Origin: Flavobacteriales bacterium
GTDB taxonomy: Bacteria > Bacteroidota > Bacteroidia > Flavobacteriales > UBA7312
Reading direction: 5' to 3'
DNA length: 64,000 bases
NCBI GenBank assembly: GCA_016779995.1
Contig: JADHMO010000002.1
Coordinates: 62,001-126,000, forward strand
The notes beneath the pieces were generated by a model. That model was not told the DNA's origin. It saw nothing but the letters and a program-made list of their open reading frames with translations, and ran no database searches. Positions 1-64,000 of the stretch are shown one piece after another. Made by a program: the position numbers and the translations under genes. Numbering within the stretch: the stretch's first letter is position 1; each line of letters opens with the position of its first letter.

Positions 1-126
1 ATTTTTTCAACGCCCAATGGCAAACGATATATTAAGGAAAAGAAAATTAGAACACGTTTTCAGTGCAAGTCTTTAAATAACAATAGAATTTATCTTTTTA
101 ACCCCTTAGCTGAAGTACAGATTTGA
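1..126 (+). CDS. C-terminal fragment, probable SprT-like domain protein
   Basis: The first 41 codons of the window are open in frame 1 and end at TGA 124-126. The visible tail is basic and then hydrophobic, containing NGKRYIKEKKIRTRF and ending in LFNPLAEVQI. From memory this resembles the end of flavobacterial SprT-like (zinc metalloprotease fold) proteins, which often sit next to a mannose-1-phosphate guanylyltransferase as here. The catalytic HExxH region would lie outside the window, so the family call rests on weak tail similarity and synteny. The gene is cut by the window edge, not necessarily broken. The manC promoter box begins six bases after its stop. Confidence 0.45.
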   Translation: MFSTPNGKRYIKEKKIRTRFQCKSLNNNRIYLFNPLAEVQI

Positions 127-131
127 TTTTG

Positions 132-139
132 TATTTTTG
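132..139 (+). promoter_or_regulatory. Bacteroidota -7 box upstream of manC
   Basis: TATTTTTG matches the Bacteroidota sigma-A -7 consensus TAnnTTTG and lies 18 bases before ATG 158. It overlaps an upstream in-frame TTG at 137, which argues against that TTG as the start codon. Confidence 0.55.
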
Positions 140-157
140 AAGAATAATATCCTTATT

Positions 158-1246
158 ATGAACACAAACAACTATGCCGTTATAATGGCTGGAGGAATTG
201 GCTCTAGATTTTGGCCAATGAGTAGAAGTACATTTCCAAAACAGTTTTTAGATATACTAGGCACAGGAGAGACACTGATACAACAAACTTTTAGACGCTT
301 AGCAAAATCTTGTCCTGCAGAAAATATCCTTGTTGTTACCAATGCAAAATACAAGGATTTATGTTTAGAACAACTCAGCGACATACTAGAAGATAATATT
401 TTATGTGAGCCTTCAATGAGAAATACAGCCCCTTGTATTGCCTATGCCTCTTTCAAAATAACTAAGAAAAACCCTAATGCTAATATCATAGTCGCGCCTT
501 CAGACCACTTGATTAGTAATGAAGATGAATTCACAAAAATTGTTGCTGATTGTTTTGAAGTGTGTTCAAAAAATAATGTGCTTTTAACCTTAGGCATAAA
601 ACCTTCAAGACCAGATACTGGCTATGGGTATATTCAATTCAACGAAGGAAATTCTGAACTTCATAATAACATACATAGTGTTAAAACATTTACAGAAAAA
701 CCTAACTTAGAACTAGCACAACAATTTTTAGAAAGCGGTGACTTTTTATGGAATTCTGGAATATTTATCTGGAGTGCTAAAGCCATTTCTTTAGGTCTAA
801 GAAAACACTTAAGAGATTTATACGACAGATTTGAAGATGGCAACGATTATTACAATACGGATGAAGAAGTAGAGTTCATTAATCGCATTTTTCCTGGTTG
901 TAAAAACATATCTATTGACTATGGTTTGATGGAGAAAGCTGAAAATGTTTTTGTTTATCCTTCTGACTTTGGCTGGAGTGATTTAGGAACCTGGGGCTCT
1001 TTATATGGTCATTTAAAGCTAGATGAAAGTCAAAATGGAATTATTGGCGATAATGTAATGATTTATGATTCTAAAAAAAATATTATCAATGCGCCTAATG
1101 ATAAAGTTGTTGTTATTCAAGGTCTGGAAGATTATATTATTATCGATAATAAAAACACCCTACTTATCTGCAAAAAAGAAGACGAGCAACAGATTAAACA
1201 ATTTGTTAGTGATATAAAAAGAGATAAAGGAGACGAATATGTGTAG
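158..1246 (+). CDS. manC: Mannose-1-phosphate guanylyltransferase
   Basis: Makes GDP-mannose from mannose-1-phosphate and GTP in the cytoplasm, feeding mannose and fucose into surface glycans and lipid-linked mannose. The 362-residue protein opens with the nucleotidyltransferase signature (AGGIGSRFWPMSR near residue 11, followed by PKQF). It also has a FTEKP segment and the WSDLGTWGSL motif typical of this family. It has only the guanylyltransferase domain, without the C-terminal isomerase cupin of bifunctional ManC. ATG 158 is chosen over TTG 137 because a promoter box overlaps the TTG and because homologues start close to the AGG motif. A polyprenol-phosphate mannosyltransferase that could use its product is encoded at 61852-62595. 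Confidence 0.93.
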   Translation: MNTNNYAVIMAGGIGSRFWPMSRSTFPKQFLDILGTGETLIQQTFRRLAKSCPAENILVVTNAKYKDLCLEQLSDILEDNILCEPSMRNTAPCIAYASFKITKKNPNANIIVAPSDHLISNEDEFTKIVADCFEVCSKNNVLLTLGIKPSRPDTGYGYIQFNEGNSELHNNIHSVKTFTEKPNLELAQQFLESGDFLWNSGIFIWSAKAISLGLRKHLRDLYDRFEDGNDYYNTDEEVEFINRIFPGCKNISIDYGLMEKAENVFVYPSDFGWSDLGTWGSLYGHLKLDESQNGIIGDNVMIYDSKKNIINAPNDKVVVIQGLEDYIIIDNKNTLLICKKEDEQQIKQFVSDIKRDKGDEYV

Positions 1247-1271
1247 TCTATTTCTTTAGACTACCACACAT
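1239..1271. terminator. Hairpin shared by the ends of manC and fumC
   Basis: An imperfect inverted repeat (TAGTCTA at 1244-1250 with TAGACTA at 1257-1263, extended outward by GTGT/ACAC with a small bulge) spans both stop codons. There is no long T-run, so it may be a weak bidirectional terminator or an mRNA 3' stabiliser. It is the only hairpin seen at this junction. Confidence 0.35.
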
Positions 1272-2648
1272 ATCTTCAGGGCGAACCCACTCATCGAACT
1301 CCTCGGCAGTAAGGTATCCTAAATTGACAGACTCTTCTTTTAATGTTGTACCGTTTTGGTGAGCCGTCTTAGCAATTTTTGCTGCTTTTTCATAACCTAT
1401 CTTGGTATTCAAAGCGGTTACTAACATTAAAGAATTATCCAAGTTCTTTTTTAGATTATCATAATTAGGCTCTATGCCTTCTGCGCAATTAACCTTAAAA
1501 GATACACAAGCATCTCCAATCAATCGTGCCGACTGTAAAATGTTAGCTGCCATCATCGGCTTAAATACATTAAGCTCATAATGACCTTGCATTCCACCAA
1601 CACCAATAGCTACATCATTACCCATAACCTGAGCACATACCATTGTTAGTGCCTCACATTGCGTAGGGTTAACTTTGCCCGGCATTATAGACGAACCAGG
1701 CTCATTAGATGGTATTATTATTTCACCAATTCCGCTTCGTGGACCTGATGCTAGCAAACGGATATCGTTGGCTATTTTATTTAGAGAAACTGCTAATTGC
1801 TTCAAAGCATTATGAGACTCTACAATAGCATCATGAGCCGCTAAAGCTTCAAATTTATTGTCTGCTGATACAAATGGTAGCTGTGTAAATTCAGCAATTT
1901 TTTTAGAAACAAGAATGTCATAACCTTCTGGAGTATTTATTCCTGTTCCTACAGCTGTACCACCAAGAGCAAGTTCTGAAAGATGAGCTAAAGTATTTTT
2001 AAGTGCTTTTAATCCATGGTCTAGCTGTGAAACATATCCAGAAAATTCTTGACCTAATGTCAATGGTGTAGCGTCCATTAGGTGTGTTCTTCCTATTTTA
2101 ACTACATGCATAAATGCTTTAGATTTTTTATCTAAAGTATCCCTCAACATTTCTACTCCAGGAATAGTAGTTTCAACAATCATTTTGTAAGCGGCAATAT
2201 GCATGCCTGTCGGAAAAGTATCGTTAGACGATTGAGATTTATTGACATCATCGTTAGGATGAATAACTTTACTTTCGTCATCTAAACTACCACCATTTAA
2301 AACGTGAGCTCGGTTGGCTATCACTTCATTGGTATTCATATTAGATTGTGTACCTGAACCCGTTTGCCATATTACTAATGGAAACTCACCGTCGTGTTTG
2401 CCTTCTAATATCTCATCGCAAACAGCAGAAATTAAATCTCTTTTTTCAGTAGAAAGAACACCTAACTCGCAATTGGCATGAGCGGCTGCTTTTTTAAGGT
2501 ATGCAAAACCATAGACTACTTCTAGTGGCATACTTGCTGATTGACCAATTTTGAAATTGTTTCTGGAACGTTCTGTTTGGGCTCCCCAATACTTTTCGGC
2601 AGGTACTTTTACCTCGCCCATGGTATCTTTTTCAATTCTATAGCTCAT
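1248..2648 (-). CDS. fumC: Class II fumarate hydratase
   Basis: Interconverts fumarate and malate in the TCA cycle as an iron-independent tetramer. The 466-residue length is normal for FumC. Motifs visible are SGTQSNMN (98-105), [10 protein letters not shown] (186-195), and the superfamily signature [11 protein letters not shown] (318-328), whose flexible loop carries the catalytic serine. The C terminus retains the [12 protein letters not shown] segment typical of fumarases as opposed to aspartase. It converges on manC with one base between the stops and diverges from the small membrane protein gene at 2711. The start is ATG 2648, with family-typical spacing to the first conserved block. No unusual feature was seen. 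Confidence 0.97.
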
Positions 2649-2674
2649 GATTTTTTTATTAGAATATTAACACT

Positions 2675-2682
2675 TACTTTTG
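2675..2682 (+). promoter_or_regulatory. -7 box upstream of the 48-residue membrane protein
   Basis: TACTTTTG is an exact TAnnTTTG match, 28 bases before ATG 2711. A gene-specific promoter supports the very small downstream ORF as a real gene. Confidence 0.5.
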
Positions 2683-2710
2683 TGCAAAGTTAATTCAAAT
2701 ATATAAAGAT

Positions 2711-2857
2711 ATGTTTATAGGTTTTGTCCTCTTTTTAGTTATCGCTGGTATGGCATTTTGGTTGTTAACCTTCATTATTAGTTTTTTACCATATTGGATT
2801 GGCGCTTGGTTTATCGAGTCATACAAAAATCGTGACTTAGTAGAAGACCTCGAATAG
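2711..2857 (+). CDS. Small hydrophobic membrane protein (48 aa)
   Basis: A 48-residue ORF too short for usual length filters. It starts MFIGFVLFLV and ends in a charged, soluble tail (YKNRDLVEDLE). Residues 2-36 are almost wholly hydrophobic and could form one long or two short transmembrane helices, with the acidic tail probably cytoplasmic. Support for coding comes from a consensus promoter box 28 bases upstream, a stop that abuts the convergent ArsC-like gene by one base, as at other junctions here, and a lack of in-frame rare features. No family is recognised and no function is assigned. Confidence 0.6.
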   Translation: MFIGFVLFLVIAGMAFWLLTFIISFLPYWIGAWFIESYKNRDLVEDLE

Positions 2858-2858
2858 C

Positions 2859-3203
2859 TTAAATCACTTCTTGCACCCTTTCCAAAGGTCTTCCTACAAC
2901 AGTACCTTTCTTACTTTTTATTATTGGTCGTTCAATTAATTTAGGATTTTGAACCATCGCTTCTATAATTGCTGTATCGCTCAAGTCTTTACCTTTGAAT
3001 TGTTCTTTCCAAATACTTTCATTTTTACGAACGAGCTCAATTGGCTTTATAGATAAGTCGTGAAGTAAAGCCCTTAATTCTTCAGTTGACAATAAGTCTT
3101 TCAGATATTCTATAACTGTAATTTTACACGACTTTTCTTCTAAAAAAGATAAGGCTTCTCTACTCTTTCTACATCTAGGATTGTGATAAATTGTTACTTC
3201 CAT
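2859..3203 (-). CDS. ArsC/Spx-family protein, arsenate reductase-like
   Basis: A 114-residue thioredoxin-fold protein of the ArsC family. It begins with a beta strand followed by HNPRCRKSREAL, where Cys11 matches the catalytic cysteine of glutaredoxin-coupled arsenate reductases. The later RPIIKSKKGTVVGRP segment matches the conserved RP(I/L) and GRP region of the family. Many Bacteroidota genomes carry such a protein outside ars operons, so a general thiol-reductase role is as likely as arsenate resistance. No arsenite pump or ArsR is nearby. The start is taken at ATG 3203 (MEVTIYHN), four bases after the prfB stop, since an upstream ATG at 3221 would overlap prfB. It is probably co-transcribed with prfB. 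Confidence 0.85.
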   Translation of the reverse strand: MEVTIYHNPRCRKSREALSFLEEKSCKITVIEYLKDLLSTEELRALLHDLSIKPIELVRKNESIWKEQFKGKDLSDTAIIEAMVQNPKLIERPIIKSKKGTVVGRPLERVQEVI

Positions 3204-3207
3204 AATT

Positions 3208-4296
3208 TTATTTTTGACCAAATTCCATTAAATATGCTTTGATAAAATCATTGATTTCACCATCAAGAACAGCTTGAGTATTAGATGTTTCATATTCTGT
3301 TCTTAAATCCTTAACCATTTTGTAGGGATGCAAAACATAGTTTCTAATTTGAGAACCCCATTCTATTTTTTTCTTGCCGTCTTCAATCTTATCTCTTTCA
3401 GATTGTCTTTTGCGTAATTCTATCTCGTATAACTGAGACCTCAACAACCGTATGGCTTTCTCTTTATTTTCAAGCTGAGAACGGGTTTCTGAATTAGCAA
3501 TTATAATTCCTGTAGGAGCATGTTTTAAGCGAACTGCAGTTTCGATTTTATTAACTCCTTGTCCGCCAGCACCACCAGCCCGAAAAGTGTCCCAACTGAT
3601 ATCAGCAGGGTTAATCTCTATTTCTATGGATTCATCTACCAAAGGATATACAAAAACCGAAGTGAAAGAAGTATGTCGTTTGGCGTTAGAGTCAAATGGA
3701 GAAATACGAACTAATCGGTGTACTCCATTTTCACCTTTTAAATTACCAAAAGCAAAATCACCATCAAATTGTAGGGTGACCGACTTTATACCTGCAGCAT
3801 CTCCAGCTTGAAAGTCTAGCTCTTTGACTTTAAACTTATTTTTCTCCCCCCACATGATGTACATACGCATAAGCATTTCAGCCCAATCTTGACTTTCTGT
3901 TCCTCCAGCACCCGGATTTATAGTCATCACTGCCGAGAGGTTATCTTCTTCGCCACTTAGCATATTTTTAAACTCTAAGTCAGCAACTTTAAGCAAAGTA
4001 GAGTCGAAACTTTTATTTATCTCATCTTCATCTGCTTCTCCTTCTTGAAAGAAATCAAAAAGCACAGAAAGGTCATCAAAAGCACTTTGCACCTCTTGAA
4101 AAGCAACAACCCATACCTTTTGTTTATTGATATTTTTCAAGTGAGTTTCGGCAGATTTAGGGTTATCCCAAAAATCAACAGCTTGAGTTTTTAACTCCTC
4201 AGCGGCTACAAAGTCTTTCTTTTCTTGTATAGATAAAAAGGCTTCTAAGTCAGCTATTCTTTTTTTAATATCGTCTATCTGTTCTGCTGTAACCAT
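3208..4296 (-). CDS. prfB: Peptide chain release factor 2
   Basis: Recognises UGA and UAA stop codons and triggers peptide release on the ribosome. The 362-residue protein carries the SPF codon-recognition tripeptide (199-201) and the GGQ peptidyl-hydrolysis motif (244-246, in [10 protein letters not shown]). The reading frame is continuous from ATG 4296. At the position where many bacteria have the in-frame UGA programmed frameshift (after the first helix, here around LEAFLSIQ, residues 17-24) there is no stop or slippery CTTTGA. The usual RF2 autoregulation therefore seems absent. The ArsC-like gene follows after four bases and recX lies upstream. Confidence 0.96.
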
Positions 4297-4314
4297 TGAG
4301 GCAAATTTAGTGTT

Positions 4315-4782
4315 TTAAAGTTTGTGGATGTAAGACCAGACCAATTCAGATTCATAGCCCTTCCTAATTAAATAATCCACCACTTTCTTCTTTCTAACAT
4401 AGGTGTTTTTATCATTTATCAAAGCCATTTTCTTATTCGCTAAATGCTGTATAACATCCATATAATCTGCATCATCTATCTCAGACATCCCTAATAAAAT
4501 ACAGCTTTTTGGCACTTTCAGCTTAGACAGTTCGAAAGCTATCTTTTTTCGTCCCCAGCGTTTTATTTTAAATTTTCCACTACAATAAGATCGTGCAAAG
4601 CGCTCTTCATCAAGGTAGTTGTTTTGTATCAATTCAATTAAAATTTCATCAGCTAAAGCATCACTCACTCCATAGGACTTAAGCTTTGTAATTACCTGAT
4701 ATTGACAACGATCCATTACTGCACAATAATGTCTAATTCGGTCTTTTACAATTTTTACATCGTATATTTTGTCGTTCATCAT
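4315..4782 (-). CDS. recX: Regulatory protein RecX
   Basis: RecX modulates RecA by capping or destabilising its filament. The 155-residue alpha-helical protein shows the tandem three-helix RecX pattern: an N-terminal RIRHYCAVMDRCQYQV segment, the central LDEERFARSYCSGKF motif highly typical of RecX, and a C-terminal LIRKGYESELVWSYI repeat. A longer open frame runs to 4929, but it reads through the promoter and first codons of the divergent transporter gene. The start is therefore placed at ATG 4782 (or the next codon, 4779), giving the usual family length. It shares its upstream region with the MFS gene and precedes prfB by 18 bases. Confidence 0.88.
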   Translation of the reverse strand: MMNDKIYDVKIVKDRIRHYCAVMDRCQYQVITKLKSYGVSDALADEILIELIQNNYLDEERFARSYCSGKFKIKRWGRKKIAFELSKLKVPKSCILLGMSEIDDADYMDVIQHLANKKMALINDKNTYVRKKKVVDYLIRKGYESELVWSYIHKL

Positions 4783-4793
4783 TTCAAAGGTAG

Positions 4794-4801
4794 TATTTTT
4801 G
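4794..4801 (+). promoter_or_regulatory. -7 box six bases before the MFS start
   Basis: TATTTTTG matches TAnnTTTG. Only six bases separate it from ATG 4808, so transcription would begin at or next to the start codon and give a leaderless mRNA. Confidence 0.5.
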
Positions 4802-4807
4802 TACCCA

Positions 4808-6088
4808 ATGAAAAATAAAAAAGCAATAGGCTTATTATTTGTAGCTAATATCATATCAGGGCTTGCCCAAGGTATAAGTATGATTGCTATTCCTTGGTAC
4901 TTTGCAGATATACTCGGTATGGGAGGCACATATGCTAAAGGTTATGCTATTTTAACATTTGCAAGTCTATTTTGGGGTTTATATTCAGGCACTCTTATCG
5001 ATAGGTATTCAAGAAAGAAAATGTTCTTATACTCTAATTTAGCTTGTGCTTTAATAATCGGAAGTATCGCTTTGTATGGAATGAGTTTTGGTCAAACGCC
5101 ATGGATATTAGTATTGGCTGTTTTTGGGACGACTATGTTTCATTATAATATTCACTATCCCAACCTATATGCATTTGGTCAAGAAATAACAGAGCCAAAA
5201 AATTATGCTAAGCTAAATGCCTACATCGAGATACAAGGGCAATCAACGAGTATTTTTGCTGGTGCATTTGCTGCTATATTATTGACTGGCACACAAAATG
5301 GTATCTTAAATTTATTAGGTTTCAAGATTAATATACCTTTCGATATACAAGCTTGGCAAATACACGAAATATTTTTAATGGACGCATTTACCTATATTTT
5401 GGCTTTCCTAATAATCCTATTTATCAAATATAAACCCATAGTAAAAAAGAACATTGACCAAGGAAATATGTTCAGTCGTCTGATAAAAGGATTTTCTTTT
5501 CTAAAAGAGAATTCTCTAATTTTTATTTTTGGCGTTTGTTCTTATGCAATTTTTACTTTTTTAATTGTTGAAATGTTTGTGTTGGTTCCCGTTTATGTCA
5601 GTAACTATTTAAAAGAAGGTGGAGATGTCTTTGCATCTTCTGAAGTATATTATTCTATTGGTGCTTTATTAGCAGGTTTTGGAATACACAAAGTAATGGG
5701 TAAAAATAATATCATAACAAACATCATCGTTTTGATGATAGCTACAATTGGAGGTTGTCTGCTTCTAACTTATACCAAGAGTGTCGCTGCTTTTTTCGCT
5801 GTTAGTCTTCTAATTGGACTAAGTAATGCTGGAACACGTATTTTAAGAATTACATTCCTTTTTGAAAAGGTATCTAACGATATCATTGGAAGAACAGGTA
5901 GCGTATTTAATTCAGTTAGCATCCTTATCAGAACAGCATTAATCACTAGCGTATCCTTACCATTCTTTAATAGTGGTGATAATGTAAGGTATGGCTATTT
6001 ATTAGGAGCTATATTTTTATGCATAGCACTTATTCCACTGATAAAGTATCGTAAAAAATTAAGCGAATTAAAAAGCCTAAATACTTAG
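4808..6088 (+). CDS. Major facilitator superfamily transporter
   Basis: A 426-residue polytopic inner-membrane protein with about twelve hydrophobic segments in two halves. An LIDRYSRKKM segment after the second helix matches the MFS loop 2-3 motif (GxLxDRxGRRk). Overall it resembles DHA3-type drug/enterobactin exporters, but the substrate cannot be read from sequence. Start ATG 4808 (MKNKKAIGLL) was chosen over an upstream ATG at 4769 because it lies directly after a promoter box and gives a standard first transmembrane helix. Its stop overlaps the rng stop by four bases on the opposite strand. Confidence 0.85.
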   Translation: MKNKKAIGLLFVANIISGLAQGISMIAIPWYFADILGMGGTYAKGYAILTFASLFWGLYSGTLIDRYSRKKMFLYSNLACALIIGSIALYGMSFGQTPWILVLAVFGTTMFHYNIHYPNLYAFGQEITEPKNYAKLNAYIEIQGQSTSIFAGAFAAILLTGTQNGILNLLGFKINIPFDIQAWQIHEIFLMDAFTYILAFLIILFIKYKPIVKKNIDQGNMFSRLIKGFSFLKENSLIFIFGVCSYAIFTFLIVEMFVLVPVYVSNYLKEGGDVFASSEVYYSIGALLAGFGIHKVMGKNNIITNIIVLMIATIGGCLLLTYTKSVAAFFAVSLLIGLSNAGTRILRITFLFEKVSNDIIGRTGSVFNSVSILIRTALITSVSLPFFNSGDNVRYGYLLGAIFLCIALIPLIKYRKKLSELKSLNT

Positions 6089-7632
6089 GTTGTAATGACT
6101 TTACGCTCCTTGTTAAAAAAGCGATATTGTAAAAGATGATAAGTAGTATCTTCTTCTACTTGTAGTTTACAACCGAATTCTTTAGACCACGTTTTTCTTT
6201 GATTTCTAAACCAACCTTTATTGATATAACTCGCCACAAATGGATGAGTTTTTAAAATGATATCGTTACTCTTGTTGGTGGCTTTAGCTAACTTTTGTTC
6301 AATTTCATCAATTAACAAAATACTTGCTTCTATTTTACCTGTTCCTTTACAAGAAGGACAACCTTCTTTAGTTTCAATATTCAATTCTGGTCGAACACGC
6401 TGTCTTGTTATTTCAATAAGTCCAAAACGCGATGGTGGCAAAATATGGTGTTTAGCCTTATCATCAGCCATAAACTCTTTTAATGCTTCGAATAACTTTT
6501 TCCTATTCTCACCATTATACATATCTATGAAGTCAACTACAATGATACCACCCATATCACGCAATCGTAACTGACGTGCAACTTCTTCAGCAGCAATTAA
6601 GTTAACTTCTAAAGCATTAGCTTCTTGGTCTTGCTTTGAATTGACGCGTTTTCCACTATTGACATCGATGACGTGCATAGCCTCAGTATGCTCAATAACT
6701 AAGTAGGTACTTTTACGCATAGTTACTGACTTCCCAAAGGAAGACTTGATTTGTCTTTCAATTTGGAATTTTTGAAAAAGTGGAATCTTGCCCGTGTACA
6801 TACGAACAATTTTTTCTTGATTAGGAGATATTGTCGCTATGTAATCTTTTATTTCATCATGAAGTTTTTCATCATTAACGAGAATACTAATGAAGTCATC
6901 ATTCAACACATCTCTGAGTAAAGATGCCGTTCTTCCAAGCTCTCCAAGAACTTTATAAGGAGGATTTCCTTTTTTAGTTTGCTTAAATAAGGTTTGCCAT
7001 TTTTTGTATAAATACTTGATATCAGCATCTAAATCAGCTACTTTTTTACCTTCAGCAACAGTTCTTATAATAACACCAAAGCCTGGTGGCTTAATGCTTT
7101 GAACCAGTTTTTTTAATCTCTTTTTCTCCTCGTTGGATTCTATTTTTTGAGAAACTGAAACTTTATTAGAGAAAGGAACTAACACCATGTATCTACCGGC
7201 AATAGTTATTTCGGTAGTCAGTCTTGGACCTTTTGTAGAGATGGGCTCTTTGGCAACTTGTACAAGAACTTGATTGCCAGATTGCAGAACATCTGTAATA
7301 GAACCTGATTTATCAATTTCCTCCTCTAGTTTGAAGTTTTTTAAGGAAGCGGTATTAAGTTTTCCTCCAAGGTTTCTTTGTGTAAATTTCTGAAAAGTTT
7401 TGAATTTAACACCTAAATCTAGGTAATGAAGGAAGCCATCTCTTTCATAGCCTACGTCTACAAAAGTAGCATTTAGTCCAGTGATAATCTTCTTAACCTT
7501 AGCTAGAAAAATATCACCAACGGAAAACTTTGTTCCTATGGGTTCTTTGTGTAGTTCTATTAATTTCTTGTCTTTCAACAAGGCAATTACGACCTCATTA
7601 GGCCTAGAATCTACTAGCAATTCATATTTCAA
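6085..7632 (-). CDS. rng: Ribonuclease E/G family, RNase G type
   Basis: Endoribonuclease involved in rRNA maturation and mRNA decay. The 515-residue protein has an N-terminal S1 domain (about 35-120), then the RNase H-like and DNase I-like catalytic domain with metal ligands in VIDVNSG (Asp323) and VVDFIDM (Asp367). The zinc-link CPSC is at 425-428. It lacks the long C-terminal degradosome scaffold of RNase E, so it is RNase G-like. It follows the HU gene and the 29-residue basic protein on the same strand, a gene order common in Bacteroidota. It starts at ATG 7632 with no promoter box directly before it, consistent with co-transcription. Confidence 0.95.
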   Translation of the reverse strand: MKYELLVDSRPNEVVIALLKDKKLIELHKEPIGTKFSVGDIFLAKVKKIITGLNATFVDVGYERDGFLHYLDLGVKFKTFQKFTQRNLGGKLNTASLKNFKLEEEIDKSGSITDVLQSGNQVLVQVAKEPISTKGPRLTTEITIAGRYMVLVPFSNKVSVSQKIESNEEKKRLKKLVQSIKPPGFGVIIRTVAEGKKVADLDADIKYLYKKWQTLFKQTKKGNPPYKVLGELGRTASLLRDVLNDDFISILVNDEKLHDEIKDYIATISPNQEKIVRMYTGKIPLFQKFQIERQIKSSFGKSVTMRKSTYLVIEHTEAMHVIDVNSGKRVNSKQDQEANALEVNLIAAEEVARQLRLRDMGGIIVVDFIDMYNGENRKKLFEALKEFMADDKAKHHILPPSRFGLIEITRQRVRPELNIETKEGCPSCKGTGKIEASILLIDEIEQKLAKATNKSNDIILKTHPFVASYINKGWFRNQRKTWSKEFGCKLQVEEDTTYHLLQYRFFNKERKVITT

Positions 7633-7702
7633 AATAATAACGGCTGTGAGAACAAATCTAGGGTATAGACGATCTCAAATTGATACTAAAATAGTACAAA
7701 GA

Positions 7703-7792
7703 CTATTTTTTCTTGTGTCTATTTTTTCTTAAACGCTTTTTACGTTTATGAGTAGCCATCTTATGTCTTTTTCTTTTTTTACCGTTTGGCAT
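7703..7792 (-). CDS. 29-aa basic protein, AURKAIP1/COX24 (mS38/bS22) type
   Basis: A 29-codon ORF, MPNGKKRKRHK then MATHKRKKRLRKNRHKKK, in which about two thirds of residues are Lys, Arg or His. The KRKRHKMxTHKRKKRLRKxR pattern matches the AURKAIP1/COX24 motif of mitochondrial mS38 and mycobacterial bS22, small proteins that bind 16S rRNA near the decoding centre. Bacteroidota carry such a protein between HU and rng, as here. By similarity it is probably a small-subunit ribosomal protein. It is below most gene-caller length limits. It sits 48 bases after the HU stop and 70 bases before rng on the same strand. Confidence 0.8.
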   Translation of the reverse strand: MPNGKKRKRHKMATHKRKKRLRKNRHKKK

Positions 7793-7840
7793 AACGTTTT
7801 GTTTTAAATATTTTTAAATCTCTTTTCTATTCAGCTCTTT

Positions 7841-8128
7841 TTATAACTGAACGTTTGTTTTAACTTTATTTACAAATTCTTTAGAGGGCTTAAAAGCAGG
7901 AACATTATGAGCTGGTATGATAATCGTTGTATTTTTAGAAATATCTCTACCTGTTTTTTGTGCTCTTTGCTTAACAATAAATGAGCCAAACCCTCTTAAG
8001 AAAACATCTTCTCCACTAGACACAGAATTTTTAACTTCGTGCATAAACGCTTCAACTACAGCTTGCACATCGACTCTTTCTACACCGATTTTATCAGAAA
8101 TAGAATTAACGATTTCTAACTTTGTCAT
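7841..8128 (-). CDS. HU family DNA-binding protein
   Basis: A 95-residue nucleoid protein of the HU/IHF family that bends DNA. It has the standard N-terminal helices (MTKLEIVNSISDKIG), the GFGSF turn (residues 46-50) and the beta-arm with PAHNVPAFKPSKEF. The arm proline precedes a hydrophobic residue as in HU/IHF. Bacteroidota encode several HU paralogues, so no specific symbol is given. A consensus promoter box (8174-8181, minus strand) gives a leader of about 40 bases, and the basic ribosomal-type protein and rng follow on the same strand. Confidence 0.95.
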   Translation of the reverse strand: MTKLEIVNSISDKIGVERVDVQAVVEAFMHEVKNSVSSGEDVFLRGFGSFIVKQRAQKTGRDISKNTTIIIPAHNVPAFKPSKEFVNKVKTNVQL

Positions 8129-8173
8129 AATTAAAAGGATTTAAAAGATGTTTAAATATCTTAATTTCGCGTG

Positions 8174-8181
8174 CAAATATA
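8174..8181 (-). promoter_or_regulatory. -7 box for the HU gene
   Basis: On the minus strand TATATTTG is an exact TAnnTTTG match, 45 bases before ATG 8128. Unlike many genes in this window it predicts a real 5' leader. Confidence 0.5.
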
Positions 8182-8241
8182 CTTACTTTTATTTAATTCA
8201 GATGTGTTTTATCACTATAACTCGCTAGAATTTACGACTTT

Positions 8242-9279
8242 ATGGATTTTTTCTCTTCTAAAATTATCAAATGGTACTCCCAACACAAAAGGGAATTGCC
8301 GTGGAGAAATACCAAAGATCCTTACAAGATATGGCTTTCAGAAATTATTTTACAACAAACTCAAGTAAAACAAGGACTCCCTTATTATCAGAAATTTATT
8401 AAAACATTTCCAAGCGTTTCGGAACTAGCCAATGCTAATGAAGAACAAGTTTTGAAATTATGGCAAGGTTTAGGTTATTACTCAAGAGCAAGAAATCTGC
8501 ATTTTGCTGCCAAACAAATACAGCAAGCTGGTTTCTTTCCAAAAGAATACAAGGACATTATCAGGCTAAAAGGCGTTGGAGAATATACCGCAGCCGCAAT
8601 TGCATCTTTTGCTTTCAAATTGCCTTATGCTGTAGTAGATGGTAATGTTTTTCGACTACTTTCACGCTTTTATGGTATTGACACCCCAATTGATACTTCT
8701 AGGGGTAAAAAGGAATTTTCTGAGATAGCTCAAACACTATTGATAAAAGAAGATGCTGACACTCACAACCAAGCTATAATGGAGTTTGGTTCTCAAATGT
8801 GTAAACCAAAGCAACCCAATTGTAATAGTTGTCCATTAAAAGATGAATGTGTTGCTTTTGCTAACAACACTACACATCTTTTGCCTGTTAAAAAAGGTAA
8901 AGTCAAGGTGAAAACCGTTTTTTTCGAATACTTCTTTTTCAAAATGAATGGATACACTTTAGTCAATAAACGAGCAGACGATGGAATATGGCAAAATATG
9001 TATGAATTTCCACTCATTACTTTTGATGAATTAAAAAGTACTGAAGAAATTTTAAACCACAATCAATTTGATTCATGGATGAAAGACATTGACTTTAGTA
9101 TAGAATCAATTAGTGAATTTAAGCACATTTTAAGTCACAGAAAAATTAATGCTCGATTTTGGGAAATCAAGTGTCAAAAAACACTTCCCGCATCAAATTT
9201 TAAAAAAATTAAAATTGAAACTATTGATAAGCTTGCGGTATCAAGACTCATTGAAAAATTTATTCAAGCTAAAATTTGA
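8242..9279 (+). CDS. mutY: A/G-specific adenine DNA glycosylase
   Basis: Removes adenine mispaired with 8-oxoguanine. The 345-residue protein has the catalytic glutamate in SEIILQQTQV (Glu34), a helix-hairpin-helix LKGVGEYTA (109-117), the VVDGNVFR segment with Asp133, and the 4Fe-4S ligands Cys187, Cys194, Cys197 and Cys203 (C-x6-C-x2-C-x5-C). A C-terminal NUDIX-like domain (about 225-345) reads 8-oxoG. The mutY-ssb-gldE-gldD order is conserved in flavobacteria. The start is ATG 8242. Divergent from HU, it shares a short upstream region in which no clear box for mutY was found. Confidence 0.97.
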   Translation: MDFFSSKIIKWYSQHKRELPWRNTKDPYKIWLSEIILQQTQVKQGLPYYQKFIKTFPSVSELANANEEQVLKLWQGLGYYSRARNLHFAAKQIQQAGFFPKEYKDIIRLKGVGEYTAAAIASFAFKLPYAVVDGNVFRLLSRFYGIDTPIDTSRGKKEFSEIAQTLLIKEDADTHNQAIMEFGSQMCKPKQPNCNSCPLKDECVAFANNTTHLLPVKKGKVKVKTVFFEYFFFKMNGYTLVNKRADDGIWQNMYEFPLITFDELKSTEEILNHNQFDSWMKDIDFSIESISEFKHILSHRKINARFWEIKCQKTLPASNFKKIKIETIDKLAVSRLIEKFIQAKI

Positions 9280-9298
9280 TACCTATTAATAATTAGGC

Positions 9299-9306
9299 TA
9301 TATTTG
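9299..9306 (+). promoter_or_regulatory. -7 box for ssb
   Basis: TATATTTG matches TAnnTTTG and lies 30 bases before the ssb ATG, in the 57-base gap after mutY. It gives ssb and probably gldE-gldD their own promoter. Confidence 0.5.
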
Positions 9307-9336
9307 ACTATAAGCAAAACTTAAAAACATAAAAAA

Positions 9337-9759
9337 ATGGCTAGCGTAAATAAAGTAATCTTAGTTGGAAACTTGGGTAAAGATCCCGAGGTAAGACACT
9401 TCGAAAATGGCGGCTCTTTAGCGAGATTCCCATTGGCAACTTCCGAAACATACACTAAAAAAGACACTAATGAAAAAGTCACTCAAACCGAATGGCATAC
9501 TGTTGTGACTCGAGGTGGATTAGCAGCAAAAGTGGTTGAGCCCTACCTCAAAAAAGGAAATAGTGTCTATATAGAAGGGCGACTGCGTACTCGTTCATGG
9601 GAAGATAAAGATGGTGTAACTCGATATACTACCGAAGTTATTTGCGACAGTTTAGAAATGTTAGGTAAAAAAGACCATGTTGAAAGTACTGAAAATGAAG
9701 CAACTACCAATTCAACACCACCAATTCAAGAGTCAGCTGATGACGATTTACCGTTTTAA
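9337..9759 (+). CDS. ssb: Single-stranded DNA-binding protein
   Basis: Binds ssDNA during replication, repair and recombination. The 140-residue protein has one OB fold (about 4-110) beginning MASVNKVILVGNLGKDPEVR and containing the WHTVV strand. A short acidic tail ends in DDDLPF, the peptide that recruits partner proteins (usually DDIPF/DDLPF). The linker (about 112-133) is polar and low in complexity. It precedes gldE by 21 bases and is probably co-transcribed with gldE and gldD. Confidence 0.98.
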   Translation: MASVNKVILVGNLGKDPEVRHFENGGSLARFPLATSETYTKKDTNEKVTQTEWHTVVTRGGLAAKVVEPYLKKGNSVYIEGRLRTRSWEDKDGVTRYTTEVICDSLEMLGKKDHVESTENEATTNSTPPIQESADDDLPF

Positions 9760-9780
9760 GACTAACTAAACACCCTACTT

Positions 9781-11097
9781 TTGGACGAAGACCCTCAGCA
9801 ACTCACACTTTTAATAGAAAATTTAACTACTAATAACTTAGACCTAAACTTGTTGTTAGCAAGTATAGCAATGCTATCCTTATTGTTTTGCTCTGCAATG
9901 ATATCAGGTTCTGAAGTGGCTTACTTTTCTTTGGACGCTTCCAAATGGCAGGAAGAAGAAGATAAAACAAGTGTCACCCAGATTAAAAAATTACTTCAGA
10001 AACCCAATCATTTGTTGGCAACCATATTGATATCAAACAACTTTATCAATGTCGCCATTATTATACTCTCAACCTATATGACCGATAGCTTATTGGATTA
10101 TACTCAACATCCAATTTTCAGCTTTGTTATTCAAGTAGTAGTTGTCACATTCGCATTACTGTTATTGGGTGAGGTCATTCCAAAAGTTTATGCCAATCAA
10201 AAAACTCTAACGTTTGCTAAAAGAATGAGTGGCCCATTAAGTTTACTAAGTACTCTATTTAAACCACTTAGCCAACTTCTAGTTTCATCAACGTCTATAA
10301 TCGAAAAACGTTTTAACGCCAAGGGCTATCAAATATCTGTTGATGACTTGTCATCAGCACTAGATCTGGCTGGAGAAAATGACACTAAAGAGGAAGAAAA
10401 AAGAATTCTTAGAAGTATCGTTGAATTTGGTAACATTCAAGTAAAAGAAATCATGAAATCAAGAGTCGATGTAAATGCTCTTGAGCAAAACACCCCATTT
10501 GAAGTTGTCAAGAAATTAGTAATTTCAAGTGGCTATTCAAGAATACCTGTATACAGAGAGAATTTTGACACGGTAATAGGCATACTTTATATCAAAGATT
10601 TATTACCATTTCTAAATCATACAGATTTTGAATGGAGTAATTTAATAAGAACTCCGTTTTTTGTTCCTGAAGGCAAAATGATTGATGATTTAATGCGAGA
10701 ATTTCAAGAGAAAAAAATACATCTCGCCATTGTGGTTGATGAATATGGAGGCACTTCAGGGATTGTTACACTTGAAGATATTATTGAAGAAATTGTAGGA
10801 GATATAAACGATGAATTTGATGATGATGGCATACATTTCTCTAGACTAGATAACTCTAATTATATTTTTGAAGGCAAAACATCTTTGAATGACGTACTAA
10901 AGACTATAGATGGGGAAATCGACTTTTTTGACCCTATTAAAGGAGAATCAGACACCCTTGCTGGACTAATACTTGAAATGAAAGGCAACATACCTGAAAA
11001 TGGAGAGGTACTGAACTATGAGCAATATTCTTTTACAGTAGAATCTGTAGATAAAACAAGAGTTAAACGAATAAAAGTTACTATTAATGAGCAATAA
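9781..11097 (+). CDS. gldE: Gliding motility-associated protein GldE
   Basis: A 438-residue membrane protein of the CorC/HlyC/CNNM group. It has an N-terminal DUF21 transmembrane domain (about 20-190) with an ISGSEVAYFSL segment, a CBS pair (about 205-335) including VDEYGGTSGIVTLEDIIEEIVGDI, and a C-terminal CorC_HlyC transporter-associated domain (about 350-435). In Flavobacterium GldE assists GldD and supports gliding/T9SS function. Position between ssb and gldD confirms the assignment. The start is TTG 9781, since no ATG or GTG is available before the first helix and homologues start with a similar MDxEP segment. Its end overlaps gldD by 11 bases. Confidence 0.9.
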   Translation: MDEDPQQLTLLIENLTTNNLDLNLLLASIAMLSLLFCSAMISGSEVAYFSLDASKWQEEEDKTSVTQIKKLLQKPNHLLATILISNNFINVAIIILSTYMTDSLLDYTQHPIFSFVIQVVVVTFALLLLGEVIPKVYANQKTLTFAKRMSGPLSLLSTLFKPLSQLLVSSTSIIEKRFNAKGYQISVDDLSSALDLAGENDTKEEEKRILRSIVEFGNIQVKEIMKSRVDVNALEQNTPFEVVKKLVISSGYSRIPVYRENFDTVIGILYIKDLLPFLNHTDFEWSNLIRTPFFVPEGKMIDDLMREFQEKKIHLAIVVDEYGGTSGIVTLEDIIEEIVGDINDEFDDDGIHFSRLDNSNYIFEGKTSLNDVLKTIDGEIDFFDPIKGESDTLAGLILEMKGNIPENGEVLNYEQYSFTVESVDKTRVKRIKVTINEQ

Positions 11098-11638
11098 ACT
11101 TTACCTTTTTTGTGCTTTAATCTTTATTGCTTGTAACAACGACTACACTCCCAAACCTTGGGGATATTCTAGAGTAGATTTGCCTGAGCAAAGCACAACA
11201 TTATTTGAAAGTAGTTGCCCATATAGTTTTCAGCAACCCAATTACAGTAACATCAATTTTAAATACGAAAATGAATGTTGGTTTGATTTAGAATTTAATG
11301 ACTTCAATGGCAAAGTACATATGAGCTATAAACACCTTAAGGGTGATTTGAATAAATATACAGAAGACAGCAGACTACTTGCCTACAAACATGCCCAAAT
11401 TGCAGAAGCTATTAGCGAACAAGTCTTTATTAAAGATTCTTTAAAAGTGTATGGCATGGTTTATACTTTTCAAGGAAGTACAGCAACACCTATGCAGTTT
11501 TATTTAACCGACAGTTTAAATCATTTTGTTAGAGGTGCTTTATACTTTAATTCTGCTCAAAACGACTCCATAACTCCAATTACCAATTTCATAAAAGACG
11601 ATATTTATCGACTTATTGAAAGCTGGGAGTGGAAGTGA
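11087..11638 (+). CDS. gldD: Gliding motility lipoprotein GldD
   Basis: A 183-residue lipoprotein with a short signal peptide and lipobox ending at Cys16 (FIAC-NN). The mature part starts with YTPKPWGYSRVDLPEQ, close to the YTPKPRGY(F)RI(D)LP motif of GldD. In flavobacteria GldD is needed for gliding and works with the type IX secretion-linked motor. It overlaps gldE by 11 bases, so translation is probably coupled. Its stop lies one base from the stop of the convergent TonB-domain gene. The presence of T9SS sorting domains elsewhere in the window agrees with a functional system. Confidence 0.92.
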   Translation: MSNKLYLFCALIFIACNNDYTPKPWGYSRVDLPEQSTTLFESSCPYSFQQPNYSNINFKYENECWFDLEFNDFNGKVHMSYKHLKGDLNKYTEDSRLLAYKHAQIAEAISEQVFIKDSLKVYGMVYTFQGSTATPMQFYLTDSLNHFVRGALYFNSAQNDSITPITNFIKDDIYRLIESWEWK

Positions 11639-11639
11639 T

Positions 11640-12029
11640 TTATAGTTTAAAAACAATAGGCAGAACTAATCTAATATTCACGTACTTCCCGTTCAGCAAT
11701 CCCGACTTCCATTTAGGCATTTCAGAAACGACTCTTATTGCTTCATCATCAAAGTATTTTTTTCCTTGCCTTTTCAATTGCACGTCTTTAACACTACCCG
11801 ATTTATCGACAACAAATTCGACAAAAACTCGAGCTGTTTCTTTGTTAGCTATAGCTTCTTTTGGATAGACTATATGCTCTTGAATATAGCTTGTCATAGC
11901 ATCCATACCCCCCACAAACTCTGGAAATACATCGACTTGTTCATACACAGAGTCGTTATTTACAACAAGTACATTGGTAGCGAATAACGAATAGGAAAAA
12001 CTTGAAAAAAGGTAATAGACAGAATTAAT
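11640..12029 (-). CDS. TonB C-terminal domain protein, probable ATT start
   Basis: The clear part is a TonB/energy-transducer C-terminal domain: FPEFVGGMDAMTSYIQEHIVYP, then VFVEFVVDKSGSVKDV and PIVFKL at the end. The only ATG/GTG/TTG start upstream is GTG 11948, giving 102 residues with no export signal. The frame stays open for 27 more codons, starting at ATT 12029 right after a TAA, and these encode a hydrophobic stretch (SVYYLFSSFSYSLFATNVLVV) that could be a signal peptide or membrane anchor. A TATATTTG promoter box ends five bases before this ATT, the same spacing as at leaderless genes here. An AUU start or a recently mutated ATG is inferred. Its stop abuts gldD. Confidence 0.7.
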   Translation of the reverse strand: MNSVYYLFSSFSYSLFATNVLVVNNDSVYEQVDVFPEFVGGMDAMTSYIQEHIVYPKEAIANKETARVFVEFVVDKSGSVKDVQLKRQGKKYFDDEAIRVVSEMPKWKSGLLNGKYVNIRLVLPIVFKL

Positions 12030-12034
12030 TTAAT

Positions 12035-12042
12035 CAAATATA
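12035..12042 (-). promoter_or_regulatory. -7 box of the TonB-domain gene
   Basis: Minus-strand TATATTTG, an exact TAnnTTTG match, ends five bases before ATT 12029 and lies just beyond the terminator at 12051-12073. Transcription would begin at or near the ATT codon. Confidence 0.5.
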
Positions 12043-12050
12043 ATAAAAAA

Positions 12051-12073
12051 AGCCCCAACATATTGTTGGGGCT
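12051..12073. terminator. Rho-independent bidirectional terminator
   Basis: A perfect 10-base stem AGCCCCAACA / TGTTGGGGCT with loop TAT, flanked by a T-run on both strands (A-run to the left). It ends the division cluster transcript (minus strand) downstream of yqeY. Confidence 0.92.
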
Positions 12074-12096
12074 TTTTAACTGAACATTAATTTTTA

Positions 12097-12531
12097 CTAT
12101 GACAACAGTGACTTCACAATTTGTGCAATGAGTTTGCCATCGGCTTTACCTGCCAACTGCTGGTTGGCTAAGCCCATAACTTTACCCATATCAGCCATAC
12201 TGCTAGCTCCTACTTGAGCTATTACAGCAGTAACGACTTCTCGAATTTTATCTTCACTTAACTGCTCTGGAAGAAACTCTTCGAGTATAGCAACTTGTGC
12301 CATCTCATCATCGGCTAAATCTTGTCGATTTTGCTCTAAATAAATGGCGGCTGCGTCTTTTCTTTGCTTGACTTGCTTTTGTATGATTTTCTGCCTAGCA
12401 GCATCATCAAGTTCGCCAGCACCTTTTTCGGTTTGTGCCACTAAAAACGCTGATTTTATGGCTCTCAAAGAGGATAAACGCACCGAATCTTTGGCTAACA
12501 TGGCTTCTTTTATTAATTGATTTATATCCAT
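12097..12531 (-). CDS. GatB/YqeY domain protein
   Basis: A 144-residue YqeY-type protein, helical throughout, with the typical LRAIKSAFLVAQTEKG start, the IIQKQVKQRKDAAAIY helix and the C-terminal LLSxx tail region resembling the GatB tRNA-binding domain. Family members may bind tRNA, but their role is poorly defined. It begins two bases after the ftsZ stop and ends just before the strong terminator at 12051-12073, so it is the last gene of the division and cell-wall operon, as in many Bacteroidota. Confidence 0.92.
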   Translation of the reverse strand: MDINQLIKEAMLAKDSVRLSSLRAIKSAFLVAQTEKGAGELDDAARQKIIQKQVKQRKDAAAIYLEQNRQDLADDEMAQVAILEEFLPEQLSEDKIREVVTAVIAQVGASSMADMGKVMGLANQQLAGKADGKLIAQIVKSLLS

Positions 12532-12533
12532 AA

Positions 12534-14219
12534 TTAGTCAACGTTATCGTGTAAAAAATTATTTGGTTTAAGACCTACATTTTTATCATCGTCTTCTCCT
12601 AATACATAAGAGGAATTATCAGACTCTGAAGAATGAACAACGTCATCTAATTCGACTTCTCTTCTTTTATAAGCCGGTTCACTTTCTAAATCTGTAAGTC
12701 CAGAGGGCGTGCGTAATTTTACAGTTATTTCTCTAAGCCTTTCCATACGCTGGCGACTTCTTAAAGCCATTTGCTCTGCAGAAATACCGTGATTTATTTG
12801 AGTGAATTCTTCCTTTTCCACATCATCTTTTAAATCTGTTATTACATCCTCTGGAGAATCTTCTTCCAATTCAAGAGTGTGAACTACTACTTCGTCATTG
12901 TCATCTTCATTTTCACTCGTCAAGTTGATAGGGTCGTCTTGCTTAATATTTTCTATAGCAATTGGAAAGTCTATAGGGCTTTCTTCAGAACCTTCTTCTT
13001 CGAGTTCAAAATTCAATACAGGTGATTCTTCTTCCGTATTAAAATTCAAAGTTCCTTGTGGTTGCTCAGTAGATTCATCAGCTCTAGTATCAAACATTGA
13101 CTCGAAAGAATCAACAGTTTCAGTATCATCTAAACTAAGCTCAACACTTTGTTCTTCAGTTGCAACTTCTTCTGTTTGCTCGTCTTTATCTAACTCATAG
13201 ATTTTAGGAGTAATCGGTTTAGCTGGTCCAATGTTTTTATTGACCTTAAAACCAGTTGCAATTACTGTTACGCTTATTTCATCGTCCATACCTTCTTCAA
13301 CACCGATTCCTTCAATAATATTGACATCAGAACCTGCGACATCTTGTATGTGTTTTTTGATACTGAACAACTCTGTCATTCTAATCTCTTTCTCACCAGA
13401 ACCTGTAACTATTTTCAGTAGAACTTGCTGAGCACCTTTGATGTTATTATCGTGTAATAACGGTGAATCTAAGGCTGCCTCAATAGCATCAATAGCACGG
13501 TTTTCACCAGAAGCATAAGCCTGTCCCATTACAGCACTACCACTATCTTTAAGTACTCGCTTAGCATCATTAAGGTCAATATTTACCATCAATGTTTGAG
13601 AAATAACCTCTGCTATACCTTTTGTAGCGGTATTCAATACTTCATTGGCTTTGGCAAAGGCTTGACTTAAAGTCAAATCGCCATATACTTCAATGAGTCT
13701 ATCATTATTAATTACTAACAGAGTGTCAACATTTGCTCTTAAGTCTTCCAAACCTTTTTCGGCATACTTTTTTCTGTAACCTCCTTCAGTCCAAAATGGT
13801 ACAGTAACAACACCTACTGTTAAGATTTCTTTTTCACGAGCAGCTCGAGCAATTACAGGCGCAGCACCTGTTCCTGTTCCACCTCCCATACCAGCAGTAA
13901 TAAATAGCATCTTGGTATTGCTTTCCAGCAGTTCTTCAATACGTTCGATACTTTCTTCTGCAGCTTGGCGACCAACTTCAGGATTGGCACCAGCACCAAG
14001 TCCTTCTGTTATTTCGGCACCTATTTGAATTTTTGTGGTTATTGGGCTTGCTTCTAAGGCTTGTAAATCTGTGTTACAAACCGCAAAATCTACGCCATCA
14101 ATACCATTTTCGTACATGTAGTTTACAGCATTACTACCACCTCCACCTACTCCAATTACTTTGATAACTGAAGATTGGTTTTTTGGTAAATCGAATGCTA
14201 ATACGCTTTCGTTTGTCAT
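12534..14219 (-). CDS. ftsZ: Cell division protein FtsZ, with long acidic linker
   Basis: Tubulin-like GTPase that forms the Z ring. Conserved parts are the GGGGSNAV loop (25-32), the tubulin signature GGGTGTGA (112-119) and the NIDLNDAKRV T7 region supplying the catalytic acid. At 561 residues it is much longer than E. coli FtsZ. After the GTPase core (to about 325) there is a very acidic, Glu/Asp/Ser-rich linker (about 340-470), then a basic helix-rich segment (RSRQRMERLREI) and a C-terminal KPNNFLHDNVD peptide, likely the FtsA-binding tail. Long extensions are usual in Bacteroidota. It lies 31 bases after ftsA and 2 bases before yqeY. Confidence 0.97.
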   Translation of the reverse strand: MTNESVLAFDLPKNQSSVIKVIGVGGGGSNAVNYMYENGIDGVDFAVCNTDLQALEASPITTKIQIGAEITEGLGAGANPEVGRQAAEESIERIEELLESNTKMLFITAGMGGGTGTGAAPVIARAAREKEILTVGVVTVPFWTEGGYRKKYAEKGLEDLRANVDTLLVINNDRLIEVYGDLTLSQAFAKANEVLNTATKGIAEVISQTLMVNIDLNDAKRVLKDSGSAVMGQAYASGENRAIDAIEAALDSPLLHDNNIKGAQQVLLKIVTGSGEKEIRMTELFSIKKHIQDVAGSDVNIIEGIGVEEGMDDEISVTVIATGFKVNKNIGPAKPITPKIYELDKDEQTEEVATEEQSVELSLDDTETVDSFESMFDTRADESTEQPQGTLNFNTEEESPVLNFELEEEGSEESPIDFPIAIENIKQDDPINLTSENEDDNDEVVVHTLELEEDSPEDVITDLKDDVEKEEFTQINHGISAEQMALRSRQRMERLREITVKLRTPSGLTDLESEPAYKRREVELDDVVHSSESDNSSYVLGEDDDKNVGLKPNNFLHDNVD

Positions 14220-14250
14220 TGTTTTAATTATTAATTATTAATAGTTCAGT

Positions 14251-15519
14251 TTATTCATCATTTGTTAAATATTTGTCGATTTTATCGAGCATTTTTTTGA
14301 AAAAATCACCCAAACCTGCGTTAGATGTTCCACTTTTTTGGACACTACTCAATTCATCGCCATTTTCTTCTTCTAAGAATTTCATCACTAATCCTACTCC
14401 AGTAGCATACATTGGACTACTTACATCAATTGGTGAAGTAGAGGCAATGTGTTCATTAGGATATCCTATTCTGCATTCAATGCCAGTATGAAACTCAACC
14501 AATTGACCTATGTGCTTGAGCTGACTACCTCCACCAGTTAGCACTATACCCGTAATAAGTTTATTTTCGTAACCAGAATTTTTGATTTCGTGATGTACTA
14601 ATTCTATAATTTCTTCTACTCTAGCTTGAATGATATTAGCTAGATTTTTTAAGGATATTTCTTTAGGGTCTCTACCTCTTAGACCTGGAATAGAAACGAT
14701 TTCATTTTCTTTATTTTGACTTGCCAAGGCTGAACCAAACTTTATTTTCAAAAGCTCAGCTTGGTTTTCTAGTATTGAACAGCCTTCCTTTATGTCTTGA
14801 GTAATAATATTACCGCCAAATGGTATTACGGCTGTATGTCGTATGATGCCATCTTTAAAAATTGCTACATCAGTTGTTCCTCCGCCTATATCCACTAAAG
14901 CTACCCCTGCTTCTAACTCTTGATGGTCAAGAACAGAAGTTGCCGAGGCTAAAGGTTCAAGTGTCAATCCTGTCATAGCTAGACTAGCATTATTTACACA
15001 TTTCTTGATGTTTGAAATCGCAGCAGTCTGCCCCGTTATAATATGAAAATTGGCTTCTAACTGAACACCCACCATACCACGAGGGTCAGGGAAGTTATCC
15101 TGTTTATCAACTATGTATTCTTGAGGGATTACGTGAATGATTTCTTCACCAGGCACCATAACAAGTTTATACATATTTTGCATCAACTTATTTATATCGG
15201 CATCGTTAATTTCAGTTTCTAAATTTTCTCTAACTAACTGTCCTCGATGCTGTAAACTTTTGATGTGCTGTCCAGCAATACCAACATTGACATTCTTAAC
15301 TTGCATACCAGAAGAAGTTATGGCCTCCTCTAAGGCTTTGTTGATAGACTGTGTAGTTTTATCAATATTGGCAACTATCCCACGCATAACACCTGTTGAC
15401 GGGGCTTTTCCCATTCCAAGTATTTCAATCTTTCCGTGTTCATTTTTTTGACCAACGATGACTGTGATTTTGGTTGTGCCAATATCTAAACCGACTGCTA
15501 TTTTTGTGTTGTTTTCCAT
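14251..15519 (-). CDS. ftsA: Cell division protein FtsA
   Basis: Actin-like ATPase that anchors FtsZ to the membrane and activates septal synthesis. It opens with the phosphate-1 motif VGLDIGTTKI and has VALVDIGGGTTDVAIF (phosphate 2) and the GIVLTGGGSQL adenosine-binding motif near the C terminus. The basic, amphipathic end (FFKKMLDKIDKYL) fits the membrane-targeting helix. The start is taken at ATG 15519 (MENNTKIAVG), two bases after the ftsQ stop. An upstream in-frame ATG at 15537 would extend it into ftsQ and is less like homologues. Length is 422 residues. Confidence 0.96.
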   Translation of the reverse strand: MENNTKIAVGLDIGTTKITVIVGQKNEHGKIEILGMGKAPSTGVMRGIVANIDKTTQSINKALEEAITSSGMQVKNVNVGIAGQHIKSLQHRGQLVRENLETEINDADINKLMQNMYKLVMVPGEEIIHVIPQEYIVDKQDNFPDPRGMVGVQLEANFHIITGQTAAISNIKKCVNNASLAMTGLTLEPLASATSVLDHQELEAGVALVDIGGGTTDVAIFKDGIIRHTAVIPFGGNIITQDIKEGCSILENQAELLKIKFGSALASQNKENEIVSIPGLRGRDPKEISLKNLANIIQARVEEIIELVHHEIKNSGYENKLITGIVLTGGGSQLKHIGQLVEFHTGIECRIGYPNEHIASTSPIDVSSPMYATGVGLVMKFLEEENGDELSSVQKSGTSNAGLGDFFKKMLDKIDKYLTNDE

Positions 15520-15521
15520 AA

Positions 15522-16247
15522 TTATCTTTTTACACAAACAATTTGATTCCTAAATTTTAGGTTAATTTCTTTATAATTATTCCACCCAACTTGATTAACT
15601 CCTTTCTCGTAAAACAAATAGAGCTTTTTAAGTTTCTCTTGAAAGTTAGTTATGTCTCCTAACAATATAGTATGATTCCCTACTCTAGGGACAAGTTCTA
15701 TTTCTTTATTCTCCTTTAGATAAATCTGTACAATTTGAGCATTCCAAAGGCTATCAGAATATATGTATTTTGCCAAATCTAAAACAGTCATATAATCTGT
15801 GCTATCTTGTATGTTACCATTAGCTACAAGTAGATGTTCTGTGTAGTTATGTGACAACCCAAAGATTGAACCTTCAGAATCCATATAAAAGTCTTTACCT
15901 TCTTTTGGACTTATTCGTACAATAGCTTTTTTCTGAAAAACATCTATATGTAACATTCCTTCCATGTTGATATAAACCTCAGCGTTTTGCACATTATTTA
16001 AACTCTCTATTTTACGCTCAATTTCATAGATAGGTACTTCAGTAATGGTTGTGCCTACAATACTATCTTGAATAGATTCCATAAGTAAAATTATCTCCCC
16101 TCGAGTTATGAGTGAAGTGTTTTCGTCAGCTAGATTTATACGATAATCTGTACAAGTCTTATTGCTATATCGAGTATTGGTAAAAGCTAACAGAAAAATG
16201 ATACCTCCTACAAATAAAAATTGTGATATAATTTTAATCCATTTCAT
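15522..16247 (-). CDS. ftsQ: Cell division protein FtsQ
   Basis: A bitopic inner-membrane protein (241 residues) of the divisome. It has a short cytoplasmic start (MKWIKII), one transmembrane helix (about 8-24) and a periplasmic POTRA-like region in which VYINMEGMLHIDVFQKKAIVRI is the most typical FtsQ segment. Sequence conservation of FtsQ is low in Bacteroidota, so the call relies on this POTRA pattern and on the exact position between murC and ftsA. It overlaps murC by 14 bases, so its translation is probably coupled to murC. Confidence 0.88.
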   Translation of the reverse strand: MKWIKIISQFLFVGGIIFLLAFTNTRYSNKTCTDYRINLADENTSLITRGEIILLMESIQDSIVGTTITEVPIYEIERKIESLNNVQNAEVYINMEGMLHIDVFQKKAIVRISPKEGKDFYMDSEGSIFGLSHNYTEHLLVANGNIQDSTDYMTVLDLAKYIYSDSLWNAQIVQIYLKENKEIELVPRVGNHTILLGDITNFQEKLKKLYLFYEKGVNQVGWNNYKEINLKFRNQIVCVKR

Positions 16248-17637
16248 TGACGTAATAGTGTTTTAATGGTTCAACGAATTGGTCTATATCTCCTGCGCCT
16301 AGCGTCAGTAGAAGTTCTCTTTTAGGGTTAGTTAATTCCTCAACTAAATCAGATTTCTTTAGCAAGGACTTTTCACAATCTACTACTTGAGTGAGTAACA
16401 TTTCAGAATTTACTCCTTCAATAGGCATTTCTCTTGCTGGATAAATATCCAACAACAACACCTCATCTGCTAAAGACAAAGAGTCGCCAAACTCAGCGGC
16501 AAAATCTCGAGTTCTTGAATACAAATGAGGCTGAAATACTACCGTTATCTTTTTTTCTGGGAAAAGCTCTTTAGTCGCTACTAGTGTTGCTTTAATTTCT
16601 TCAGGGTGGTGGGCATAATCATCAATATACACATACTTGCCTTTAGCATGTAAATCGTATCTTCTTTTTACTCCTTTAAAATCTTTTATAGCGGCTTTTA
16701 TTTTCTCATGCTTAGCACCTAAAGAAGACGCTACAACAATAGCTGCAATGGCATTCTCTACATTGTGTTTTCCTGGTAATTGCAGTTGAATATCTTTTAA
16801 CTCGTATTCATACACTTGACCTGGCATAATCTCCTTAAAATTAGCATCAAAATATTGTGAACCCTCTTTAATTCGTAAGTTGAAGGCTGTGTTGTCTGCT
16901 CTAACTGTTGAAGAATAAGTCATTAAGCTACCATCTAGGGGAGCTTCAAAATCAACATCGATGGATTTATTGACCAACAGCATACCATTCTGCTTTGTGT
17001 TTGATGCAAACATTTTAAATGTATTCTTCATATCATCAATATCATTGTAGATGTCTAAATGATCGGCGTCAAGAGATGTAATGATTGAAATATCAGGAGA
17101 TAGCTTTAAGAAAGAACGGTCGTATTCATCGGCCTCCACAACTACAATATCACCTGATTCTGAAAGAATTAGGTTAGTATTATAATTACTGCTAATACCT
17201 CCTAAGAATGCTGTGCAATAGATGTCAGAATATTTAAGTATATGAGCTAAAATGCAAGAAGTGGTTGTCTTGCCATGAGTACCAGCAACTGCTATTGTGT
17301 AAGCGTCTTCTGTAATTAAACCCAATAACTCAGCTCGTTTTAGAACAGTCCATTTTTTAGAAGCAAAAGAAGTTAGTTGTGGGCTATCTTGACTTACTGC
17401 AGGTGTATAAACTATAAGGACTGATTGAAAATCAGCATCTTTTATCTCCTTAGGAATATAATTTTCATCAAAATGTAAACTCATTCCTTCTGCTGTTAGT
17501 GCATCAGTAATAGGCGATGGTGTTTTATCGTAGCCGCTAACTTTCTTGCCTTTAGCGTTGAAGTATCGTGCTAAAGCTGACATACCTATACCTCCAATCC
17601 CTACAAAGTATATATGTTCGACTAACTTAATATTCAT
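16234..17637 (-). CDS. murC: UDP-N-acetylmuramate--L-alanine ligase
   Basis: Adds L-Ala to UDP-MurNAc, the first peptide step of peptidoglycan precursor synthesis in the cytoplasm. It has an N-terminal Rossmann domain (VGIGGIGMSALARYF near 12-26), the ATP-binding GTHGKTTT at 119-126, VVEADEYDRSFL, and the C-terminal ligase domain with DDYAHHPEEI. The 467-residue length is normal. It overlaps murG by four bases upstream and ftsQ by 14 bases downstream. Confidence 0.97.
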   Translation of the reverse strand: MNIKLVEHIYFVGIGGIGMSALARYFNAKGKKVSGYDKTPSPITDALTAEGMSLHFDENYIPKEIKDADFQSVLIVYTPAVSQDSPQLTSFASKKWTVLKRAELLGLITEDAYTIAVAGTHGKTTTSCILAHILKYSDIYCTAFLGGISSNYNTNLILSESGDIVVVEADEYDRSFLKLSPDISIITSLDADHLDIYNDIDDMKNTFKMFASNTKQNGMLLVNKSIDVDFEAPLDGSLMTYSSTVRADNTAFNLRIKEGSQYFDANFKEIMPGQVYEYELKDIQLQLPGKHNVENAIAAIVVASSLGAKHEKIKAAIKDFKGVKRRYDLHAKGKYVYIDDYAHHPEEIKATLVATKELFPEKKITVVFQPHLYSRTRDFAAEFGDSLSLADEVLLLDIYPAREMPIEGVNSEMLLTQVVDCEKSLLKKSDLVEELTNPKRELLLTLGAGDIDQFVEPLKHYYVNEMD

Positions 17638-18734
17638 TTTTCTTGTACTAATTTTAACACCTCATCAACAATGTGTTTAGCTGAATTTGGCATGGCTAAC
17701 TTTTTAATATTGTCTCCTAAGTGTTGTTGAGTGTTTTCATGTTCTAATAAATCGAAGATAACTTGACCTAACTGCTCTTGAGCTTGGCTATCCTTAACCA
17801 TCAGGGCGGCATTTTTTTCAATTAAAGCCATTGCATTTTTAGTCTGATGATCTTCAGCTACATTTGGAGAAGGAATTAATATAGCTGGTTTGCCAATAAG
17901 ACAAAGCTCCGAAATTGTACTAGCTCCAGCTCTTGAAATAATTATATCTGCTGCGCTATATGCTAAATCCATATTGTAAATAAAAGCATGGGCTTGTACA
18001 TTAGAAAGCGATTGACACAAATCCTTGGCAGTACTTTCATAAGAAAGTCCTGTCTGCCAAATTAATTGAATGTTTTTTTCTTCGAATTGCTGAACGAGCT
18101 CAGCTATAGAATGGTTAATTGTTCTTGCCCCAAGACTACCCCCTACTACCAATAACGTTTTACGACTCGAGTCTAAACTGAAATGCTTGACGGCTTCTGT
18201 CTTTTTTTCTGCCGAATCAAGTAAATCCTGACGAACAGGATTACCTAACATCATTAATTTAGATTTAGGGAAGAAACGTTCCATATTATCGTATGAAACA
18301 CATATTTTCTGAACCGACTTCGACAACAATTTATTAGTAATACCTGGATAAGAATTTTGTTCTTGAATAAGAGCTGGAACAGAAAGTTTAGAAGCAACAA
18401 ATAATAAAGGTCCACTCGCATAACCACCAGTGCCCACGACAACAGAGGGCTTGTATTTTTTAATGATCCAATACGACTTCCACAGACTAGATATCAATTT
18501 AAAAGGAAACCATATATTTCTAACATCTTTCCAACTCCTTTGTAATCCACTAATGTTAAGCCCTTTGATAGAGTAACCAGCCTTAGGGACTTTTTCCATT
18601 TCCATACGGCCTTTAGCACCAACAAATAAAATATTGATATCCTTGACTCTTTGCTTCAACTCATTAGCAATAGAAATTGCAGGGAATATATGCCCCCCTG
18701 TACCACCGCCACTTATAATAACTCTAACTGACAT
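17634..18734 (-). CDS. murG: Peptidoglycan GlcNAc transferase MurG
   Basis: Transfers GlcNAc from UDP-GlcNAc to lipid I on the inner face of the membrane to form lipid II. The 366-residue GT28 protein begins VIISGGGTGGHIFPAISIA, the acceptor/diphosphate loop diagnostic for MurG, and has the GGSLGARTIN segment and the donor-site SRAGASTISELCLIGKPAILIPSP motif. It overlaps ftsW by 11 bases and murC by four, so the block is tightly coupled. Confidence 0.97.
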   Translation of the reverse strand: MSVRVIISGGGTGGHIFPAISIANELKQRVKDINILFVGAKGRMEMEKVPKAGYSIKGLNISGLQRSWKDVRNIWFPFKLISSLWKSYWIIKKYKPSVVVGTGGYASGPLLFVASKLSVPALIQEQNSYPGITNKLLSKSVQKICVSYDNMERFFPKSKLMMLGNPVRQDLLDSAEKKTEAVKHFSLDSSRKTLLVVGGSLGARTINHSIAELVQQFEEKNIQLIWQTGLSYESTAKDLCQSLSNVQAHAFIYNMDLAYSAADIIISRAGASTISELCLIGKPAILIPSPNVAEDHQTKNAMALIEKNAALMVKDSQAQEQLGQVIFDLLEHENTQQHLGDNIKKLAMPNSAKHIVDEVLKLVQEK

Positions 18735-19890
18735 TGGTACTTATTTTAGAAACGTTAACACTTCGACTGGTACTAAGAATTACCCCTAATGAAATACAAG
18801 TGAAAATAACCGAAACACCACCCATACTTATCAATGGTAAAGTTTGACCTGTTACTGGAAAAAAATCAACCGCAACAGCCATATTTATAAAAGCTTGAAG
18901 AACCATGGATAAACTAAGACCAACCCCAAGATAGGCTGCTAATGGATCACTAGCTAAATTAAAAATCCGTTTACCCCGCAATAGTAAAACCACATAGGCA
19001 AAGACGACTGCAAAACCTCCTAAGAAACCCCATTCTTCTATTAGAATAGCATAAACATAATCTGAATTAGGTAAGGGCAAAACATTACGCTGTGTACTTT
19101 TCCCTGGTCCTCTACCCTTTATTCCTCCGTTTACAATAGCAACCTTGGCATGCGCCACTTGATAATTTTCATCACTTTTAACAGTTTTATTCTCTGAGAA
19201 ATTAACAATTCTATTGACCCAAGTTTGTGCTCTAGGAAATGTTTTTTGCAAGGCAGGGACTGTTAAAGACAAACTAATAACCAACACTCCTAAAGTGAGG
19301 ATACTCCCAAACAATAAAGCCAAATACTTAAATGGCACACCTCCAAGATACAATAGCATAAGACCTGCTAAAAATATCATCGCTGAAGTTGATAAATTCG
19401 CTGGAAATATAATAGCACAAATTAATACTAATGGAGCAAATAATTTCCAAGAAACCGTTTTCAAATCGCTAAGTTCGTCTTGACATCTTACCAATTGACG
19501 GGCTAGAAAAACAGTAATTGCAATTTTTCCAATTTCAAAAGTGTTTATTGGCATATCAGCAATAGTAATCCAACGATTAGCATCGTTCATAGATGTACCA
19601 AATGCAACAGTATAAATAAGGATAGGTATGGCAATAATGAACCCTAATTGCCCTAAACGAGAGAAATATTTATGTGGCACTTTATGAACAAAATACATTA
19701 ATACAAGTCCAACAATTAAAAACTTGAAATGCTTGAAGAATAAATGCCAAGTGTTGCCACCATAAGAAGTATAGGCTAAACCACCCGTTGCACTATATAC
19801 TACTACAATAGATACAATAGATAGAAAAAATACAACCCCCCAAATACGAGTATCGCCCTCTAAGTTTATGTATTTTTTTAGCTTACTCAT
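18724..19890 (-). CDS. ftsW: Peptidoglycan glycosyltransferase FtsW
   Basis: SEDS-family polymerase working with the transpeptidase FtsI at the septum. The 388-residue protein has about ten hydrophobic segments. Family features include the RWITIADMPINTFEIGKIA region in the middle and the late VDFFPVTGQTLPLISMGGVSVIFT stretch, typical of FtsW/RodA. It lies in the position usual for ftsW between murD and murG, starting two bases after the murD stop. FtsW rather than RodA is inferred from this position. Confidence 0.95.
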   Translation of the reverse strand: MSKLKKYINLEGDTRIWGVVFFLSIVSIVVVYSATGGLAYTSYGGNTWHLFFKHFKFLIVGLVLMYFVHKVPHKYFSRLGQLGFIIAIPILIYTVAFGTSMNDANRWITIADMPINTFEIGKIAITVFLARQLVRCQDELSDLKTVSWKLFAPLVLICAIIFPANLSTSAMIFLAGLMLLYLGGVPFKYLALLFGSILTLGVLVISLSLTVPALQKTFPRAQTWVNRIVNFSENKTVKSDENYQVAHAKVAIVNGGIKGRGPGKSTQRNVLPLPNSDYVYAILIEEWGFLGGFAVVFAYVVLLLRGKRIFNLASDPLAAYLGVGLSLSMVLQAFINMAVAVDFFPVTGQTLPLISMGGVSVIFTCISLGVILSTSRSVNVSKISTNVS

Positions 19891-19892
19891 CT

Positions 19893-21218
19893 TTATAAAC
19901 TTCTTACTGATGATTTAAATTCATAACCTCGGTGCTCATAATTTTCGAATAAATCGAAACTAGCACATGCTGGCGATAACAAAACAGCATCGCCCTTAGT
20001 AGCGAGTTCATAAGATTTATTGACGGCTTCTTTCATAGATGATGCAAATAACATCTCTACATCTAACTTTTCAAATGCTGCTTTTATAGAATCTACATTT
20101 TCACCTAGACAAACAATTGCTTTTACTTTCTGATTGACTAAAGGAATTAGTGATGAGTAATCGTTTCCCTTATCAACACCACCGACAATCCAAATGGTAT
20201 CTTTGGTCATACTTTCCAGAGCGTACCATGTAGAATTGACATTGGTAGCCTTAGAGTCGTTAATGAACTCGATACCGTGTACTTTAATGACACGTTCGAG
20301 TCGGTGTTCTACATTTTTAAAGTCAATAAGACTCTCTCTTATTAAATCTTTGTTTAAATCTAAAATCCTTGCTGATATAGCTGCAGCCATGGAATTGTAA
20401 ATGTTGTGTTTGCCCTGAAGGGCTAATTGTTGAATATTCATATTAAATGATTCTTGGTTAATATTTATTTCTATCTCATCATTGTTTAAACAAGCACCTT
20501 GCTCTTGATTTTCTTTAATAGAAAATGGCAAACATTGAGCCTGAGTTTTTAAATTCATTGTTATATTATTATCATCCGAACAGTAGATTAAATAATCTTC
20601 TGAAGTCTGATTCATAGTAATTCTCATTTTTGATTGAATGTAATTCTCCATTTTGTTGGCATATCTGTCCAAATGATCTGGCGTGATATTGAGCAAAATG
20701 GCGATATAAGGCTTAAAATTATCTATGCCGTCCAATTGAAAACTGCTTAACTCTAAGACATAAAAGTCATGAGACTCATTGGCAACTTGCAAAGCAAAAC
20801 TATCGCCGACATTTCCAGCAACACCCACATTTAAACCCGCTTTTTTGAGCATATGCCCTACTAATAATGTAGTAGTGGTTTTGCCGTTGCTACCTGTAAT
20901 ACCAATAATTTTTGCATCGGTATATCGTGCCGCAAATTCAATTTCAGAAATGATAGGCACTGAAGCTTTTTTCAAATCTTGTATTATAGGAATAGTATCA
21001 GGGATACCTGGACTTTTGACAATTATATCTGCCTCGAAAAAACGCTTTTCAGAGTGTTTTTCTTCTTCCCATTCAATCGCATTATGTGTAAGAACATTTT
21101 TGTATTTCTCCTTTATCTTTCCGATATCAGAAAGAAATACCTCAAATCCTTTTTGTTGTGCTAATAGTGCCGCCCCACAGCCACTTTCTCCACCACCAAG
21201 CACAACAACTTTCCCCAT
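19893..21218 (-). CDS. murD: UDP-MurNAc-L-Ala--D-Glu ligase
   Basis: Adds D-glutamate to UDP-MurNAc-L-Ala. It begins [17 protein letters not shown], has the ATP-binding GITGSNGKTTTT loop, VLELSSFQLD and NDSKATNVNST, all standard for MurD. A longer open frame reaches 21275, but the start ATG 21218 directly precedes the conserved glycine-rich strand and overlaps the mraY stop by one base (TAATG), the same coupling seen elsewhere in this cluster. Length is 441 residues. Confidence 0.97.
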   Translation of the reverse strand: MGKVVVLGGGESGCGAALLAQQKGFEVFLSDIGKIKEKYKNVLTHNAIEWEEEKHSEKRFFEADIIVKSPGIPDTIPIIQDLKKASVPIISEIEFAARYTDAKIIGITGSNGKTTTTLLVGHMLKKAGLNVGVAGNVGDSFALQVANESHDFYVLELSSFQLDGIDNFKPYIAILLNITPDHLDRYANKMENYIQSKMRITMNQTSEDYLIYCSDDNNITMNLKTQAQCLPFSIKENQEQGACLNNDEIEININQESFNMNIQQLALQGKHNIYNSMAAAISARILDLNKDLIRESLIDFKNVEHRLERVIKVHGIEFINDSKATNVNSTWYALESMTKDTIWIVGGVDKGNDYSSLIPLVNQKVKAIVCLGENVDSIKAAFEKLDVEMLFASSMKEAVNKSYELATKGDAVLLSPACASFDLFENYEHRGYEFKSSVRSL

Positions 21219-22432
21219 TATCTCAGTTTTAGAGTGACAATGGTTAGTATAGCCAACATGACACCAGCTATCCAAAAGCGAGTAACAATTTTACTTTCGT
21301 GCATACCTAACTTTTGAAAATGATGATGTAATGGTGCCATCTTGAATATTCGACGACCTTCGCCGAATTTCTTTTTGGTGTATTTGAAATAACCCACCTG
21401 TAGCATCACTGATAAGTTTTCTACCAAGAAAATACCACACAACACAGGTATCAATAATTCTTTTCTAATAGCAATAGCAAATACTGCAATAATTCCTCCT
21501 AGTGCTAAACTTCCAGTATCGCCCATAAATACTTGTGCTGGATAAGAATTGTACCATAAAAACCCTACACAAGCTCCTACAAATGCAGCCATATAGATAA
21601 CCAACTCACCAGAGTTTGGCAGATACATAATATTGAGGTAGTCGGCAAAGAATACATTACCAGATACATAAGCCAATATGCCTAATGTAGCACCTATTAT
21701 GGCTGATGTTCCTGTTGCAAGACCATCTAGACCGTCGGTCATATTGGCGCCATTACTTACGGCAGTAACCACAAAAATGACCATTAAGACAAAGACTATC
21801 CAAGCGTATTTCTTGCCAGTTTCTCCCATCCAACTTACCAAAGTGGTGTAGTCAAATTCATTATTCTTTACAAAGGGTATGCTTGTTTTAAGTGACTTTG
21901 TTTCTTCTCCAAAAACAACTTCTGTATTGGCTTTGTCAATATTTCGGATTTCTTCCTTGATAGTAATCCCTTCGTGAAAATACATAGTAAGACCTATGAT
22001 GAGTCCCAGACCTACTTGTCCAATAATTTTAAATCTTCCCGCCAAGCCTTCTTTATCTTTTTTAAATACCTTGATGTAATCGTCTATGAATCCAATTAGC
22101 CCTAACCAAACTGTAGAGATTAGCATTATGACGATATAGATGTTTGAAAGTTTGGCAAATAAAAGTGTTGGTAACAGAATAGCTGCGAGTATAATTAAGC
22201 CTCCCATAGTAGGCGTTCCTTTCTTTTGTGCCTCTCCCTCTAAACCTAGAGTCCTGACTTCTTCTCCTATTTGTTTATTTCTTATTAGATTGATAATCTT
22301 ACCGCCAAACACCATAGAAACCAATAAAGAAGTAATGACCGCTAAGGCTGCCCTAAATGAAATGTATTGAAACACACCTGCCCCTGGCAACTGATATACG
22401 GATTCTAGGTATTCAAATAGGTAATAAATCAT
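21218..22432 (-). CDS. mraY: Phospho-MurNAc-pentapeptide transferase
   Basis: Integral membrane enzyme that links UDP-MurNAc-pentapeptide to undecaprenyl phosphate to give lipid I. The 404-residue protein has many transmembrane helices, the [10 protein letters not shown] loop, FIDDYIKV, the [10 protein letters not shown] magnesium-site motif and the [12 protein letters not shown] histidine loop near the end. It is longer than E. coli MraY because of a periplasmic insertion (about 155-200), common in Bacteroidota. One-base overlaps link it to murE upstream and murD downstream. Confidence 0.97.
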
Positions 22433-23892
22433 TATTTTCTAAGTAGGTTAAATGTGTTTTTTAATTCTTCTTTATCATCAAATGCTAACTTTTCGCCATT
22501 GATTTCTTGGTATTTTTCATGACCTTTTCCCGCTAGCAGAATAATATCACCTTCGTTAGCTAGTGAGCAAGCTGTTTTAATAGCCTCTTTTCTGTCAGAA
22601 ATACTTAGTACCTTTTTTAGGTGTTTAGGGTTTACTCCCTGTGCTATTTCATCTAATATATCATCTGGATTTTCAGTACGAGGATTGTCACTAGTAATGA
22701 TGACTCTGTCACTAAGTTCTGAAGCAATTTGCCCCATTTTGGAACGCTTAGATTTATCTCTATCACCACCACACCCAAAGACTGTAATCAATTGCTGATT
22801 ATTCTTGATTTCATTAATGGTATTTATCACATTAAGTAAAGCATCGGGCGTATGAGCATAATCTACTATGCCAATACAACCGTCATTGGCTCTGCATACA
22901 TCAAATCTTCCCTCTGCACTAGTCAAGACGCTAAGACTTGTTAGTGATTGAAAACTGTCTTCTCCCAAAAGAAGGGTAGTAGCATATATAGAGAGGAGAT
23001 TATAAGCATTAAATTCACCAATAAGCTTAGTCCAAACTTCTTTGCCATCGACATTTAAAAGCATACCGTCAAATTGATGCTCAATAATTTTAGCTTTAAA
23101 ATCTGCTGAAGACTTTAAGGCATAAGTGTATTGTTTAGCCTTACAATGGTGTAGCATATTCAAACCGTGTCTATCGTCTTTATTAACTAATGCGAAAGCA
23201 TCAGAAGGAAGTGAATCAAATAGTGCTTTTTTGGCAAGTATATAATCGTCAAATGTCTTGTGATAATCCAAGTGGTCGTGTGTGATGTTTGTGAAAACAG
23301 CACCTTTAAACTGTAATCCTGAAATTCGGTTTTGATGAATAGCGTGAGAACTTGCTTCCATAAAACAAAACTTACAACCCTCATCAACCATTTGAGATAA
23401 AAGCTTATTGATACTTAATGCATCAGGAGTAGTATGAGTTGAGGGAACTTCTTGAAAACCAATTTTGTTTATTATAGTTGACAGAACTCCTGTTTTGATT
23501 GCTAATGATTGATAAAACTGATGCAATAAACTGACAACCGAGGTTTTGCCATTAGTTCCCGTTACAGCGACGAGGTTTAATTTTTGAGAAGGATTATCAT
23601 AAAAATTAGAGGCAATAACCCCTAAAGCTTTTGAGCTATCGTTTACTCTTATGTAGGTAAGTCCTTCTGGTTTTGTTAAAGGAAGTTCTTCAGCGACTAT
23701 GGCAACTGCTCCTTTTTCAATAGCCTGATTGATGTACTCGTGTCCATCACTTATTGTACCTCTAACGGCGACAAATAAAGCGTCTTTTCCGACCTTTCTA
23801 GAATCAAAATAGACGTTTGGAATAGCAGCATGAGTTGAACCAGCAACTTCAAGTATCTCTACACCAAATAATATGTCTTGCAATAACTTCAT
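22432..23892 (-). CDS. murE: UDP-MurNAc-tripeptide synthetase (meso-DAP adding)
   Basis: Adds the third residue to UDP-MurNAc-L-Ala-D-Glu. The 486-residue Mur ligase has GTNGKTSVV (112-120), the ATTLLLGED region and a C-terminal DNPRTENP motif. DNPR is the signature of meso-diaminopimelate-specific MurE, so DAP-type peptidoglycan is expected. It overlaps ftsI by four bases upstream and mraY by one base downstream. Confidence 0.97.
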
Positions 23893-25973
23893 GAAAGTAC
23901 AATGGTTAAATTTTGTCCTTTTCTTATGTTTTCTCCTTTATTGATGGATTGCTCCTTGACACTACCACGACCTGAATAGCTGATATTCAATCCATAATTT
24001 TCTAATAAAAACAACACATCATTTAAGCCCATACCTTTTATATTGGGCATTATATTTTTTTCTAAATCTCTTGTGATATTTCTTGTTTGTAGTTTTACCT
24101 GTTCATTTTGGGATTTAGTAAGAACCCATTGTGCTTTATCGTCGTCGCTAAAAATTGGCACGTCAAAAGTATTGAAGACATTAGCCAAGTGCCTTTTATA
24201 GCCATCTTTAGAAACCGGAATTTGTCGCTTTTCGATAGTATCTGTAAGTTGTAGACTTAAGTCCGTATTCATTACATAATCAGAAATTGTTCTAAAAACA
24301 GGTGCTGCAACATCACCACCATAACTACCGTTTTCTTGGGGGTCGTTTATCATGACTATACAGGCATATTTAGGATTGTCTGCAGGAAAGTACCCAACAA
24401 ATGATGCAAGGTGTCTTTGGTTGTCGTACACCCCATCAATTATCAATTGGGCAGTACCAGTTTTACCCGCTATTTTATACTGTTTAGATTTTATGTTTTT
24501 AGCAGTCCCATTTTCTACTACACCCTCTAGCATTCGTTTCACTTTTTTAATGGTAGTCATAGAGCAAATGGATGGATTTATAACTTCAGGATTAAAGTTT
24601 TTTTCTATTATCCCATTTGCCATTATAGACTTTACAAATAGAGGTTTCATACGCTGACCGTCATTAGCGATAGCGGCATAAAAACTTAGAATTTGTAATG
24701 GCGTCATTTTTATTCCGTAACCAATAGACATCCAAGGCAAAGTAGTTCCAGACCAATTGGAAGATTGTTTAGGATGTCTTATAGCAGGCTTAACCTCTCC
24801 AGACAATGCAATGCCAAGTGGCTCATTAATTCCCATACTATAAAGTCTATCTACGAATTGCGAAGGCTTATCTTTATAGTGTTTATTGATAAGTTTTGAA
24901 ATTCCGACATTTGAAGACTTAGTGAATGATTCCTCTAAAGAAATTACACCATAGCCACCTTTTTTAGAATCTCGCATAACTCTATCATAAAAGCTATGTT
25001 TTCCACCTGTAGTATTTACAGAATCGTCCAATTGTAAAAAACCATCTTCAAGTCCTGCAATGACAGAAGCTAACTTAAAAGTAGAGCCTGGTTCAATACT
25101 TCTTCCAATAGCAAAATTGTAAAACTCAACATACTTATCTTCCTCGACTTTTTTGAGGTTCACAATTGACTTTATTTCGCCAGTAGCTACTTCCATAAGT
25201 ATTGTTGTACCAAAGTCTGCATCGTGATAGTATAACCTATCCTCAAGGGCTTGATGAGCAATATCTTGAAAACGAATATCAATGGTAGTAATCACATCTT
25301 TGCCAGGAAAGGACTCTCTTTCTCGAATAGGCATCCATTCATTACCTGCCAACCTATGTTCTAATCTCTCACCATTCTTGCCTTTCAAATCGTAATTGAA
25401 AGCACCTTCGATACCAACCGATTTGGATTGTTTTTTATGATATCCAATGGTTCTACCTGCCAACTGTTGAAATGGCTTTTGACGTATATTCAACTGCTTA
25501 TACTGAAAACCTCCTTTATATCGGCCTTCACTAAAAATTGGGAATTGCTTCAATAACTTAAGCTGATTGTAGTTTACTTTTCTTTTTATGAGAGCATAGC
25601 GACTCTGTTTTGCCCATACTTTTCTTAAATAATCGGAATAATCTGAGGCTGGTTTATCATCAAAAAGGGCCGATAATTTAGATGATAACTCTTCAACATC
25701 ATTAAGAAATAATTCTTTATCGACTTGTTTGGCATCCCAACGTATCTCATATTCAGGAATTGAAGTCGCTAAAAGTGATAAATCATCGGAATAAATGTTA
25801 CCTCTTGATGCTTGAACTGTGACAGTTCGTGTGACATTGTAATTCTCAGAATTATATAAATGTGACTCAAAAATCTGAGTATATAGTGGTTGGATGATAA
25901 TAACAAGTGCCAACAAAATCATAAAAAGGTATATAGCAACAGCTCGTCTTTTTATGTTTTTAGAATGTTTCAT
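23889..25973 (-). CDS. ftsI: Septal penicillin-binding protein FtsI with PASTA domain
   Basis: Class B penicillin-binding protein that crosslinks septal peptidoglycan. Its 694 residues contain one N-terminal transmembrane helix (about 12-32), a pedestal region starting RGNIYSDD, and the transpeptidase domain with SxxK (Ser297-Lys300), SSN (353-355) and KTGT (504-507). A C-terminal PASTA domain follows (about 630-694, with PNIKGMGLNDVLFLLENYGL). PASTA on FtsI is usual in Bacteroidota and absent from E. coli FtsI. It begins at the last base of the ftsL stop. Confidence 0.96.
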   Translation of the reverse strand: MKHSKNIKRRAVAIYLFMILLALVIIIQPLYTQIFESHLYNSENYNVTRTVTVQASRGNIYSDDLSLLATSIPEYEIRWDAKQVDKELFLNDVEELSSKLSALFDDKPASDYSDYLRKVWAKQSRYALIKRKVNYNQLKLLKQFPIFSEGRYKGGFQYKQLNIRQKPFQQLAGRTIGYHKKQSKSVGIEGAFNYDLKGKNGERLEHRLAGNEWMPIRERESFPGKDVITTIDIRFQDIAHQALEDRLYYHDADFGTTILMEVATGEIKSIVNLKKVEEDKYVEFYNFAIGRSIEPGSTFKLASVIAGLEDGFLQLDDSVNTTGGKHSFYDRVMRDSKKGGYGVISLEESFTKSSNVGISKLINKHYKDKPSQFVDRLYSMGINEPLGIALSGEVKPAIRHPKQSSNWSGTTLPWMSIGYGIKMTPLQILSFYAAIANDGQRMKPLFVKSIMANGIIEKNFNPEVINPSICSMTTIKKVKRMLEGVVENGTAKNIKSKQYKIAGKTGTAQLIIDGVYDNQRHLASFVGYFPADNPKYACIVMINDPQENGSYGGDVAAPVFRTISDYVMNTDLSLQLTDTIEKRQIPVSKDGYKRHLANVFNTFDVPIFSDDDKAQWVLTKSQNEQVKLQTRNITRDLEKNIMPNIKGMGLNDVLFLLENYGLNISYSGRGSVKEQSINKGENIRKGQNLTIVLS

Positions 25974-26317
25974 TAGTTAGCTCGTATTATAAAAGGTTGA
26001 GAATTGCTTTGTTGTAATCCTTGACTAGCCACTAAAGATTGAACTTCGGTTTGCTTACTTTGAAACATCAGTAAAGACTTGGTAGTTATGTATTCTGAAC
26101 GCAGGTCTTTGAGCTCTCTTTCCAAAGATGAAATTGTTCTTACATAACCTTCAGCTCGGTATGAATTATTGATGTAAAACACTATGAGTAAACAGATATA
26201 AAGCGAGAAAGGAAGTAGCTCGAACAAGCCTTTTTCAAGAACTTTGCCACTCAATAAATCGGAAAGTCCGTTTTGAAATCCTTTTTTAGGCTGGTATGTA
26301 TGTTTTAAATCCTTCAT
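25973..26317 (-). CDS. ftsL: FtsL-like cell division protein
   Basis: A 114-residue bitopic protein with a basic cytoplasmic start, one transmembrane helix (about 36-51, LLPFSLYICLLIVFYI) and a periplasmic helix (about 60-100) with a heptad-like pattern, as in the FtsL/FtsLB coiled coil. Primary sequence is poorly conserved, so identity rests on topology and on its position between rsmH and ftsI, where ftsL is found in most dcw clusters. It overlaps rsmH by four bases. Confidence 0.82.
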   Translation of the reverse strand: MKDLKHTYQPKKGFQNGLSDLLSGKVLEKGLFELLPFSLYICLLIVFYINNSYRAEGYVRTISSLERELKDLRSEYITTKSLLMFQSKQTEVQSLVASQGLQQSNSQPFIIRAN

Positions 26318-27210
26318 ACCTTTTGACCTATTCTTAATTTTGCACTTCTAGAGCGCGGATTACTATCTAGCTCTTCTTGTGTTGCAGTGATGGGTTTTCT
26401 ATTGATAGAATTTAGAACGAGCTTAGGAACACCATAAAAATCCTTTTCTATTTCTCCTTCGAAATTGCCCGACTTAATAAGGTTTTTCACCAATCTATCC
26501 TCTAAAGAATGGTAGGATATAACAGATAACCTACCCCCCTTTTTAAGCAAATCAACAGACTGACTTAGCATGTCTTTTAAAGCGTTTATTTCATCATTGA
26601 CTTCTATACGAATTGCTTGAAAAAGTTGAGCTAATATTTTATTTTTCTTGTGTGGAGGCACATGCTCTTTTACGGCGTTTTTCAAGTCCTCAGTTGTTGA
26701 AATAACTTTCTCTTCTCTGTAATGAACTATTGATTTTGCTAAAGCATAAGCATTGTTTAGTTCGCCAAACTTTCTAAAAATCCGACTTAATTCATTAAGG
26801 TCATAGTCGTTTACTACGGTTTTGGCAGACAGTTCTTGCTCTCTATTCATTCGCATATCCAAATCACCGTCTTCTCGAATGGAAAAGCCACGTTCGGCAG
26901 TATCAAATTGATATGAAGAAACACCTAAGTCCGCAAGAATACCATCAACCTCATGGATACCTTCCAGACGTAAAAACTTCTTGATAAACCTAAAGTTCTG
27001 AGCAATTAAAATTAGGCGATCATCATCAATACAATTTTGTTGTGCATCGCTATCTTGATCAAAGGCAAAGAGTTTGCCATTTTCTAATTTTTGTAGTATG
27101 GATTTAGAATGACCGCCGCCGCCAAAAGTGACGTCAACATAGATGCCGTTAGGTTGGATAGAAAGGCCAGCTATTGATTCATCTAATAAAACTGCCTCGT
27201 GATATGCCAT
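26314..27210 (-). CDS. rsmH: 16S rRNA (cytosine(1402)-N(4))-methyltransferase
   Basis: Methylates N4 of C1402 in the 16S rRNA P site using SAM. The 298-residue protein begins with YHEAVLLDESI, has the SAM-binding VDVTFGGGGHSKSIL, ILADLGVSSYQFDTAERGFS and the late VISYHSLEDRLVK motif. All are highly typical of RsmH (MraW). It starts at the last base of the mraZ stop codon and ends overlapping ftsL by four bases. Confidence 0.98.
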   Translation of the reverse strand: MAYHEAVLLDESIAGLSIQPNGIYVDVTFGGGGHSKSILQKLENGKLFAFDQDSDAQQNCIDDDRLILIAQNFRFIKKFLRLEGIHEVDGILADLGVSSYQFDTAERGFSIREDGDLDMRMNREQELSAKTVVNDYDLNELSRIFRKFGELNNAYALAKSIVHYREEKVISTTEDLKNAVKEHVPPHKKNKILAQLFQAIRIEVNDEINALKDMLSQSVDLLKKGGRLSVISYHSLEDRLVKNLIKSGNFEGEIEKDFYGVPKLVLNSINRKPITATQEELDSNPRSRSAKLRIGQKV

Positions 27211-27671
27211 TAGTCTTCTTTTTCGATGTTGCCCATTACTTCCTCTGCTAAATCTGCAAAATCAGAAGTAGCATCTTTTAATACTTGCTCGTATTGATCT
27301 TTATCCCAAACCTCAATCATATTGACTGAACAAGAAATGACTACGTTTTTTGAAATGTTAGCAAAGCTGATTAGATCCTTTGGAATTTGGAGTCGAGCAT
27401 TAGAATCCGTTTCTAACATTTTGACACCAGCAGTAAAAAGACGTATGAAGTCATTATTTTTCTTTACAAATCGATTCAATTTATTTACCTCAGACATCAA
27501 TACATTCCACTCGCTCATAGGATGTATTTCAAGGCAACTGCTAAACACAGAACGCTTCAAAACAAAGCCCTCTCCTATGATAGGAGACAACTGTTTTTTC
27601 AAGACTGCAGGTAGCATAAGCCTACCCTTAGCATCAATCTTGCATTCATATGTCCCAATTAAGTTAATCAT
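27210..27671 (-). CDS. mraZ: Transcriptional regulator MraZ
   Basis: First gene of the division and wall cluster. The 153-residue protein has two AbrB-like MraZ repeats: the first with YECKIDAKGRLMLPAVLKKQL (about 7-27) and the second with DSNARLQIPKDLI. MraZ binds direct repeats in its own promoter and usually represses the cluster. A matching operator with three 10-base repeats is present at 27710-27734, 39 bases before this start. The start ATG 27671 (MINLIGTYECKID) matches the family. Confidence 0.96.
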   Translation of the reverse strand: MINLIGTYECKIDAKGRLMLPAVLKKQLSPIIGEGFVLKRSVFSSCLEIHPMSEWNVLMSEVNKLNRFVKKNNDFIRLFTAGVKMLETDSNARLQIPKDLISFANISKNVVISCSVNMIEVWDKDQYEQVLKDATSDFADLAEEVMGNIEKED

Positions 27672-27709
27672 TCAAATCGTATGTAAGCCGTAAATATATG
27701 CAATTTTAC

Positions 27710-27734
27710 TCCACTTTTTACCACATTTTACCAC
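27710..27734 (-). promoter_or_regulatory. MraZ operator: three 10-base-period repeats
   Basis: On the minus strand three GTGGW boxes (plus-strand CCAC at 27711, 27721 and 27731) are spaced exactly ten bases apart, with A-rich 5-base spacers. This matches the known MraZ-box layout in other bacteria (short GTGG/TGGG-type repeats, 5-base spacers). It lies about 40 bases upstream of mraZ and probably overlaps or borders its promoter, giving autoregulation of the whole dcw cluster. Confidence 0.75.
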
Positions 27735-27821
27735 ATTGTTGATAACTCGTGACACTTTTCTCTAATTACACCTATTCTCTTGGGTTATAATCTATATGGC
27801 TTTGAGATGATTATTTTTACG

Positions 27822-27829
27822 TATTTTTG
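27822..27829 (+). promoter_or_regulatory. -7 box for the hydrolase-engB unit
   Basis: TATTTTTG matches TAnnTTTG and lies 17 bases before ATG 27847. Confidence 0.5.
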
Positions 27830-27846
27830 TGAAAAATTTAATCTGA

Positions 27847-28611
27847 ATGGTTTTAGAAACGATTAAAGAAAAGGGCTATGAATACATAGAGGTTGGTGAA
27901 GGCCCCGTAATTGTTTTGTTGCATGGTTTGATGGGAGGTTTAGACAACTTTGAAAACGTCATTCCAAAACTTGCCTCTAATGGATACAAAGTGATTGGCC
28001 CAGTTCTACCACTTTTTGAAAAACCTATCCTTAAAACTAGTATCAAACATTTTTCAGATTACATCCACGATTTTTTAAAATTTAAAAAGCTAGATAAAGT
28101 CATCTTATTTGGTAATTCTTTAGGTGGTCATATTTCTCTTGTTTATGCTAAAGATCACCCTGAAATGGTTAAAGGCCTAGTACTAACAGGAAGTTCTGGC
28201 TTGTATGAAAACTCAATGGGCGACACCTTCCCAAGACGAGGCGACTACGACTATATTCGTAAAAAAACAGAAGAAGTTTTTTACGACCCTAAAATGGCTA
28301 CAAAAGCTTTAGTTGATACTGTTTTTGAGATTGCCAATAACAGAAATTCTGTGATTCGTTTACTGACAATGGCCAAATCGGCTATACGTCATAATATGAG
28401 TAGTGACATTCCTCATTTAGACTTTCCTGTATGTTTAGTTTGGGGTAAACAAGATAGTGTAACACCTCCTGAAGTTGCCGAAGAATTCCATAGTCTTTTC
28501 CAACGTTCGGATTTGTATTGGATTGATAAGTGTGGTCATTCACCCATGTGGGAACATCCAGAAGAATTTTCTAAAATTCTTTGCACTTGGCTGAACGCCA
28601 ATATCAAATAA
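27847..28611 (+). CDS. Alpha/beta hydrolase
   Basis: A 254-residue alpha/beta-hydrolase fold protein. It has the oxyanion-side VLLHGLMGG motif (about 23-31), the nucleophile elbow GNSLGGH (Ser near residue 92), an acid in [11 protein letters not shown], and the catalytic histidine in [15 protein letters not shown]. The substrate is unknown; such genes lie upstream of engB in many Bacteroidota. It is separated from engB by only seven bases and has its own promoter box, so the two are probably co-transcribed. It diverges from mraZ. Confidence 0.92.
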
Positions 28612-28618
28612 ATTTAAG

Positions 28619-29227
28619 ATGCGCATCAAACAAGCTGAGTTTATTATCAGTAATACAGACATTAAAAAATGTCCTAAAGCTGATATGCCCGAATATGCCT
28701 TTATTGGTCGCTCGAATGTGGGCAAATCTTCTTTAATAAATATGCTAACGGAGAGAAAAAGTCTAGCTAAAGTTTCAGGCAAACCAGGAAAGACTCAGCT
28801 TATCAATCACTTCCTAATAAATAAACATTGGTATCTTGTAGATTTGCCAGGATATGGTTATGCTGGAGTATCCAAAACTCAACGCTATGAGTTTGCTCAG
28901 TTTATCAAAAAGTATTTACTAAAACGAGAAAATTTAATGTGTCTGTTTGTCCTCTTGGACTCTCGCCTAAAACCACAAGCTATTGATTTAGAATTTATGC
29001 AATGGTTAGGCGAAAACGGCATTCCTTTTGTAATCTGCTTCACCAAGCAAGACAAAATGTCTAAAAAAGAAAGTACAGAAAATCTGATTAACTACAAGAA
29101 AGAATTACTCAAAAGCTGGGAAGAACTCCCTCAAATATTTTTAAGCTCAGCCACTAAAAAGAATGGTAAAGAAGAAATTTTAACCTTCATAGCAAATACT
29201 AACGAGCTTTTTAAATCAGCGCAATAA
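28619..29227 (+). CDS. engB: Ribosome biogenesis GTPase YsxC/YihA (EngB)
   Basis: A small GTPase (202 residues) needed for 50S subunit assembly. It has G1 GRSNVGKSS (about 31-39), G3 DLPGYGYAG, and G4 TKQDK with LLSSA-type G5 ([12 protein letters not shown]). The ATG 28619 start gives the usual N-terminal AEFIIS strand. It overlaps the stop of the convergent gldC gene by 12 bases. A nearby gldB-gldC pair is a known flavobacterial arrangement. Confidence 0.97.
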
Positions 29228-29542
29228 TTTTTCAGCAAAATGGTGACAAAAGTCACGCATATCGGCTGCCATTTTATCCTCATTAGTTGCTCTTTCTAAA
29301 GTATCTGCCATAGATACTAAGGTCTGATGAAAAAAGTGCTTCATCTCATCGGTTCGCATTTCTTTAGTCCACAAATCTATTCGTAAAGTATCTTTAGATT
29401 TATTGTCCCAAAAAGACAGAAAGGCCGCTTTACACTCACTTAAATCCTGACCTCCATCGGAAGCTTCCCAAAATAGTTTTTCAGGAATATTATTGTCGTC
29501 TAATTGTACATTTATTTTAATTTGAGATTCTTTAGCACTCAT
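29216..29542 (-). CDS. gldC: Gliding motility protein GldC
   Basis: A 108-residue soluble protein starting with [28 protein letters not shown], a pattern characteristic of GldC, with a helical C-terminal half ([15 protein letters not shown], then the end [11 protein letters not shown]). In Flavobacterium johnsoniae it is encoded next to gldB and its loss reduces gliding. Its ATG shares one base with the gldB stop (TAATG), so the two are translated in tandem. It overlaps engB tail to tail by 12 bases. Confidence 0.92.
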
Positions 29543-30510
29543 TATGGTTTGTATTTAGATTGATTTAAAATGTATTGGGCGTCCTTTATTTGAAATAATT
29601 CTGAAATGGTAACTTCAGTATTGTTTTGCATAAACTCATTAACGATATTCCAGCCTACCCAAACTGCAACTTGTCCTGGCGATTCATGGGGCATACCCTT
29701 GGAATAAGGGGCAGGATTCATATATTTACTAATTATAAATTGATCCTTGGTGTAGAGCAAACCTTCCTCAATTAGGAATTTCCATATTGAAAATTCACTG
29801 TTTTCACACCACTCCATTTGCGTCTGTGTAAAACCCATGGTAATATGAGGTGGGGCATCGACTAAAAATTCATTAAGAGTATATTTTATTTTTCCATAAT
29901 GAATCATTTGAGCCAAAAAACTATCAAAAGAAACAGGAAATTCAGCCTCCAACCAACCATTGACAGCAACAGAAGTTAGATATTCTGACTGAAATTGATG
30001 ATGCATATATTTTGGAAATTTATGAATCAAATTGGAATAGTAATTATCATTACCTAAAAACATCTCTAAGCCAATTCCTAAGGTGCTGTCCGTAGCAATA
30101 GCGATATAATTAAAGCCTCCAAAAAAAGTAACAATTGTCGGAATTGTCTTATTTGGAAATGCCATGTGATAATGGTAAAAAGCCCTTGACAATTTCTTAT
30201 GTTGAGTACTAAAATCTTGGTACTGATTAATTACATCTTGATAGGGCTTGGCAAAATCTTGTTCTTGCTGAAAGGCCCTCAAAGAATCGGCAAATGATTC
30301 GGCAGGTAAAAAAATCACATTTTGACTATAAACCTCCCAAAAGTAGCCGTACTCATCAGCATAATCATCATAAGACGCATTATAAGGGTCAGTTGCATAA
30401 ATAGTATCCAAGCGTTTTACTTCAAGCTCAAAATTGGTAGATTCATCATGTACACAAGACATGATTAGAAAAAGTGAAATAAAGACTAAATAATAGATGT
30501 TCTTTTTCAT
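29542..30510 (-). CDS. gldB: Gliding motility lipoprotein GldB
   Basis: A 322-residue lipoprotein, signal peptide MKKNIYYLVFISLFLIMS then lipidated Cys19. Mature features include the EVKRLDT start and a C-terminal zinc-peptidase-like layout (HESPGQVAVWVGWNIVNEFM) typical of GldB. GldB is essential for gliding and T9SS-linked surface adhesin movement in flavobacteria. The minus-strand TAATTTTA box (one mismatch to TAnnTTTG) ends four bases before the ATG, so the transcript may be leaderless. It is divergent from nadE and shares the promoter region. Confidence 0.93.
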   Translation of the reverse strand: MKKNIYYLVFISLFLIMSCVHDESTNFELEVKRLDTIYATDPYNASYDDYADEYGYFWEVYSQNVIFLPAESFADSLRAFQQEQDFAKPYQDVINQYQDFSTQHKKLSRAFYHYHMAFPNKTIPTIVTFFGGFNYIAIATDSTLGIGLEMFLGNDNYYSNLIHKFPKYMHHQFQSEYLTSVAVNGWLEAEFPVSFDSFLAQMIHYGKIKYTLNEFLVDAPPHITMGFTQTQMEWCENSEFSIWKFLIEEGLLYTKDQFIISKYMNPAPYSKGMPHESPGQVAVWVGWNIVNEFMQNNTEVTISELFQIKDAQYILNQSKYKP

Positions 30511-30530
30511 GATGTAAAATTACGATTTAT

Positions 30531-30538
30531 TACCTTTG
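30531..30538 (+). promoter_or_regulatory. -7 box seven bases before nadE
   Basis: TACCTTTG is an exact TAnnTTTG match and ends seven bases before ATG 30546, predicting a leaderless nadE mRNA. Confidence 0.55.
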
Positions 30539-30545
30539 TACTGCT

Positions 30546-31325
30546 ATGCAAACTAAAGAATGCGTTAATTACATCACAGATTGGCTTTTGAACTACTCAA
30601 AACAATCTAAGACTAAGGGATTTGTGGTTGGTGTTTCAGGTGGAATTGACTCTGCAGTAACTTCAACTTTAGCCGCCAAAACTGGACTAGAGGTCTTGTG
30701 CTTAGAAATGCCTATTCACCAAGAAATTAATCAAGTCAACAGAGCCAACGAGCATATAAATTGGCTAAAAGAAAACTATAACAAGGTGTCTTCTTTACGT
30801 ATAGACTTGGGAGAAACCTACGACTGTTTTAAGCATACTGTTAGTAATGATATTCAAGGCGATAGCCATCAAATGGCATTAGTCAATTCTAGAGCAAGAC
30901 TAAGAATGACAACATTATACTATCATGCACAACTCAATAATTATTTAGTGGCAGGAACGGGCAATAAAGTAGAAGATTTCGGTATTGGTTTTTACACTAA
31001 ATATGGTGATGGCGGAGTAGATTTAAGTCCTATTGCGGATTTACTAAAATCTGAAGTTTTCGAAATCGGCAAAGAACTTGGCATAATAAACTCCATCCTT
31101 ACAGCTGCACCAACCGATGGTTTGTGGGGTGATAATAGAACAGATGAAGACCAAATTGGGGCAACTTATCCAGAACTAGAGTGGGCTATGAGCTTTGAAG
31201 GAAATACTGATACTTTAAACAAACGTCAGCAAGAAGTTTTAGACATTTATAATCGCTTAAATAAAGCTAATAAACACAAGATGATACCCATACCAATTTG
31301 TGAAATACCCAATCATTTGAAATGA
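30546..31325 (+). CDS. nadE: NAD(+) synthase, ammonia-dependent type
   Basis: Final step of NAD synthesis, amidating nicotinic acid adenine dinucleotide. The 259-residue protein has the PP-loop SGGIDS at 31-36, the VNSRARLRMTTLYYHA segment, GTGNKVEDFGIGFYTKYGDGGVDL, and the LWGDNRTDEDQIG motif, all typical of NadE. No N-terminal glutaminase domain is present, so the ammonia source is free ammonia or a separate partner. The start lies directly after a promoter box. A DUF5686 gene follows after 28 bases on the same strand. Confidence 0.96.
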   Translation: MQTKECVNYITDWLLNYSKQSKTKGFVVGVSGGIDSAVTSTLAAKTGLEVLCLEMPIHQEINQVNRANEHINWLKENYNKVSSLRIDLGETYDCFKHTVSNDIQGDSHQMALVNSRARLRMTTLYYHAQLNNYLVAGTGNKVEDFGIGFYTKYGDGGVDLSPIADLLKSEVFEIGKELGIINSILTAAPTDGLWGDNRTDEDQIGATYPELEWAMSFEGNTDTLNKRQQEVLDIYNRLNKANKHKMIPIPICEIPNHLK

Positions 31326-31353
31326 TGAAATAGACCTCCTCAAAGCCCTTTAA

Positions 31354-33918
31354 ATGAAAAAACATCAATTAGCTTTCAAATCCGTTTTACTCTTATTTTT
31401 GGTATTAAACTCATCCAACTCTGTAGGTCAAATCACTAAAGTAAAAGGTAAAGTTTTAGATGAATCTAACAATCCTATGCCTTTCGTAAATATCAATTTT
31501 GTGAATTCTCACATTGGCACAACTACCGATTTTGATGGTATGTATTCTATTGAAACTAAATGGGCAACAGATAATTTGTCAGCATCTTTCTTGGGCTACC
31601 AAAAAGAAGTTAAAAACATCGTGAAGAACAAAAATCAAATCATCAACTTTAAACTGAAAACCAATTCGGTAAAACTCAAGACCGTCAATATTGTAGAAAA
31701 GAAAAAATTGAAGTATAAAAACAAAGGAAATCCAGGTGTTGAACTCATCAGAAATGTAATTGCCCAAAAAGAGAATAATCACGAACACTCTCTTGAGTAT
31801 TATGAGTGTGATAAATATGAAAAAGTAGAATTTGACTTAAATAATTTCTCCGAAAAAATAGTCAATAATAAACTCACTAAAGATTTTCAATTTGTATTTG
31901 AACATTATGTAGATACTTCAGAAATTAATGGTAAACCATTTATTCCATTTTTTATTAGAGAAAACCTATCCAAAGTCTATTATAGGAAACAGCCTGAGAG
32001 TCAAAAGGAATATATGTATGGCACTAAAATGAGTGGTCACCTGAACCGATTTGATAGTGACGGTATTGGTCACTTTATGAAAAAACTTTATTCTGACATT
32101 AATATATACGACAATCAAATTATTCTTTTTGGCAATCATTTTCCTAGTCCTATAAATGCCATAGCCCCCAACATTTATAAATACTTTATCATAGATACAC
32201 TAGCAGTCGAAGGTGTTAATTGTATCAATTTAGGTTTCTCACCACGCTCAAAATCTGATTTTGCATTTACAGGTAATCTTTTCATCATCAACGATAGCAC
32301 TTATGCAATTCGCAAAGTAGAAATGGGAATTAATGAAAACATAAACCTCAACTTTGTTAATGATTTACAAATTGACCAAGACTATATAAAGGTCAATGAA
32401 TCTAAATGGATGCTGAAAAGAAACAATATATTCATAGATTACAGTTTATCAGAAAAACAGACAGGAATACTGGGTAAAAAAACCGTTTCTTTTCAAAATT
32501 ATGTTGTCAATCAATGTAGACACGACTCCATATATTCAACTAAGAGTGATTTAATACATGTAGATAATAAAAATAACGTAAGTGAAAACTATTGGAATCA
32601 AAATAGACACGAAAACCTGAACAGCCAAGAAGAAGGGATTTACACTATGATTGATAGCATTCAAAATATCAGAACCTTTAAAATAATTTCGGAGGCAGCT
32701 TCTATTCTTACTTCTGGTTGGATAAATTGTAAATGGTATGAACTCGGAACAGTGGCAACTTTTGTTAGCTGGAACGAAATTGAAGGTCTAAAATTGAGAA
32801 TTGGTGGCAGAACAACTACTCTATTCAATGAAAAATTTCAGCTAAAGGGACATATTGCCATAGGCTTAGGAGATTTGAGAATAAAGTACCTCGGTGGTAT
32901 GGATTATTCACTCAATGACAATTACCTTAAAAATCCACAACACAAAATTTACGGAAGTATTTCTAGAAGGACATTTTTTCCGGGTCAATTTCTAGAAAAG
33001 CTAGACCACGATAATTTTTTATTGTCTTTTAACAGTGGTATTTCTGATAAAATGTTGCTCATTCATAAATTGCAGTTAGGCTATTTGAAAGAATTTGTTG
33101 GGGGCTTTTCATTGGACATTAAATTAGAGAATAAACGCTACAAGCCATTAGGGAATTTATTTTTTGTAAACGGTTACGGAGAAAAAGACTATCATATCAA
33201 CACAGACGAATGTGCTATAAAAGTTAGATACGCACCTCACGAAAAATTTTATCAAACCAAAAATGGAAGACGTAGAATAAGTAGTAAACACCCTATTTTT
33301 ATTGCAAAGCACACTATGGGAGTTAAAGGGTTTTTTAACGGAGAGCATCAGTTTTCAAAATCTACTTTTGAAATAATCAAGAGAATATATGTGCCACTAA
33401 TGGGGCATTCTGATGTCAATGTAGAAGTCGGTAAGTTTTGGGGCAAAGCACCATTTCCATTGTTACAAATCCCTATTGCTAATCAATCTTTGGGTTATCA
33501 AAAAGAGGCTTTTAACACCATGAATTTTATGGAGTTTATAAATGATGAATACCTTAGTCTAAGGTGGTCTCATTTTTTTAAAGGTGCTATCTTTAACAAG
33601 TTGCCCTTGCTCAAACACCTCAAGGTGAGAGAAGTTATAGGCGTTAAAGCACTATTGGGCAAACTAACTGACACCAATAATCCTAATATGGATAAAAGTT
33701 TGCTGCAACTTCCTACAGACTCTAATGGTAAAGCGACTACTCATATCCTTAACGGCAACCCCTATATTGAGGCGAGTATAGGAGTAACCAATATTCTCAA
33801 ATTCTTTAGAGTAGATTTAATAAAAAGACTGAATTATCTTGATGAAAAATACGAAGTGACTTCCTTATTAGGACAAAGAGGACTAACAGTCCGTTTTAGT
33901 GCTAAATTCGATTTTTAG
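31354..33918 (+). CDS. DUF5686/carboxypeptidase-like regulatory domain outer-membrane protein
   Basis: An 854-residue exported protein with a signal peptide ([26 protein letters not shown]). An N-terminal carboxypeptidase-regulatory-like beta domain (about 28-110, [19 protein letters not shown] then FLGYQKEV) is followed by a long DUF5686 beta-rich region that probably forms an outer-membrane barrel. The C-terminal residues ([11 protein letters not shown]) end in Phe, as in many outer-membrane barrels. The function is not known. It follows nadE by 28 bases, and its stop overlaps korB by four bases from the other strand. Confidence 0.82.
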
Positions 33919-34916
33919 TCGATTGTCCAAGTGTTAGACCCTTTTAGTAAATCGTCTAAATTACCTTGACCTTTTTGCTCAATAGCATTGTCAATTTGTT
34001 GTACCAAAGCATCTTCGTAAGTTGGTCTATCTTCAGAATAAAACACCCCAAAAGGACGTGGAAAATCAGCATCAAAGAAACGTGTTAGCAAACCCGCTTT
34101 GACTCTATCTTTTTCATCGTGAACCCACAAATCATCAATAGAGCAATCTTCTAATGAAACAATGATAGGCTTAAAGCCGTCCAAACGAATACCTTTATCT
34201 TTATTTTCTCCAAACACTAAAGGTTGTTCGTGTTCTAAAAACAGGGTTTGATTCATTTTTGTGGCTTTATCCGTCATGCTAAAAAATGCCCCATCATTAA
34301 AGACATTACAATTTTGATATATCTCTAGTAAAGAAGTGCCCTTATGACTGTTAGAGCGCATTAACATTTCTCGCATATGCTTAGGGTCTCTGTCCATTGT
34401 TCTTGCAATAAAGGTTGCATCAGCACCCATACACAAGGCTAAAGGGTTAAAAGGATGGTCTATCGACCCCATTGGTGTAGATTTCGTCTTTTTACCTTTT
34501 TCGGAAGTCGGCGAATATTGTCCTTTAGTTAATCCATAAATTTGATTGTTGAACAACAAGACATTGGTATCAAAATTTCTTCTTAGTAAATGAATCAAGT
34601 GATTACCACCAATAGATAATGAATCGCCATCACCAGTAATTATCCAAACGCTTAAGTCGGGGCGTGCTGCTTTTAGCCCACTTGCTATAGCCGTTGCTCT
34701 ACCATGAATAGAATGCATACCAAAGGTTTCCATATAATACGGAAAACGTGAAGAACAGCCTATTCCTGAAATGAATACAATATCTTCTTTAGGCACATTG
34801 ATTTCTGGCATTACCGACTGCACTTGTTTTAATATGGAATAATCCCCACAGCCAGGACACCAACGTACTTCTTGGTCAGAAGAAAAATCTTTTGCTGTAT
34901 ATACCTTATTCTCCAT
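33915..34916 (-). CDS. korB: 2-oxoacid:ferredoxin oxidoreductase beta subunit
   Basis: Thiamine-diphosphate subunit (333 residues) of a 2-oxoacid oxidoreductase that makes acyl-CoA and reduced ferredoxin; 2-oxoglutarate is the likeliest substrate. It shows the [13 protein letters not shown] cysteine motif, [12 protein letters not shown], and the TPP-binding [20 protein letters not shown] followed by [11 protein letters not shown]. It overlaps korA by 11 bases and is the last gene of an mrp-nfu-korA-korB transcript. Substrate choice between 2-oxoglutarate and pyruvate cannot be fixed from sequence. Confidence 0.93.
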
Positions 34917-36744
34917 CGTGCAATTCTATAATTCGGTTTTTAATTTCTCTTGCTTCAAATGGTATTCCCTGAATTTTATTCATTGGAATAGCATCTATAA
35001 CGTACTTATCACGTATCAGTTTTATCAATTGACCGTTATTTATCTCCGGTATCAACACCTTATCGTAAGCTCGTATTAGACTCTCTAAATTTTTAGGAAA
35101 CGGATTAATGTAACGCAAATGAGCATGAGCTACTGAATATCCTTCAGCCAATAATTCTTTGACTGCTGTTTTTATTGCGCCATAAGTCGAACCCCAAGCT
35201 AGTACAAGGACTTTAGCTTTTTCTGAACCAGCATCTAACTTCTGATTAGGAATGAAATCAGCTATACGTTCCACTTTTTCGGCTCTAGTTTTCACCATTA
35301 ATTCGTGGTTACTAGAATCGTAGGAAACATTGCCCGTCAAATTTTCTTTTTCTAAGCCCCCTACTCTATGTTCAAAACCTGACATACCAGGAATAGCCCA
35401 TTCTCTTACTAATTTATCATCTCTTTTATAGGGCAAATAATCCGTATTTTCTTTTTTAGTCATCGGCACTTTTATAGACTGAAGGTCTTTAGACTGAGGG
35501 AATAACCAAGGCTCTGCACCATTAGCAATATATCCGTCAGATAAGAAGAATACAGGTGTCATGTGTTCTATTGCAATGCGACAGGCTTCTAAAGTAGCCT
35601 CAAAACAATCCGATGGTGTACTAGCCGAAATGATTGGTACAGGTGCTTCACCATTTCTACCATACATAGCTTGTAACAAATCGGCTTGTTCTGTTTTGGT
35701 TGGCAAACCCGTTGAAGGCCCACCTCTTTGTACATTAACAATAACTAAAGGTAGCTCTAGCATAAATGCCAAGCCTATAGCTTCTCCTTTTAAAGCTACA
35801 CCAGGTCCAGATGTTGCCGTAACTCCTAGTGCACCACCAAAAGATGCTCCTATACTTGCGCTTATAGCCGCTATTTCATCTTCGGCTTGGAAAGAACGTA
35901 CGCCAAAGTTTTTATGTTTGGCCAATTCGTGTAAGATGTCTGATGCAGGAGTTATAGGATACGATCCATAAAATAAGTCAAGACCTGACTGCTGAGAGGC
36001 AGCAATAAGACCCATAGCCGTAGCTTGATTACCCATTATATTGCGGTAAGTTCCTGATGCCATTTTTGCAGGTTTCACCTCAAACCTACTACTTGATATT
36101 TCACATGTGTTAGCAAAATTATAACCGGCTTTGAGCACTCTAGTATTGGCTTCTAAAACATCTGGTTTATTCTTGAATTTCTGTTTTAAGAAATCTATGG
36201 TATGCTCTAAAGAGCGGTTGTACATCCAATAGACAAAACCGAGGACAAACATATTTTTGCAACGGTCCTTTTCTTTGACGCCCAATGTAACATCAACCAA
36301 ACATTCTCTAGTTAGTTTAGTTACATTCATTTCACTTACTCTATAATCTGCAAGAGAATTGTCTGTTAATGGATTTTCATCATCTGCAAAACCAGCCAGA
36401 CGCAAATTTCTTTTATCAAAGCCATCGGTATTGAGGATTATTGCTCCTCCTTTTTTCAATCGCTTGAGGTTGGCTTTTAGTGCTGCCACATTCATTACTA
36501 CCAAGACATCGCATTCATCACCGGGTGTAAATATTTCAGTACTTCCAAAAGAAATTTGGAAACCTGACACTCCGGCCAGTGTGCCTTGGGGTGCTCGTAT
36601 CTCAGCAGGAAAATCAGGGAATGTACTGAGGTCATTACCATACAAAGCGGCGGTATTAGTAAACTGCGAACCTGTTAATTGTATTCCATCTCCTGAATCA
36701 CCAGCGAAGAAAATAACTACTTTTTCTACTGTTTCTTGAGTCAT
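34906..36744 (-). CDS. korA: 2-oxoacid:acceptor oxidoreductase alpha subunit (gamma-alpha fusion)
   Basis: A 612-residue fusion of the gamma domain (about 1-195, [17 protein letters not shown]) with the alpha domain (about 225-600, [19 protein letters not shown] then [12 protein letters not shown] and [18 protein letters not shown]). Together with KorB it forms an oxidative decarboxylase using ferredoxin, giving the TCA cycle a ferredoxin-linked 2-oxoglutarate step. It begins at the last base of the nfu stop (TAATG). The fusion is the normal architecture in Bacteroidota. Confidence 0.94.
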
Positions 36745-37004
36745 TAATCCTCTAATTTATCAATATCAACTACTTTCTGAACCTCAGGTAGAACCTTTTT
36801 GATAGCTTGTTCAACACCAGCTTTTAAAGTCATCATACTGACTTGACAGTTGCTGCATGCACCAAGTAATTTTACTTTTACTATGTAATCGTCAGTAACC
36901 TCAATAAGACGTATATCACCACCATCCGATTCCAAAAAGGGACGAACTTGTGCTAAGGCATCTTCTATTTTATTAATTACTGTTGAATCAGTTATTATTC
37001 CCAT
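36744..37004 (-). CDS. NifU C-terminal domain protein (Nfu)
   Basis: An 86-residue Fe-S carrier. It has the NifU-C fold with [17 protein letters not shown] and the CSNCQ (CxxC) motif that bridges a 4Fe-4S cluster between two monomers, followed by [12 protein letters not shown]. The start is ATG 37004 (MGIITDSTV), two bases after the mrp stop. A longer frame from 37022 would overlap mrp. Its position between mrp and korA suggests it delivers clusters to KorAB or related enzymes. Confidence 0.92.
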
Positions 37005-37006
37005 TA

Positions 37007-38131
37007 TTAATCTGTTGAACAACCGTTAGTGTTTGTAATTTCAACACGTTTAGTTGCCTCTAATTGGTTTCTTTTATTCATTTCTTCCACTACTTTATCA
37101 GCAAAATCTAAAAAGACAATGGCTGCTGGTGTTGAACCTTGCAAAACAGCAGGGCGACCAGCGTCAGCGGCTTCTCTAACACTTTGCACTAGTGGTATTT
37201 CAGCCAATAAAGGGAGTTCTAGTTTTTCAGCTAGTACTCTAGCTCCTTCTTGACCAAAGATATAATATTTATTGTTCGGTAATTCTTGTGGCGTGAAATA
37301 TGACATGTTTTCTACTATCCCAAGCACAGGAACATTGATTGAATCCATTTGAAACATGGCCACCCCTTTACGGGCATCTGCTAATGCAATATTTTGAGGT
37401 GTACTCACGACAACAGCAGCACCAACAGGTATAGACTGCACCAAAGACAAATGGATATCACCAGTACCGGGCGGCAAGTCTATAAGCATGTAGTCTAAGT
37501 CGCCCCAATCGGTATCCCAAAGCATTTGATTCAAAGCCTTGGACGCCATAGCACCACGCCAAACTACAGCTTGGTCAGTATTGGCAAAAAATCCGATAGA
37601 TAATAACTTTACACCATAACTTTCTACTGGTAAAATTTTTCGTTTACCATCCACCTCTCTGCCATTAGGCTTGGCTTTTACCACATCAAACATAATGGGC
37701 ATAGAAGGCCCATAAATATCAGCATCGACTAAACCTACTTTGTAGCCTTTATCGGCAAGTGCTACGGCCAAATTTGCCGTTACAGTAGATTTACCAACAC
37801 CACCTTTGCCCGAGGCAATAGCTATGATGTTTTTAACGCCAGGTATTTCGTTGCCCCTTATTATATTGGGTTTTTTTTCTGCTGCCTCGACTACGATATT
37901 GACCTTTACATCGGCCTTTTCATAAACGTGCTGATGGATAGCTTTTATGCAATCTACCTCTACTTTCTTTTTGTATTGAAGTGTTGGATTATCAATAACG
38001 ATATCTAGCACAACCTCTGTACCAAAAATTTGAATATTACGAACGGCATTGGTAGAAACTAAATCTTTGCCACCACCGGGCAATGTGAAGGTTGATAATG
38101 CTTTTAAAAGCTGTTCTTTACTTATTTTCAT
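37007..38131 (-). CDS. Mrp/NBP35-family Fe-S carrier P-loop ATPase
   Basis: A 374-residue protein with an N-terminal MIP18/DUF59 domain (about 1-85), then a deviant Walker A GKGGVGKST (108-116) and the VDADIYGPSMP switch I, DLPPGTGDIHLS and FGQEGARVLAE segments typical of ApbC/Mrp. Members bind and transfer 4Fe-4S clusters using a CxxC motif; the region ahead of FFANT-type motifs was not checked in detail. The start is ATG 38131, six bases after a promoter box. A TTG at 38140 lies inside that box and is rejected. It heads the mrp-nfu-korA-korB operon. Confidence 0.92.
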   Translation of the reverse strand: MKISKEQLLKALSTFTLPGGGKDLVSTNAVRNIQIFGTEVVLDIVIDNPTLQYKKKVEVDCIKAIHQHVYEKADVKVNIVVEAAEKKPNIIRGNEIPGVKNIIAIASGKGGVGKSTVTANLAVALADKGYKVGLVDADIYGPSMPIMFDVVKAKPNGREVDGKRKILPVESYGVKLLSIGFFANTDQAVVWRGAMASKALNQMLWDTDWGDLDYMLIDLPPGTGDIHLSLVQSIPVGAAVVVSTPQNIALADARKGVAMFQMDSINVPVLGIVENMSYFTPQELPNNKYYIFGQEGARVLAEKLELPLLAEIPLVQSVREAADAGRPAVLQGSTPAAIVFLDFADKVVEEMNKRNQLEATKRVEITNTNGCSTD

Positions 38132-38137
38132 CGGGAA

Positions 38138-38145
38138 CAAAGATA
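38138..38145 (-). promoter_or_regulatory. -7 box six bases before mrp
   Basis: Minus-strand TATCTTTG matches TAnnTTTG and ends six bases before ATG 38131, so the mRNA is predicted to be leaderless or nearly so. It drives mrp-nfu-korA-korB. Confidence 0.55.
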
Positions 38146-38172
38146 CGCAATTGCCGCTTTATTTAGAATGAT

Positions 38173-38499
38173 TCAACTTAATTCTTTGCTAGGGTCCCAA
38201 AAGACATTTTGTAAGTCTTGAATTTGATTGTCGAGAACCTCTATACCTTCATTTTCTAAAAGCTGTTGCATCAAAGTGATACCATCAAAGTGAAATTTGC
38301 CAGTGAGTAAACCTTGCTTATTAACTACCCTATGAGCAGGGATTTCAACGGTATTGACCTTGTTTAATGCCCAGCCTACCATACGTGCAGATTGTGGGCT
38401 ACCTAAATACTTGGCAATAGCACCATAGCTCGTTACTCGTCCTTTAGGAATTTGAATAACGACCTCATACACTTTTGAGAAGAAATTATTTGATGGCAT
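38173..38499 (-). CDS. Alkyltransferase-like (ATL) DNA repair protein
   Basis: A 108-residue protein of the MGMT C-terminal domain family. It has the winged-helix RVTSYGAIAKYLGSPQSARMVGWAL segment with the nucleotide-flipping Arg region. In the active-site motif the catalytic cysteine is replaced: PAHR at 54-57 has Ala55 in place of the PCHR cysteine. It therefore cannot accept alkyl groups and should act as an ATL protein that binds O6-alkylguanine and hands it to nucleotide excision repair. The start is ATG 38499 (MPSNNFFSKV). A longer frame to 38580 runs back into the promoter region of the divergent fibre-like gene. A TAATTTTG box ends nine bases upstream. Confidence 0.9.
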   Translation of the reverse strand: MPSNNFFSKVYEVVIQIPKGRVTSYGAIAKYLGSPQSARMVGWALNKVNTVEIPAHRVVNKQGLLTGKFHFDGITLMQQLLENEGIEVLDNQIQDLQNVFWDPSKELS

Positions 38500-38578
38500 A
38501 TTTTTTAACAAAATTAAAGTAGTTTTTTTGATTTTTGATAGAAATTTATTAGTTTTCCAAGCCCTATATATTTTAAAC

Positions 38579-38695
38579 ATGAAAAACTATGTCTTCCGTC
38601 TTCCGTCTTCCGTCTTCCGTCTTTTGTTTTTGTTTTTTTATTTCGTTTCAACTTCAAGCTCAATTAAATTCAGAACAACTAATACGAGTTCATAA
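38579..38695 (+). other. Out-of-frame start of the fibre-like gene (alternative phase)
   Basis: ATG 38579 (MKNYVFRLPSS) has the MKN start usual for Bacteroidota signal peptides and lies four bases after a TATATTTT box (one mismatch to TAnnTTTG, 38567-38574). In the present repeat number it is out of frame with the mature protein and ends after 38 residues at TAA 38693-38695. Losing one 7-base repeat (or gaining two) would join it to the main frame and give MKNYVFRLPSSVFCFCFFIS before the mature part. Confidence 0.6.
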
Positions 38696-39374
38696 TTTTT
38701 CAAGTGTCACCAATTTAAACAATGTAGCTAACCCATTAGCAGGTAACCTAGCATGTGTTCAAAACAATTTTTATTACTACGATGGCAGTCAGTGGCGAAC
38801 AGTATGGAATACATTAGGCAATGACAATATTGGCACTAATAATTTTTTAGGCACTACAAACAACGCTTATTTAAAGTTTTACACAAATAATGTGAAGCAA
38901 ATGGTGGTTGGGTATGGTAGAATTGGAATAAATACAGGAAGCCCAGGGCATCCATTTCATATTGATGGGGGAAGTACGAGCATAAATGATGATTTTATAA
39001 TTGCTACTAACGGCAATGTAGGAGTTGGAGTTGTACCAACTGAGAAACTACATGTAAATGGCAACATTTTAGCTAACGGAACTATAACTCCCGATTATGT
39101 ATTTGAACATTATTTTGAAGGCAGGTCTGTTACAAACCCTAACTATAAATTTTTAACATTAGAAGAAGTAGAATATTTTGTTAAAAATCACAAACACTTA
39201 CCGGGAGTTCCCTCAGCAAAAGAAATTAAACAACAAGGAGGGATTCTTGTTAATAAAGCTACTGAAATAAATCTCGAAAAAATAGAAGAATTACACCTTT
39301 ACCTTTTCGAATTGTACGAAGAACAAAATGAAATAGAAATGCAGCTGATTGAATTGGAGAATAGAATTAAATAA
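38589..39374 (+). CDS. Exported fibre-like protein, paralogue 1, probably phase-variable
   Basis: In the present register, ATG 38589 gives 261 residues: a signal peptide encoded by the 7-base repeat (ending LQLQAQ-type, cleavage near residue 25), a beta-rich middle (FYYYDGSQWRTVWNTLGN, about 60-78) and repeated GRIGINTGSPGHPFHIDGG / GNVGVGVVPTEKLHVNG blocks as in phage tail-fibre-like proteins. The C-terminal module (about 161-261) has NGTITPDYVFE, KHLPGVPSAKEI and a coiled coil (IEELHLYLFELYEEQ). This end resembles Bacteroidota S74/tail-fibre-type C termini, suggesting a trimeric surface fibre. It is the first of three tandem paralogues. Function is unknown. Confidence 0.8.
   Translation: MSSVFRLPSSVFCFCFFISFQLQAQLNSEQLIRVHNFSSVTNLNNVANPLAGNLACVQNNFYYYDGSQWRTVWNTLGNDNIGTNNFLGTTNNAYLKFYTNNVKQMVVGYGRIGINTGSPGHPFHIDGGSTSINDDFIIATNGNVGVGVVPTEKLHVNGNILANGTITPDYVFEHYFEGRSVTNPNYKFLTLEEVEYFVKNHKHLPGVPSAKEIKQQGGILVNKATEINLEKIEELHLYLFELYEEQNEIEMQLIELENRIK
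38591..38623 (+). repeat. Heptanucleotide tandem repeat GTCTTCC x4.7
   Basis: Four full copies of GTCTTCC plus GTCTT in a row, inside the signal-peptide codons of the fibre-like gene. A 7-base unit shifts the frame at each gain or loss. Such repeats near the 5' end of surface genes are a classic slipped-strand phase-variation signature. Confidence 0.95.
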
Positions 39375-39393
39375 CCCAAATATATATCTTGCC

Positions 39394-40671
39394 ATGAAAA
39401 AAAGCAAACTTATGTCTGTTGTAGTGCTTATGAGTTTTGAAATAGTCATATGGGCACAGACCTCTGAACAACTAATACGACTACACAACATTTCTACAGA
39501 ATTTGATTTACCTGCAATAGGTAATATTAATTCAAACCCACCCTACAAGGGCTCTTTACTTTACGTTTCTCAAGAGAAAAACATTTACAAATACAATGAT
39601 AATCAATGGAGAACTACTTGGAATAGTTTAGGCAATAGCAATATTGATTCCCAAAATGGATTTATAGGCACAATTGAAAATTCCGATTTGAGATTTAGAA
39701 CCAATAATGCCCAAAGAATGGTGGTGAAAAATGATGGTAAAGTAGGGATAAACCTAAATAATCCAATGGGTAGGTTTCAAGTTAATACCGCTAGCTTGAC
39801 TACTAATACGTATATAAGCACAGGAACTGCATCGTCTAATGCCAACAATTGGCTAACAAACGGTGTTCCGCAAAATGCAAATGATAATCTTAGTTGGACA
39901 TATTGGACCTCAGCTAATGTTGCTTGGAATTGGGTCAATTATTGGTATAGAATTGACTTAGGCGAAAATAACGCACAAGTGGTTAACAAATATCAAATAA
40001 TAAAACAATTTAATCATCACCATCCAACTAGATGGGAATTTCAAGGATCAAATGATAATATTAATTGGGCAAATTTAGATGTTCAACACGGCTCAACAAC
40101 TTGGAATTGGGGAGGTAGTATAACACGCACATTTCCAAACTCAACACCATATAGATACTACCGTTGGTTTATGCATAGAGGTTTTTACAGTGGCTCAGGA
40201 TGGAGTGGTGGCTTTTCAATAAAAGAGTTTAAATTATTTCTTTCTGGAGATCCAGACGGCACAAATCTAACAGATGATTTTATCGTTGCTACTAATGGTC
40301 ACGTTGGTGTAGGTATTGCACCTACAGAGGCTTTACATGTCAATGGCAACATTTTGGCAAGTGGAACGATTACCCCTGACTATGTTTTTGAAAAGTATTA
40401 CGGGAGCAATAGTATTACAAAGCCGAACTACACCTTTAATTCTTTAGAAGAAGTCAAATCATATGTTAAAGCAAATAAACATTTACCTAACGTAGCATCA
40501 GCACCAGAGATAGAGCAACAAGGCGGCATAATAGTTAATAAATCTACTGAAAGTAACCTTGAAAAAATTGAAGAATTATACCTCTACTTTTTTGAGGTCA
40601 AAGAAAAATACAATCGTTTAATAAAGCGATTAAACAAATTACAAAAACTCTTTGAAGAAACTCAAAATTAA
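39394..40671 (+). CDS. Exported fibre-like protein, paralogue 2, with discoidin-type domain
   Basis: A 425-residue paralogue of its two neighbours. It starts at ATG 39394 (MKKSKLMSVVVLM, signal peptide); an upstream ATG at 39349 overlaps the preceding gene. It shares the QLIRLHN start, the NQWRTTWNSLGN block and the NGNILASGTITPDYVFE to coiled-coil C terminus (about 317-425). Between these it has an extra domain (about 150-284) with alternating Trp/Asn strands (WYRIDLGENNAQVVNKYQII, WEFQGSNDNINW, YRYYRWFMHRGF). This has the pattern of an F5/8 type C (discoidin) carbohydrate-binding domain. It may let the fibre bind glycans. It begins 20 bases after paralogue 1. Confidence 0.82.
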   Translation: MKKSKLMSVVVLMSFEIVIWAQTSEQLIRLHNISTEFDLPAIGNINSNPPYKGSLLYVSQEKNIYKYNDNQWRTTWNSLGNSNIDSQNGFIGTIENSDLRFRTNNAQRMVVKNDGKVGINLNNPMGRFQVNTASLTTNTYISTGTASSNANNWLTNGVPQNANDNLSWTYWTSANVAWNWVNYWYRIDLGENNAQVVNKYQIIKQFNHHHPTRWEFQGSNDNINWANLDVQHGSTTWNWGGSITRTFPNSTPYRYYRWFMHRGFYSGSGWSGGFSIKEFKLFLSGDPDGTNLTDDFIVATNGHVGVGIAPTEALHVNGNILASGTITPDYVFEKYYGSNSITKPNYTFNSLEEVKSYVKANKHLPNVASAPEIEQQGGIIVNKSTESNLEKIEELYLYFFEVKEKYNRLIKRLNKLQKLFEETQN

Positions 40672-40676
40672 ATCAA

Positions 40677-41474
40677 ATGAACTTTCAAATTAAACTATAC
40701 AGCTATGCCATTATATATTCTATCTTAATGTTTAGTGGTCAACTACTTTATGCTCAAACCCAAACAGCTAGAAGTTTACTATGTATCCATGAGCTTACGA
40801 ATTTAAGTAGTTTAAATGCCATAACTTCACCTCAAAGAGGTAATATCGTTCATATGCAAGACAACTTATACTATTATGATGGCTCTAATTGGCGAGGGGT
40901 TTGGAGTGATTTTGGCAACCGTAATATTGGTAATAACGGTTTTATAGGCACTACCAATAATCGAGATTTAAAACTTAGAACTTACAATGTGGAAAGGATG
41001 ATTATTAAAGCCAATGGTAATGTGGGAGTAAGGCTTAGTAATCCAGAACATCAATTTGTAGTCAAAACCCAACAGTTTTTTGTTGTAGCAAATAATGGCA
41101 GAGTTGGTGTAAACACTAATTCGCCCACCGAAAAACTTCATGTAACAGGTAATATTTTAGCAAGTGGTACTATCACACCTGACTATGTGTTTGAACACTA
41201 TTTTGAGGGCGAAAGCCCAAGCAAGCCTGACTATATTTTAAAGCCCATAGAAGAAGTAAAAACATTTGTTAAAGAAAACAAACATTTACCTGGTGTTCCT
41301 TCTGCTCAAGACATCAAAAAACAAGGAGGTATCATAGTTAATAAAGCCACAGAAATTAACCTTGAAAAAATTGAGGAATTATACCTTTATTTGTTTGAAC
41401 TGGAAGAAGAAAACATTAAAATTGAAAAACGTATATCTTACTTAGAAGAAAAATTAAAAGAGTTAGGAAAATGA
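40677..41474 (+). CDS. Exported fibre-like protein, paralogue 3
   Basis: A 265-residue paralogue, starting MNFQIKLYSYAIIYSILMFSG with signal-peptide cleavage near LLYAQ. It repeats the family layout: NLYYYDGSNWRGVWSDFGN, NVGVRLSNPEHQF / GRVGVNTNSPTEKLHV blocks, ILASGTITPDYVFEHYFEGE and the final coiled coil (IEELYLYLFELEEENIKIEKRISYLEEKLKEL). It has no discoidin-type insert and no 5' simple repeat. It starts five bases after paralogue 2, so the three genes form one unit. Its stop lies two bases from that of trmB. Confidence 0.82.
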   Translation: MNFQIKLYSYAIIYSILMFSGQLLYAQTQTARSLLCIHELTNLSSLNAITSPQRGNIVHMQDNLYYYDGSNWRGVWSDFGNRNIGNNGFIGTTNNRDLKLRTYNVERMIIKANGNVGVRLSNPEHQFVVKTQQFFVVANNGRVGVNTNSPTEKLHVTGNILASGTITPDYVFEHYFEGESPSKPDYILKPIEEVKTFVKENKHLPGVPSAQDIKKQGGIIVNKATEINLEKIEELYLYLFELEEENIKIEKRISYLEEKLKELGK

Positions 41475-41476
41475 AT

Positions 41477-42142
41477 CTATTTCAACCTAAACCTCAAATA
41501 AGTAATAGGCATATTTTTTTCTAGAAACAATTGCTCGTAATGGGTTTTTATCTCCATATTTTCTCTTTGCAATACAGCATTGTAAATGTCGTGTTCGGCA
41601 TCTTCTAAGTGGTGCTGATGACCTTCAATAATTCCTAATGTATAACCGTGTAAAAATTGGCTATCGGTTTTTAGGTGAATCAATCCCTTGTCTTGTAAAA
41701 TATTGGAATAGCGTTCTAAAAATACAGGGTGTGTCAATCTATTTTTTGCTCTTTTCTTTTTGATTTGTGGATCTGGAAAAGTAATCCAGATTTCATCGAC
41801 TTCACTCTTAGCAAAACAGTATTCTATAAATTCTATACGTGTTCTTAAAAAAGCTACATTAGATATGCCATCATTGACTGCATCACTTGCACCTTTCCAC
41901 ATACGTGCTCCTTTAACATCTACACCTAAAAAGTTTTTTTCAGGATATTTCTTGGCCAAACCCACCGAATATTCACCTTTTCCACAGCCCAACTCTACAA
42001 CTAAAGGATGGTCGTTTTTAAAAACTTCAGACTTCCACTTGCCTTGGATTGAAAAGCCTGACTTTAATTCTTCAAATGTAGGCTGAAAGACATTAGGGTA
42101 TTCTGCCATTTGAGAAAACTTACGGAGTTTGTTCTTTGCCAA
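41477..42142 (-). CDS. trmB: tRNA (guanine(46)-N(7))-methyltransferase
   Basis: Methylates N7 of G46 in tRNA. It has the SAM-binding VVELGCGKGEYSVGLAKKYP, GVDVKGARMWKGA, and the DEIWITFPDPQIKKKRAKNRL catalytic segment, all typical of TrmB. The best start is TTG 42142, giving (M)AKNKLRKFSQMAEYPNVFQP, which matches the usual family start. An ATG at 42109 would remove the conserved KNKLRKF block, and another TTG at 42172 lies close to the divergent promoter. Length is 221 residues. Confidence 0.94.
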   Translation of the reverse strand: MAKNKLRKFSQMAEYPNVFQPTFEELKSGFSIQGKWKSEVFKNDHPLVVELGCGKGEYSVGLAKKYPEKNFLGVDVKGARMWKGASDAVNDGISNVAFLRTRIEFIEYCFAKSEVDEIWITFPDPQIKKKRAKNRLTHPVFLERYSNILQDKGLIHLKTDSQFLHGYTLGIIEGHQHHLEDAEHDIYNAVLQRENMEIKTHYEQLFLEKNMPITYLRFRLK

Positions 42143-42180
42143 TGCTAAAAATTTTATGCTAAAATAGGTCAATTTTTAAG

Positions 42181-42188
42181 TACTTTCG
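42181..42188 (+). promoter_or_regulatory. -7 box four bases before the glycosyltransferase GTG
   Basis: TACTTTCG differs from TAnnTTTG at one position and ends four bases before GTG 42193, predicting a leaderless mRNA. Confidence 0.4.
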
Positions 42189-42192
42189 AAGC

Positions 42193-43239
42193 GTGAATTC
42201 TAAAAAGAGAATACTTGTTGCCCCATTAGATTGGGGCTTGGGACATGCCAGCCGATGCGTTGCTATTGCTAAGACTTTAGAAAAAGAAGGTTATGAAGTT
42301 GTGTTTGCTGCTAGTGGAAGACCTTTAGAACTGCTTATTCAAGAATTTCCAAAAAATGATTTCATTAAGCTAGAGGGTTATAATATTAGTTACCCTAAAA
42401 ATGGACAAATGGCACTGAGTATGCTTAGTCAATTGTTTAAAATTTGGAAAGGCATTCGCCTAGAACACAAACAATTGCAACAAATTATTGAGGATTACAA
42501 CATTGACGGCGTCATTTCGGATAACCGTTATGGCTTGTATTCCAAAAAAGTGCCTTGCGTATTTGTGACACATCAACTGCAAATACAATCGCCCATATTT
42601 TCTGAAAGCTTACAAAAGATTAACTTCAACTACATTCAAAAATTTGATGAGTGTTGGGTGCCCGACTCAGACACGCATCTGTTGAGTGGTCAACTTTCAA
42701 CAGCTAACAATAGCCCTTTCAAATGTCAATATATCGGTGCTTTATCCCGTTTTGAGAAGCTAGAAAAAACAGAACATTTAGATGTTCTAGCCATTGTATC
42801 TGGTCCAGAACCTCAACGTAGTATGTTTGAGGAATTACTTAAAAAACAGTTAATCGCATCTAAGCTTAAAGCGGTATTAGTTTTAGGCAAAACAGAAGAA
42901 AACAAGGAAGAAGAAATAGGAAACTTAAAGGTGGTTAGCCACCTCAACGCCAAGTCACTGAATCAGCAAATGGTCAATGCTAATGTTGTCATTAGTCGCT
43001 CGGGTTATTCTACAGTGATGGACATTGCCAAATTGCATAAAAAAGCCATTTTTGTACCAACCCCAGGACAAACAGAACAGCTTTATTTAGCCAAATACTT
43101 TTACGATAAAAATAGGGCTTTTGCTATGCATCAAAAGGATTTGGATATTCAACATGCCTTGCAAAAAGTGGAGCATATATCCCCATTAGAAAGTGACGAT
43201 TACCAAGTCAATTGGCAAGAATTGCTAAGCCTTTTTTAG
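42193..43239 (+). CDS. GT28-like glycosyltransferase family protein
   Basis: A 348-residue protein with a MurG-like two-domain layout. The N-terminal domain begins with RILVAPLDWGLGHASRCVAIA (GLGH loop), and the C-terminal half has the donor-site SRSGYSTVMDIAKLHKKAIFVPTPGQTEQ segment. It resembles the MJ1255-type predicted glycosyltransferases found across Bacteroidota and Archaea. The substrate is unknown. The start codon is GTG 42193, directly after a promoter box, and no ATG alternative exists near. It overlaps the histidine kinase gene tail to tail by 15 bases. Confidence 0.85.
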   Translation: MNSKKRILVAPLDWGLGHASRCVAIAKTLEKEGYEVVFAASGRPLELLIQEFPKNDFIKLEGYNISYPKNGQMALSMLSQLFKIWKGIRLEHKQLQQIIEDYNIDGVISDNRYGLYSKKVPCVFVTHQLQIQSPIFSESLQKINFNYIQKFDECWVPDSDTHLLSGQLSTANNSPFKCQYIGALSRFEKLEKTEHLDVLAIVSGPEPQRSMFEELLKKQLIASKLKAVLVLGKTEENKEEEIGNLKVVSHLNAKSLNQQMVNANVVISRSGYSTVMDIAKLHKKAIFVPTPGQTEQLYLAKYFYDKNRAFAMHQKDLDIQHALQKVEHISPLESDDYQVNWQELLSLF

Positions 43240-44250
43240 AGTAAATGAAAAGGTAGTTCCTACATTTTCAGTACTTCTGACATTGATGGTCTGTCGGTGC
43301 GCTTCTAAAATGTGCTTAACAATAGACAAGCCTAAGCCTGTGCCACCTGCATTTCTAGAACGGGACTTATCGACTCTATAAAATCGTTCAAACAATCGAG
43401 GCAAGTGTTGTGCTGGAATACCTGCACCATCATCAGCAATTTCTACTAATAAGTTATCGCCCATTTCAAAAAGACGCACTTTAGTGTGCCCACCTTCTTT
43501 ACCGTACTTAATGGAGTTTTCAATAAGGTTAATAAGTACTTGTGAAATTTTATCTCTATCTGCCTTAACAAAATTATTTGTTGACTGATTGTTGATACTT
43601 AAGCTAACGCTTCTCTTTTTAGCTTTCATCTCTAAAATATCAAATAGCTCTTGTATATGTTCAACGATATCCCAACGGGTAAACTCTAGTTCAAGTTGAT
43701 TGGATTCAATTTTAGAAATCATTTCCAAATCCTCTACAATATTTATCATTCTGTCTACACTTTTACTTGAGCGTTGAAGGTATTGCATATTGACATTTTC
43801 GTCTCGGATAGCACCGTCTATTAGTGTGTGTATATAACCTTGTATATTGAAAATAGGTGTCTTTAGTTCGTGGGAAACATTTCCCAAAAACTCCCTACGA
43901 AAAGACTCCATACTTTTCAGTTCTTCTATTTCTCTTTGACGTTCATTAATCAATTGGTCCACATCTTCGTCTACCTTGTCCAAATCTGACTCAACATCAT
44001 CACTAACACCTCTTTGTCGAGTCAGGGTTTTGTATATAACCTTAACTCTTTCGTGTACGTATTGCTTTAAAAAATAATACGAAATCAGGTAAACAGAAAG
44101 GAGTAATGAAACTGAAATTACTGCAATTTGCCAAGGCTGTATGTTGTTTTCAAACCATATACATATCAGAGCAAATAATATAAAAACGGGCACTGCTAGA
44201 GCAAGTGTCAGTGCAATTGCAATTTTTTTAGGCGTTGTCCATTGCATCAA
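43225..44250 (-). CDS. phoR: Sensor histidine kinase, PhoR-like
   Basis: A 341-residue kinase with two transmembrane helices (about 9-33 and 40-62) and almost no periplasmic domain, as in PhoR. A cytoplasmic linker leads to the HisKA domain with FLGNVSHELKTP (phospho-acceptor His127) and a HATPase domain (NLIENSIKYG N-box, ADDGAGIP G1, GGTGLGLSIVKHI G2). It overlaps the response-regulator gene by four bases and lies in front of phosphate-uptake genes, so it is called PhoR-like by context. There is no PAS domain that I could recognise. Confidence 0.85.
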   Translation of the reverse strand: MMQWTTPKKIAIALTLALAVPVFILFALICIWFENNIQPWQIAVISVSLLLSVYLISYYFLKQYVHERVKVIYKTLTRQRGVSDDVESDLDKVDEDVDQLINERQREIEELKSMESFRREFLGNVSHELKTPIFNIQGYIHTLIDGAIRDENVNMQYLQRSSKSVDRMINIVEDLEMISKIESNQLELEFTRWDIVEHIQELFDILEMKAKKRSVSLSINNQSTNNFVKADRDKISQVLINLIENSIKYGKEGGHTKVRLFEMGDNLLVEIADDGAGIPAQHLPRLFERFYRVDKSRSRNAGGTGLGLSIVKHILEAHRQTINVRSTENVGTTFSFTLKKA

Positions 44251-44927
44251 TATTCGAATTTATAGCCAACACCCTTTACGGTTTTGACATAGTGGTCAGC
44301 TAATTTTTCTCGCAATTTACGAATATGTACGTCAATAGTTCTATCACCTACTACAATGTCCATTCCCCATACTTTTTCAAGAATTTCTTCTCTAGTAAAT
44401 ACTTTGCCGGGCTTGGAAATCAATAACTTCAAAAGTTTAAATTCTTTTTTAGCAAAAATGACTTCTTGACCTTTGTAAGTAGTCAAATGTTTTTCTTTGT
44501 CAATGACAATATCTCCCAATTCAATAATGGAATTATTGTCTTGAGAAATACCTCGGCGTTTAAGTAATGCTTTTACCCTGCTTACTAGTACTTTAGGTCG
44601 GATTGGTTTGGTAATGTAGTCATCTGCACCAGCTTCAAAACCTGCTATTTGAGAATAGTCTTCTGAACGTGCCGTTAGAAAAGTAACAACTGTTTCTTTC
44701 AATGAGGGTATTTCTCTGATTTTTTCACAGGTAGTAATACCGTCCATATCTGGCATTTGAACATCTAGAATTATAAGGGAAGGTTGTTGTTGTTTTGCTA
44801 ATTCAATGGCCAAGACACCATTATTGGCAACGATAACATCATAACCTTCAGCACGTAAGTTATAACTTAGAAACTCTAGAATATCTTCCTCGTCATCAAC
44901 AACCAGAATTTTTATATTATCGTTCAT
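44247..44927 (-). CDS. phoB: Response regulator, PhoB/PhoP-like (OmpR family)
   Basis: A 226-residue regulator. The receiver domain has the acidic pair DDEED (11-15), phospho-acceptor Asp55 in LIILDVQMPDMDG and KPIRPKVL with the conserved Lys. The C-terminal winged-helix domain has FKLLKLLISKPGKVFTREEILEKVWG and DRTIDVHIRKLREKL. Direct repeats of TTAACA type with 11-base period lie upstream of itself/porin, pstS and PiT, fitting the binding pattern of this family. The gene is divergent from the porin gene and shares its upstream region. Confidence 0.87.
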   Translation of the reverse strand: MNDNIKILVVDDEEDILEFLSYNLRAEGYDVIVANNGVLAIELAKQQQPSLIILDVQMPDMDGITTCEKIREIPSLKETVVTFLTARSEDYSQIAGFEAGADDYITKPIRPKVLVSRVKALLKRRGISQDNNSIIELGDIVIDKEKHLTTYKGQEVIFAKKEFKLLKLLISKPGKVFTREEILEKVWGMDIVVGDRTIDVHIRKLREKLADHYVKTVKGVGYKFEY

Positions 44928-44934
44928 ACATATC

Positions 44935-44942
44935 CAAATTTA
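44935..44942 (-). promoter_or_regulatory. -7 box seven bases before the response regulator
   Basis: Minus-strand TAAATTTG, exact TAnnTTTG, ends seven bases before ATG 44927. A second possible box (TATTTTTG, 44950-44957) lies further upstream, so both a leaderless and a short-leader transcript are possible. Confidence 0.45.
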
Positions 44943-44983
44943 ATTTGTACAAAAATATCATATAAAGCCATTCATTTGAGTAA

Positions 44984-45011
44984 TTTACAATTTTTTAACA
45001 TAGACTTAATA
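44984..45011 (+). promoter_or_regulatory. Pho-box-like repeats upstream of porin
   Basis: TTTACA (44984), TTAACA (44995) and TTAATA (45006) are spaced exactly 11 bases apart. The last repeat starts 27 bases before the porin -7 box, an activator-type position. Being in a divergent region, it may also control the regulator. Confidence 0.6.
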
Positions 45012-45032
45012 TAAGACTAGTTAATGTAAACT

Positions 45033-45040
45033 TATATTTG
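45033..45040 (+). promoter_or_regulatory. -7 box for the porin gene
   Basis: TATATTTG, exact TAnnTTTG, 30 bases before ATG 45071. Confidence 0.55.
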
Positions 45041-45070
45041 CCCCAACAAAATAATAACCAATAATTTAAA

Positions 45071-46033
45071 ATGAAAAAAATCTTAAACGTATTAGCCTTT
45101 ACATTTATAGGCTTAACTGCAATGGCTCAAGGTCAGCCAAGTGCAAAAGTATTTTCTAATTTCAACTACAATCTTTCTGATGAAGATAATAACTTCAAAG
45201 CATTTGAAGTTAACAGAGCTTACTTAGGATATAGCTATGCATTAAGTGATGAATTCACTACAAAAATCACTTTCGATGTTGGCAACAACAGTGCAGGAAG
45301 CCAATACACTGCATTCCTAAAAATTGCTTCTGTAAGCTGGAAAGCTAATGACAATATGAATATCAATTTTGGTATGATTGGCACTAAGAATTTCAAATTT
45401 ATGGAAAAAACTTGGGGGCACAGATACATTTATAAGTCTTTACAAGACAAACATAAATGGGCTAGTTCGGCTGATGCTGGTGTTTCTGTTGATTACCAAT
45501 TCAATGATAAATTAAGTGTTGATGCTCAGGTTCTTAATGGCGAAGGTTATAAAAAAGAACAAGAAGCCAATGGTTTGTTCAGAGGTAGTGTTGGCTTAAC
45601 TTACGACGCTTCGGAAAATGTAGTAGTACGAGTAATAAGAGATGTTGTGCCAAGAGAATCTTATGGTGACAACGATGCCCACCAAAGTACAACTAGTGCT
45701 GCATTAGCATACAAAGGAGATGGCTTTAGCTTAGGTGCTGAATACAACCTTCAAGAAAATGCTAAAAATGTATTGGATCAAGAGCGTACAGGTATTTCTG
45801 CTTATGGTAGCTATAACTTAAATGATGGTATGTCATTGTTTGCCAGATACGATGAGTTAAGTTCAGAAAATGACTGGAACTTATCTAAAGACGGTACATT
45901 TATGATTGTCGGTGTACAAAAGCAAATGGTAAAGGGTTTAAAAGTAGCCTTAAACTACCAAAGCTGGACTGCAGCAACTGAAAATGCTGAAGCTGAAAGT
46001 TCAGTATTCATGAATTTGGAGTTTAAGTTTTAA
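45071..46033 (+). CDS. Outer-membrane porin, phosphate-selective OprO/OprP-like
   Basis: A 320-residue exported beta-barrel with signal peptide MKKILNVLAFTFIGLTAMAQ. The mature part consists of amphipathic strands (LGYSYALSDEFTTKITFDVG, SVDYQFNDKLSVDAQVLNGEGY) and ends in FMNLEFKF with the C-terminal Phe required for barrel insertion. The NGEGY and FGMIGTKNFKFMEK pattern resembles the phosphate-selective porin O/P family. Combined with the PhoB-like regulator next to it, the Pho-box-like repeats in front of it and pstS behind it, phosphate or polyphosphate uptake across the outer membrane is the likely role. Confidence 0.78.
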   Translation: MKKILNVLAFTFIGLTAMAQGQPSAKVFSNFNYNLSDEDNNFKAFEVNRAYLGYSYALSDEFTTKITFDVGNNSAGSQYTAFLKIASVSWKANDNMNINFGMIGTKNFKFMEKTWGHRYIYKSLQDKHKWASSADAGVSVDYQFNDKLSVDAQVLNGEGYKKEQEANGLFRGSVGLTYDASENVVVRVIRDVVPRESYGDNDAHQSTTSAALAYKGDGFSLGAEYNLQENAKNVLDQERTGISAYGSYNLNDGMSLFARYDELSSENDWNLSKDGTFMIVGVQKQMVKGLKVALNYQSWTAATENAEAESSVFMNLEFKF

Positions 46034-46056
46034 ACTTTTCTTTTAGTAAAATTTAA

Positions 46057-46078
46057 AAGCGAGGCTAAGTCCTCGCTT
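46057..46078 (+). terminator. Rho-independent terminator after the porin gene
   Basis: Stem AAGCGAGG / CCTCGCTT with loop CTAAGT, followed by a T-run. It separates the porin transcript from the pst operon. Confidence 0.9.
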
Positions 46079-46118
46079 TTTTTATTTACCATAATTGGCA
46101 AGCCCACAATTAACACTT

Positions 46119-46194
46119 TTTACAATTCCTTAACATTAGAGTTTTAGATTTTACAAATACTTAATATGAGCATAAGCTTTACTTTCAATTGACC
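46119..46194 (+). promoter_or_regulatory. Pho-box-like repeat pairs upstream of pstS
   Basis: Three pairs with 11-base spacing: TTTACA 46119/TTAACA 46130; TTTACA 46150/TTAATA 46161; TTTACT 46178/TTGACC 46189. The block TTAACATTAGA also occurs upstream of PiT. The array ends next to the pstS -7 box. Confidence 0.55.
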
Positions 46195-46197
46195 GTA

Positions 46198-46205
46198 TAT
46201 GTTTG
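46198..46205 (+). promoter_or_regulatory. -7 box for pstS
   Basis: TATGTTTG, exact TAnnTTTG, 28 bases before ATG 46234 and adjacent to the Pho-box-like array. Confidence 0.5.
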
Positions 46206-46233
46206 TACCATAATTTAAAACTATAAACACAAT

Positions 46234-47172
46234 ATGAAAACATTAGGAAAATTAATCTTAGGTATCGCAACAATTGCTCTTACTGCATGTGGAGGTGGCG
46301 AACAAAAATCCAATCAATCAGAACTTAGTGGAGCTATAAAAATTGATGGCTCAAGTACTGTCTATCCAATTACTGAAGCCGTAGCTGAAGAATTTAGAGT
46401 GATTCAACCTGCTGTGAATGTTACTGTTGGTGTTTCTGGAACTGGTGGTGGTTTTAAAAAGTTTATGAGAGGAGAGATAGACATCAACGATGCTTCTCGA
46501 CCTATCAAAGCTAAAGAAGCTACAGCCTGTGAAGAAATCGGTATCGGATACCAAGAATTGAGTGTTGCTTATGATGGTTTAGCAGTACTAATCAATCCTG
46601 AAAATGATTGGGTTGATTATTTAACTGTTGAAGAGTTGAAAAAAATATGGATACCTGAGGCACAAGGAAAAGTAATGTACTGGAGTGATGTCAGAGAAGG
46701 CTGGCCTAAAGAAGAACTTCACCTTTTTGGACCTGGTGTGGCATCAGGTACATACGACTATTTTGCCGAAGCTATTTGCGGTAAAAAAGTAGGAACACGA
46801 GGAGATTATACTGCCTCAGAAGATGACCATGTACTAGTTCAAGGTATAGCGACAGACAAAAATGCTTTAGGGTTTTTTGGATTGGCATACTATGAAGAAA
46901 ATAAAGACAAACTAAAATTGGTAGGTGTAGATAATGGAAATGGTGTAGTTATGCCATCTTTAGAAACGGTTGGAGATGGATCGTATGCTCCCCTTTCAAG
47001 ACCAATCTTTATATATGTAAGTAGTCTAGCTGTTCAAAAAGAAGAAGTTAAAGAATTTGTTTCATTCTATCTTGAAAGTGCTTCATCTTTAGTTTCAGAA
47101 GTAGGATACATTCCTCTTCCTGACACTGAGTACGCTAAAGAAATTGAAAAATTCAACGCCTTTGTAAAATAA
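46234..47172 (+). CDS. pstS: Phosphate ABC transporter substrate-binding lipoprotein
   Basis: A 312-residue periplasmic-side lipoprotein with signal peptide and lipobox LTAC at Cys19. The mature protein has the PstS features [18 protein letters not shown] (phosphate-binding turn), [23 protein letters not shown] and [16 protein letters not shown]. It captures phosphate and passes it to PstC-PstA. It is followed by pstC after 100 bases containing a perfect palindrome, which may set a higher PstS level than that of the membrane subunits. Confidence 0.95.
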
Positions 47173-47234
47173 AAAGCAATTTTTCATAGTAATAAAACTT
47201 TTTTTCATTGTGTAAAAGGTTAATTACTATTCAT

Positions 47235-47260
47235 ATCCAAGCAACCTAGGTTGCTTGGAT
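47235..47260. repeat. Perfect 26-base palindrome between pstS and pstC
   Basis: An exact inverted repeat centred on CCTAGG, able to form an 11-base-pair stem with a 4-base loop in RNA. No T-run follows (it is AATTAAAT), so it is probably not a classic terminator. A segmental mRNA stabiliser or a partial attenuator between pstS and pstCAB is more likely; a dimeric repressor site is the alternative. Confidence 0.85.
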
Positions 47261-47272
47261 AATTAAATAAAA

Positions 47273-48154
47273 ATGAATAGAAAAGCAAAAGAAAATATCG
47301 TTGAGTTCCTACTCAAAAGTAGTGCAGCAATTACCATACTCACTACATTAGGAATTATTTGGGTTCTCTTGTCGGAGAGCTTTACTTTTTTTGAGGAAGT
47401 TTCAATAGTAGATTTTCTTACTGACGACCAATGGACACCCTTATTTGCTAACAAGCATTTTGGGATTATGCCACTTATTTCTGGTACATTGTTGACTACA
47501 TTTATTGCTGTTTCTGTTGCCCTACCTGTTGGACTTACTATAGCTGTATATCTTAGCGAATATGCCCCTAAAAAATTTAGAAAAACCGTAAAGCCTTTAC
47601 TTGAAGTTTTAGCCGCAGTGCCAACGGTTGTTTACGGGTTTTTTGCTCTAATGGTAGTGACTCCTTTTCTACAAAAGCTAATTCCTGAAATGGCTGGTTT
47701 CAACGCTTTGTCAGCAGGTATTGTAATGGGAATAATGATTATTCCTTTTGTTAGTTCGCTTAGTGAAGATGCTCTTCAAGCGGTACCAAAATCTTTAAGA
47801 AATGCCTCCTACGGACTGGGTTCTACACGCTTTCAGACAGCTTTCAAAGTTATGGTACCTGCTGCTTCATCAGGTATCATTGTATCTGTGATATTAGCCT
47901 TTTCAAGAGCTATTGGCGAAACTATGATTGTTGCCATAGCAGCAGGTCAACAACCAAGATTAACAGCCAACCCTTTAGTTCCTATTGAAACTATTACAGC
48001 ATACATCGTTCAAGTCAGTTTAGGCGATGTCCCTCATGGCTCATTGGAATATCGAACAATATTTGCTGCTGGTATGACCTTATTTGTTTTCACATTTATT
48101 TTAAATAATATCAGTTTTTGGATAAGAAAGAAATTTAGAGAACAATATGACTAA
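47273..48154 (+). CDS. pstC: Phosphate ABC transporter permease PstC
   Basis: A 293-residue inner-membrane permease with six hydrophobic segments and the ABC-permease EAA-type loop ([34 protein letters not shown]). The [15 protein letters not shown]-like start region and the [12 protein letters not shown] segment are typical of PstC. It overlaps pstA by eight bases. The gene order pstS-pstC-pstA-pstB-phoU is standard. Confidence 0.94.
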
Positions 48155-49004
48155 TTCAAGAAAAAATAGAATCAAAGACAAGGTGTTTGAGTACGTCGGA
48201 ATTGTATGTACCTTTTTAGGACTTGTGATTTTAGCCATATTTATTGGCAATATATTAGTCGATGGTCTTGGAAGAATCGATTGGGATTTTATGAAAAGTT
48301 TACCCTCAAGAAAAGCAGAAAAAGCAGGTATATATACAGCATGGACAGGCTCATTATGGATTTTAGGATTTACTACTCTTATTGCTTTTCCACTAGCAGT
48401 AGCAGCAGGAGTTTATCTAGAAGAATATGGTAAAAAGAGTCGATTAGCCTCGTTACTTGAAGTTAATATATCCAACTTAGCTGGTGTACCATCTATCATT
48501 TACGGACTACTTGGTCTTGAAATATTTGTCCGAGTTTTCAAGATGGGGAATAGTGTTTTGGCTGGTGCCTTCACATTAGCTCTTCTTATTTTACCTATCA
48601 TCATAGTAGCTACAAGAGAAGCTATCAGAGCAGTACCTCAAAGTATTCGAGCTGCATCTTTTGGTTTAGGTGCAACAAAATGGCAAACGATATGGCATCA
48701 GGTTTTGCCAAGTGCTATGGGTGGAATCCTAACGGGCGTCATATTAGCTATTTCTAGAGCTGTTGGCGAAACGGCTCCTTTAATTGTAGTTGGCGCATTG
48801 GCTTATGTGCCATTTACACCAAGTTCTCCTATGGACGAATTTACGGTAATGCCTATTCAAATATTTAATTGGGTATCTAGGCCTCAGCACGGTTTTATCA
48901 TCAATGCCGCCGCCGCTATAATCATACTACTAATCATTACATTTATTATGAACGGACTGGCCGTTTATCTTAGAAATAAATGGGAAAAGAAAATCAGTTG
49001 GTAA
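48147..49004 (+). CDS. pstA: Phosphate ABC transporter permease PstA
   Basis: A 285-residue six-helix permease partner of PstC. It contains the [18 protein letters not shown] start region, [17 protein letters not shown] and the EAA loop ([34 protein letters not shown]). Its stop shares one base with the pstB start (TAATG). PstC and PstA form the transmembrane channel energised by PstB. Confidence 0.95.
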
Positions 49005-49771
49005 TGACAACAAAAAAAGAATACATTTTAGAAACTAAAGCACTTGATGTTTTTTATGGCGAAATGCAAGCCCTCAAAAATATCAATATGCATATTGAAA
49101 AAAATAAGGTTACTGCTTTTATTGGTCCTTCAGGATGTGGGAAATCTACCTTTCTTAGAGTCTTTAACAGAATGAATGACTACATCGAATCGTACAGAAT
49201 GGAAGGTGAAGTGTTTATGCAAGGAGACAACATCTATGGCAAAAACATAAAAGTAGATGAATTGAGAAAAAATATTGGAATGGTATTTCAAAAACCAAAT
49301 CCATTTCCTAAAAGCATCTATGACAATGTTACCTACGGCTTAGTCATTCAAGGTATTAAAGACAAAGCCTTTTTGAAAGAACGAGTAGAAAAATCTCTAA
49401 AACAAGCTGCTCTTTGGGATGAAGTCAAAGACGATTTGAAAAAATCTGCTTTGGCACTTTCAGGTGGTCAGCAACAGCGTTTGTGTATTGCACGAGCTTT
49501 GGCTGTAGAGCCATCTGTCTTGTTGATGGACGAACCTACTTCTGCCCTAGACCCAATATCAACAGCAAAAGTGGAAGAATTAATCCACGAACTGAAGGAA
49601 AAATACAGTATCGTTATAGTCACTCACAATATGCAACAAGCCAGTAGAGTAAGTGATAATACAGCCTTTTTCTATATGGGAGATTTGATAGAATTTGGCA
49701 AAACTGAAGAAATTTTTAGAAACCCTCAAAAAGAACGTACCCAAAACTACATTACAGGTAGATTTGGATAA
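49004..49771 (+). CDS. pstB: Phosphate ABC transporter ATP-binding protein PstB
   Basis: A 255-residue ABC ATPase with Walker [10 protein letters not shown] (41-49), the PstB-typical [12 protein letters not shown] segment after it, Q-loop [21 protein letters not shown], signature LSGGQQQR and Walker [14 protein letters not shown]. The start is ATG 49004, overlapping the pstA stop by one base. An upstream in-frame ATG at 48980 lies inside pstA and would add a non-conserved stretch. The phoU gene follows after 12 bases. Confidence 0.96.
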
Positions 49772-49783
49772 TCCCTATTTATT

Positions 49784-50443
49784 ATGACACAATTAGAGCA
49801 AGAAATTAATGAACTAAGAAAGGAACTGTTTAATATGTTTTTGGCAGTAAACAACCAATTGCTAAAAAGTGAAAAAGCACTTTTAGAGTTTGATAAAGAT
49901 TTGGCAGCAGAAATAACAAATGCTGAAAAAAGAATCAATTCTCTAGAATTGAAAATTGATAGAGATTGTGAAAATATACTGGCTTTGTATTCTCCAGTTG
50001 CTGTAGATTTACGCTTTGTTCTTTCGGTCTACAAGATCAATCATGAATTGGAACGAATAGCAGATATCGCTGATGGTATAGCCAATTATGTGAATAATGT
50101 AAAAGCACCATTTCCAAAGAAGGCCATCAAGAATATTAAAATTGAAGAAATGTTCTCTCAATGCCAAGCTATGATGGACAATGTTATTGAAGCTTTTGAA
50201 AAAGAAGATACCAAAATAGCACGTAGAGTTTTCAAACAAGACGAATTATTAAACACTATTAACTCAGATTGTAGTAATGCTATTATAGAAAACTACGATG
50301 AGAAAAATGCAGAAGCATTATTTTATCTTTTATCATGTGTAAGAAAATTAGAAAGAGCTGGAGACTTAACAAAAAATATTGCTGAAGAGCTTATTTTTTC
50401 TATAGAATCCAAAGTCATAAAGCACCGAAAAAATAAGCGATAA
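49784..50443 (+). CDS. phoU: Phosphate transport regulator PhoU
   Basis: A 219-residue helical protein with the two PhoU repeats. Each has the metal-binding E(/D)xxxD pattern: DCENILALYSPVAVDLRFVLSVYKINHELERIADIADGIAN in the first half, and a LSCVRKLERAGDLTKNIAEEL motif in the second. PhoU links Pst activity to PhoR signalling and limits phosphate uptake. It is the last gene of the pst operon; a Pho-box-like array begins nine bases after its stop. Confidence 0.93.
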   Translation: MTQLEQEINELRKELFNMFLAVNNQLLKSEKALLEFDKDLAAEITNAEKRINSLELKIDRDCENILALYSPVAVDLRFVLSVYKINHELERIADIADGIANYVNNVKAPFPKKAIKNIKIEEMFSQCQAMMDNVIEAFEKEDTKIARRVFKQDELLNTINSDCSNAIIENYDEKNAEALFYLLSCVRKLERAGDLTKNIAEELIFSIESKVIKHRKNKR

Positions 50444-50451
50444 AAAATCGC

Positions 50452-50490
50452 TTAACAATTTCTTAACATTAGATTTACTTTCAATTAACT
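50452..50490 (+). promoter_or_regulatory. Pho-box-like array of four 11-base repeats before PiT
   Basis: TTAACA 50452, TTAACA 50463, TTTACT 50474, TTAACT 50485, each exactly 11 bases apart. A near-consensus -7 box (TTCATTTG, 50511-50518) starts 26 bases after the last repeat begins, the same distance as at the porin gene. This is the clearest of the three arrays. Confidence 0.72.
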
Positions 50491-50536
50491 TGGAGTGTGG
50501 TTTGTTTGTGTTCATTTGTATAATAATATTAACACA

Positions 50537-50629
50537 ATGATTATGGAAACTACTCAAAACAAATTTGACATTAGCAAAGTATTATACGTTGTTATTATGG
50601 TAGCAGTATATACTATAGCTGTACTCTAG
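50537..50629 (+). CDS. 30-aa membrane peptide upstream of PiT
   Basis: A 30-residue ORF with a polar N-terminal part (MIMETTQNKFDIS) and one predicted transmembrane helix (VLYVVIMVAVYTIAVL). It is the first ORF after the Pho-box-like array and its promoter, and lies 30 bases before the PiT gene, so it should be co-transcribed with it. A second in-frame ATG (50543) follows. No homologue is recognised. By analogy only, E. coli has a similar-sized peptide (MgtS) that acts on the phosphate symporter PitA. Coding status rests on context. Confidence 0.5.
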   Translation: MIMETTQNKFDISKVLYVVIMVAVYTIAVL

Positions 50630-50659
50630 TCAATATCTTCAATAACATATTTTTTTTCT

Positions 50660-51802
50660 ATGAAAAAATTAATGTCTAAGTTCAGTTACCCAACTAACTT
50701 ATGGATTCATAAAGGTGAGAGAAATTTTCTTTCTTTCATAGTTATCGCATTTATACTTGCTATGTTCGTTACACCATATCCTCAATTAGGGATGTGGGTA
50801 GGTTTTATTTTTGCGGCTTATGCTGCTGTTGCCAACGACAGTATCCAAACTCTAGGAACGTTCATAGCATCAAATCAAGATAAAAAATGGTGGGTACTAT
50901 GGATATTTATTGGTGGTATATTTTTATTTACCGTCGGTTACTCATGGTATAACTTTGCTGGTGATGTTAGTCATGGGCGACTCATGGCTAAAGGTTTTGA
51001 TAAAAGTCCTACCAATTTTCACTTTCTGCAAATAGCTGCCCCAATATTTTTATTAATTCTTACTCGTTTAAGAATGCCTGTTTCTACGACATTCATTCTA
51101 CTTACTTCATTTGCTGCTGCACCAGCCGCAGTTGGTAAAGTACTTGCTAAGAGTATGAGTGGATATGTTTTAGCCTTTTTTATGGGTTTCATTATTTTTA
51201 TGCTCATCTCCAAATGGGCTAAGAAAAAATTTGTTGGAGAAGCCAAATTTGGTTGGACTATAGCACAATGGATTACTAGTGGTACATTATGGTCAGTATG
51301 GCTCATGCAAGATGCCGCAAATATTGCCGTTTACTTACCAAGAAGTTTAAGCTTCATGCAGTTTATGGGTTTCGCTGGGGTTGTGTTTATCGGCTTAGGC
51401 TTACTACTTTTTTACAAAGGTGGAAGAATACAAAAAATTGTTACAGAGAAATCAGTAGTTACCGATGTACGTTTCGCTACAATAATTGACTTTATTTATT
51501 GCATCATATTGTTTTATTTCAAACTCTATTCTCAAGTACCAATGAGCACAACATGGGTATTTATCGGTCTTTTAGGAGGCCGTGAAGTGGCTATGGCAAT
51601 AAGAAATTCTGGAGAAAATAGCACAGCTACAGCTTTTAAATTATTAGTTAAAGATTTCTCATATGCACTCATAGGTCTTATTATTTCTATCGCAATTGCT
51701 ATAGGTGTAAACGACCAACTTACGTTCAGCTCTATGTTAACAGAAATACCTAAAGAGTTTGTTTCAGGATTAGCAAAGTTCTTTGGTAAGTTAGGGTTTT
51801 AA
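50660..51802 (+). CDS. PiT-family inorganic phosphate transporter
   Basis: A 380-residue transporter with about ten hydrophobic segments. It has the PiT signature in altered form (YAAVANDSIQTLGTFIASN near residue 52-70; most PiT proteins have GANDxANA) and the second-half equivalent VSTTFILLTSFAAAPAAVG, plus STTWVFIGLLGGREVAMAIR. It imports phosphate by cation symport with low affinity. It lies behind the four-repeat Pho-box-like array, implying induction together with pst. A strong terminator follows. Start ATG 50660 (MKKLMSKF). Confidence 0.88.
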   Translation: MKKLMSKFSYPTNLWIHKGERNFLSFIVIAFILAMFVTPYPQLGMWVGFIFAAYAAVANDSIQTLGTFIASNQDKKWWVLWIFIGGIFLFTVGYSWYNFAGDVSHGRLMAKGFDKSPTNFHFLQIAAPIFLLILTRLRMPVSTTFILLTSFAAAPAAVGKVLAKSMSGYVLAFFMGFIIFMLISKWAKKKFVGEAKFGWTIAQWITSGTLWSVWLMQDAANIAVYLPRSLSFMQFMGFAGVVFIGLGLLLFYKGGRIQKIVTEKSVVTDVRFATIIDFIYCIILFYFKLYSQVPMSTTWVFIGLLGGREVAMAIRNSGENSTATAFKLLVKDFSYALIGLIISIAIAIGVNDQLTFSSMLTEIPKEFVSGLAKFFGKLGF

Positions 51803-51822
51803 CAAGCACATATTTTAGTTAC

Positions 51823-51850
51823 AAAAAGCTCCTTTCGAAAGGAGCTTTTT
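51823..51850. terminator. Rho-independent terminator after PiT
   Basis: Stem AAAAAGCTCC / GGAGCTTTTT with inner TTTCGAAA, followed by a further T-run. It closes the phosphate island. Confidence 0.93.
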
Positions 51851-51865
51851 TTTTACCTTAGTACT

Positions 51866-52846
51866 ATGCATTGGGTTTTTGATAACAACATCTCTTTCGA
51901 AGAAAAAGCACTACAAGTTTTTAGACTTCAAGCCGAAGAATGTTTACTTTATAAACACTATTTGGACCTTTTAAAAATTGATATTGATAAGATTAACTCC
52001 ATTCAAAAAATACCTTTTTTACCCATAGAGTTTTTTAAATCTAATACCATATTGTCAAAGAATAAAACTGCACAAATAACATTTAGCAGTAGTGGCACAA
52101 CAGGTCAACAACGCAGTGAACATCATATCGCTGAACTGTCTATATATGAAGATAGCTTCAGACTTGGTTTCGACTATTTCTATGGCAATCCTAAAGACTA
52201 TCGCATTTTTGCACTACTACCCTCATACCTTGAAAGAGAAGGCTCATCATTAGTTTATATGTGCAACCAACTCATAAAAGATAGTCAGCACCCACAAAGT
52301 GGGTTTTACCTCAACAACCTCAAAGATTTATCAGAAATTTTATCTCAAACTAGTGATAGGAAAACATTACTCATAGGTGTCAGTTATGCACTATTAGACC
52401 TTGCCGAACAATTTCCTCAACACTTGAACAATACTATTGTAATGGAGACGGGAGGCATGAAAGGTAAACGCCAAGAAATGATAAAAAGTGAATTGCATCA
52501 AAAGCTAAAAACCTCTTTTCAACTACAGCAAATACACTCCGAATATGGTATGACTGAATTGCTTTCTCAGGCTTACTCTAAAGGAAATGGAATCTTTGAA
52601 AACCCTCCTTGGATGAAGGTATTAATTAGAGATACTGAAGATCCCTTTCAAATTGTTTCTCACCACCAAACAGGTGGACTTAATATCATTGACTTAGCCA
52701 ACATTAACTCATGTTCATTTATTGCAACTCAAGATTTGGGGAAATCACTAGATGATACTAACTTTGAACTCAAAGGTCGTTTTGACCAAGCAGACCTTAG
52801 AGGCTGTAACTTATTGCTAGAAGAAAATGATTATACGAAAAGCTAA
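51866..52846 (+). CDS. LuxE/PaaK-like acyl-activating enzyme
   Basis: A 326-residue member of the adenylate-forming (ANL-like) acyl-protein synthetase group related to LuxE. It has the phosphate-binding TFSSSGTTGQQRSEH loop (about residues 72-86), GGMKGKRQEM, the HSEYGMTELLSQAY motif that in ANL enzymes contacts AMP, and the ATQDLGK / KGRFDQAD hinge near the end. It lacks the typical C-terminal lid domain, like LuxE. No luciferase genes are present, so the acyl acceptor and pathway are unknown. A near-consensus box (TACCTTAG) ends four bases before ATG 51866. It overlaps the acetyltransferase gene by 20 bases. Confidence 0.85.
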   Translation: MHWVFDNNISFEEKALQVFRLQAEECLLYKHYLDLLKIDIDKINSIQKIPFLPIEFFKSNTILSKNKTAQITFSSSGTTGQQRSEHHIAELSIYEDSFRLGFDYFYGNPKDYRIFALLPSYLEREGSSLVYMCNQLIKDSQHPQSGFYLNNLKDLSEILSQTSDRKTLLIGVSYALLDLAEQFPQHLNNTIVMETGGMKGKRQEMIKSELHQKLKTSFQLQQIHSEYGMTELLSQAYSKGNGIFENPPWMKVLIRDTEDPFQIVSHHQTGGLNIIDLANINSCSFIATQDLGKSLDDTNFELKGRFDQADLRGCNLLLEENDYTKS

Positions 52847-53327
52847 AAAAAATGAACTCGATGACATAATGCAAGTCTATAAATCTTGTGTAAGCGGCAT
52901 GATTGCCCTAGGGATAGACCAATGGGACGAAAGCTACCCCAATCGAGAAGTCATTGAACAAGATTTAGAAATTGGCGACTATTATGTAGGGCTTATTGAT
53001 AAGGAAATTGTTGCAGGTATAAAGATTGATTCTGTTCAAGACCCTACTTATCTTACGATAGATTGGGCAGACAAAACCAATAATTTCATGGTTGTACATA
53101 GGCTTTGTTCTAAAACCAAAGTATGGAGTCAAGGTGTTGGCAAAAAAATGATGGACTTTGCTGAAAGTTTAGCAAAAAAGAACAATTGTGTGTCAATGCG
53201 ATTGGATACCTACATCAACAACCCTAAAGCCATAGCGTTTTATAAACGTATAGGATATAATCAACTTGGAGATATCAAACTCAAACCTCATAAAGATATT
53301 TATTACTGTTTTGAAAAGGTTTTTTAA
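52827..53327 (+). CDS. GNAT-family N-acetyltransferase
   Basis: A 166-residue GNAT protein. It starts MIIRKAKKNELDDIMQVYKSC, has the acetyl-CoA-binding loop QGVGKKMMDFAESLAKKNN (motif A) and the late YINNPKAIAFYKRIGYNQLG segment typical of the fold. The acceptor is unknown. Overlap of 20 bases with the LuxE-like gene suggests coupled translation and a shared pathway, perhaps acylation and acetylation of the same metabolite, though no direct evidence supports this. Confidence 0.92.
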   Translation: MIIRKAKKNELDDIMQVYKSCVSGMIALGIDQWDESYPNREVIEQDLEIGDYYVGLIDKEIVAGIKIDSVQDPTYLTIDWADKTNNFMVVHRLCSKTKVWSQGVGKKMMDFAESLAKKNNCVSMRLDTYINNPKAIAFYKRIGYNQLGDIKLKPHKDIYYCFEKVF

Positions 53328-53332
53328 ATCGT

Positions 53333-53340
53333 TAAATTTG
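53333..53340 (+). promoter_or_regulatory. -7 box for the first CHU_C protein
   Basis: TAAATTTG, exact TAnnTTTG, 26 bases before ATG 53367. Confidence 0.5.
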
Positions 53341-53366
53341 CTGTTGATTTAACTCCCTTTAAGCAA

Positions 53367-55391
53367 ATGAAATCAAAACTTATTTTTATATTCTTTACAT
53401 TTTTATACCATTTTCATAGTGCACAAAACCTTGTGCCAGATTCTAGTTTTGAAGATTACGAATCATGCCAAACAAATCTGAGCCAATTTGACCTGCTAAA
53501 CCAATGGTATAATCCAACACCAGGTGATCAAAATGCGGCTACTCCAGATTATTTTAATAGTTGTTCTAATTCTATTTATTGGGGGACAACTAATACATTA
53601 GGTAGTCAAACTCCTAGAACAGGAGCAGGAATGGCAGGCATTTTATTTGCAGATGCATTTGATAGTGAAACCAATACCGAATTTATTTCAGTACAGCTTA
53701 ACGAAGAATTAGATTCGGGGCAAATATATGAAATGGGATTTTGGGCAAGTCACGCCGATTTAGTAGGCTTTTTTGCTAAACCAGTTGGGTTATATGTCTC
53801 TGACACTATGATCATTTTTCCTGAGCCATCGCCTGAAAATAATTATAATAATGGTGCTGAATTCAATTATGACCCTCAAGTAGAACATGATGAATATATC
53901 ACTGAACACGATGACTGGGTAGAAGTTAAAGGATGTTTTACAGCAACAGGAGGAGAAAATTTTTTAACTATTGGAGCATTTCACCCTACTCAATTTCAAA
54001 CTATACCAAATCCTGATGGATACGCTTCATACCAAATGTCTTACCTATACATAGACGATGTGTTTCTCAGGGCATATAACAATTCAACACCTTTTTCGAT
54101 AGGTAACGATACAATTATTTGTCCAGGAGATTCTATTGTGTTAGAATTTGATGAATCATTACGATTTCAAGATTCTATTAATACAAATCGATTTGTTATT
54201 AATGGAGCAGGAACCTATTGGGGAGGAAACAGTTGCTATGGATACGATACTATTGTCGTGTCAACAGTCAATCAACTTAGTATAGAACTCCCTGATGACA
54301 CAACATTATGTTTTGGCGAAACAATAGATATTGATATTAATACAGACAATCAAATTATTTGGTCAAATGGTTCGACAAACCCATCTCTATCCATTTCCGA
54401 CGAAGGAATATATTGGGCAGAAATATACAATCAATGCTATTCAGCTAGAGATAGTATAGAAGTAAATTATATGCCTGAAGTTATATCTCCATTAGGCAAC
54501 GACACTATTATTTGCCAAGGCGAATCTATTGTATTAAATCCCAATCTGAGTCCCATTATATGGAATGATAGTTCTACTTTACCTACACTTACAGTCAAAG
54601 AAAGTGGAATATATTGGTTTGAGTCGGGCAGATGCTATAAAGACACCATAAACATTTCTGTTATGGATAAAATACAAATCGATTTAGGTAATGATACAGC
54701 AATATGTCTAGGTACATCAATCAAATTGGATGTAGAGTCGCCTAATATTACTAAGTATTTATGGCAAGACAATTATAACGGAAGTGCCTATATTGTTACT
54801 ATCGAAGGAGAATATTGGGTTGTAGTTGAAAATCTATGTGATAAAACTTCAGATAGTATAAAAGTAGATGTCATTCCAAATTTACCGGACATTCATTTAG
54901 GAAATGATTTTACGTATTGCAAAGACTCTACCTATTCTTTAAATTTTGATTTTCCTAACAACCAATACTTTAGCTATAGGTGGTCTGACAACACAACAAG
55001 TTCAACCAAATCTATAACAGAACCAGGGTATTATAAATTAGAAGTCGAAAGCGAATGTAATAAACTATCATCTGACATACTAATTTCTCAAAAATGTTAT
55101 TGTGATATATACATAGCAGATTCTTTTTCCCCAAATGGAGATTTAAAAAACGATAACTTCTCAATATTTAGTTCGTGTGAATTCGAATACTACCATTTGC
55201 AAATATTTAATCGATGGGGGCAACTTATTTTTGAATCGAATGAATTAAAAAATAGTTGGAATGGCAAATTCAAAAATGAGTACGTGCAATCAGGTGTTTA
55301 CACTTATAAATTGACCTATCTTTTTGAACTTCCTAAAAATCATATTAATCGACTTAAAGTTGAAAAAGGCATAATTAATCTGCTAAAATGA
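53367..55391 (+). CDS. Large T9SS cargo with type B (CHU_C) sorting domain, copy 1
   Basis: A 674-residue exported protein with signal peptide (MKSKLIFIFFTFLYHFHSAQ). An N-terminal carbohydrate-binding-like domain (about 22-230, NLVPDSSFEDYESC then WYNPT) is followed by about five Ig/PKD-like repeats, each opening with a motif such as LGNDTIICQGESI and later a WSNGSTxPxLxISDEGIYW segment. The last 95 residues form a CHU_C domain (FSPNGDLKNDNFSIF, LQIFNRWGQLIFES, WNGKFKNEYVQSGVYTYKLTY) directing secretion and attachment through the type IX system. It is a paralogue of the next gene, starting 20 bases on. Likely a surface adhesin; function inferred. Confidence 0.85.
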   Translation: MKSKLIFIFFTFLYHFHSAQNLVPDSSFEDYESCQTNLSQFDLLNQWYNPTPGDQNAATPDYFNSCSNSIYWGTTNTLGSQTPRTGAGMAGILFADAFDSETNTEFISVQLNEELDSGQIYEMGFWASHADLVGFFAKPVGLYVSDTMIIFPEPSPENNYNNGAEFNYDPQVEHDEYITEHDDWVEVKGCFTATGGENFLTIGAFHPTQFQTIPNPDGYASYQMSYLYIDDVFLRAYNNSTPFSIGNDTIICPGDSIVLEFDESLRFQDSINTNRFVINGAGTYWGGNSCYGYDTIVVSTVNQLSIELPDDTTLCFGETIDIDINTDNQIIWSNGSTNPSLSISDEGIYWAEIYNQCYSARDSIEVNYMPEVISPLGNDTIICQGESIVLNPNLSPIIWNDSSTLPTLTVKESGIYWFESGRCYKDTINISVMDKIQIDLGNDTAICLGTSIKLDVESPNITKYLWQDNYNGSAYIVTIEGEYWVVVENLCDKTSDSIKVDVIPNLPDIHLGNDFTYCKDSTYSLNFDFPNNQYFSYRWSDNTTSSTKSITEPGYYKLEVESECNKLSSDILISQKCYCDIYIADSFSPNGDLKNDNFSIFSSCEFEYYHLQIFNRWGQLIFESNELKNSWNGKFKNEYVQSGVYTYKLTYLFELPKNHINRLKVEKGIINLLK

Positions 55392-55411
55392 TTTAGAAAA
55401 AATAAATTTTT

Positions 55412-57523
55412 ATGATAAGAATAGCAAAACATTATAATTTGATAATTATTATAATGGCATTCTTATGTTTCAGTCAAATTAAAGGACAAAACCTTATCCC
55501 CAATCCTAGCTTTGAAGAATTTGACACTTCCTTTGTCCTTCCTGGTCCTTATTATTTAAATCAATCCTTTGGAATATATGATGATTGGAAAAGTATCAAT
55601 ACTGCCGACTTCTACTATACCGAAAACTATTGGATTTTCGATAATATGTCTCCTTCTCTATTTGACAGTCTGACTACTTTTATCTATGTTGGAGCGGACT
55701 CTTGCTTTTTATGTGTACCACAAAATAATTTTGGATACAGAACAGCAAGAACAGGCAACGGATATACAGGCATAAGAGCATATAGTGGCGCATATGGACA
55801 TAATTATAAAGAGTATATCAAAGTAGAGTTTACAGAACCACTTATTCAAGACAAACTTTATCATCTTTCATTTTACGTTTGTCCATCAGCACAAAATCCT
55901 TTTTTTTTGAACTCACTAGGTGCTTTTGTTAGCGATGTTGAGTTATACAATTATCTTTCCTCAAGTGTTTCTGCTCAAATATTAACCAATCAGACTCTTT
56001 CAAATACCTCAGAATGGGTAGAAGTAAAAGGAGTTTTTAGAGCAAATGGTGGAGAAAGTTATATTACCATTGGTAATTTTGATACTGATACAGTATTCGA
56101 TGACCCTTTCTTTAATGTACCACTCAGTTGTTTATACTACTTTCTTGAAGATGTTTCAGTATATCCATATTCCAACCTACAAGACACAAGTATATGTCAA
56201 GGAGATACTATTATCCTTAAACCTTTGCGACAAGAAAACGCCAATTGTTTGTGGCAAGATGGCTCAACAGATAGTATTTTTTACGCTTATGAAGAGGGAA
56301 CTTATTGGATGAAGCAAAGCTATTACATAGCAGAAACCTCAACCATGGCGTACCACTATGACACCATCATTGTAAATTATAAACAAGTTGATAGCTTATT
56401 GACTACTAATTTAGGTAATGATACTAGCATTTGCACTGGTGAAACTATAACCCTAAACACAACAAATACGGATGTAAATTATTTATGGAGTAATGGTAGT
56501 AATGGGAATCAACTCACAACTGGACAAGCTGGGGTTATCTGGTTAAAAGAATTCAACGAATGTTTATCCACTAGTGACACGATACATTTAAATCTAATTG
56601 CACCGCTAACTCTTGACTTAGGTTCAGACACTAGCTTTTGTAGTGGAGATACGATGGTCATAATACCAACAATTAATACCGATGAAATTCAATACTTATG
56701 GCACAATGGCTCTGTTTCTGAAACATTTACAGCCAGTGAAGAAGGTATGTATTGGCTACAAATAAAAAACCACTGTGAAGTTATAGCTGATACTATTCAG
56801 ATAAATCATTTTGATTCGATATATGTTGACTTGGGTCAAGACACTACTATCTGTTTTAATACGTCACATACCTTGAGAGTGATTAGTCCTAATGTAAATA
56901 TTCTTTGGAGTGATGGCAGTAAAGGAAGCAGTCTAGATGTCAACGAAGCAGGCTTATATCATGTAAGGATAAGCAACCAATGTAAAATTCTTAGAGATAG
57001 TATTGAAATTAGTGTATATCCTCGCTTACAATTAAACTTAGGAGAAGACATCGAATTATGCGAAGATGATACCATAGGCTTTGAGGTTCATTTTGATGTT
57101 AGTAATGAAAATGCAAAATATTTGTGGCAAGATGGCAACAACAAAGCTAACTACACCATTAACAAACTCGGCAATTATTGGGTAGAAGTATCTTCATCGT
57201 GCGAAAAATTGAAAGATGACTTAATCGTTAAATACTTTTGCCGTTGTGAACTTTTCTTTCCCAATTGTTTTACTCCAAATCAAGATGAAATAAATGACCG
57301 TTTTCTTAGCCTACAAAATTGTGACTATTTAAACTATCACCTTCAAATTTTTGATAGATGGGGCGAACGCATTTATGAAACTTTCGATAATAAAATTGGT
57401 TGGGATGGAAAATATAAAGGTCAAATTTGCCCTATTGGAGTATATTCATACAAAGTCAACTATCAATTTCTAGAAAGTAATGTAATAGGACGAAAAACAG
57501 GCAACTTTATTTTGGCAAAATAA
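55412..57523 (+). CDS. Large T9SS cargo with type B (CHU_C) sorting domain, copy 2
   Basis: A 703-residue paralogue of the preceding gene. It has a signal peptide (MIRIAKHYNLIIIIMAFLC), an NLIPNPSFEEFD domain start, a GGESYITIGNF segment, about five repeats opening LGNDTSICTGETI, LGSDTSFCSGDTM, LGQDTTICFNTS and LGEDIELCEDDT, and the CHU_C end (about 610-703: FPNCFTPNQDEINDRF, LQIFDRWGERIYETF, GWDGKYKGQICPIGVYSYKVNY). The two tandem genes are probably co-transcribed. Its stop lies next to the stop of tyrS on the other strand. Probable surface-exposed adhesin or matrix protein. Confidence 0.85.
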   Translation: MIRIAKHYNLIIIIMAFLCFSQIKGQNLIPNPSFEEFDTSFVLPGPYYLNQSFGIYDDWKSINTADFYYTENYWIFDNMSPSLFDSLTTFIYVGADSCFLCVPQNNFGYRTARTGNGYTGIRAYSGAYGHNYKEYIKVEFTEPLIQDKLYHLSFYVCPSAQNPFFLNSLGAFVSDVELYNYLSSSVSAQILTNQTLSNTSEWVEVKGVFRANGGESYITIGNFDTDTVFDDPFFNVPLSCLYYFLEDVSVYPYSNLQDTSICQGDTIILKPLRQENANCLWQDGSTDSIFYAYEEGTYWMKQSYYIAETSTMAYHYDTIIVNYKQVDSLLTTNLGNDTSICTGETITLNTTNTDVNYLWSNGSNGNQLTTGQAGVIWLKEFNECLSTSDTIHLNLIAPLTLDLGSDTSFCSGDTMVIIPTINTDEIQYLWHNGSVSETFTASEEGMYWLQIKNHCEVIADTIQINHFDSIYVDLGQDTTICFNTSHTLRVISPNVNILWSDGSKGSSLDVNEAGLYHVRISNQCKILRDSIEISVYPRLQLNLGEDIELCEDDTIGFEVHFDVSNENAKYLWQDGNNKANYTINKLGNYWVEVSSSCEKLKDDLIVKYFCRCELFFPNCFTPNQDEINDRFLSLQNCDYLNYHLQIFDRWGERIYETFDNKIGWDGKYKGQICPIGVYSYKVNYQFLESNVIGRKTGNFILAK

Positions 57524-58792
57524 TTATGCCACACTTATTAAATAGTAATTCTTTTTTCCTTTTTGAATAAGTAAATACTTATTTGAAATCAATTCGTCTG
57601 AAGATAGTTGCTTATCAGCAGAAATTTTTGTTTTATTGATACTGACAGCACTACTCTGAATCATTCTTCTAGCTTCTCCTTTAGAGGCAAACACTTGAGT
57701 TTTTTCAGCCAAAAAGTCAAAAATATCGGTTTCTAAATCCGAGGCACTGACTTCAAATTGTGGGACACCATCAAAAACAGAAAGAAATGTATCTTCATCT
57801 AAAGACATTAAATCTTCAGAAGTAGATTTACCAAATAAAATATTGGAAGCTGTAACTGCTGCTTTTAAATCATCTTCTGAATGCACACGTTTAGTAATGT
57901 CTTCAGCTAAGGTTTTTTGGAGTAATCTTTGGTGTGGTGCTTCATCGTGCTGTTGTTCAAGCTGCTCTATTTCTTCTTTTGTCATTAGCGTAAAAATACG
58001 AATGTAGTTTTTAACATCTTCATCAGAAGAATTTAACCAAAATTGGTAAAACTTATAAGGCGATGTTAGTCGTTTATCTAGCCATACATTTCCTTCTTCA
58101 GTCTTTCCAAATTTTCCCCCATCAGCTTTTTTTAATAGTGGCGTAGTAACAGCAAAGGCTTCGCCACCATCTTTTCGTCTTATGAACTCTGTTCCCGTAG
58201 TGATGTTGCCCCACTGGTCTGAACCCCCTAATTGTATTTTACAATTTTTATTTTTGAATAACCAATAAAAGTCATAGCCTTGAACCAATTGATAACTAAA
58301 TTCGGTAAAGCTCATACCCGTTTCCAGACGAGATTTTACGGAATCTTTAGCTAGCATATAGTTGATAGAGATATGCTTACCAGCTTCTCTTATAAAGTCT
58401 AAAAAACTAAAGTCTTTAAACCAATCGTAATTATTGACGATTTCAGCAGAATTTTCACCACAATCGAAGTCCAAAAATCGTTCCATTTGTTTCTGAACAG
58501 ATGTTAAATTATGTTGTAAAACTTCTTCTGAAAGCATATTTCTTTCCTTTGACTTACCTGAGGGGTCACCAACCATACCCGTTGCTCCTCCCATCAATGC
58601 TATGGGCTTATGACCACAACGTTGAAGATGAACCAAAATCATAATCTGAACTAATGAACCAATGTGTAAAGAGTCTGCGGTAGGGTCAAAACCAATATAA
58701 GCAGTTGTCATTTCTTTTTGTAATTGCTCCTCAGTACCCGGCATGATATCATGAATCATACCTCTCCATTTTAATTCTTCTACAAAGTTCAT
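57524..58792 (-). CDS. tyrS: Tyrosyl-tRNA synthetase
   Basis: Class I aminoacyl-tRNA synthetase (422 residues). It has [13 protein letters not shown] with the HIGH-type HIGS at 43-46, [31 protein letters not shown] and [11 protein letters not shown] (the KMSKS-equivalent KFGKT). A C-terminal S4-like RNA-binding domain is present (about 355-422). A minus-strand TATATTTG box (58812-58819) gives a leader of about 20 bases. No T-box or tyrosine-responsive leader was seen. Confidence 0.97.
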
Positions 58793-58811
58793 TTTTGTTA
58801 TTTCTTTAAGG

Positions 58812-58819
58812 CAAATATA
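58812..58819 (-). promoter_or_regulatory. -7 box for tyrS
   Basis: Minus-strand TATATTTG, exact TAnnTTTG, 20 bases before ATG 58792. Confidence 0.5.
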
Positions 58820-58852
58820 AATATATGTAAAACAATGGGGCTATTTTTTGTC

Positions 58853-58860
58853 TACCTTTG
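58853..58860 (+). promoter_or_regulatory. -7 box six bases before the SDR gene
   Basis: TACCTTTG, exact TAnnTTTG, ends six bases before ATG 58867, predicting a leaderless mRNA. It supports ATG 58867 over TTG 58858, which lies inside the box region. Confidence 0.55.
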
Positions 58861-58866
58861 TTCTCG

Positions 58867-59877
58867 ATGATATTTTTAACAGGTGGAACGGGTTTAGTTG
58901 GGGCACATATACTCCTAAAATTGACCGAAAATGGGCAAAAAGTCAAGGCTTTGAAAAGAAAAGAAAGTTCCTTAACTGTCATTGAAAATATCTTTTCTCA
59001 TTACAATAAAGTAGATTTATTACAATCCATAGAATGGATAGATGGCGATTTATTGGACCTATTTTCCTTAGAAGAAGGTATAAAAGATTGTCAAACAGTC
59101 ATACATTGTGCGGCTATTGTTTCATTCAACCCAAAAGATTTTGAAAAAATGATGAGTCAAAATGTGGAGGGCACTGCAAATATTGTTAATCTATGCCTAG
59201 AACATAACATCCAAAAGTTAGGCTATATCAGTTCTATTGCTACTCTAGGCAGTGTCGAAGAAAATAAAGTTAGAACAGAAGATGATTATTGGAAAGAAAG
59301 TAAATCAAATACACAATACGCCATAAGCAAATATTTGTCTGAGCAAGAGGTTTGGCGTGGTATAGAAGAAGGATTGAATTCAGTTATTGTCAATCCATCG
59401 GTCATTTTAGGACCTGGAGACTGGACAAAAGGAAGCTCTCAAATGTTTGAAAAAGTATGGAGTGGTTTAAAATTTTATAGCACCGGAAGTACTGGTTATG
59501 TCGATGTTTTAGATGTGGCTGAATGCCTAATTAAATTGTTAAATAGCGATATCAAAAACGAACGATTCATAATTAATGCTGGACAGATGAAGTATAGGGA
59601 AGTTTTCGATACAATAGCAGAAACCCTTAATAAACCAAAACCCCATATTAAAGTTACACCTTTTTTAAAGGAAGTCGCTTGGCGAGTAGAATGGCTGAAG
59701 TCTATAATTACCAACAAAAGTCCATTAGTCACTAAAGAAACAGCAAATACGGCTATGAAAAACAAAAGTTTTTCAAACCAAAAAATTGTAGATGCCTTGG
59801 ATTATGAATTCATCCCTATCGAAGATAGTATCAAGCGATATAGTCAATGGTTTTTAGAAGAACACACTAATTCTTAG
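58867..59877 (+). CDS. NAD-dependent epimerase/dehydratase (extended SDR)
   Basis: A 336-residue extended short-chain dehydrogenase. It starts MIFLTGGTGLVGAHILLKL with the TGGxGxxG dinucleotide-binding loop, has VIHCAAIVSF, and the catalytic YAISKYLSE (YxxxK) preceded by a serine strand (LGYISSIATLG). The substrate is unknown; similar Bacteroidota proteins lie between tyrS and DUF4296/pyrC genes. The start is chosen at ATG 58867 because of the promoter box before it. Its end overlaps the DUF4296 gene by 11 bases. Confidence 0.9.
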   Translation: MIFLTGGTGLVGAHILLKLTENGQKVKALKRKESSLTVIENIFSHYNKVDLLQSIEWIDGDLLDLFSLEEGIKDCQTVIHCAAIVSFNPKDFEKMMSQNVEGTANIVNLCLEHNIQKLGYISSIATLGSVEENKVRTEDDYWKESKSNTQYAISKYLSEQEVWRGIEEGLNSVIVNPSVILGPGDWTKGSSQMFEKVWSGLKFYSTGSTGYVDVLDVAECLIKLLNSDIKNERFIINAGQMKYREVFDTIAETLNKPKPHIKVTPFLKEVAWRVEWLKSIITNKSPLVTKETANTAMKNKSFSNQKIVDALDYEFIPIEDSIKRYSQWFLEEHTNS

Positions 59878-60211
59878 ATTTCTCCTCTAAAAGTTGTAAT
59901 TCTTGTAATACCTTGTCAAAAATCACTAACAATTCTTCGTTGGCATGGGTGGTATAATAATTCCAACTCTTATCAAATTCATCTTTAGAATAACCTAAAG
60001 AAAGGTAACAGTCTGACATTAATGAATCTATATGAAATTTTGAAAAATCACCTTGATATTGAAAGGTGTTTAACTCCGATACAATAAGTTGCCTTTGGGT
60101 TAAAATTGTAACCATATCATCAGAAGATATGACGTCTGTTCTTTTTAGATTTGAACCGCCAGAACAGGATTGAATTACCACAATAAAAATTATTAACAAG
60201 GTATTTTTCAT
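59867..60211 (-). CDS. DUF4296 lipoprotein
   Basis: A 114-residue lipoprotein: signal peptide MKNTLLIIFIVVIQS, then lipidated Cys16 (QSCSGGS). The mature part is helical, with SDDMVTILTQRQLI, FHIDSLMSDCYLSLGYSKDEFDKSWNYY and a charged tail. The pattern of a Met-rich first helix followed by FDxSWxYY is typical of DUF4296, common in Bacteroidota and of unknown function. A TACCTTTG box ends four bases before ATG 60211, so its mRNA is probably leaderless. It overlaps the SDR gene tail to tail. Confidence 0.85.
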   Translation of the reverse strand: MKNTLLIIFIVVIQSCSGGSNLKRTDVISSDDMVTILTQRQLIVSELNTFQYQGDFSKFHIDSLMSDCYLSLGYSKDEFDKSWNYYTTHANEELLVIFDKVLQELQLLEEKSKN

Positions 60212-60215
60212 TTTT

Positions 60216-60223
60216 CAAAGGTA
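60216..60223 (-). promoter_or_regulatory. -7 box four bases before the DUF4296 gene
   Basis: Minus-strand TACCTTTG, exact TAnnTTTG, four bases from ATG 60211. Confidence 0.5.
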
Positions 60224-60251
60224 ATGAAGTAATTTGATACGCTAATAAGAG

Positions 60252-60259
60252 TATATTTG
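60252..60259 (+). promoter_or_regulatory. -7 box for the small acidic lipoprotein
   Basis: TATATTTG, exact TAnnTTTG, 30 bases before ATG 60290; an A-rich leader follows. Confidence 0.5.
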
Positions 60260-60289
60260 TAAATTATTTAATTAAAAAAAACACACACA

Positions 60290-60481
60290 ATGAAAAATTT
60301 AGTTTATGTTTCGGCAATTGCTTTTATGGGCTTAGTAGCTTGTGGTGCTCCTGCTGACCAAAAAGAAGCTGCTACTGAAGAAGTTGTTGACACTATGGAA
60401 GTTAGCGTAGAAACAGTAGAAATGGACTCTACTGCTTCTGAAATGGACTCTACTGCTACCGAAGAGGAAGTGACTGAGTAA
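60290..60481 (+). CDS. Small acidic lipoprotein (63 aa)
   Basis: A 63-residue lipoprotein with signal MKNLVYVSAIAFMGLVA and lipidated Cys18 (CGAPADQ). The mature 45 residues are very acidic and rich in Glu, Thr, Ser and Ala, with two repeats of EMDSTAS/EMDSTAT (DNA repeat at 60419-60460). It has its own promoter box and a strong terminator, so it is a separate, probably well-expressed, transcription unit. No function is known; similar short acidic lipoproteins are frequent in Bacteroidota. Confidence 0.8.
   Translation: MKNLVYVSAIAFMGLVACGAPADQKEAATEEVVDTMEVSVETVEMDSTASEMDSTATEEEVTE
60419..60460 (+). repeat. Two tandem copies of a 21-base coding repeat
   Basis: Two in-frame copies (60419-60439 and 60440-60460) identical except in the last three bases, encoding EMDSTAS and EMDSTAT. 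Multiple of three, so copy number changes would alter length, not frame. Confidence 0.85.
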
Positions 60482-60502
60482 TCCGTTTCACACCAAAAAA
60501 TT

Positions 60503-60522
60503 AAAGGGGCTTAGGCCCCTTT
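60503..60522. terminator. Bidirectional terminator between the lipoprotein and pyrC
   Basis: Stem AGGGGC / GCCCCT with loop TTAG, flanked by A-run and T-run. It serves the lipoprotein on the plus strand and possibly pyrC on the minus strand. It is the only convergent junction here with a classic terminator. Confidence 0.92.
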
Positions 60523-60524
60523 TT

Positions 60525-61859
60525 TTATCTATCAAAAGTTAATCGATGACCCTTTTGGGATTCATCAAAAATTCCATTTTTATAAGCCAAATGACCATTA
60601 ACCAAAGTGTGTGTTACTTTTGACTGAAAGGTAATTCCCTCAAATGGAGACCAAGCGCATTTGTACAAAATATTATCTTTATTGACTTCCCAAGGGTTGT
60701 CAATTTCAAAAAGTACTAAATCTGCTGCATATCCCTCTCTGATAAATCCTCTGTTTTCAACTTGGAAACAAATAGCAGGGGCATGACACATTTTCTCGAC
60801 TATTTTCTCTAACCTTATTTTACCTTGATGATAAAGCTCTAGCATCACCACTAAGGCATGTTGTACAAGAGGGCCGCCAGAGGGAGCGTTGAAGTAAGTA
60901 TTGTTCTTTTCTTCCAAAGTATGAGGGGCGTGATCAGTAGCTATTACATCAATCCTATCATCCAACAAGGCTTGAAAAACAGCCTCTTTATCAGCTTTAC
61001 TCTTTACCGCAGGATTCCACTTTATAAGAGTTCCTTTATCAGCATATTGGCTGTCATCAAACCATAAATGATGGATGCACGCCTCAGCAGTTATCCGTTT
61101 TTCTTCTAATGGAATATCATTTCTAAACAATTCCATTTCTTTAGCAGTAGATAAGTGAAAAACATGTAATCTGGTATCGTGTTTTTTAGCTAATTCAATA
61201 GCCATTGATGAGGATTTATAACACGCTTCATCGCTTCTTATCTTTGGGTGCATTTCGATAGGCACATCTTCACCGTAAATGGATTTATAATGAGCTGTAT
61301 TCTGTTGTATCGTAGCTTCATCTTCGCAGTGTACAGCAATCAACATTTTTGATTTTTCAAAAATGTTTTCTAATACGCTTTTGTCATCAACGAGCATATT
61401 ACCTGTTGAAGAACCCATAAATATTTTGATTGCACCAACATTTTTTGGGTCTGTCTTTAGAACTTCTTCCAAATTATCATTAGAAGCTCCCATAAAAAAG
61501 GAGTAGTTAGCTAATGATACTTCTTTGGCTCTTTGGTATTTCTGCTCCAAAAGCTCCTGAGTAAGAGTTTGAGGTTTGGTGTTTGGCATTTCCATAAATG
61601 AAGTAATACCTCCTGCTACTGCAGCTTTGGACTCGGTATATAAGTCTGCTTTGTGAGTCAATCCAGGCTCTCTAAAGTGAACTTGGTCATCAATAATACC
61701 AGGTATTAAATACTTTCCTTCAGCATCAATATTTTCATCTGCTTGAACGTCTAATGAATGTCCAATTTGAGCAATTAAACCGTTTTGAATGAACACATCT
61801 GCAAGAAAAATTTTCCCTTCATTGATTATATGGGCATTGCGAATTAAAGTGCTATTCAT
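60525..61859 (-). CDS. pyrC: Dihydroorotase (class I type)
   Basis: Cyclises carbamoyl aspartate to dihydroorotate in pyrimidine synthesis. The 444-residue amidohydrolase has DDQVHFREPGLTHKADL near residue 57, where class I enzymes usually have DxHVHLREPG, so the first metal-binding His of the pair is Gln. Later ligands appear intact (VHCEDE, VFHLSTAKEM, ATDHAPHTLEEK). The DQVHFREPG form is usual in Bacteroidota. It overlaps the glycosyltransferase gene by eight bases and shares its transcript. Confidence 0.93.
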   Translation of the reverse strand: MNSTLIRNAHIINEGKIFLADVFIQNGLIAQIGHSLDVQADENIDAEGKYLIPGIIDDQVHFREPGLTHKADLYTESKAAVAGGITSFMEMPNTKPQTLTQELLEQKYQRAKEVSLANYSFFMGASNDNLEEVLKTDPKNVGAIKIFMGSSTGNMLVDDKSVLENIFEKSKMLIAVHCEDEATIQQNTAHYKSIYGEDVPIEMHPKIRSDEACYKSSSMAIELAKKHDTRLHVFHLSTAKEMELFRNDIPLEEKRITAEACIHHLWFDDSQYADKGTLIKWNPAVKSKADKEAVFQALLDDRIDVIATDHAPHTLEEKNNTYFNAPSGGPLVQHALVVMLELYHQGKIRLEKIVEKMCHAPAICFQVENRGFIREGYAADLVLFEIDNPWEVNKDNILYKCAWSPFEGITFQSKVTHTLVNGHLAYKNGIFDESQKGHRLTFDR

Positions 61860-62595
61860 ATAAAGGCTTTTGTTTGAATTTAGTAAATAGACTAGAAATT
61901 TTCATTTGAATAACACCAATAAATGCTTCAAAGAAAATTGAGGTATCCATTTTAGAATTACCTTCTTTTCTGTCGGTAAAAATCACCGGAACTTCAACAA
62001 TATCAAAATTAGACTTCCATGTCTTGAATTTCATTTCAATTTGAAAGGCATAACCTACGAATTTGATTTTATCGAGGTTTATGGTTTCTAAAACGTGGCG
62101 TCTGTAACAGATAAAACCTGCTGTTGAATCATTAATGGGAAGACCAGTTATAAACTTGACATATTTAGAAGCAAAAAATGACATTAACAATCGACTCATA
62201 GGCCAATTCACGATATTGACTCCGTTGGTGTAACGCGAACCTATAGCTAAGTCCTTGCCGTCATTTTTACAAGCGGAATATAATCGTAATAAATCGTCTG
62301 GGTCATGCGAAAAGTCAGCATCCATTTCAAATACAAAATCATAATCTCTATTCAACACCCATTTAAATCCGTGGATGTATGCTGTACCTAGCCCTAATTT
62401 ACCCTGACGTTCTTCAATAAAGAGTCCATTAAATTCCTGTTGTAGACCTTTAATAATATCTGCTGTACCATCAGGCGAACCATCGTCTATAATCAAAACG
62501 TCGAAAGGAAGACTTAGCGAAAAAACTTTTCGAATTATTCGTTCAATGTTTTCTTTCTCATTGTAGGTGGGTATTATGACTAAACTATCAGACAT
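61852..62595 (-). CDS. Polyprenol monophosphomannose synthase (GT2)
   Basis: A 247-residue GT2 glycosyltransferase of the dolichol-phosphate mannose synthase group. It has IPTYNEKENIERII, DDGSPDGTADIIKGL, FEMDADFSHDPDDLLRL (the DxD-like metal site) and ADSTAGF-type acceptor region (NDSTAGFICYRRHVL). No C-terminal transmembrane helices are present, as in the human/fission-yeast DPM1 type. It would transfer mannose from GDP-mannose to a polyprenyl phosphate for periplasmic glycosylation; GDP-mannose can come from ManC at the start of the window. It precedes and overlaps pyrC. Confidence 0.9.
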   Translation of the reverse strand: MSDSLVIIPTYNEKENIERIIRKVFSLSLPFDVLIIDDGSPDGTADIIKGLQQEFNGLFIEERQGKLGLGTAYIHGFKWVLNRDYDFVFEMDADFSHDPDDLLRLYSACKNDGKDLAIGSRYTNGVNIVNWPMSRLLMSFFASKYVKFITGLPINDSTAGFICYRRHVLETINLDKIKFVGYAFQIEMKFKTWKSNFDIVEVPVIFTDRKEGNSKMDTSIFFEAFIGVIQMKISSLFTKFKQKPLYE

Positions 62596-62739
62596 TGAGT
62601 GATTTCTATTTTGTAAATATATACAATTTGTAAGTTAAAATTTATTCAATGATAACGTAAAATTATAGTTCGCAATATGAAAAAAATGATAATTTTATAA
62701 TTGCATTGAATTTCTTCTTAAAATAATGGAAATTTAAAC

Positions 62740-62747
62740 TAAATTTG
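62740..62747 (+). promoter_or_regulatory. -7 box for the lamin-tail T9SS protein
   Basis: TAAATTTG, exact TAnnTTTG, 26 bases before ATG 62774. The rest of the 178-base gap (62596-62773) is AT-rich, with no other recognised feature. Confidence 0.5.
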
Positions 62748-62773
62748 AAGCACTTAACAAAATACCCACATTT

Positions 62774-63688
62774 ATGAAATCAATTTTATCTTTTATTTTA
62801 ACATTATCTTCTTTTAGCCTTATAGCACAAGATTGCTCTGAGCTTTTCTTTTCAGAATATGTTGAAGGAAGTTCTCAAAACAAAGCTCTTGAAGTCTACA
62901 ACCCTACAAGTCAAACTATTGATCTAAGTGCCTACGTTATTCATCGATATTCAAACGGAAATAGTAATCCTGAAGGTGATGGATTAACATTAAATGGAAG
63001 CTTAGAACCATATCAAACATTTATTGTAACTAATGGTGAAACCGTTGATGATGGATTTGGTTTAATTGATCCAGCACTTTATGATCTTGCAGATCAAGTT
63101 TGTCCTCCTGAATATCCAAATCCGTTATCCATGAATGGAAATGATGCTATAACTCTTTCAAAAAATGGTGCTATAGTTGATATTATCGGAAAACTTGGCG
63201 AAAACCCAGGTGGTGGTTGGACTGATGATGCTACTGCTGGATTTACTGATGCCAATGGTGGCGCATGGTGGACTAAAAACCATACGCTCGTAAGAAAAGC
63301 AAGTATTAAATTAGGTGTAACAACTAACCCCGTTCTATTTAACCCAACTGCTGAATGGGATTCATTATCCATTGACACATGGACAAACCTTGGCACTCAT
63401 GAATGTGATTGTTATTCTGGAAGTCCTTCTTCTATTGAAGACAAATCAACTTCTTTTGTTCTCTATCCTAATCCAGCGACAAACATGCAAACTATTAATG
63501 TAAGTGCTAACAAAGCCATTAAATCTTTTGAATTGATTAACGCTCTTGGACAAAAAGTTAATTTAAATTACACTCATTCAAATTCACAAGCTTATATCCA
63601 CACTCACAATATAAATAGTGGTATTTATAGTTTGACTATAATATTTGAAGACAATAGCATCAAGAATAGCTCAATTGTCATAAACTAA
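62774..63688 (+). CDS. Lamin-tail domain protein with type A T9SS sorting domain
   Basis: A 304-residue exported protein: signal peptide (MKSILSFILTLSSFSLIAQ), then a lamin-tail (LTD) domain (about 22-205) with LFFSEYVEGSSQNKALEVYNP, SAYVIHRYSNG and a GDAITLSKNGAIVDIIG-like strand. After a linker a type A sorting domain starts at FVLYPNPATN (about 228) and runs to IVIN at the end. The protein is expected to pass the outer membrane through the type IX system and be cleaved and anchored. Function is unknown; LTD domains often accompany nucleases or phosphatases, but no catalytic domain is visible here. Confidence 0.9.
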   Translation: MKSILSFILTLSSFSLIAQDCSELFFSEYVEGSSQNKALEVYNPTSQTIDLSAYVIHRYSNGNSNPEGDGLTLNGSLEPYQTFIVTNGETVDDGFGLIDPALYDLADQVCPPEYPNPLSMNGNDAITLSKNGAIVDIIGKLGENPGGGWTDDATAGFTDANGGAWWTKNHTLVRKASIKLGVTTNPVLFNPTAEWDSLSIDTWTNLGTHECDCYSGSPSSIEDKSTSFVLYPNPATNMQTINVSANKAIKSFELINALGQKVNLNYTHSNSQAYIHTHNINSGIYSLTIIFEDNSIKNSSIVIN

Positions 63689-63700
63689 AACTTCTAATTT

Positions 63701-63730
63701 AAAGTGCTGATAGAAATCTATCAGCACTTT
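63701..63730 (+). terminator. Rho-independent terminator after the LTD protein
   Basis: Long perfect stem AAAGTGCTGATAGA / TCTATCAGCACTTT with a 2-base centre, then a T-run. Confidence 0.92.
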
Positions 63731-63747
63731 TTTTTATTTATTATTCA

Positions 63748-64000
63748 ATGAAACTTCAACTGATCTTATTGTTCTTTTTAGCATCAACAGTAGGTGCTTT
63801 GGCGCAAACGCGTGTGAGTGGAACCATAACTGATAATACTACCAACGACCCTTTGTTTGGAGCAACAATAGCCTACGATGGAAAAGGAATTATTAGTGAC
63901 TTTGATGGAAATTTTGCCTTTGTGACTAGTAAAGAATCTATAGAGGTGACATTTTCCTATGTAGGCTACGAAAAAGTAATAAAAAAACTAACCCTTAACG
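63748..64000 (+). CDS. N terminus of a TonB-dependent receptor-like protein (cut by window end)
   Basis: The first 84 codons of a longer gene. It has signal peptide MKLQLILLFFLASTVGALAQ and then a carboxypeptidase-D-like regulatory domain (TRVSGTITDNTTNDPLFGATI, DFDGNFAF, FSYVGYEKV). This start is typical of SusC/RagA-type TonB-dependent receptors and of some DUF5686-like outer-membrane proteins; the plug and barrel would lie beyond the window. It begins 17 bases after a strong terminator, so its promoter must lie within or just upstream of that terminator region. Confidence 0.8.
   Translation, partial: MKLQLILLFFLASTVGALAQTRVSGTITDNTTNDPLFGATIAYDGKGIISDFDGNFAFVTSKESIEVTFSYVGYEKVIKKLTLN

Follow-up and report, generated by a model that had tools for sequence, protein, structure and literature searches.

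A conserved single-helix membrane peptide, a candidate accessory subunit of an apparently Pho-regulated PiT-type transporter in marine Flavobacteriales

Introduction

Gene finders easily overlook small membrane proteins, and phosphate transporters of the PiT type are usually regarded as constitutive and of low affinity. The single-helix proteins AcrZ, MgtR and MgtU each target a transporter, in the role of modulator, degradation adaptor or stabilizer, and the 31-aa MgtS acts on PitA of E. coli (PMC10710835). Phosphate transporters also work with cognate regulators of the PhoU/PitR/NptA type, namely PhoU with Pst, PitR with PitA and a PhoU domain with NptA, while the uncharacterized membrane protein SCO1846 adjoins pitA in many genomes lacking PitR (PMC13170248). 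Here, a short ORF located upstream of a PiT gene in a 64-kb stretch of DNA (the window) from a marine-type flavobacterium with a genome of 1.96 Mb is compared with these systems.

Results

Organization of the phosphate locus

The window harbors a complete phosphate locus with, in this order, phoR-like and phoB-like genes on the reverse strand, an OprP-like porin gene, the pstS-pstC-pstA-pstB-phoU cluster, a Pho-box array, the peptide ORF, a PiT gene and a hairpin (Table 1). Within the pst cluster, pstC matches Pfam BPD_transp_1, and pstS, pstA and pstB were named from sequence and syntenic matches. The neighbors of the phoBR operon in F. johnsoniae, a glycosyltransferase and OprP (PMC8115612), equal those found in the window, supporting the gene names assigned. 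A preliminary description of this DNA had placed a 30-codon ORF between a Pho-box-like array and a PiT gene. This order is confirmed, with TTAACA repeats from 50452, an ORF at 50537-50629 and PiT from 50660. The ORF can indeed be read from an in-frame alternative ATG at 50537, giving 30 aa, but the relatives share a start at the position corresponding to 50543 (METTQ...), which makes the conserved product 28 aa long.

Table 1. Features of the phosphate locus in the window
Feature	Position	Strand	Basis
phoR-like kinase	43225-44250	-	ORF
phoB-like regulator	44247-44927	-	ORF; 39/40 clade-A PiT loci contain phoB/phoR
Further Pho-box array, upstream of porin/phoB	44984..45011	+	Motif search, PWM
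OprP-like porin	45071..46033	+	ORF; name by analogy with OprP of F. johnsoniae
pstS Pho boxes, at 46119 and 46150	46119..46166	+	Motif search, PWM
pstS, pstC, pstA, pstB	46234..49771	+	ORFs
phoU	49784..50443	+	TIGR02135, 160 bits, above cut-off
Pho-box array: TTAACA 50452-50457, TTAACA 50463-50468, TTTACT 50474-50479, TTAACT 50485-50490	50452..50490	+	Sequence
Bacteroidota -7-like element TTCATTTG, ~25 nt before ORF	50511..50518	+	Sequence; suggestive only
28-aa single-helix membrane peptide METTQNKFDISKVLYVVIMVAVYTIAVL	50543..50629	+	37 distinct homologues; Ka/Ks ~0.02-0.12; Tyr invariant, Ser 36/37
PiT-type phosphate transporter, 380 aa, divergent clade	50660..51802	+	Weak PHO4 match, model, fold match, clade support 100/99
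Terminator-like hairpin, GCTCCTTTCGAAAGGAGC then T-run, after PiT	51825..51854	+	Read from sequence

The PiT-type transporter

The product of the gene downstream of the ORF scores 14.4 bits against Pfam PHO4, below the curated cut-off of 33.7; no PHO4 match above the Pfam cut-off was recovered in the search of the genome, and a phmmer search of the PDB with the protein gave no match. Its identification as PiT, as advanced in the preliminary description, nevertheless stands by fold. The structure model (pTM 0.80) retrieved TmPiT, a sodium-dependent phosphate transporter (PDB 6L85), as the only Foldseek match in the PDB with E ≤ 0.001 (5.8e-4, probability 1.00), and the two share the PiT fold at a modest global TM score of 0.49. 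The label "PiT-type" is a fair one, transport itself being a predicted function.

A large clade of PiT-like proteins from Bacteroidota, Balneolota and other groups is missed by both the PHO4 curated cut-off and NCBIfam. The subset comprising the transporter of the window is referred to here as clade A. In some of its members (L106, L108, L112; L081, L090) the loop near residue 97-100 is extended by an insertion, about 20 to more than 100 residues long. In one genome (G072:C3:203720-204966) PiT is broken by frameshifts or stops, which may reflect an assembly error or a decaying gene, and the upstream peptide ORF is still open.

Pho boxes and transcription

The array upstream of the peptide begins just after the phoU stop and has an 11-bp period, and its exact form TTAACA-N5-TTAACA occurs only there in the 64 kb. 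A PWM trained on the sORF-PiT promoters was scanned over the window, and scores above 12 were obtained at only five sites: the peptide array and two each in the pstS and phoB/porin promoters. Since all five are Pho-promoter sites, the earlier claim of a Pho-box array is upheld, and direct-repeat Pho boxes are common to the peptide, phoB and pst promoters. Two TTAACA-like hexamers 11 bp apart are also present in all 37 distinct peptide upstream regions, 59-100 nt before the start. Together with the specificity of the PWM, this makes PhoB binding a well-supported prediction. The Bacteroidota -7 consensus is TAnnTTTG; besides the element of the window, most relatives, inspected by eye, have an ATTTG-like element at a comparable position.

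Five loci combine a gap of 142-197 nt between peptide and PiT with a second Pho box (p ≤ 0.004 each), placed 65-76 nt upstream of PiT. Three of these loci (L082, L098, L109) have a terminator-like hairpin between the two genes, and the other two (L085, L112) only the second box. In such split loci the peptide gene appears to be a Pho-regulated transcription unit of its own. Three of the four clade-A PiT copies lacking the peptide (L088, L103 [MED1094], L099 [AG-903-K14]) also lack a Pho box. MED1094 holds two near-identical PiT-phoB copies.

Conservation of the peptide

PiT homologues were retrieved from relatives, and inspection of the DNA upstream yielded 37 distinct peptide sequences. An ORF of 25-33 codons is present upstream of PiT in nearly all relatives read, and its product, 25-33 aa long, has a single hydrophobic helix of about 16-18 hydrophobic residues, well within the size of single-helix transporter accessory proteins (up to about 50 residues, one hydrophobic helix). 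Searches of the peptide against Pfam and NCBIfam gave no match above cut-off in the former and none in the latter, and, as a 28-residue helix, the peptide does not have a PhoU fold.

The ORF represents a genuine gene, conserved and under purifying selection. Close pairs have Ka/Ks values of ~0.02-0.12, and codon-position entropy (1.08/0.57/1.33) is lowest at the second position and highest at the third. The peptides follow the pattern [D/E]-[I/L]-S-x-x-[L/V/I]-Y-x-x-I-M-x-x-V-[F/Y]-x-x-A, in which the Tyr is invariant and one Ser occurs in 36 of the 37. Conserved positions cluster on one face of the helix (permutation p 0.002-0.0045), as would be expected for a packing face. Conservation of the frame upstream of pit in relatives had been set beforehand as a check on the preliminary description, and both frame and sequence are kept in several families of marine Flavobacteriales, which are uncultivated; the peptide was not found without clade-A PiT.

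Occurrence of the peptide-PiT pair

A profile of the peptide matched 34 of 248 genomes of the order at E < 1e-5, with a 35th (G230) at 0.008. In all 35 the gene lies directly upstream of a clade-A PiT on the same strand, and among the 248 no convincing match was obtained in any genome without clade-A PiT. Conversely, the peptide occurs in 35 of the 37 genomes with clade-A PiT, the exceptions being G051 and G092. A class-wide search of 395 genomes with the 35-row profile returned the window's own copy as the only convincing match, and four further weak matches (E 0.001-0.01) are at the chance level for 395 genomes; more distant PiT relatives are common in this set. Among named genomes, the peptide was found in 36 of 40 clade-A PiT loci and in none of 40 clade-B loci (Balneolaceae, Cytophagales-type and others), although these PiTs lacking the peptide show 51-64% identity. 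The peptide is thus tied one-to-one, and exclusively, to a single transporter clade. Two locus records titled Euryarchaeota (L076, L094), probably mislabelled metagenome bins, carry a typical flavobacterial peptide-PiT locus.

Clade A received support of 100/99 in the tree and its members lacking the peptide are nested within it, which makes the pair ancestral, with about two losses of the peptide. Spacing between peptide and PiT has a median of 32 nt. The peptide gene stays just upstream of PiT whatever the placement of phoBR, and PhoB orthologues in genomes without clade-A PiT come without the peptide, indicating that it tracks PiT and not PhoB.

Phosphate sensing genes

phoB or phoR is present in nearly all clade-A loci (39/40) and in few clade-B loci (4/40), and a porin adjoins clade-A PiT in 23 of the 40. 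In the 37 clade-A PiT genomes a PhoU domain and PstC were each detected in 6, and the PitR/DUF47 family in none. Relatives without clade-A PiT have a PhoU domain in 13 of 18 cases, a difference that persists between high-quality genomes (3/12 versus 7/8; Fisher p 1.4e-4 overall and 0.02 for the high-quality set, shared ancestry being ignored in both). Three such relatives were read; in them the slot next to phoBR and porin holds pst-phoU, an NptA-PhoU fusion that has its own Pho box, or both.

This slot is modular (window 43225-52846; L070; L162; L163; L164), accommodating pst-phoU, NptA-PhoU (569-570 aa) or peptide-PiT, and each cassette has its own Pho box. In 31 of the 37 clade-A PiT genomes (e.g. 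G006, G034, G042, G050) PhoBR and Pho boxes co-exist with no detectable PhoU domain.

Discussion

The reading favored here, with a probability of roughly 0.6, is that the peptide is a dedicated, Pho-induced single-helix accessory subunit of the adjacent PiT, to which it is predicted to bind. Under phosphate starvation PhoBR would become active, PhoB would bind the TTAACA array and peptide and PiT would be co-induced. Provided that the ORF is translated at a suitable level, the peptide (25-33 residues, 28 in the window) would then insert in the inner membrane, where its conserved face (Ser, Tyr, Ile/Met, Val, Ala) may pack on PiT and stabilize it or tune its transport, for a net effect that would be positive or tuning. 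Counted in favor of an accessory subunit are the tie to PiT, purifying selection, conservation on one face, the Pho boxes and the split loci; counted against it are the four clade-A loci lacking the peptide and the clade-B loci, all of which lack it. When peptide and PiT were modeled with AlphaFold as one chain, linked by stop read-through, the pLDDT of the peptide was only ~50, too low for a confident placement. The genomic tie alone would suit a stabilizer, an inhibitor or a signaling adaptor and does not separate them.

Readings in which the product has no role find little room. Short ORFs are common, and dozens of others are listed near this one, yet the probability of a chance ORF is negligible, since conservation across families and the low Ka/Ks of close pairs already refute it. 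A leader peptide or attenuator, whose translation would control PiT and whose product would have no function, might be suspected from a short ORF standing right before the main gene at such a short median distance, but is very improbable. RNA structure at the ORF is not unusual (z 0.32), no Rfam leader or riboswitch was found there, and it is residues, not codons, that are conserved. In addition, some loci have separate promoters and terminator-like hairpins, which indicates that the peptide is kept as a gene of its own and argues strongly against a leader. Selection on residues, split loci and the lack of RNA structure were the grounds for rejecting a cis-acting element with an irrelevant product.

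Other readings assign the peptide a different target or effect. It could substitute for PhoU by coupling PiT to the PhoR kinase, with PiT and peptide together reporting phosphate supply; the peptide, paired with PiT, would then supply the accessory otherwise lacking and let PhoR read the phosphate flux that passes through PiT. This is a tentative and rather doubtful option. Most clade-A PiT genomes lack PhoU and PstC and all lack PitR, yet the module lies beside phoB/phoR; relatives without clade-A PiT mostly have PhoU, and in the same slot Pst-PhoU or NptA-PhoU is found; and transporter-specific accessory regulators of PhoR have been experimentally established in other systems (PMC13170248). 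The peptide, however, has almost no soluble part with which to contact a kinase, it is retained in genomes with Pst-PhoU, that of the window included, and it is not indispensable, since G051 and G092 lack both peptide and PhoU and keep phoB. Strict replacement of PhoU is not supported as a rule without exception, as six clade-A PiT genomes have a PhoU domain and the two genomes lacking the peptide have none. An effect on PhoR could also take the form of feedback, the transcript being merely shared with PiT. MgrB, a 47-aa PhoP-regulated protein that inhibits PhoQ (PMC8404706), offers a precedent, and both the adjacency of phoB/phoR in 39 of 40 loci and the Pho boxes agree with it. Such feedback is quite improbable, given that genomes with PhoB orthologues but no clade-A PiT have no peptide and that the gene keeps its place upstream of PiT in every phoBR arrangement. 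Finally, the peptide could be a brake on PiT, limiting uptake or metal-phosphate leakage, as MgtS is similar in size and in target family (PMC10710835). This too is unlikely: there is no sequence similarity to MgtS, and the apparent co-induction with PiT at phosphate starvation, when braking is least useful, renders a purely inhibitory effect on a phosphate importer less likely.

The peptide is paired with an apparently starvation-regulated transporter, unlike the usual view of PiT as constitutive, and the pair offers a natural test of single-helix control over secondary transporters. PhoBR genomes without PhoU or PitR pose the question of what informs PhoR of phosphate. If the doubtful role as PhoU substitute were true, these marine flavobacteria would possess a minimal, non-PhoU form of phosphate sensing.

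Compared with known systems, the peptide resembles MgtS, likewise a tiny membrane protein of one helix, whose target belongs to the PiT family (PMC10710835). The preliminary description had seen no homology to MgtS and proposed a convergent role; hhalign comparison of the family profile with MgtS agrees on the former (probability 0.9%, one column aligned), and of the latter the pairing of a small single-helix protein with a PiT-family transporter stands, whereas inhibition as by MgtS is not specifically supported. In the stretch of E. coli DNA that was read, MgtS is not beside pitA, whereas peptide and PiT of the window are obligate neighbors, and the peptide differs further in its predicted Pho-box control. 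MgrB is likewise a small membrane protein in a two-component regulon that feeds back on that system, but acts on the kinase, while the peptide is distributed with PiT and not with PhoB. The PhoU, PitR and NptA regulators are each strictly tied to one phosphate transporter, as is the peptide, which is tied to the phoBR locus as well; they are soluble PhoU-fold proteins or domains, and the peptide a lone membrane helix. SCO1846 is also encoded by a small membrane protein gene beside pitA in genomes without PitR, but is a different protein, about one third of the size of PhoU and so roughly twice as large as the peptide or more. AcrZ, MgtR and MgtU share with the peptide a single transmembrane helix and a length of tens of residues (PMC10710835); their transporter classes and sequences are other than those of the peptide, whose binding is a prediction. 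The peptide is therefore of a kind already known, that of single-helix transporter accessory proteins such as AcrZ, MgtS and MgtU (PMC10710835), within which its family and the strict, Pho-boxed pairing with PiT appear to be new and previously undescribed.
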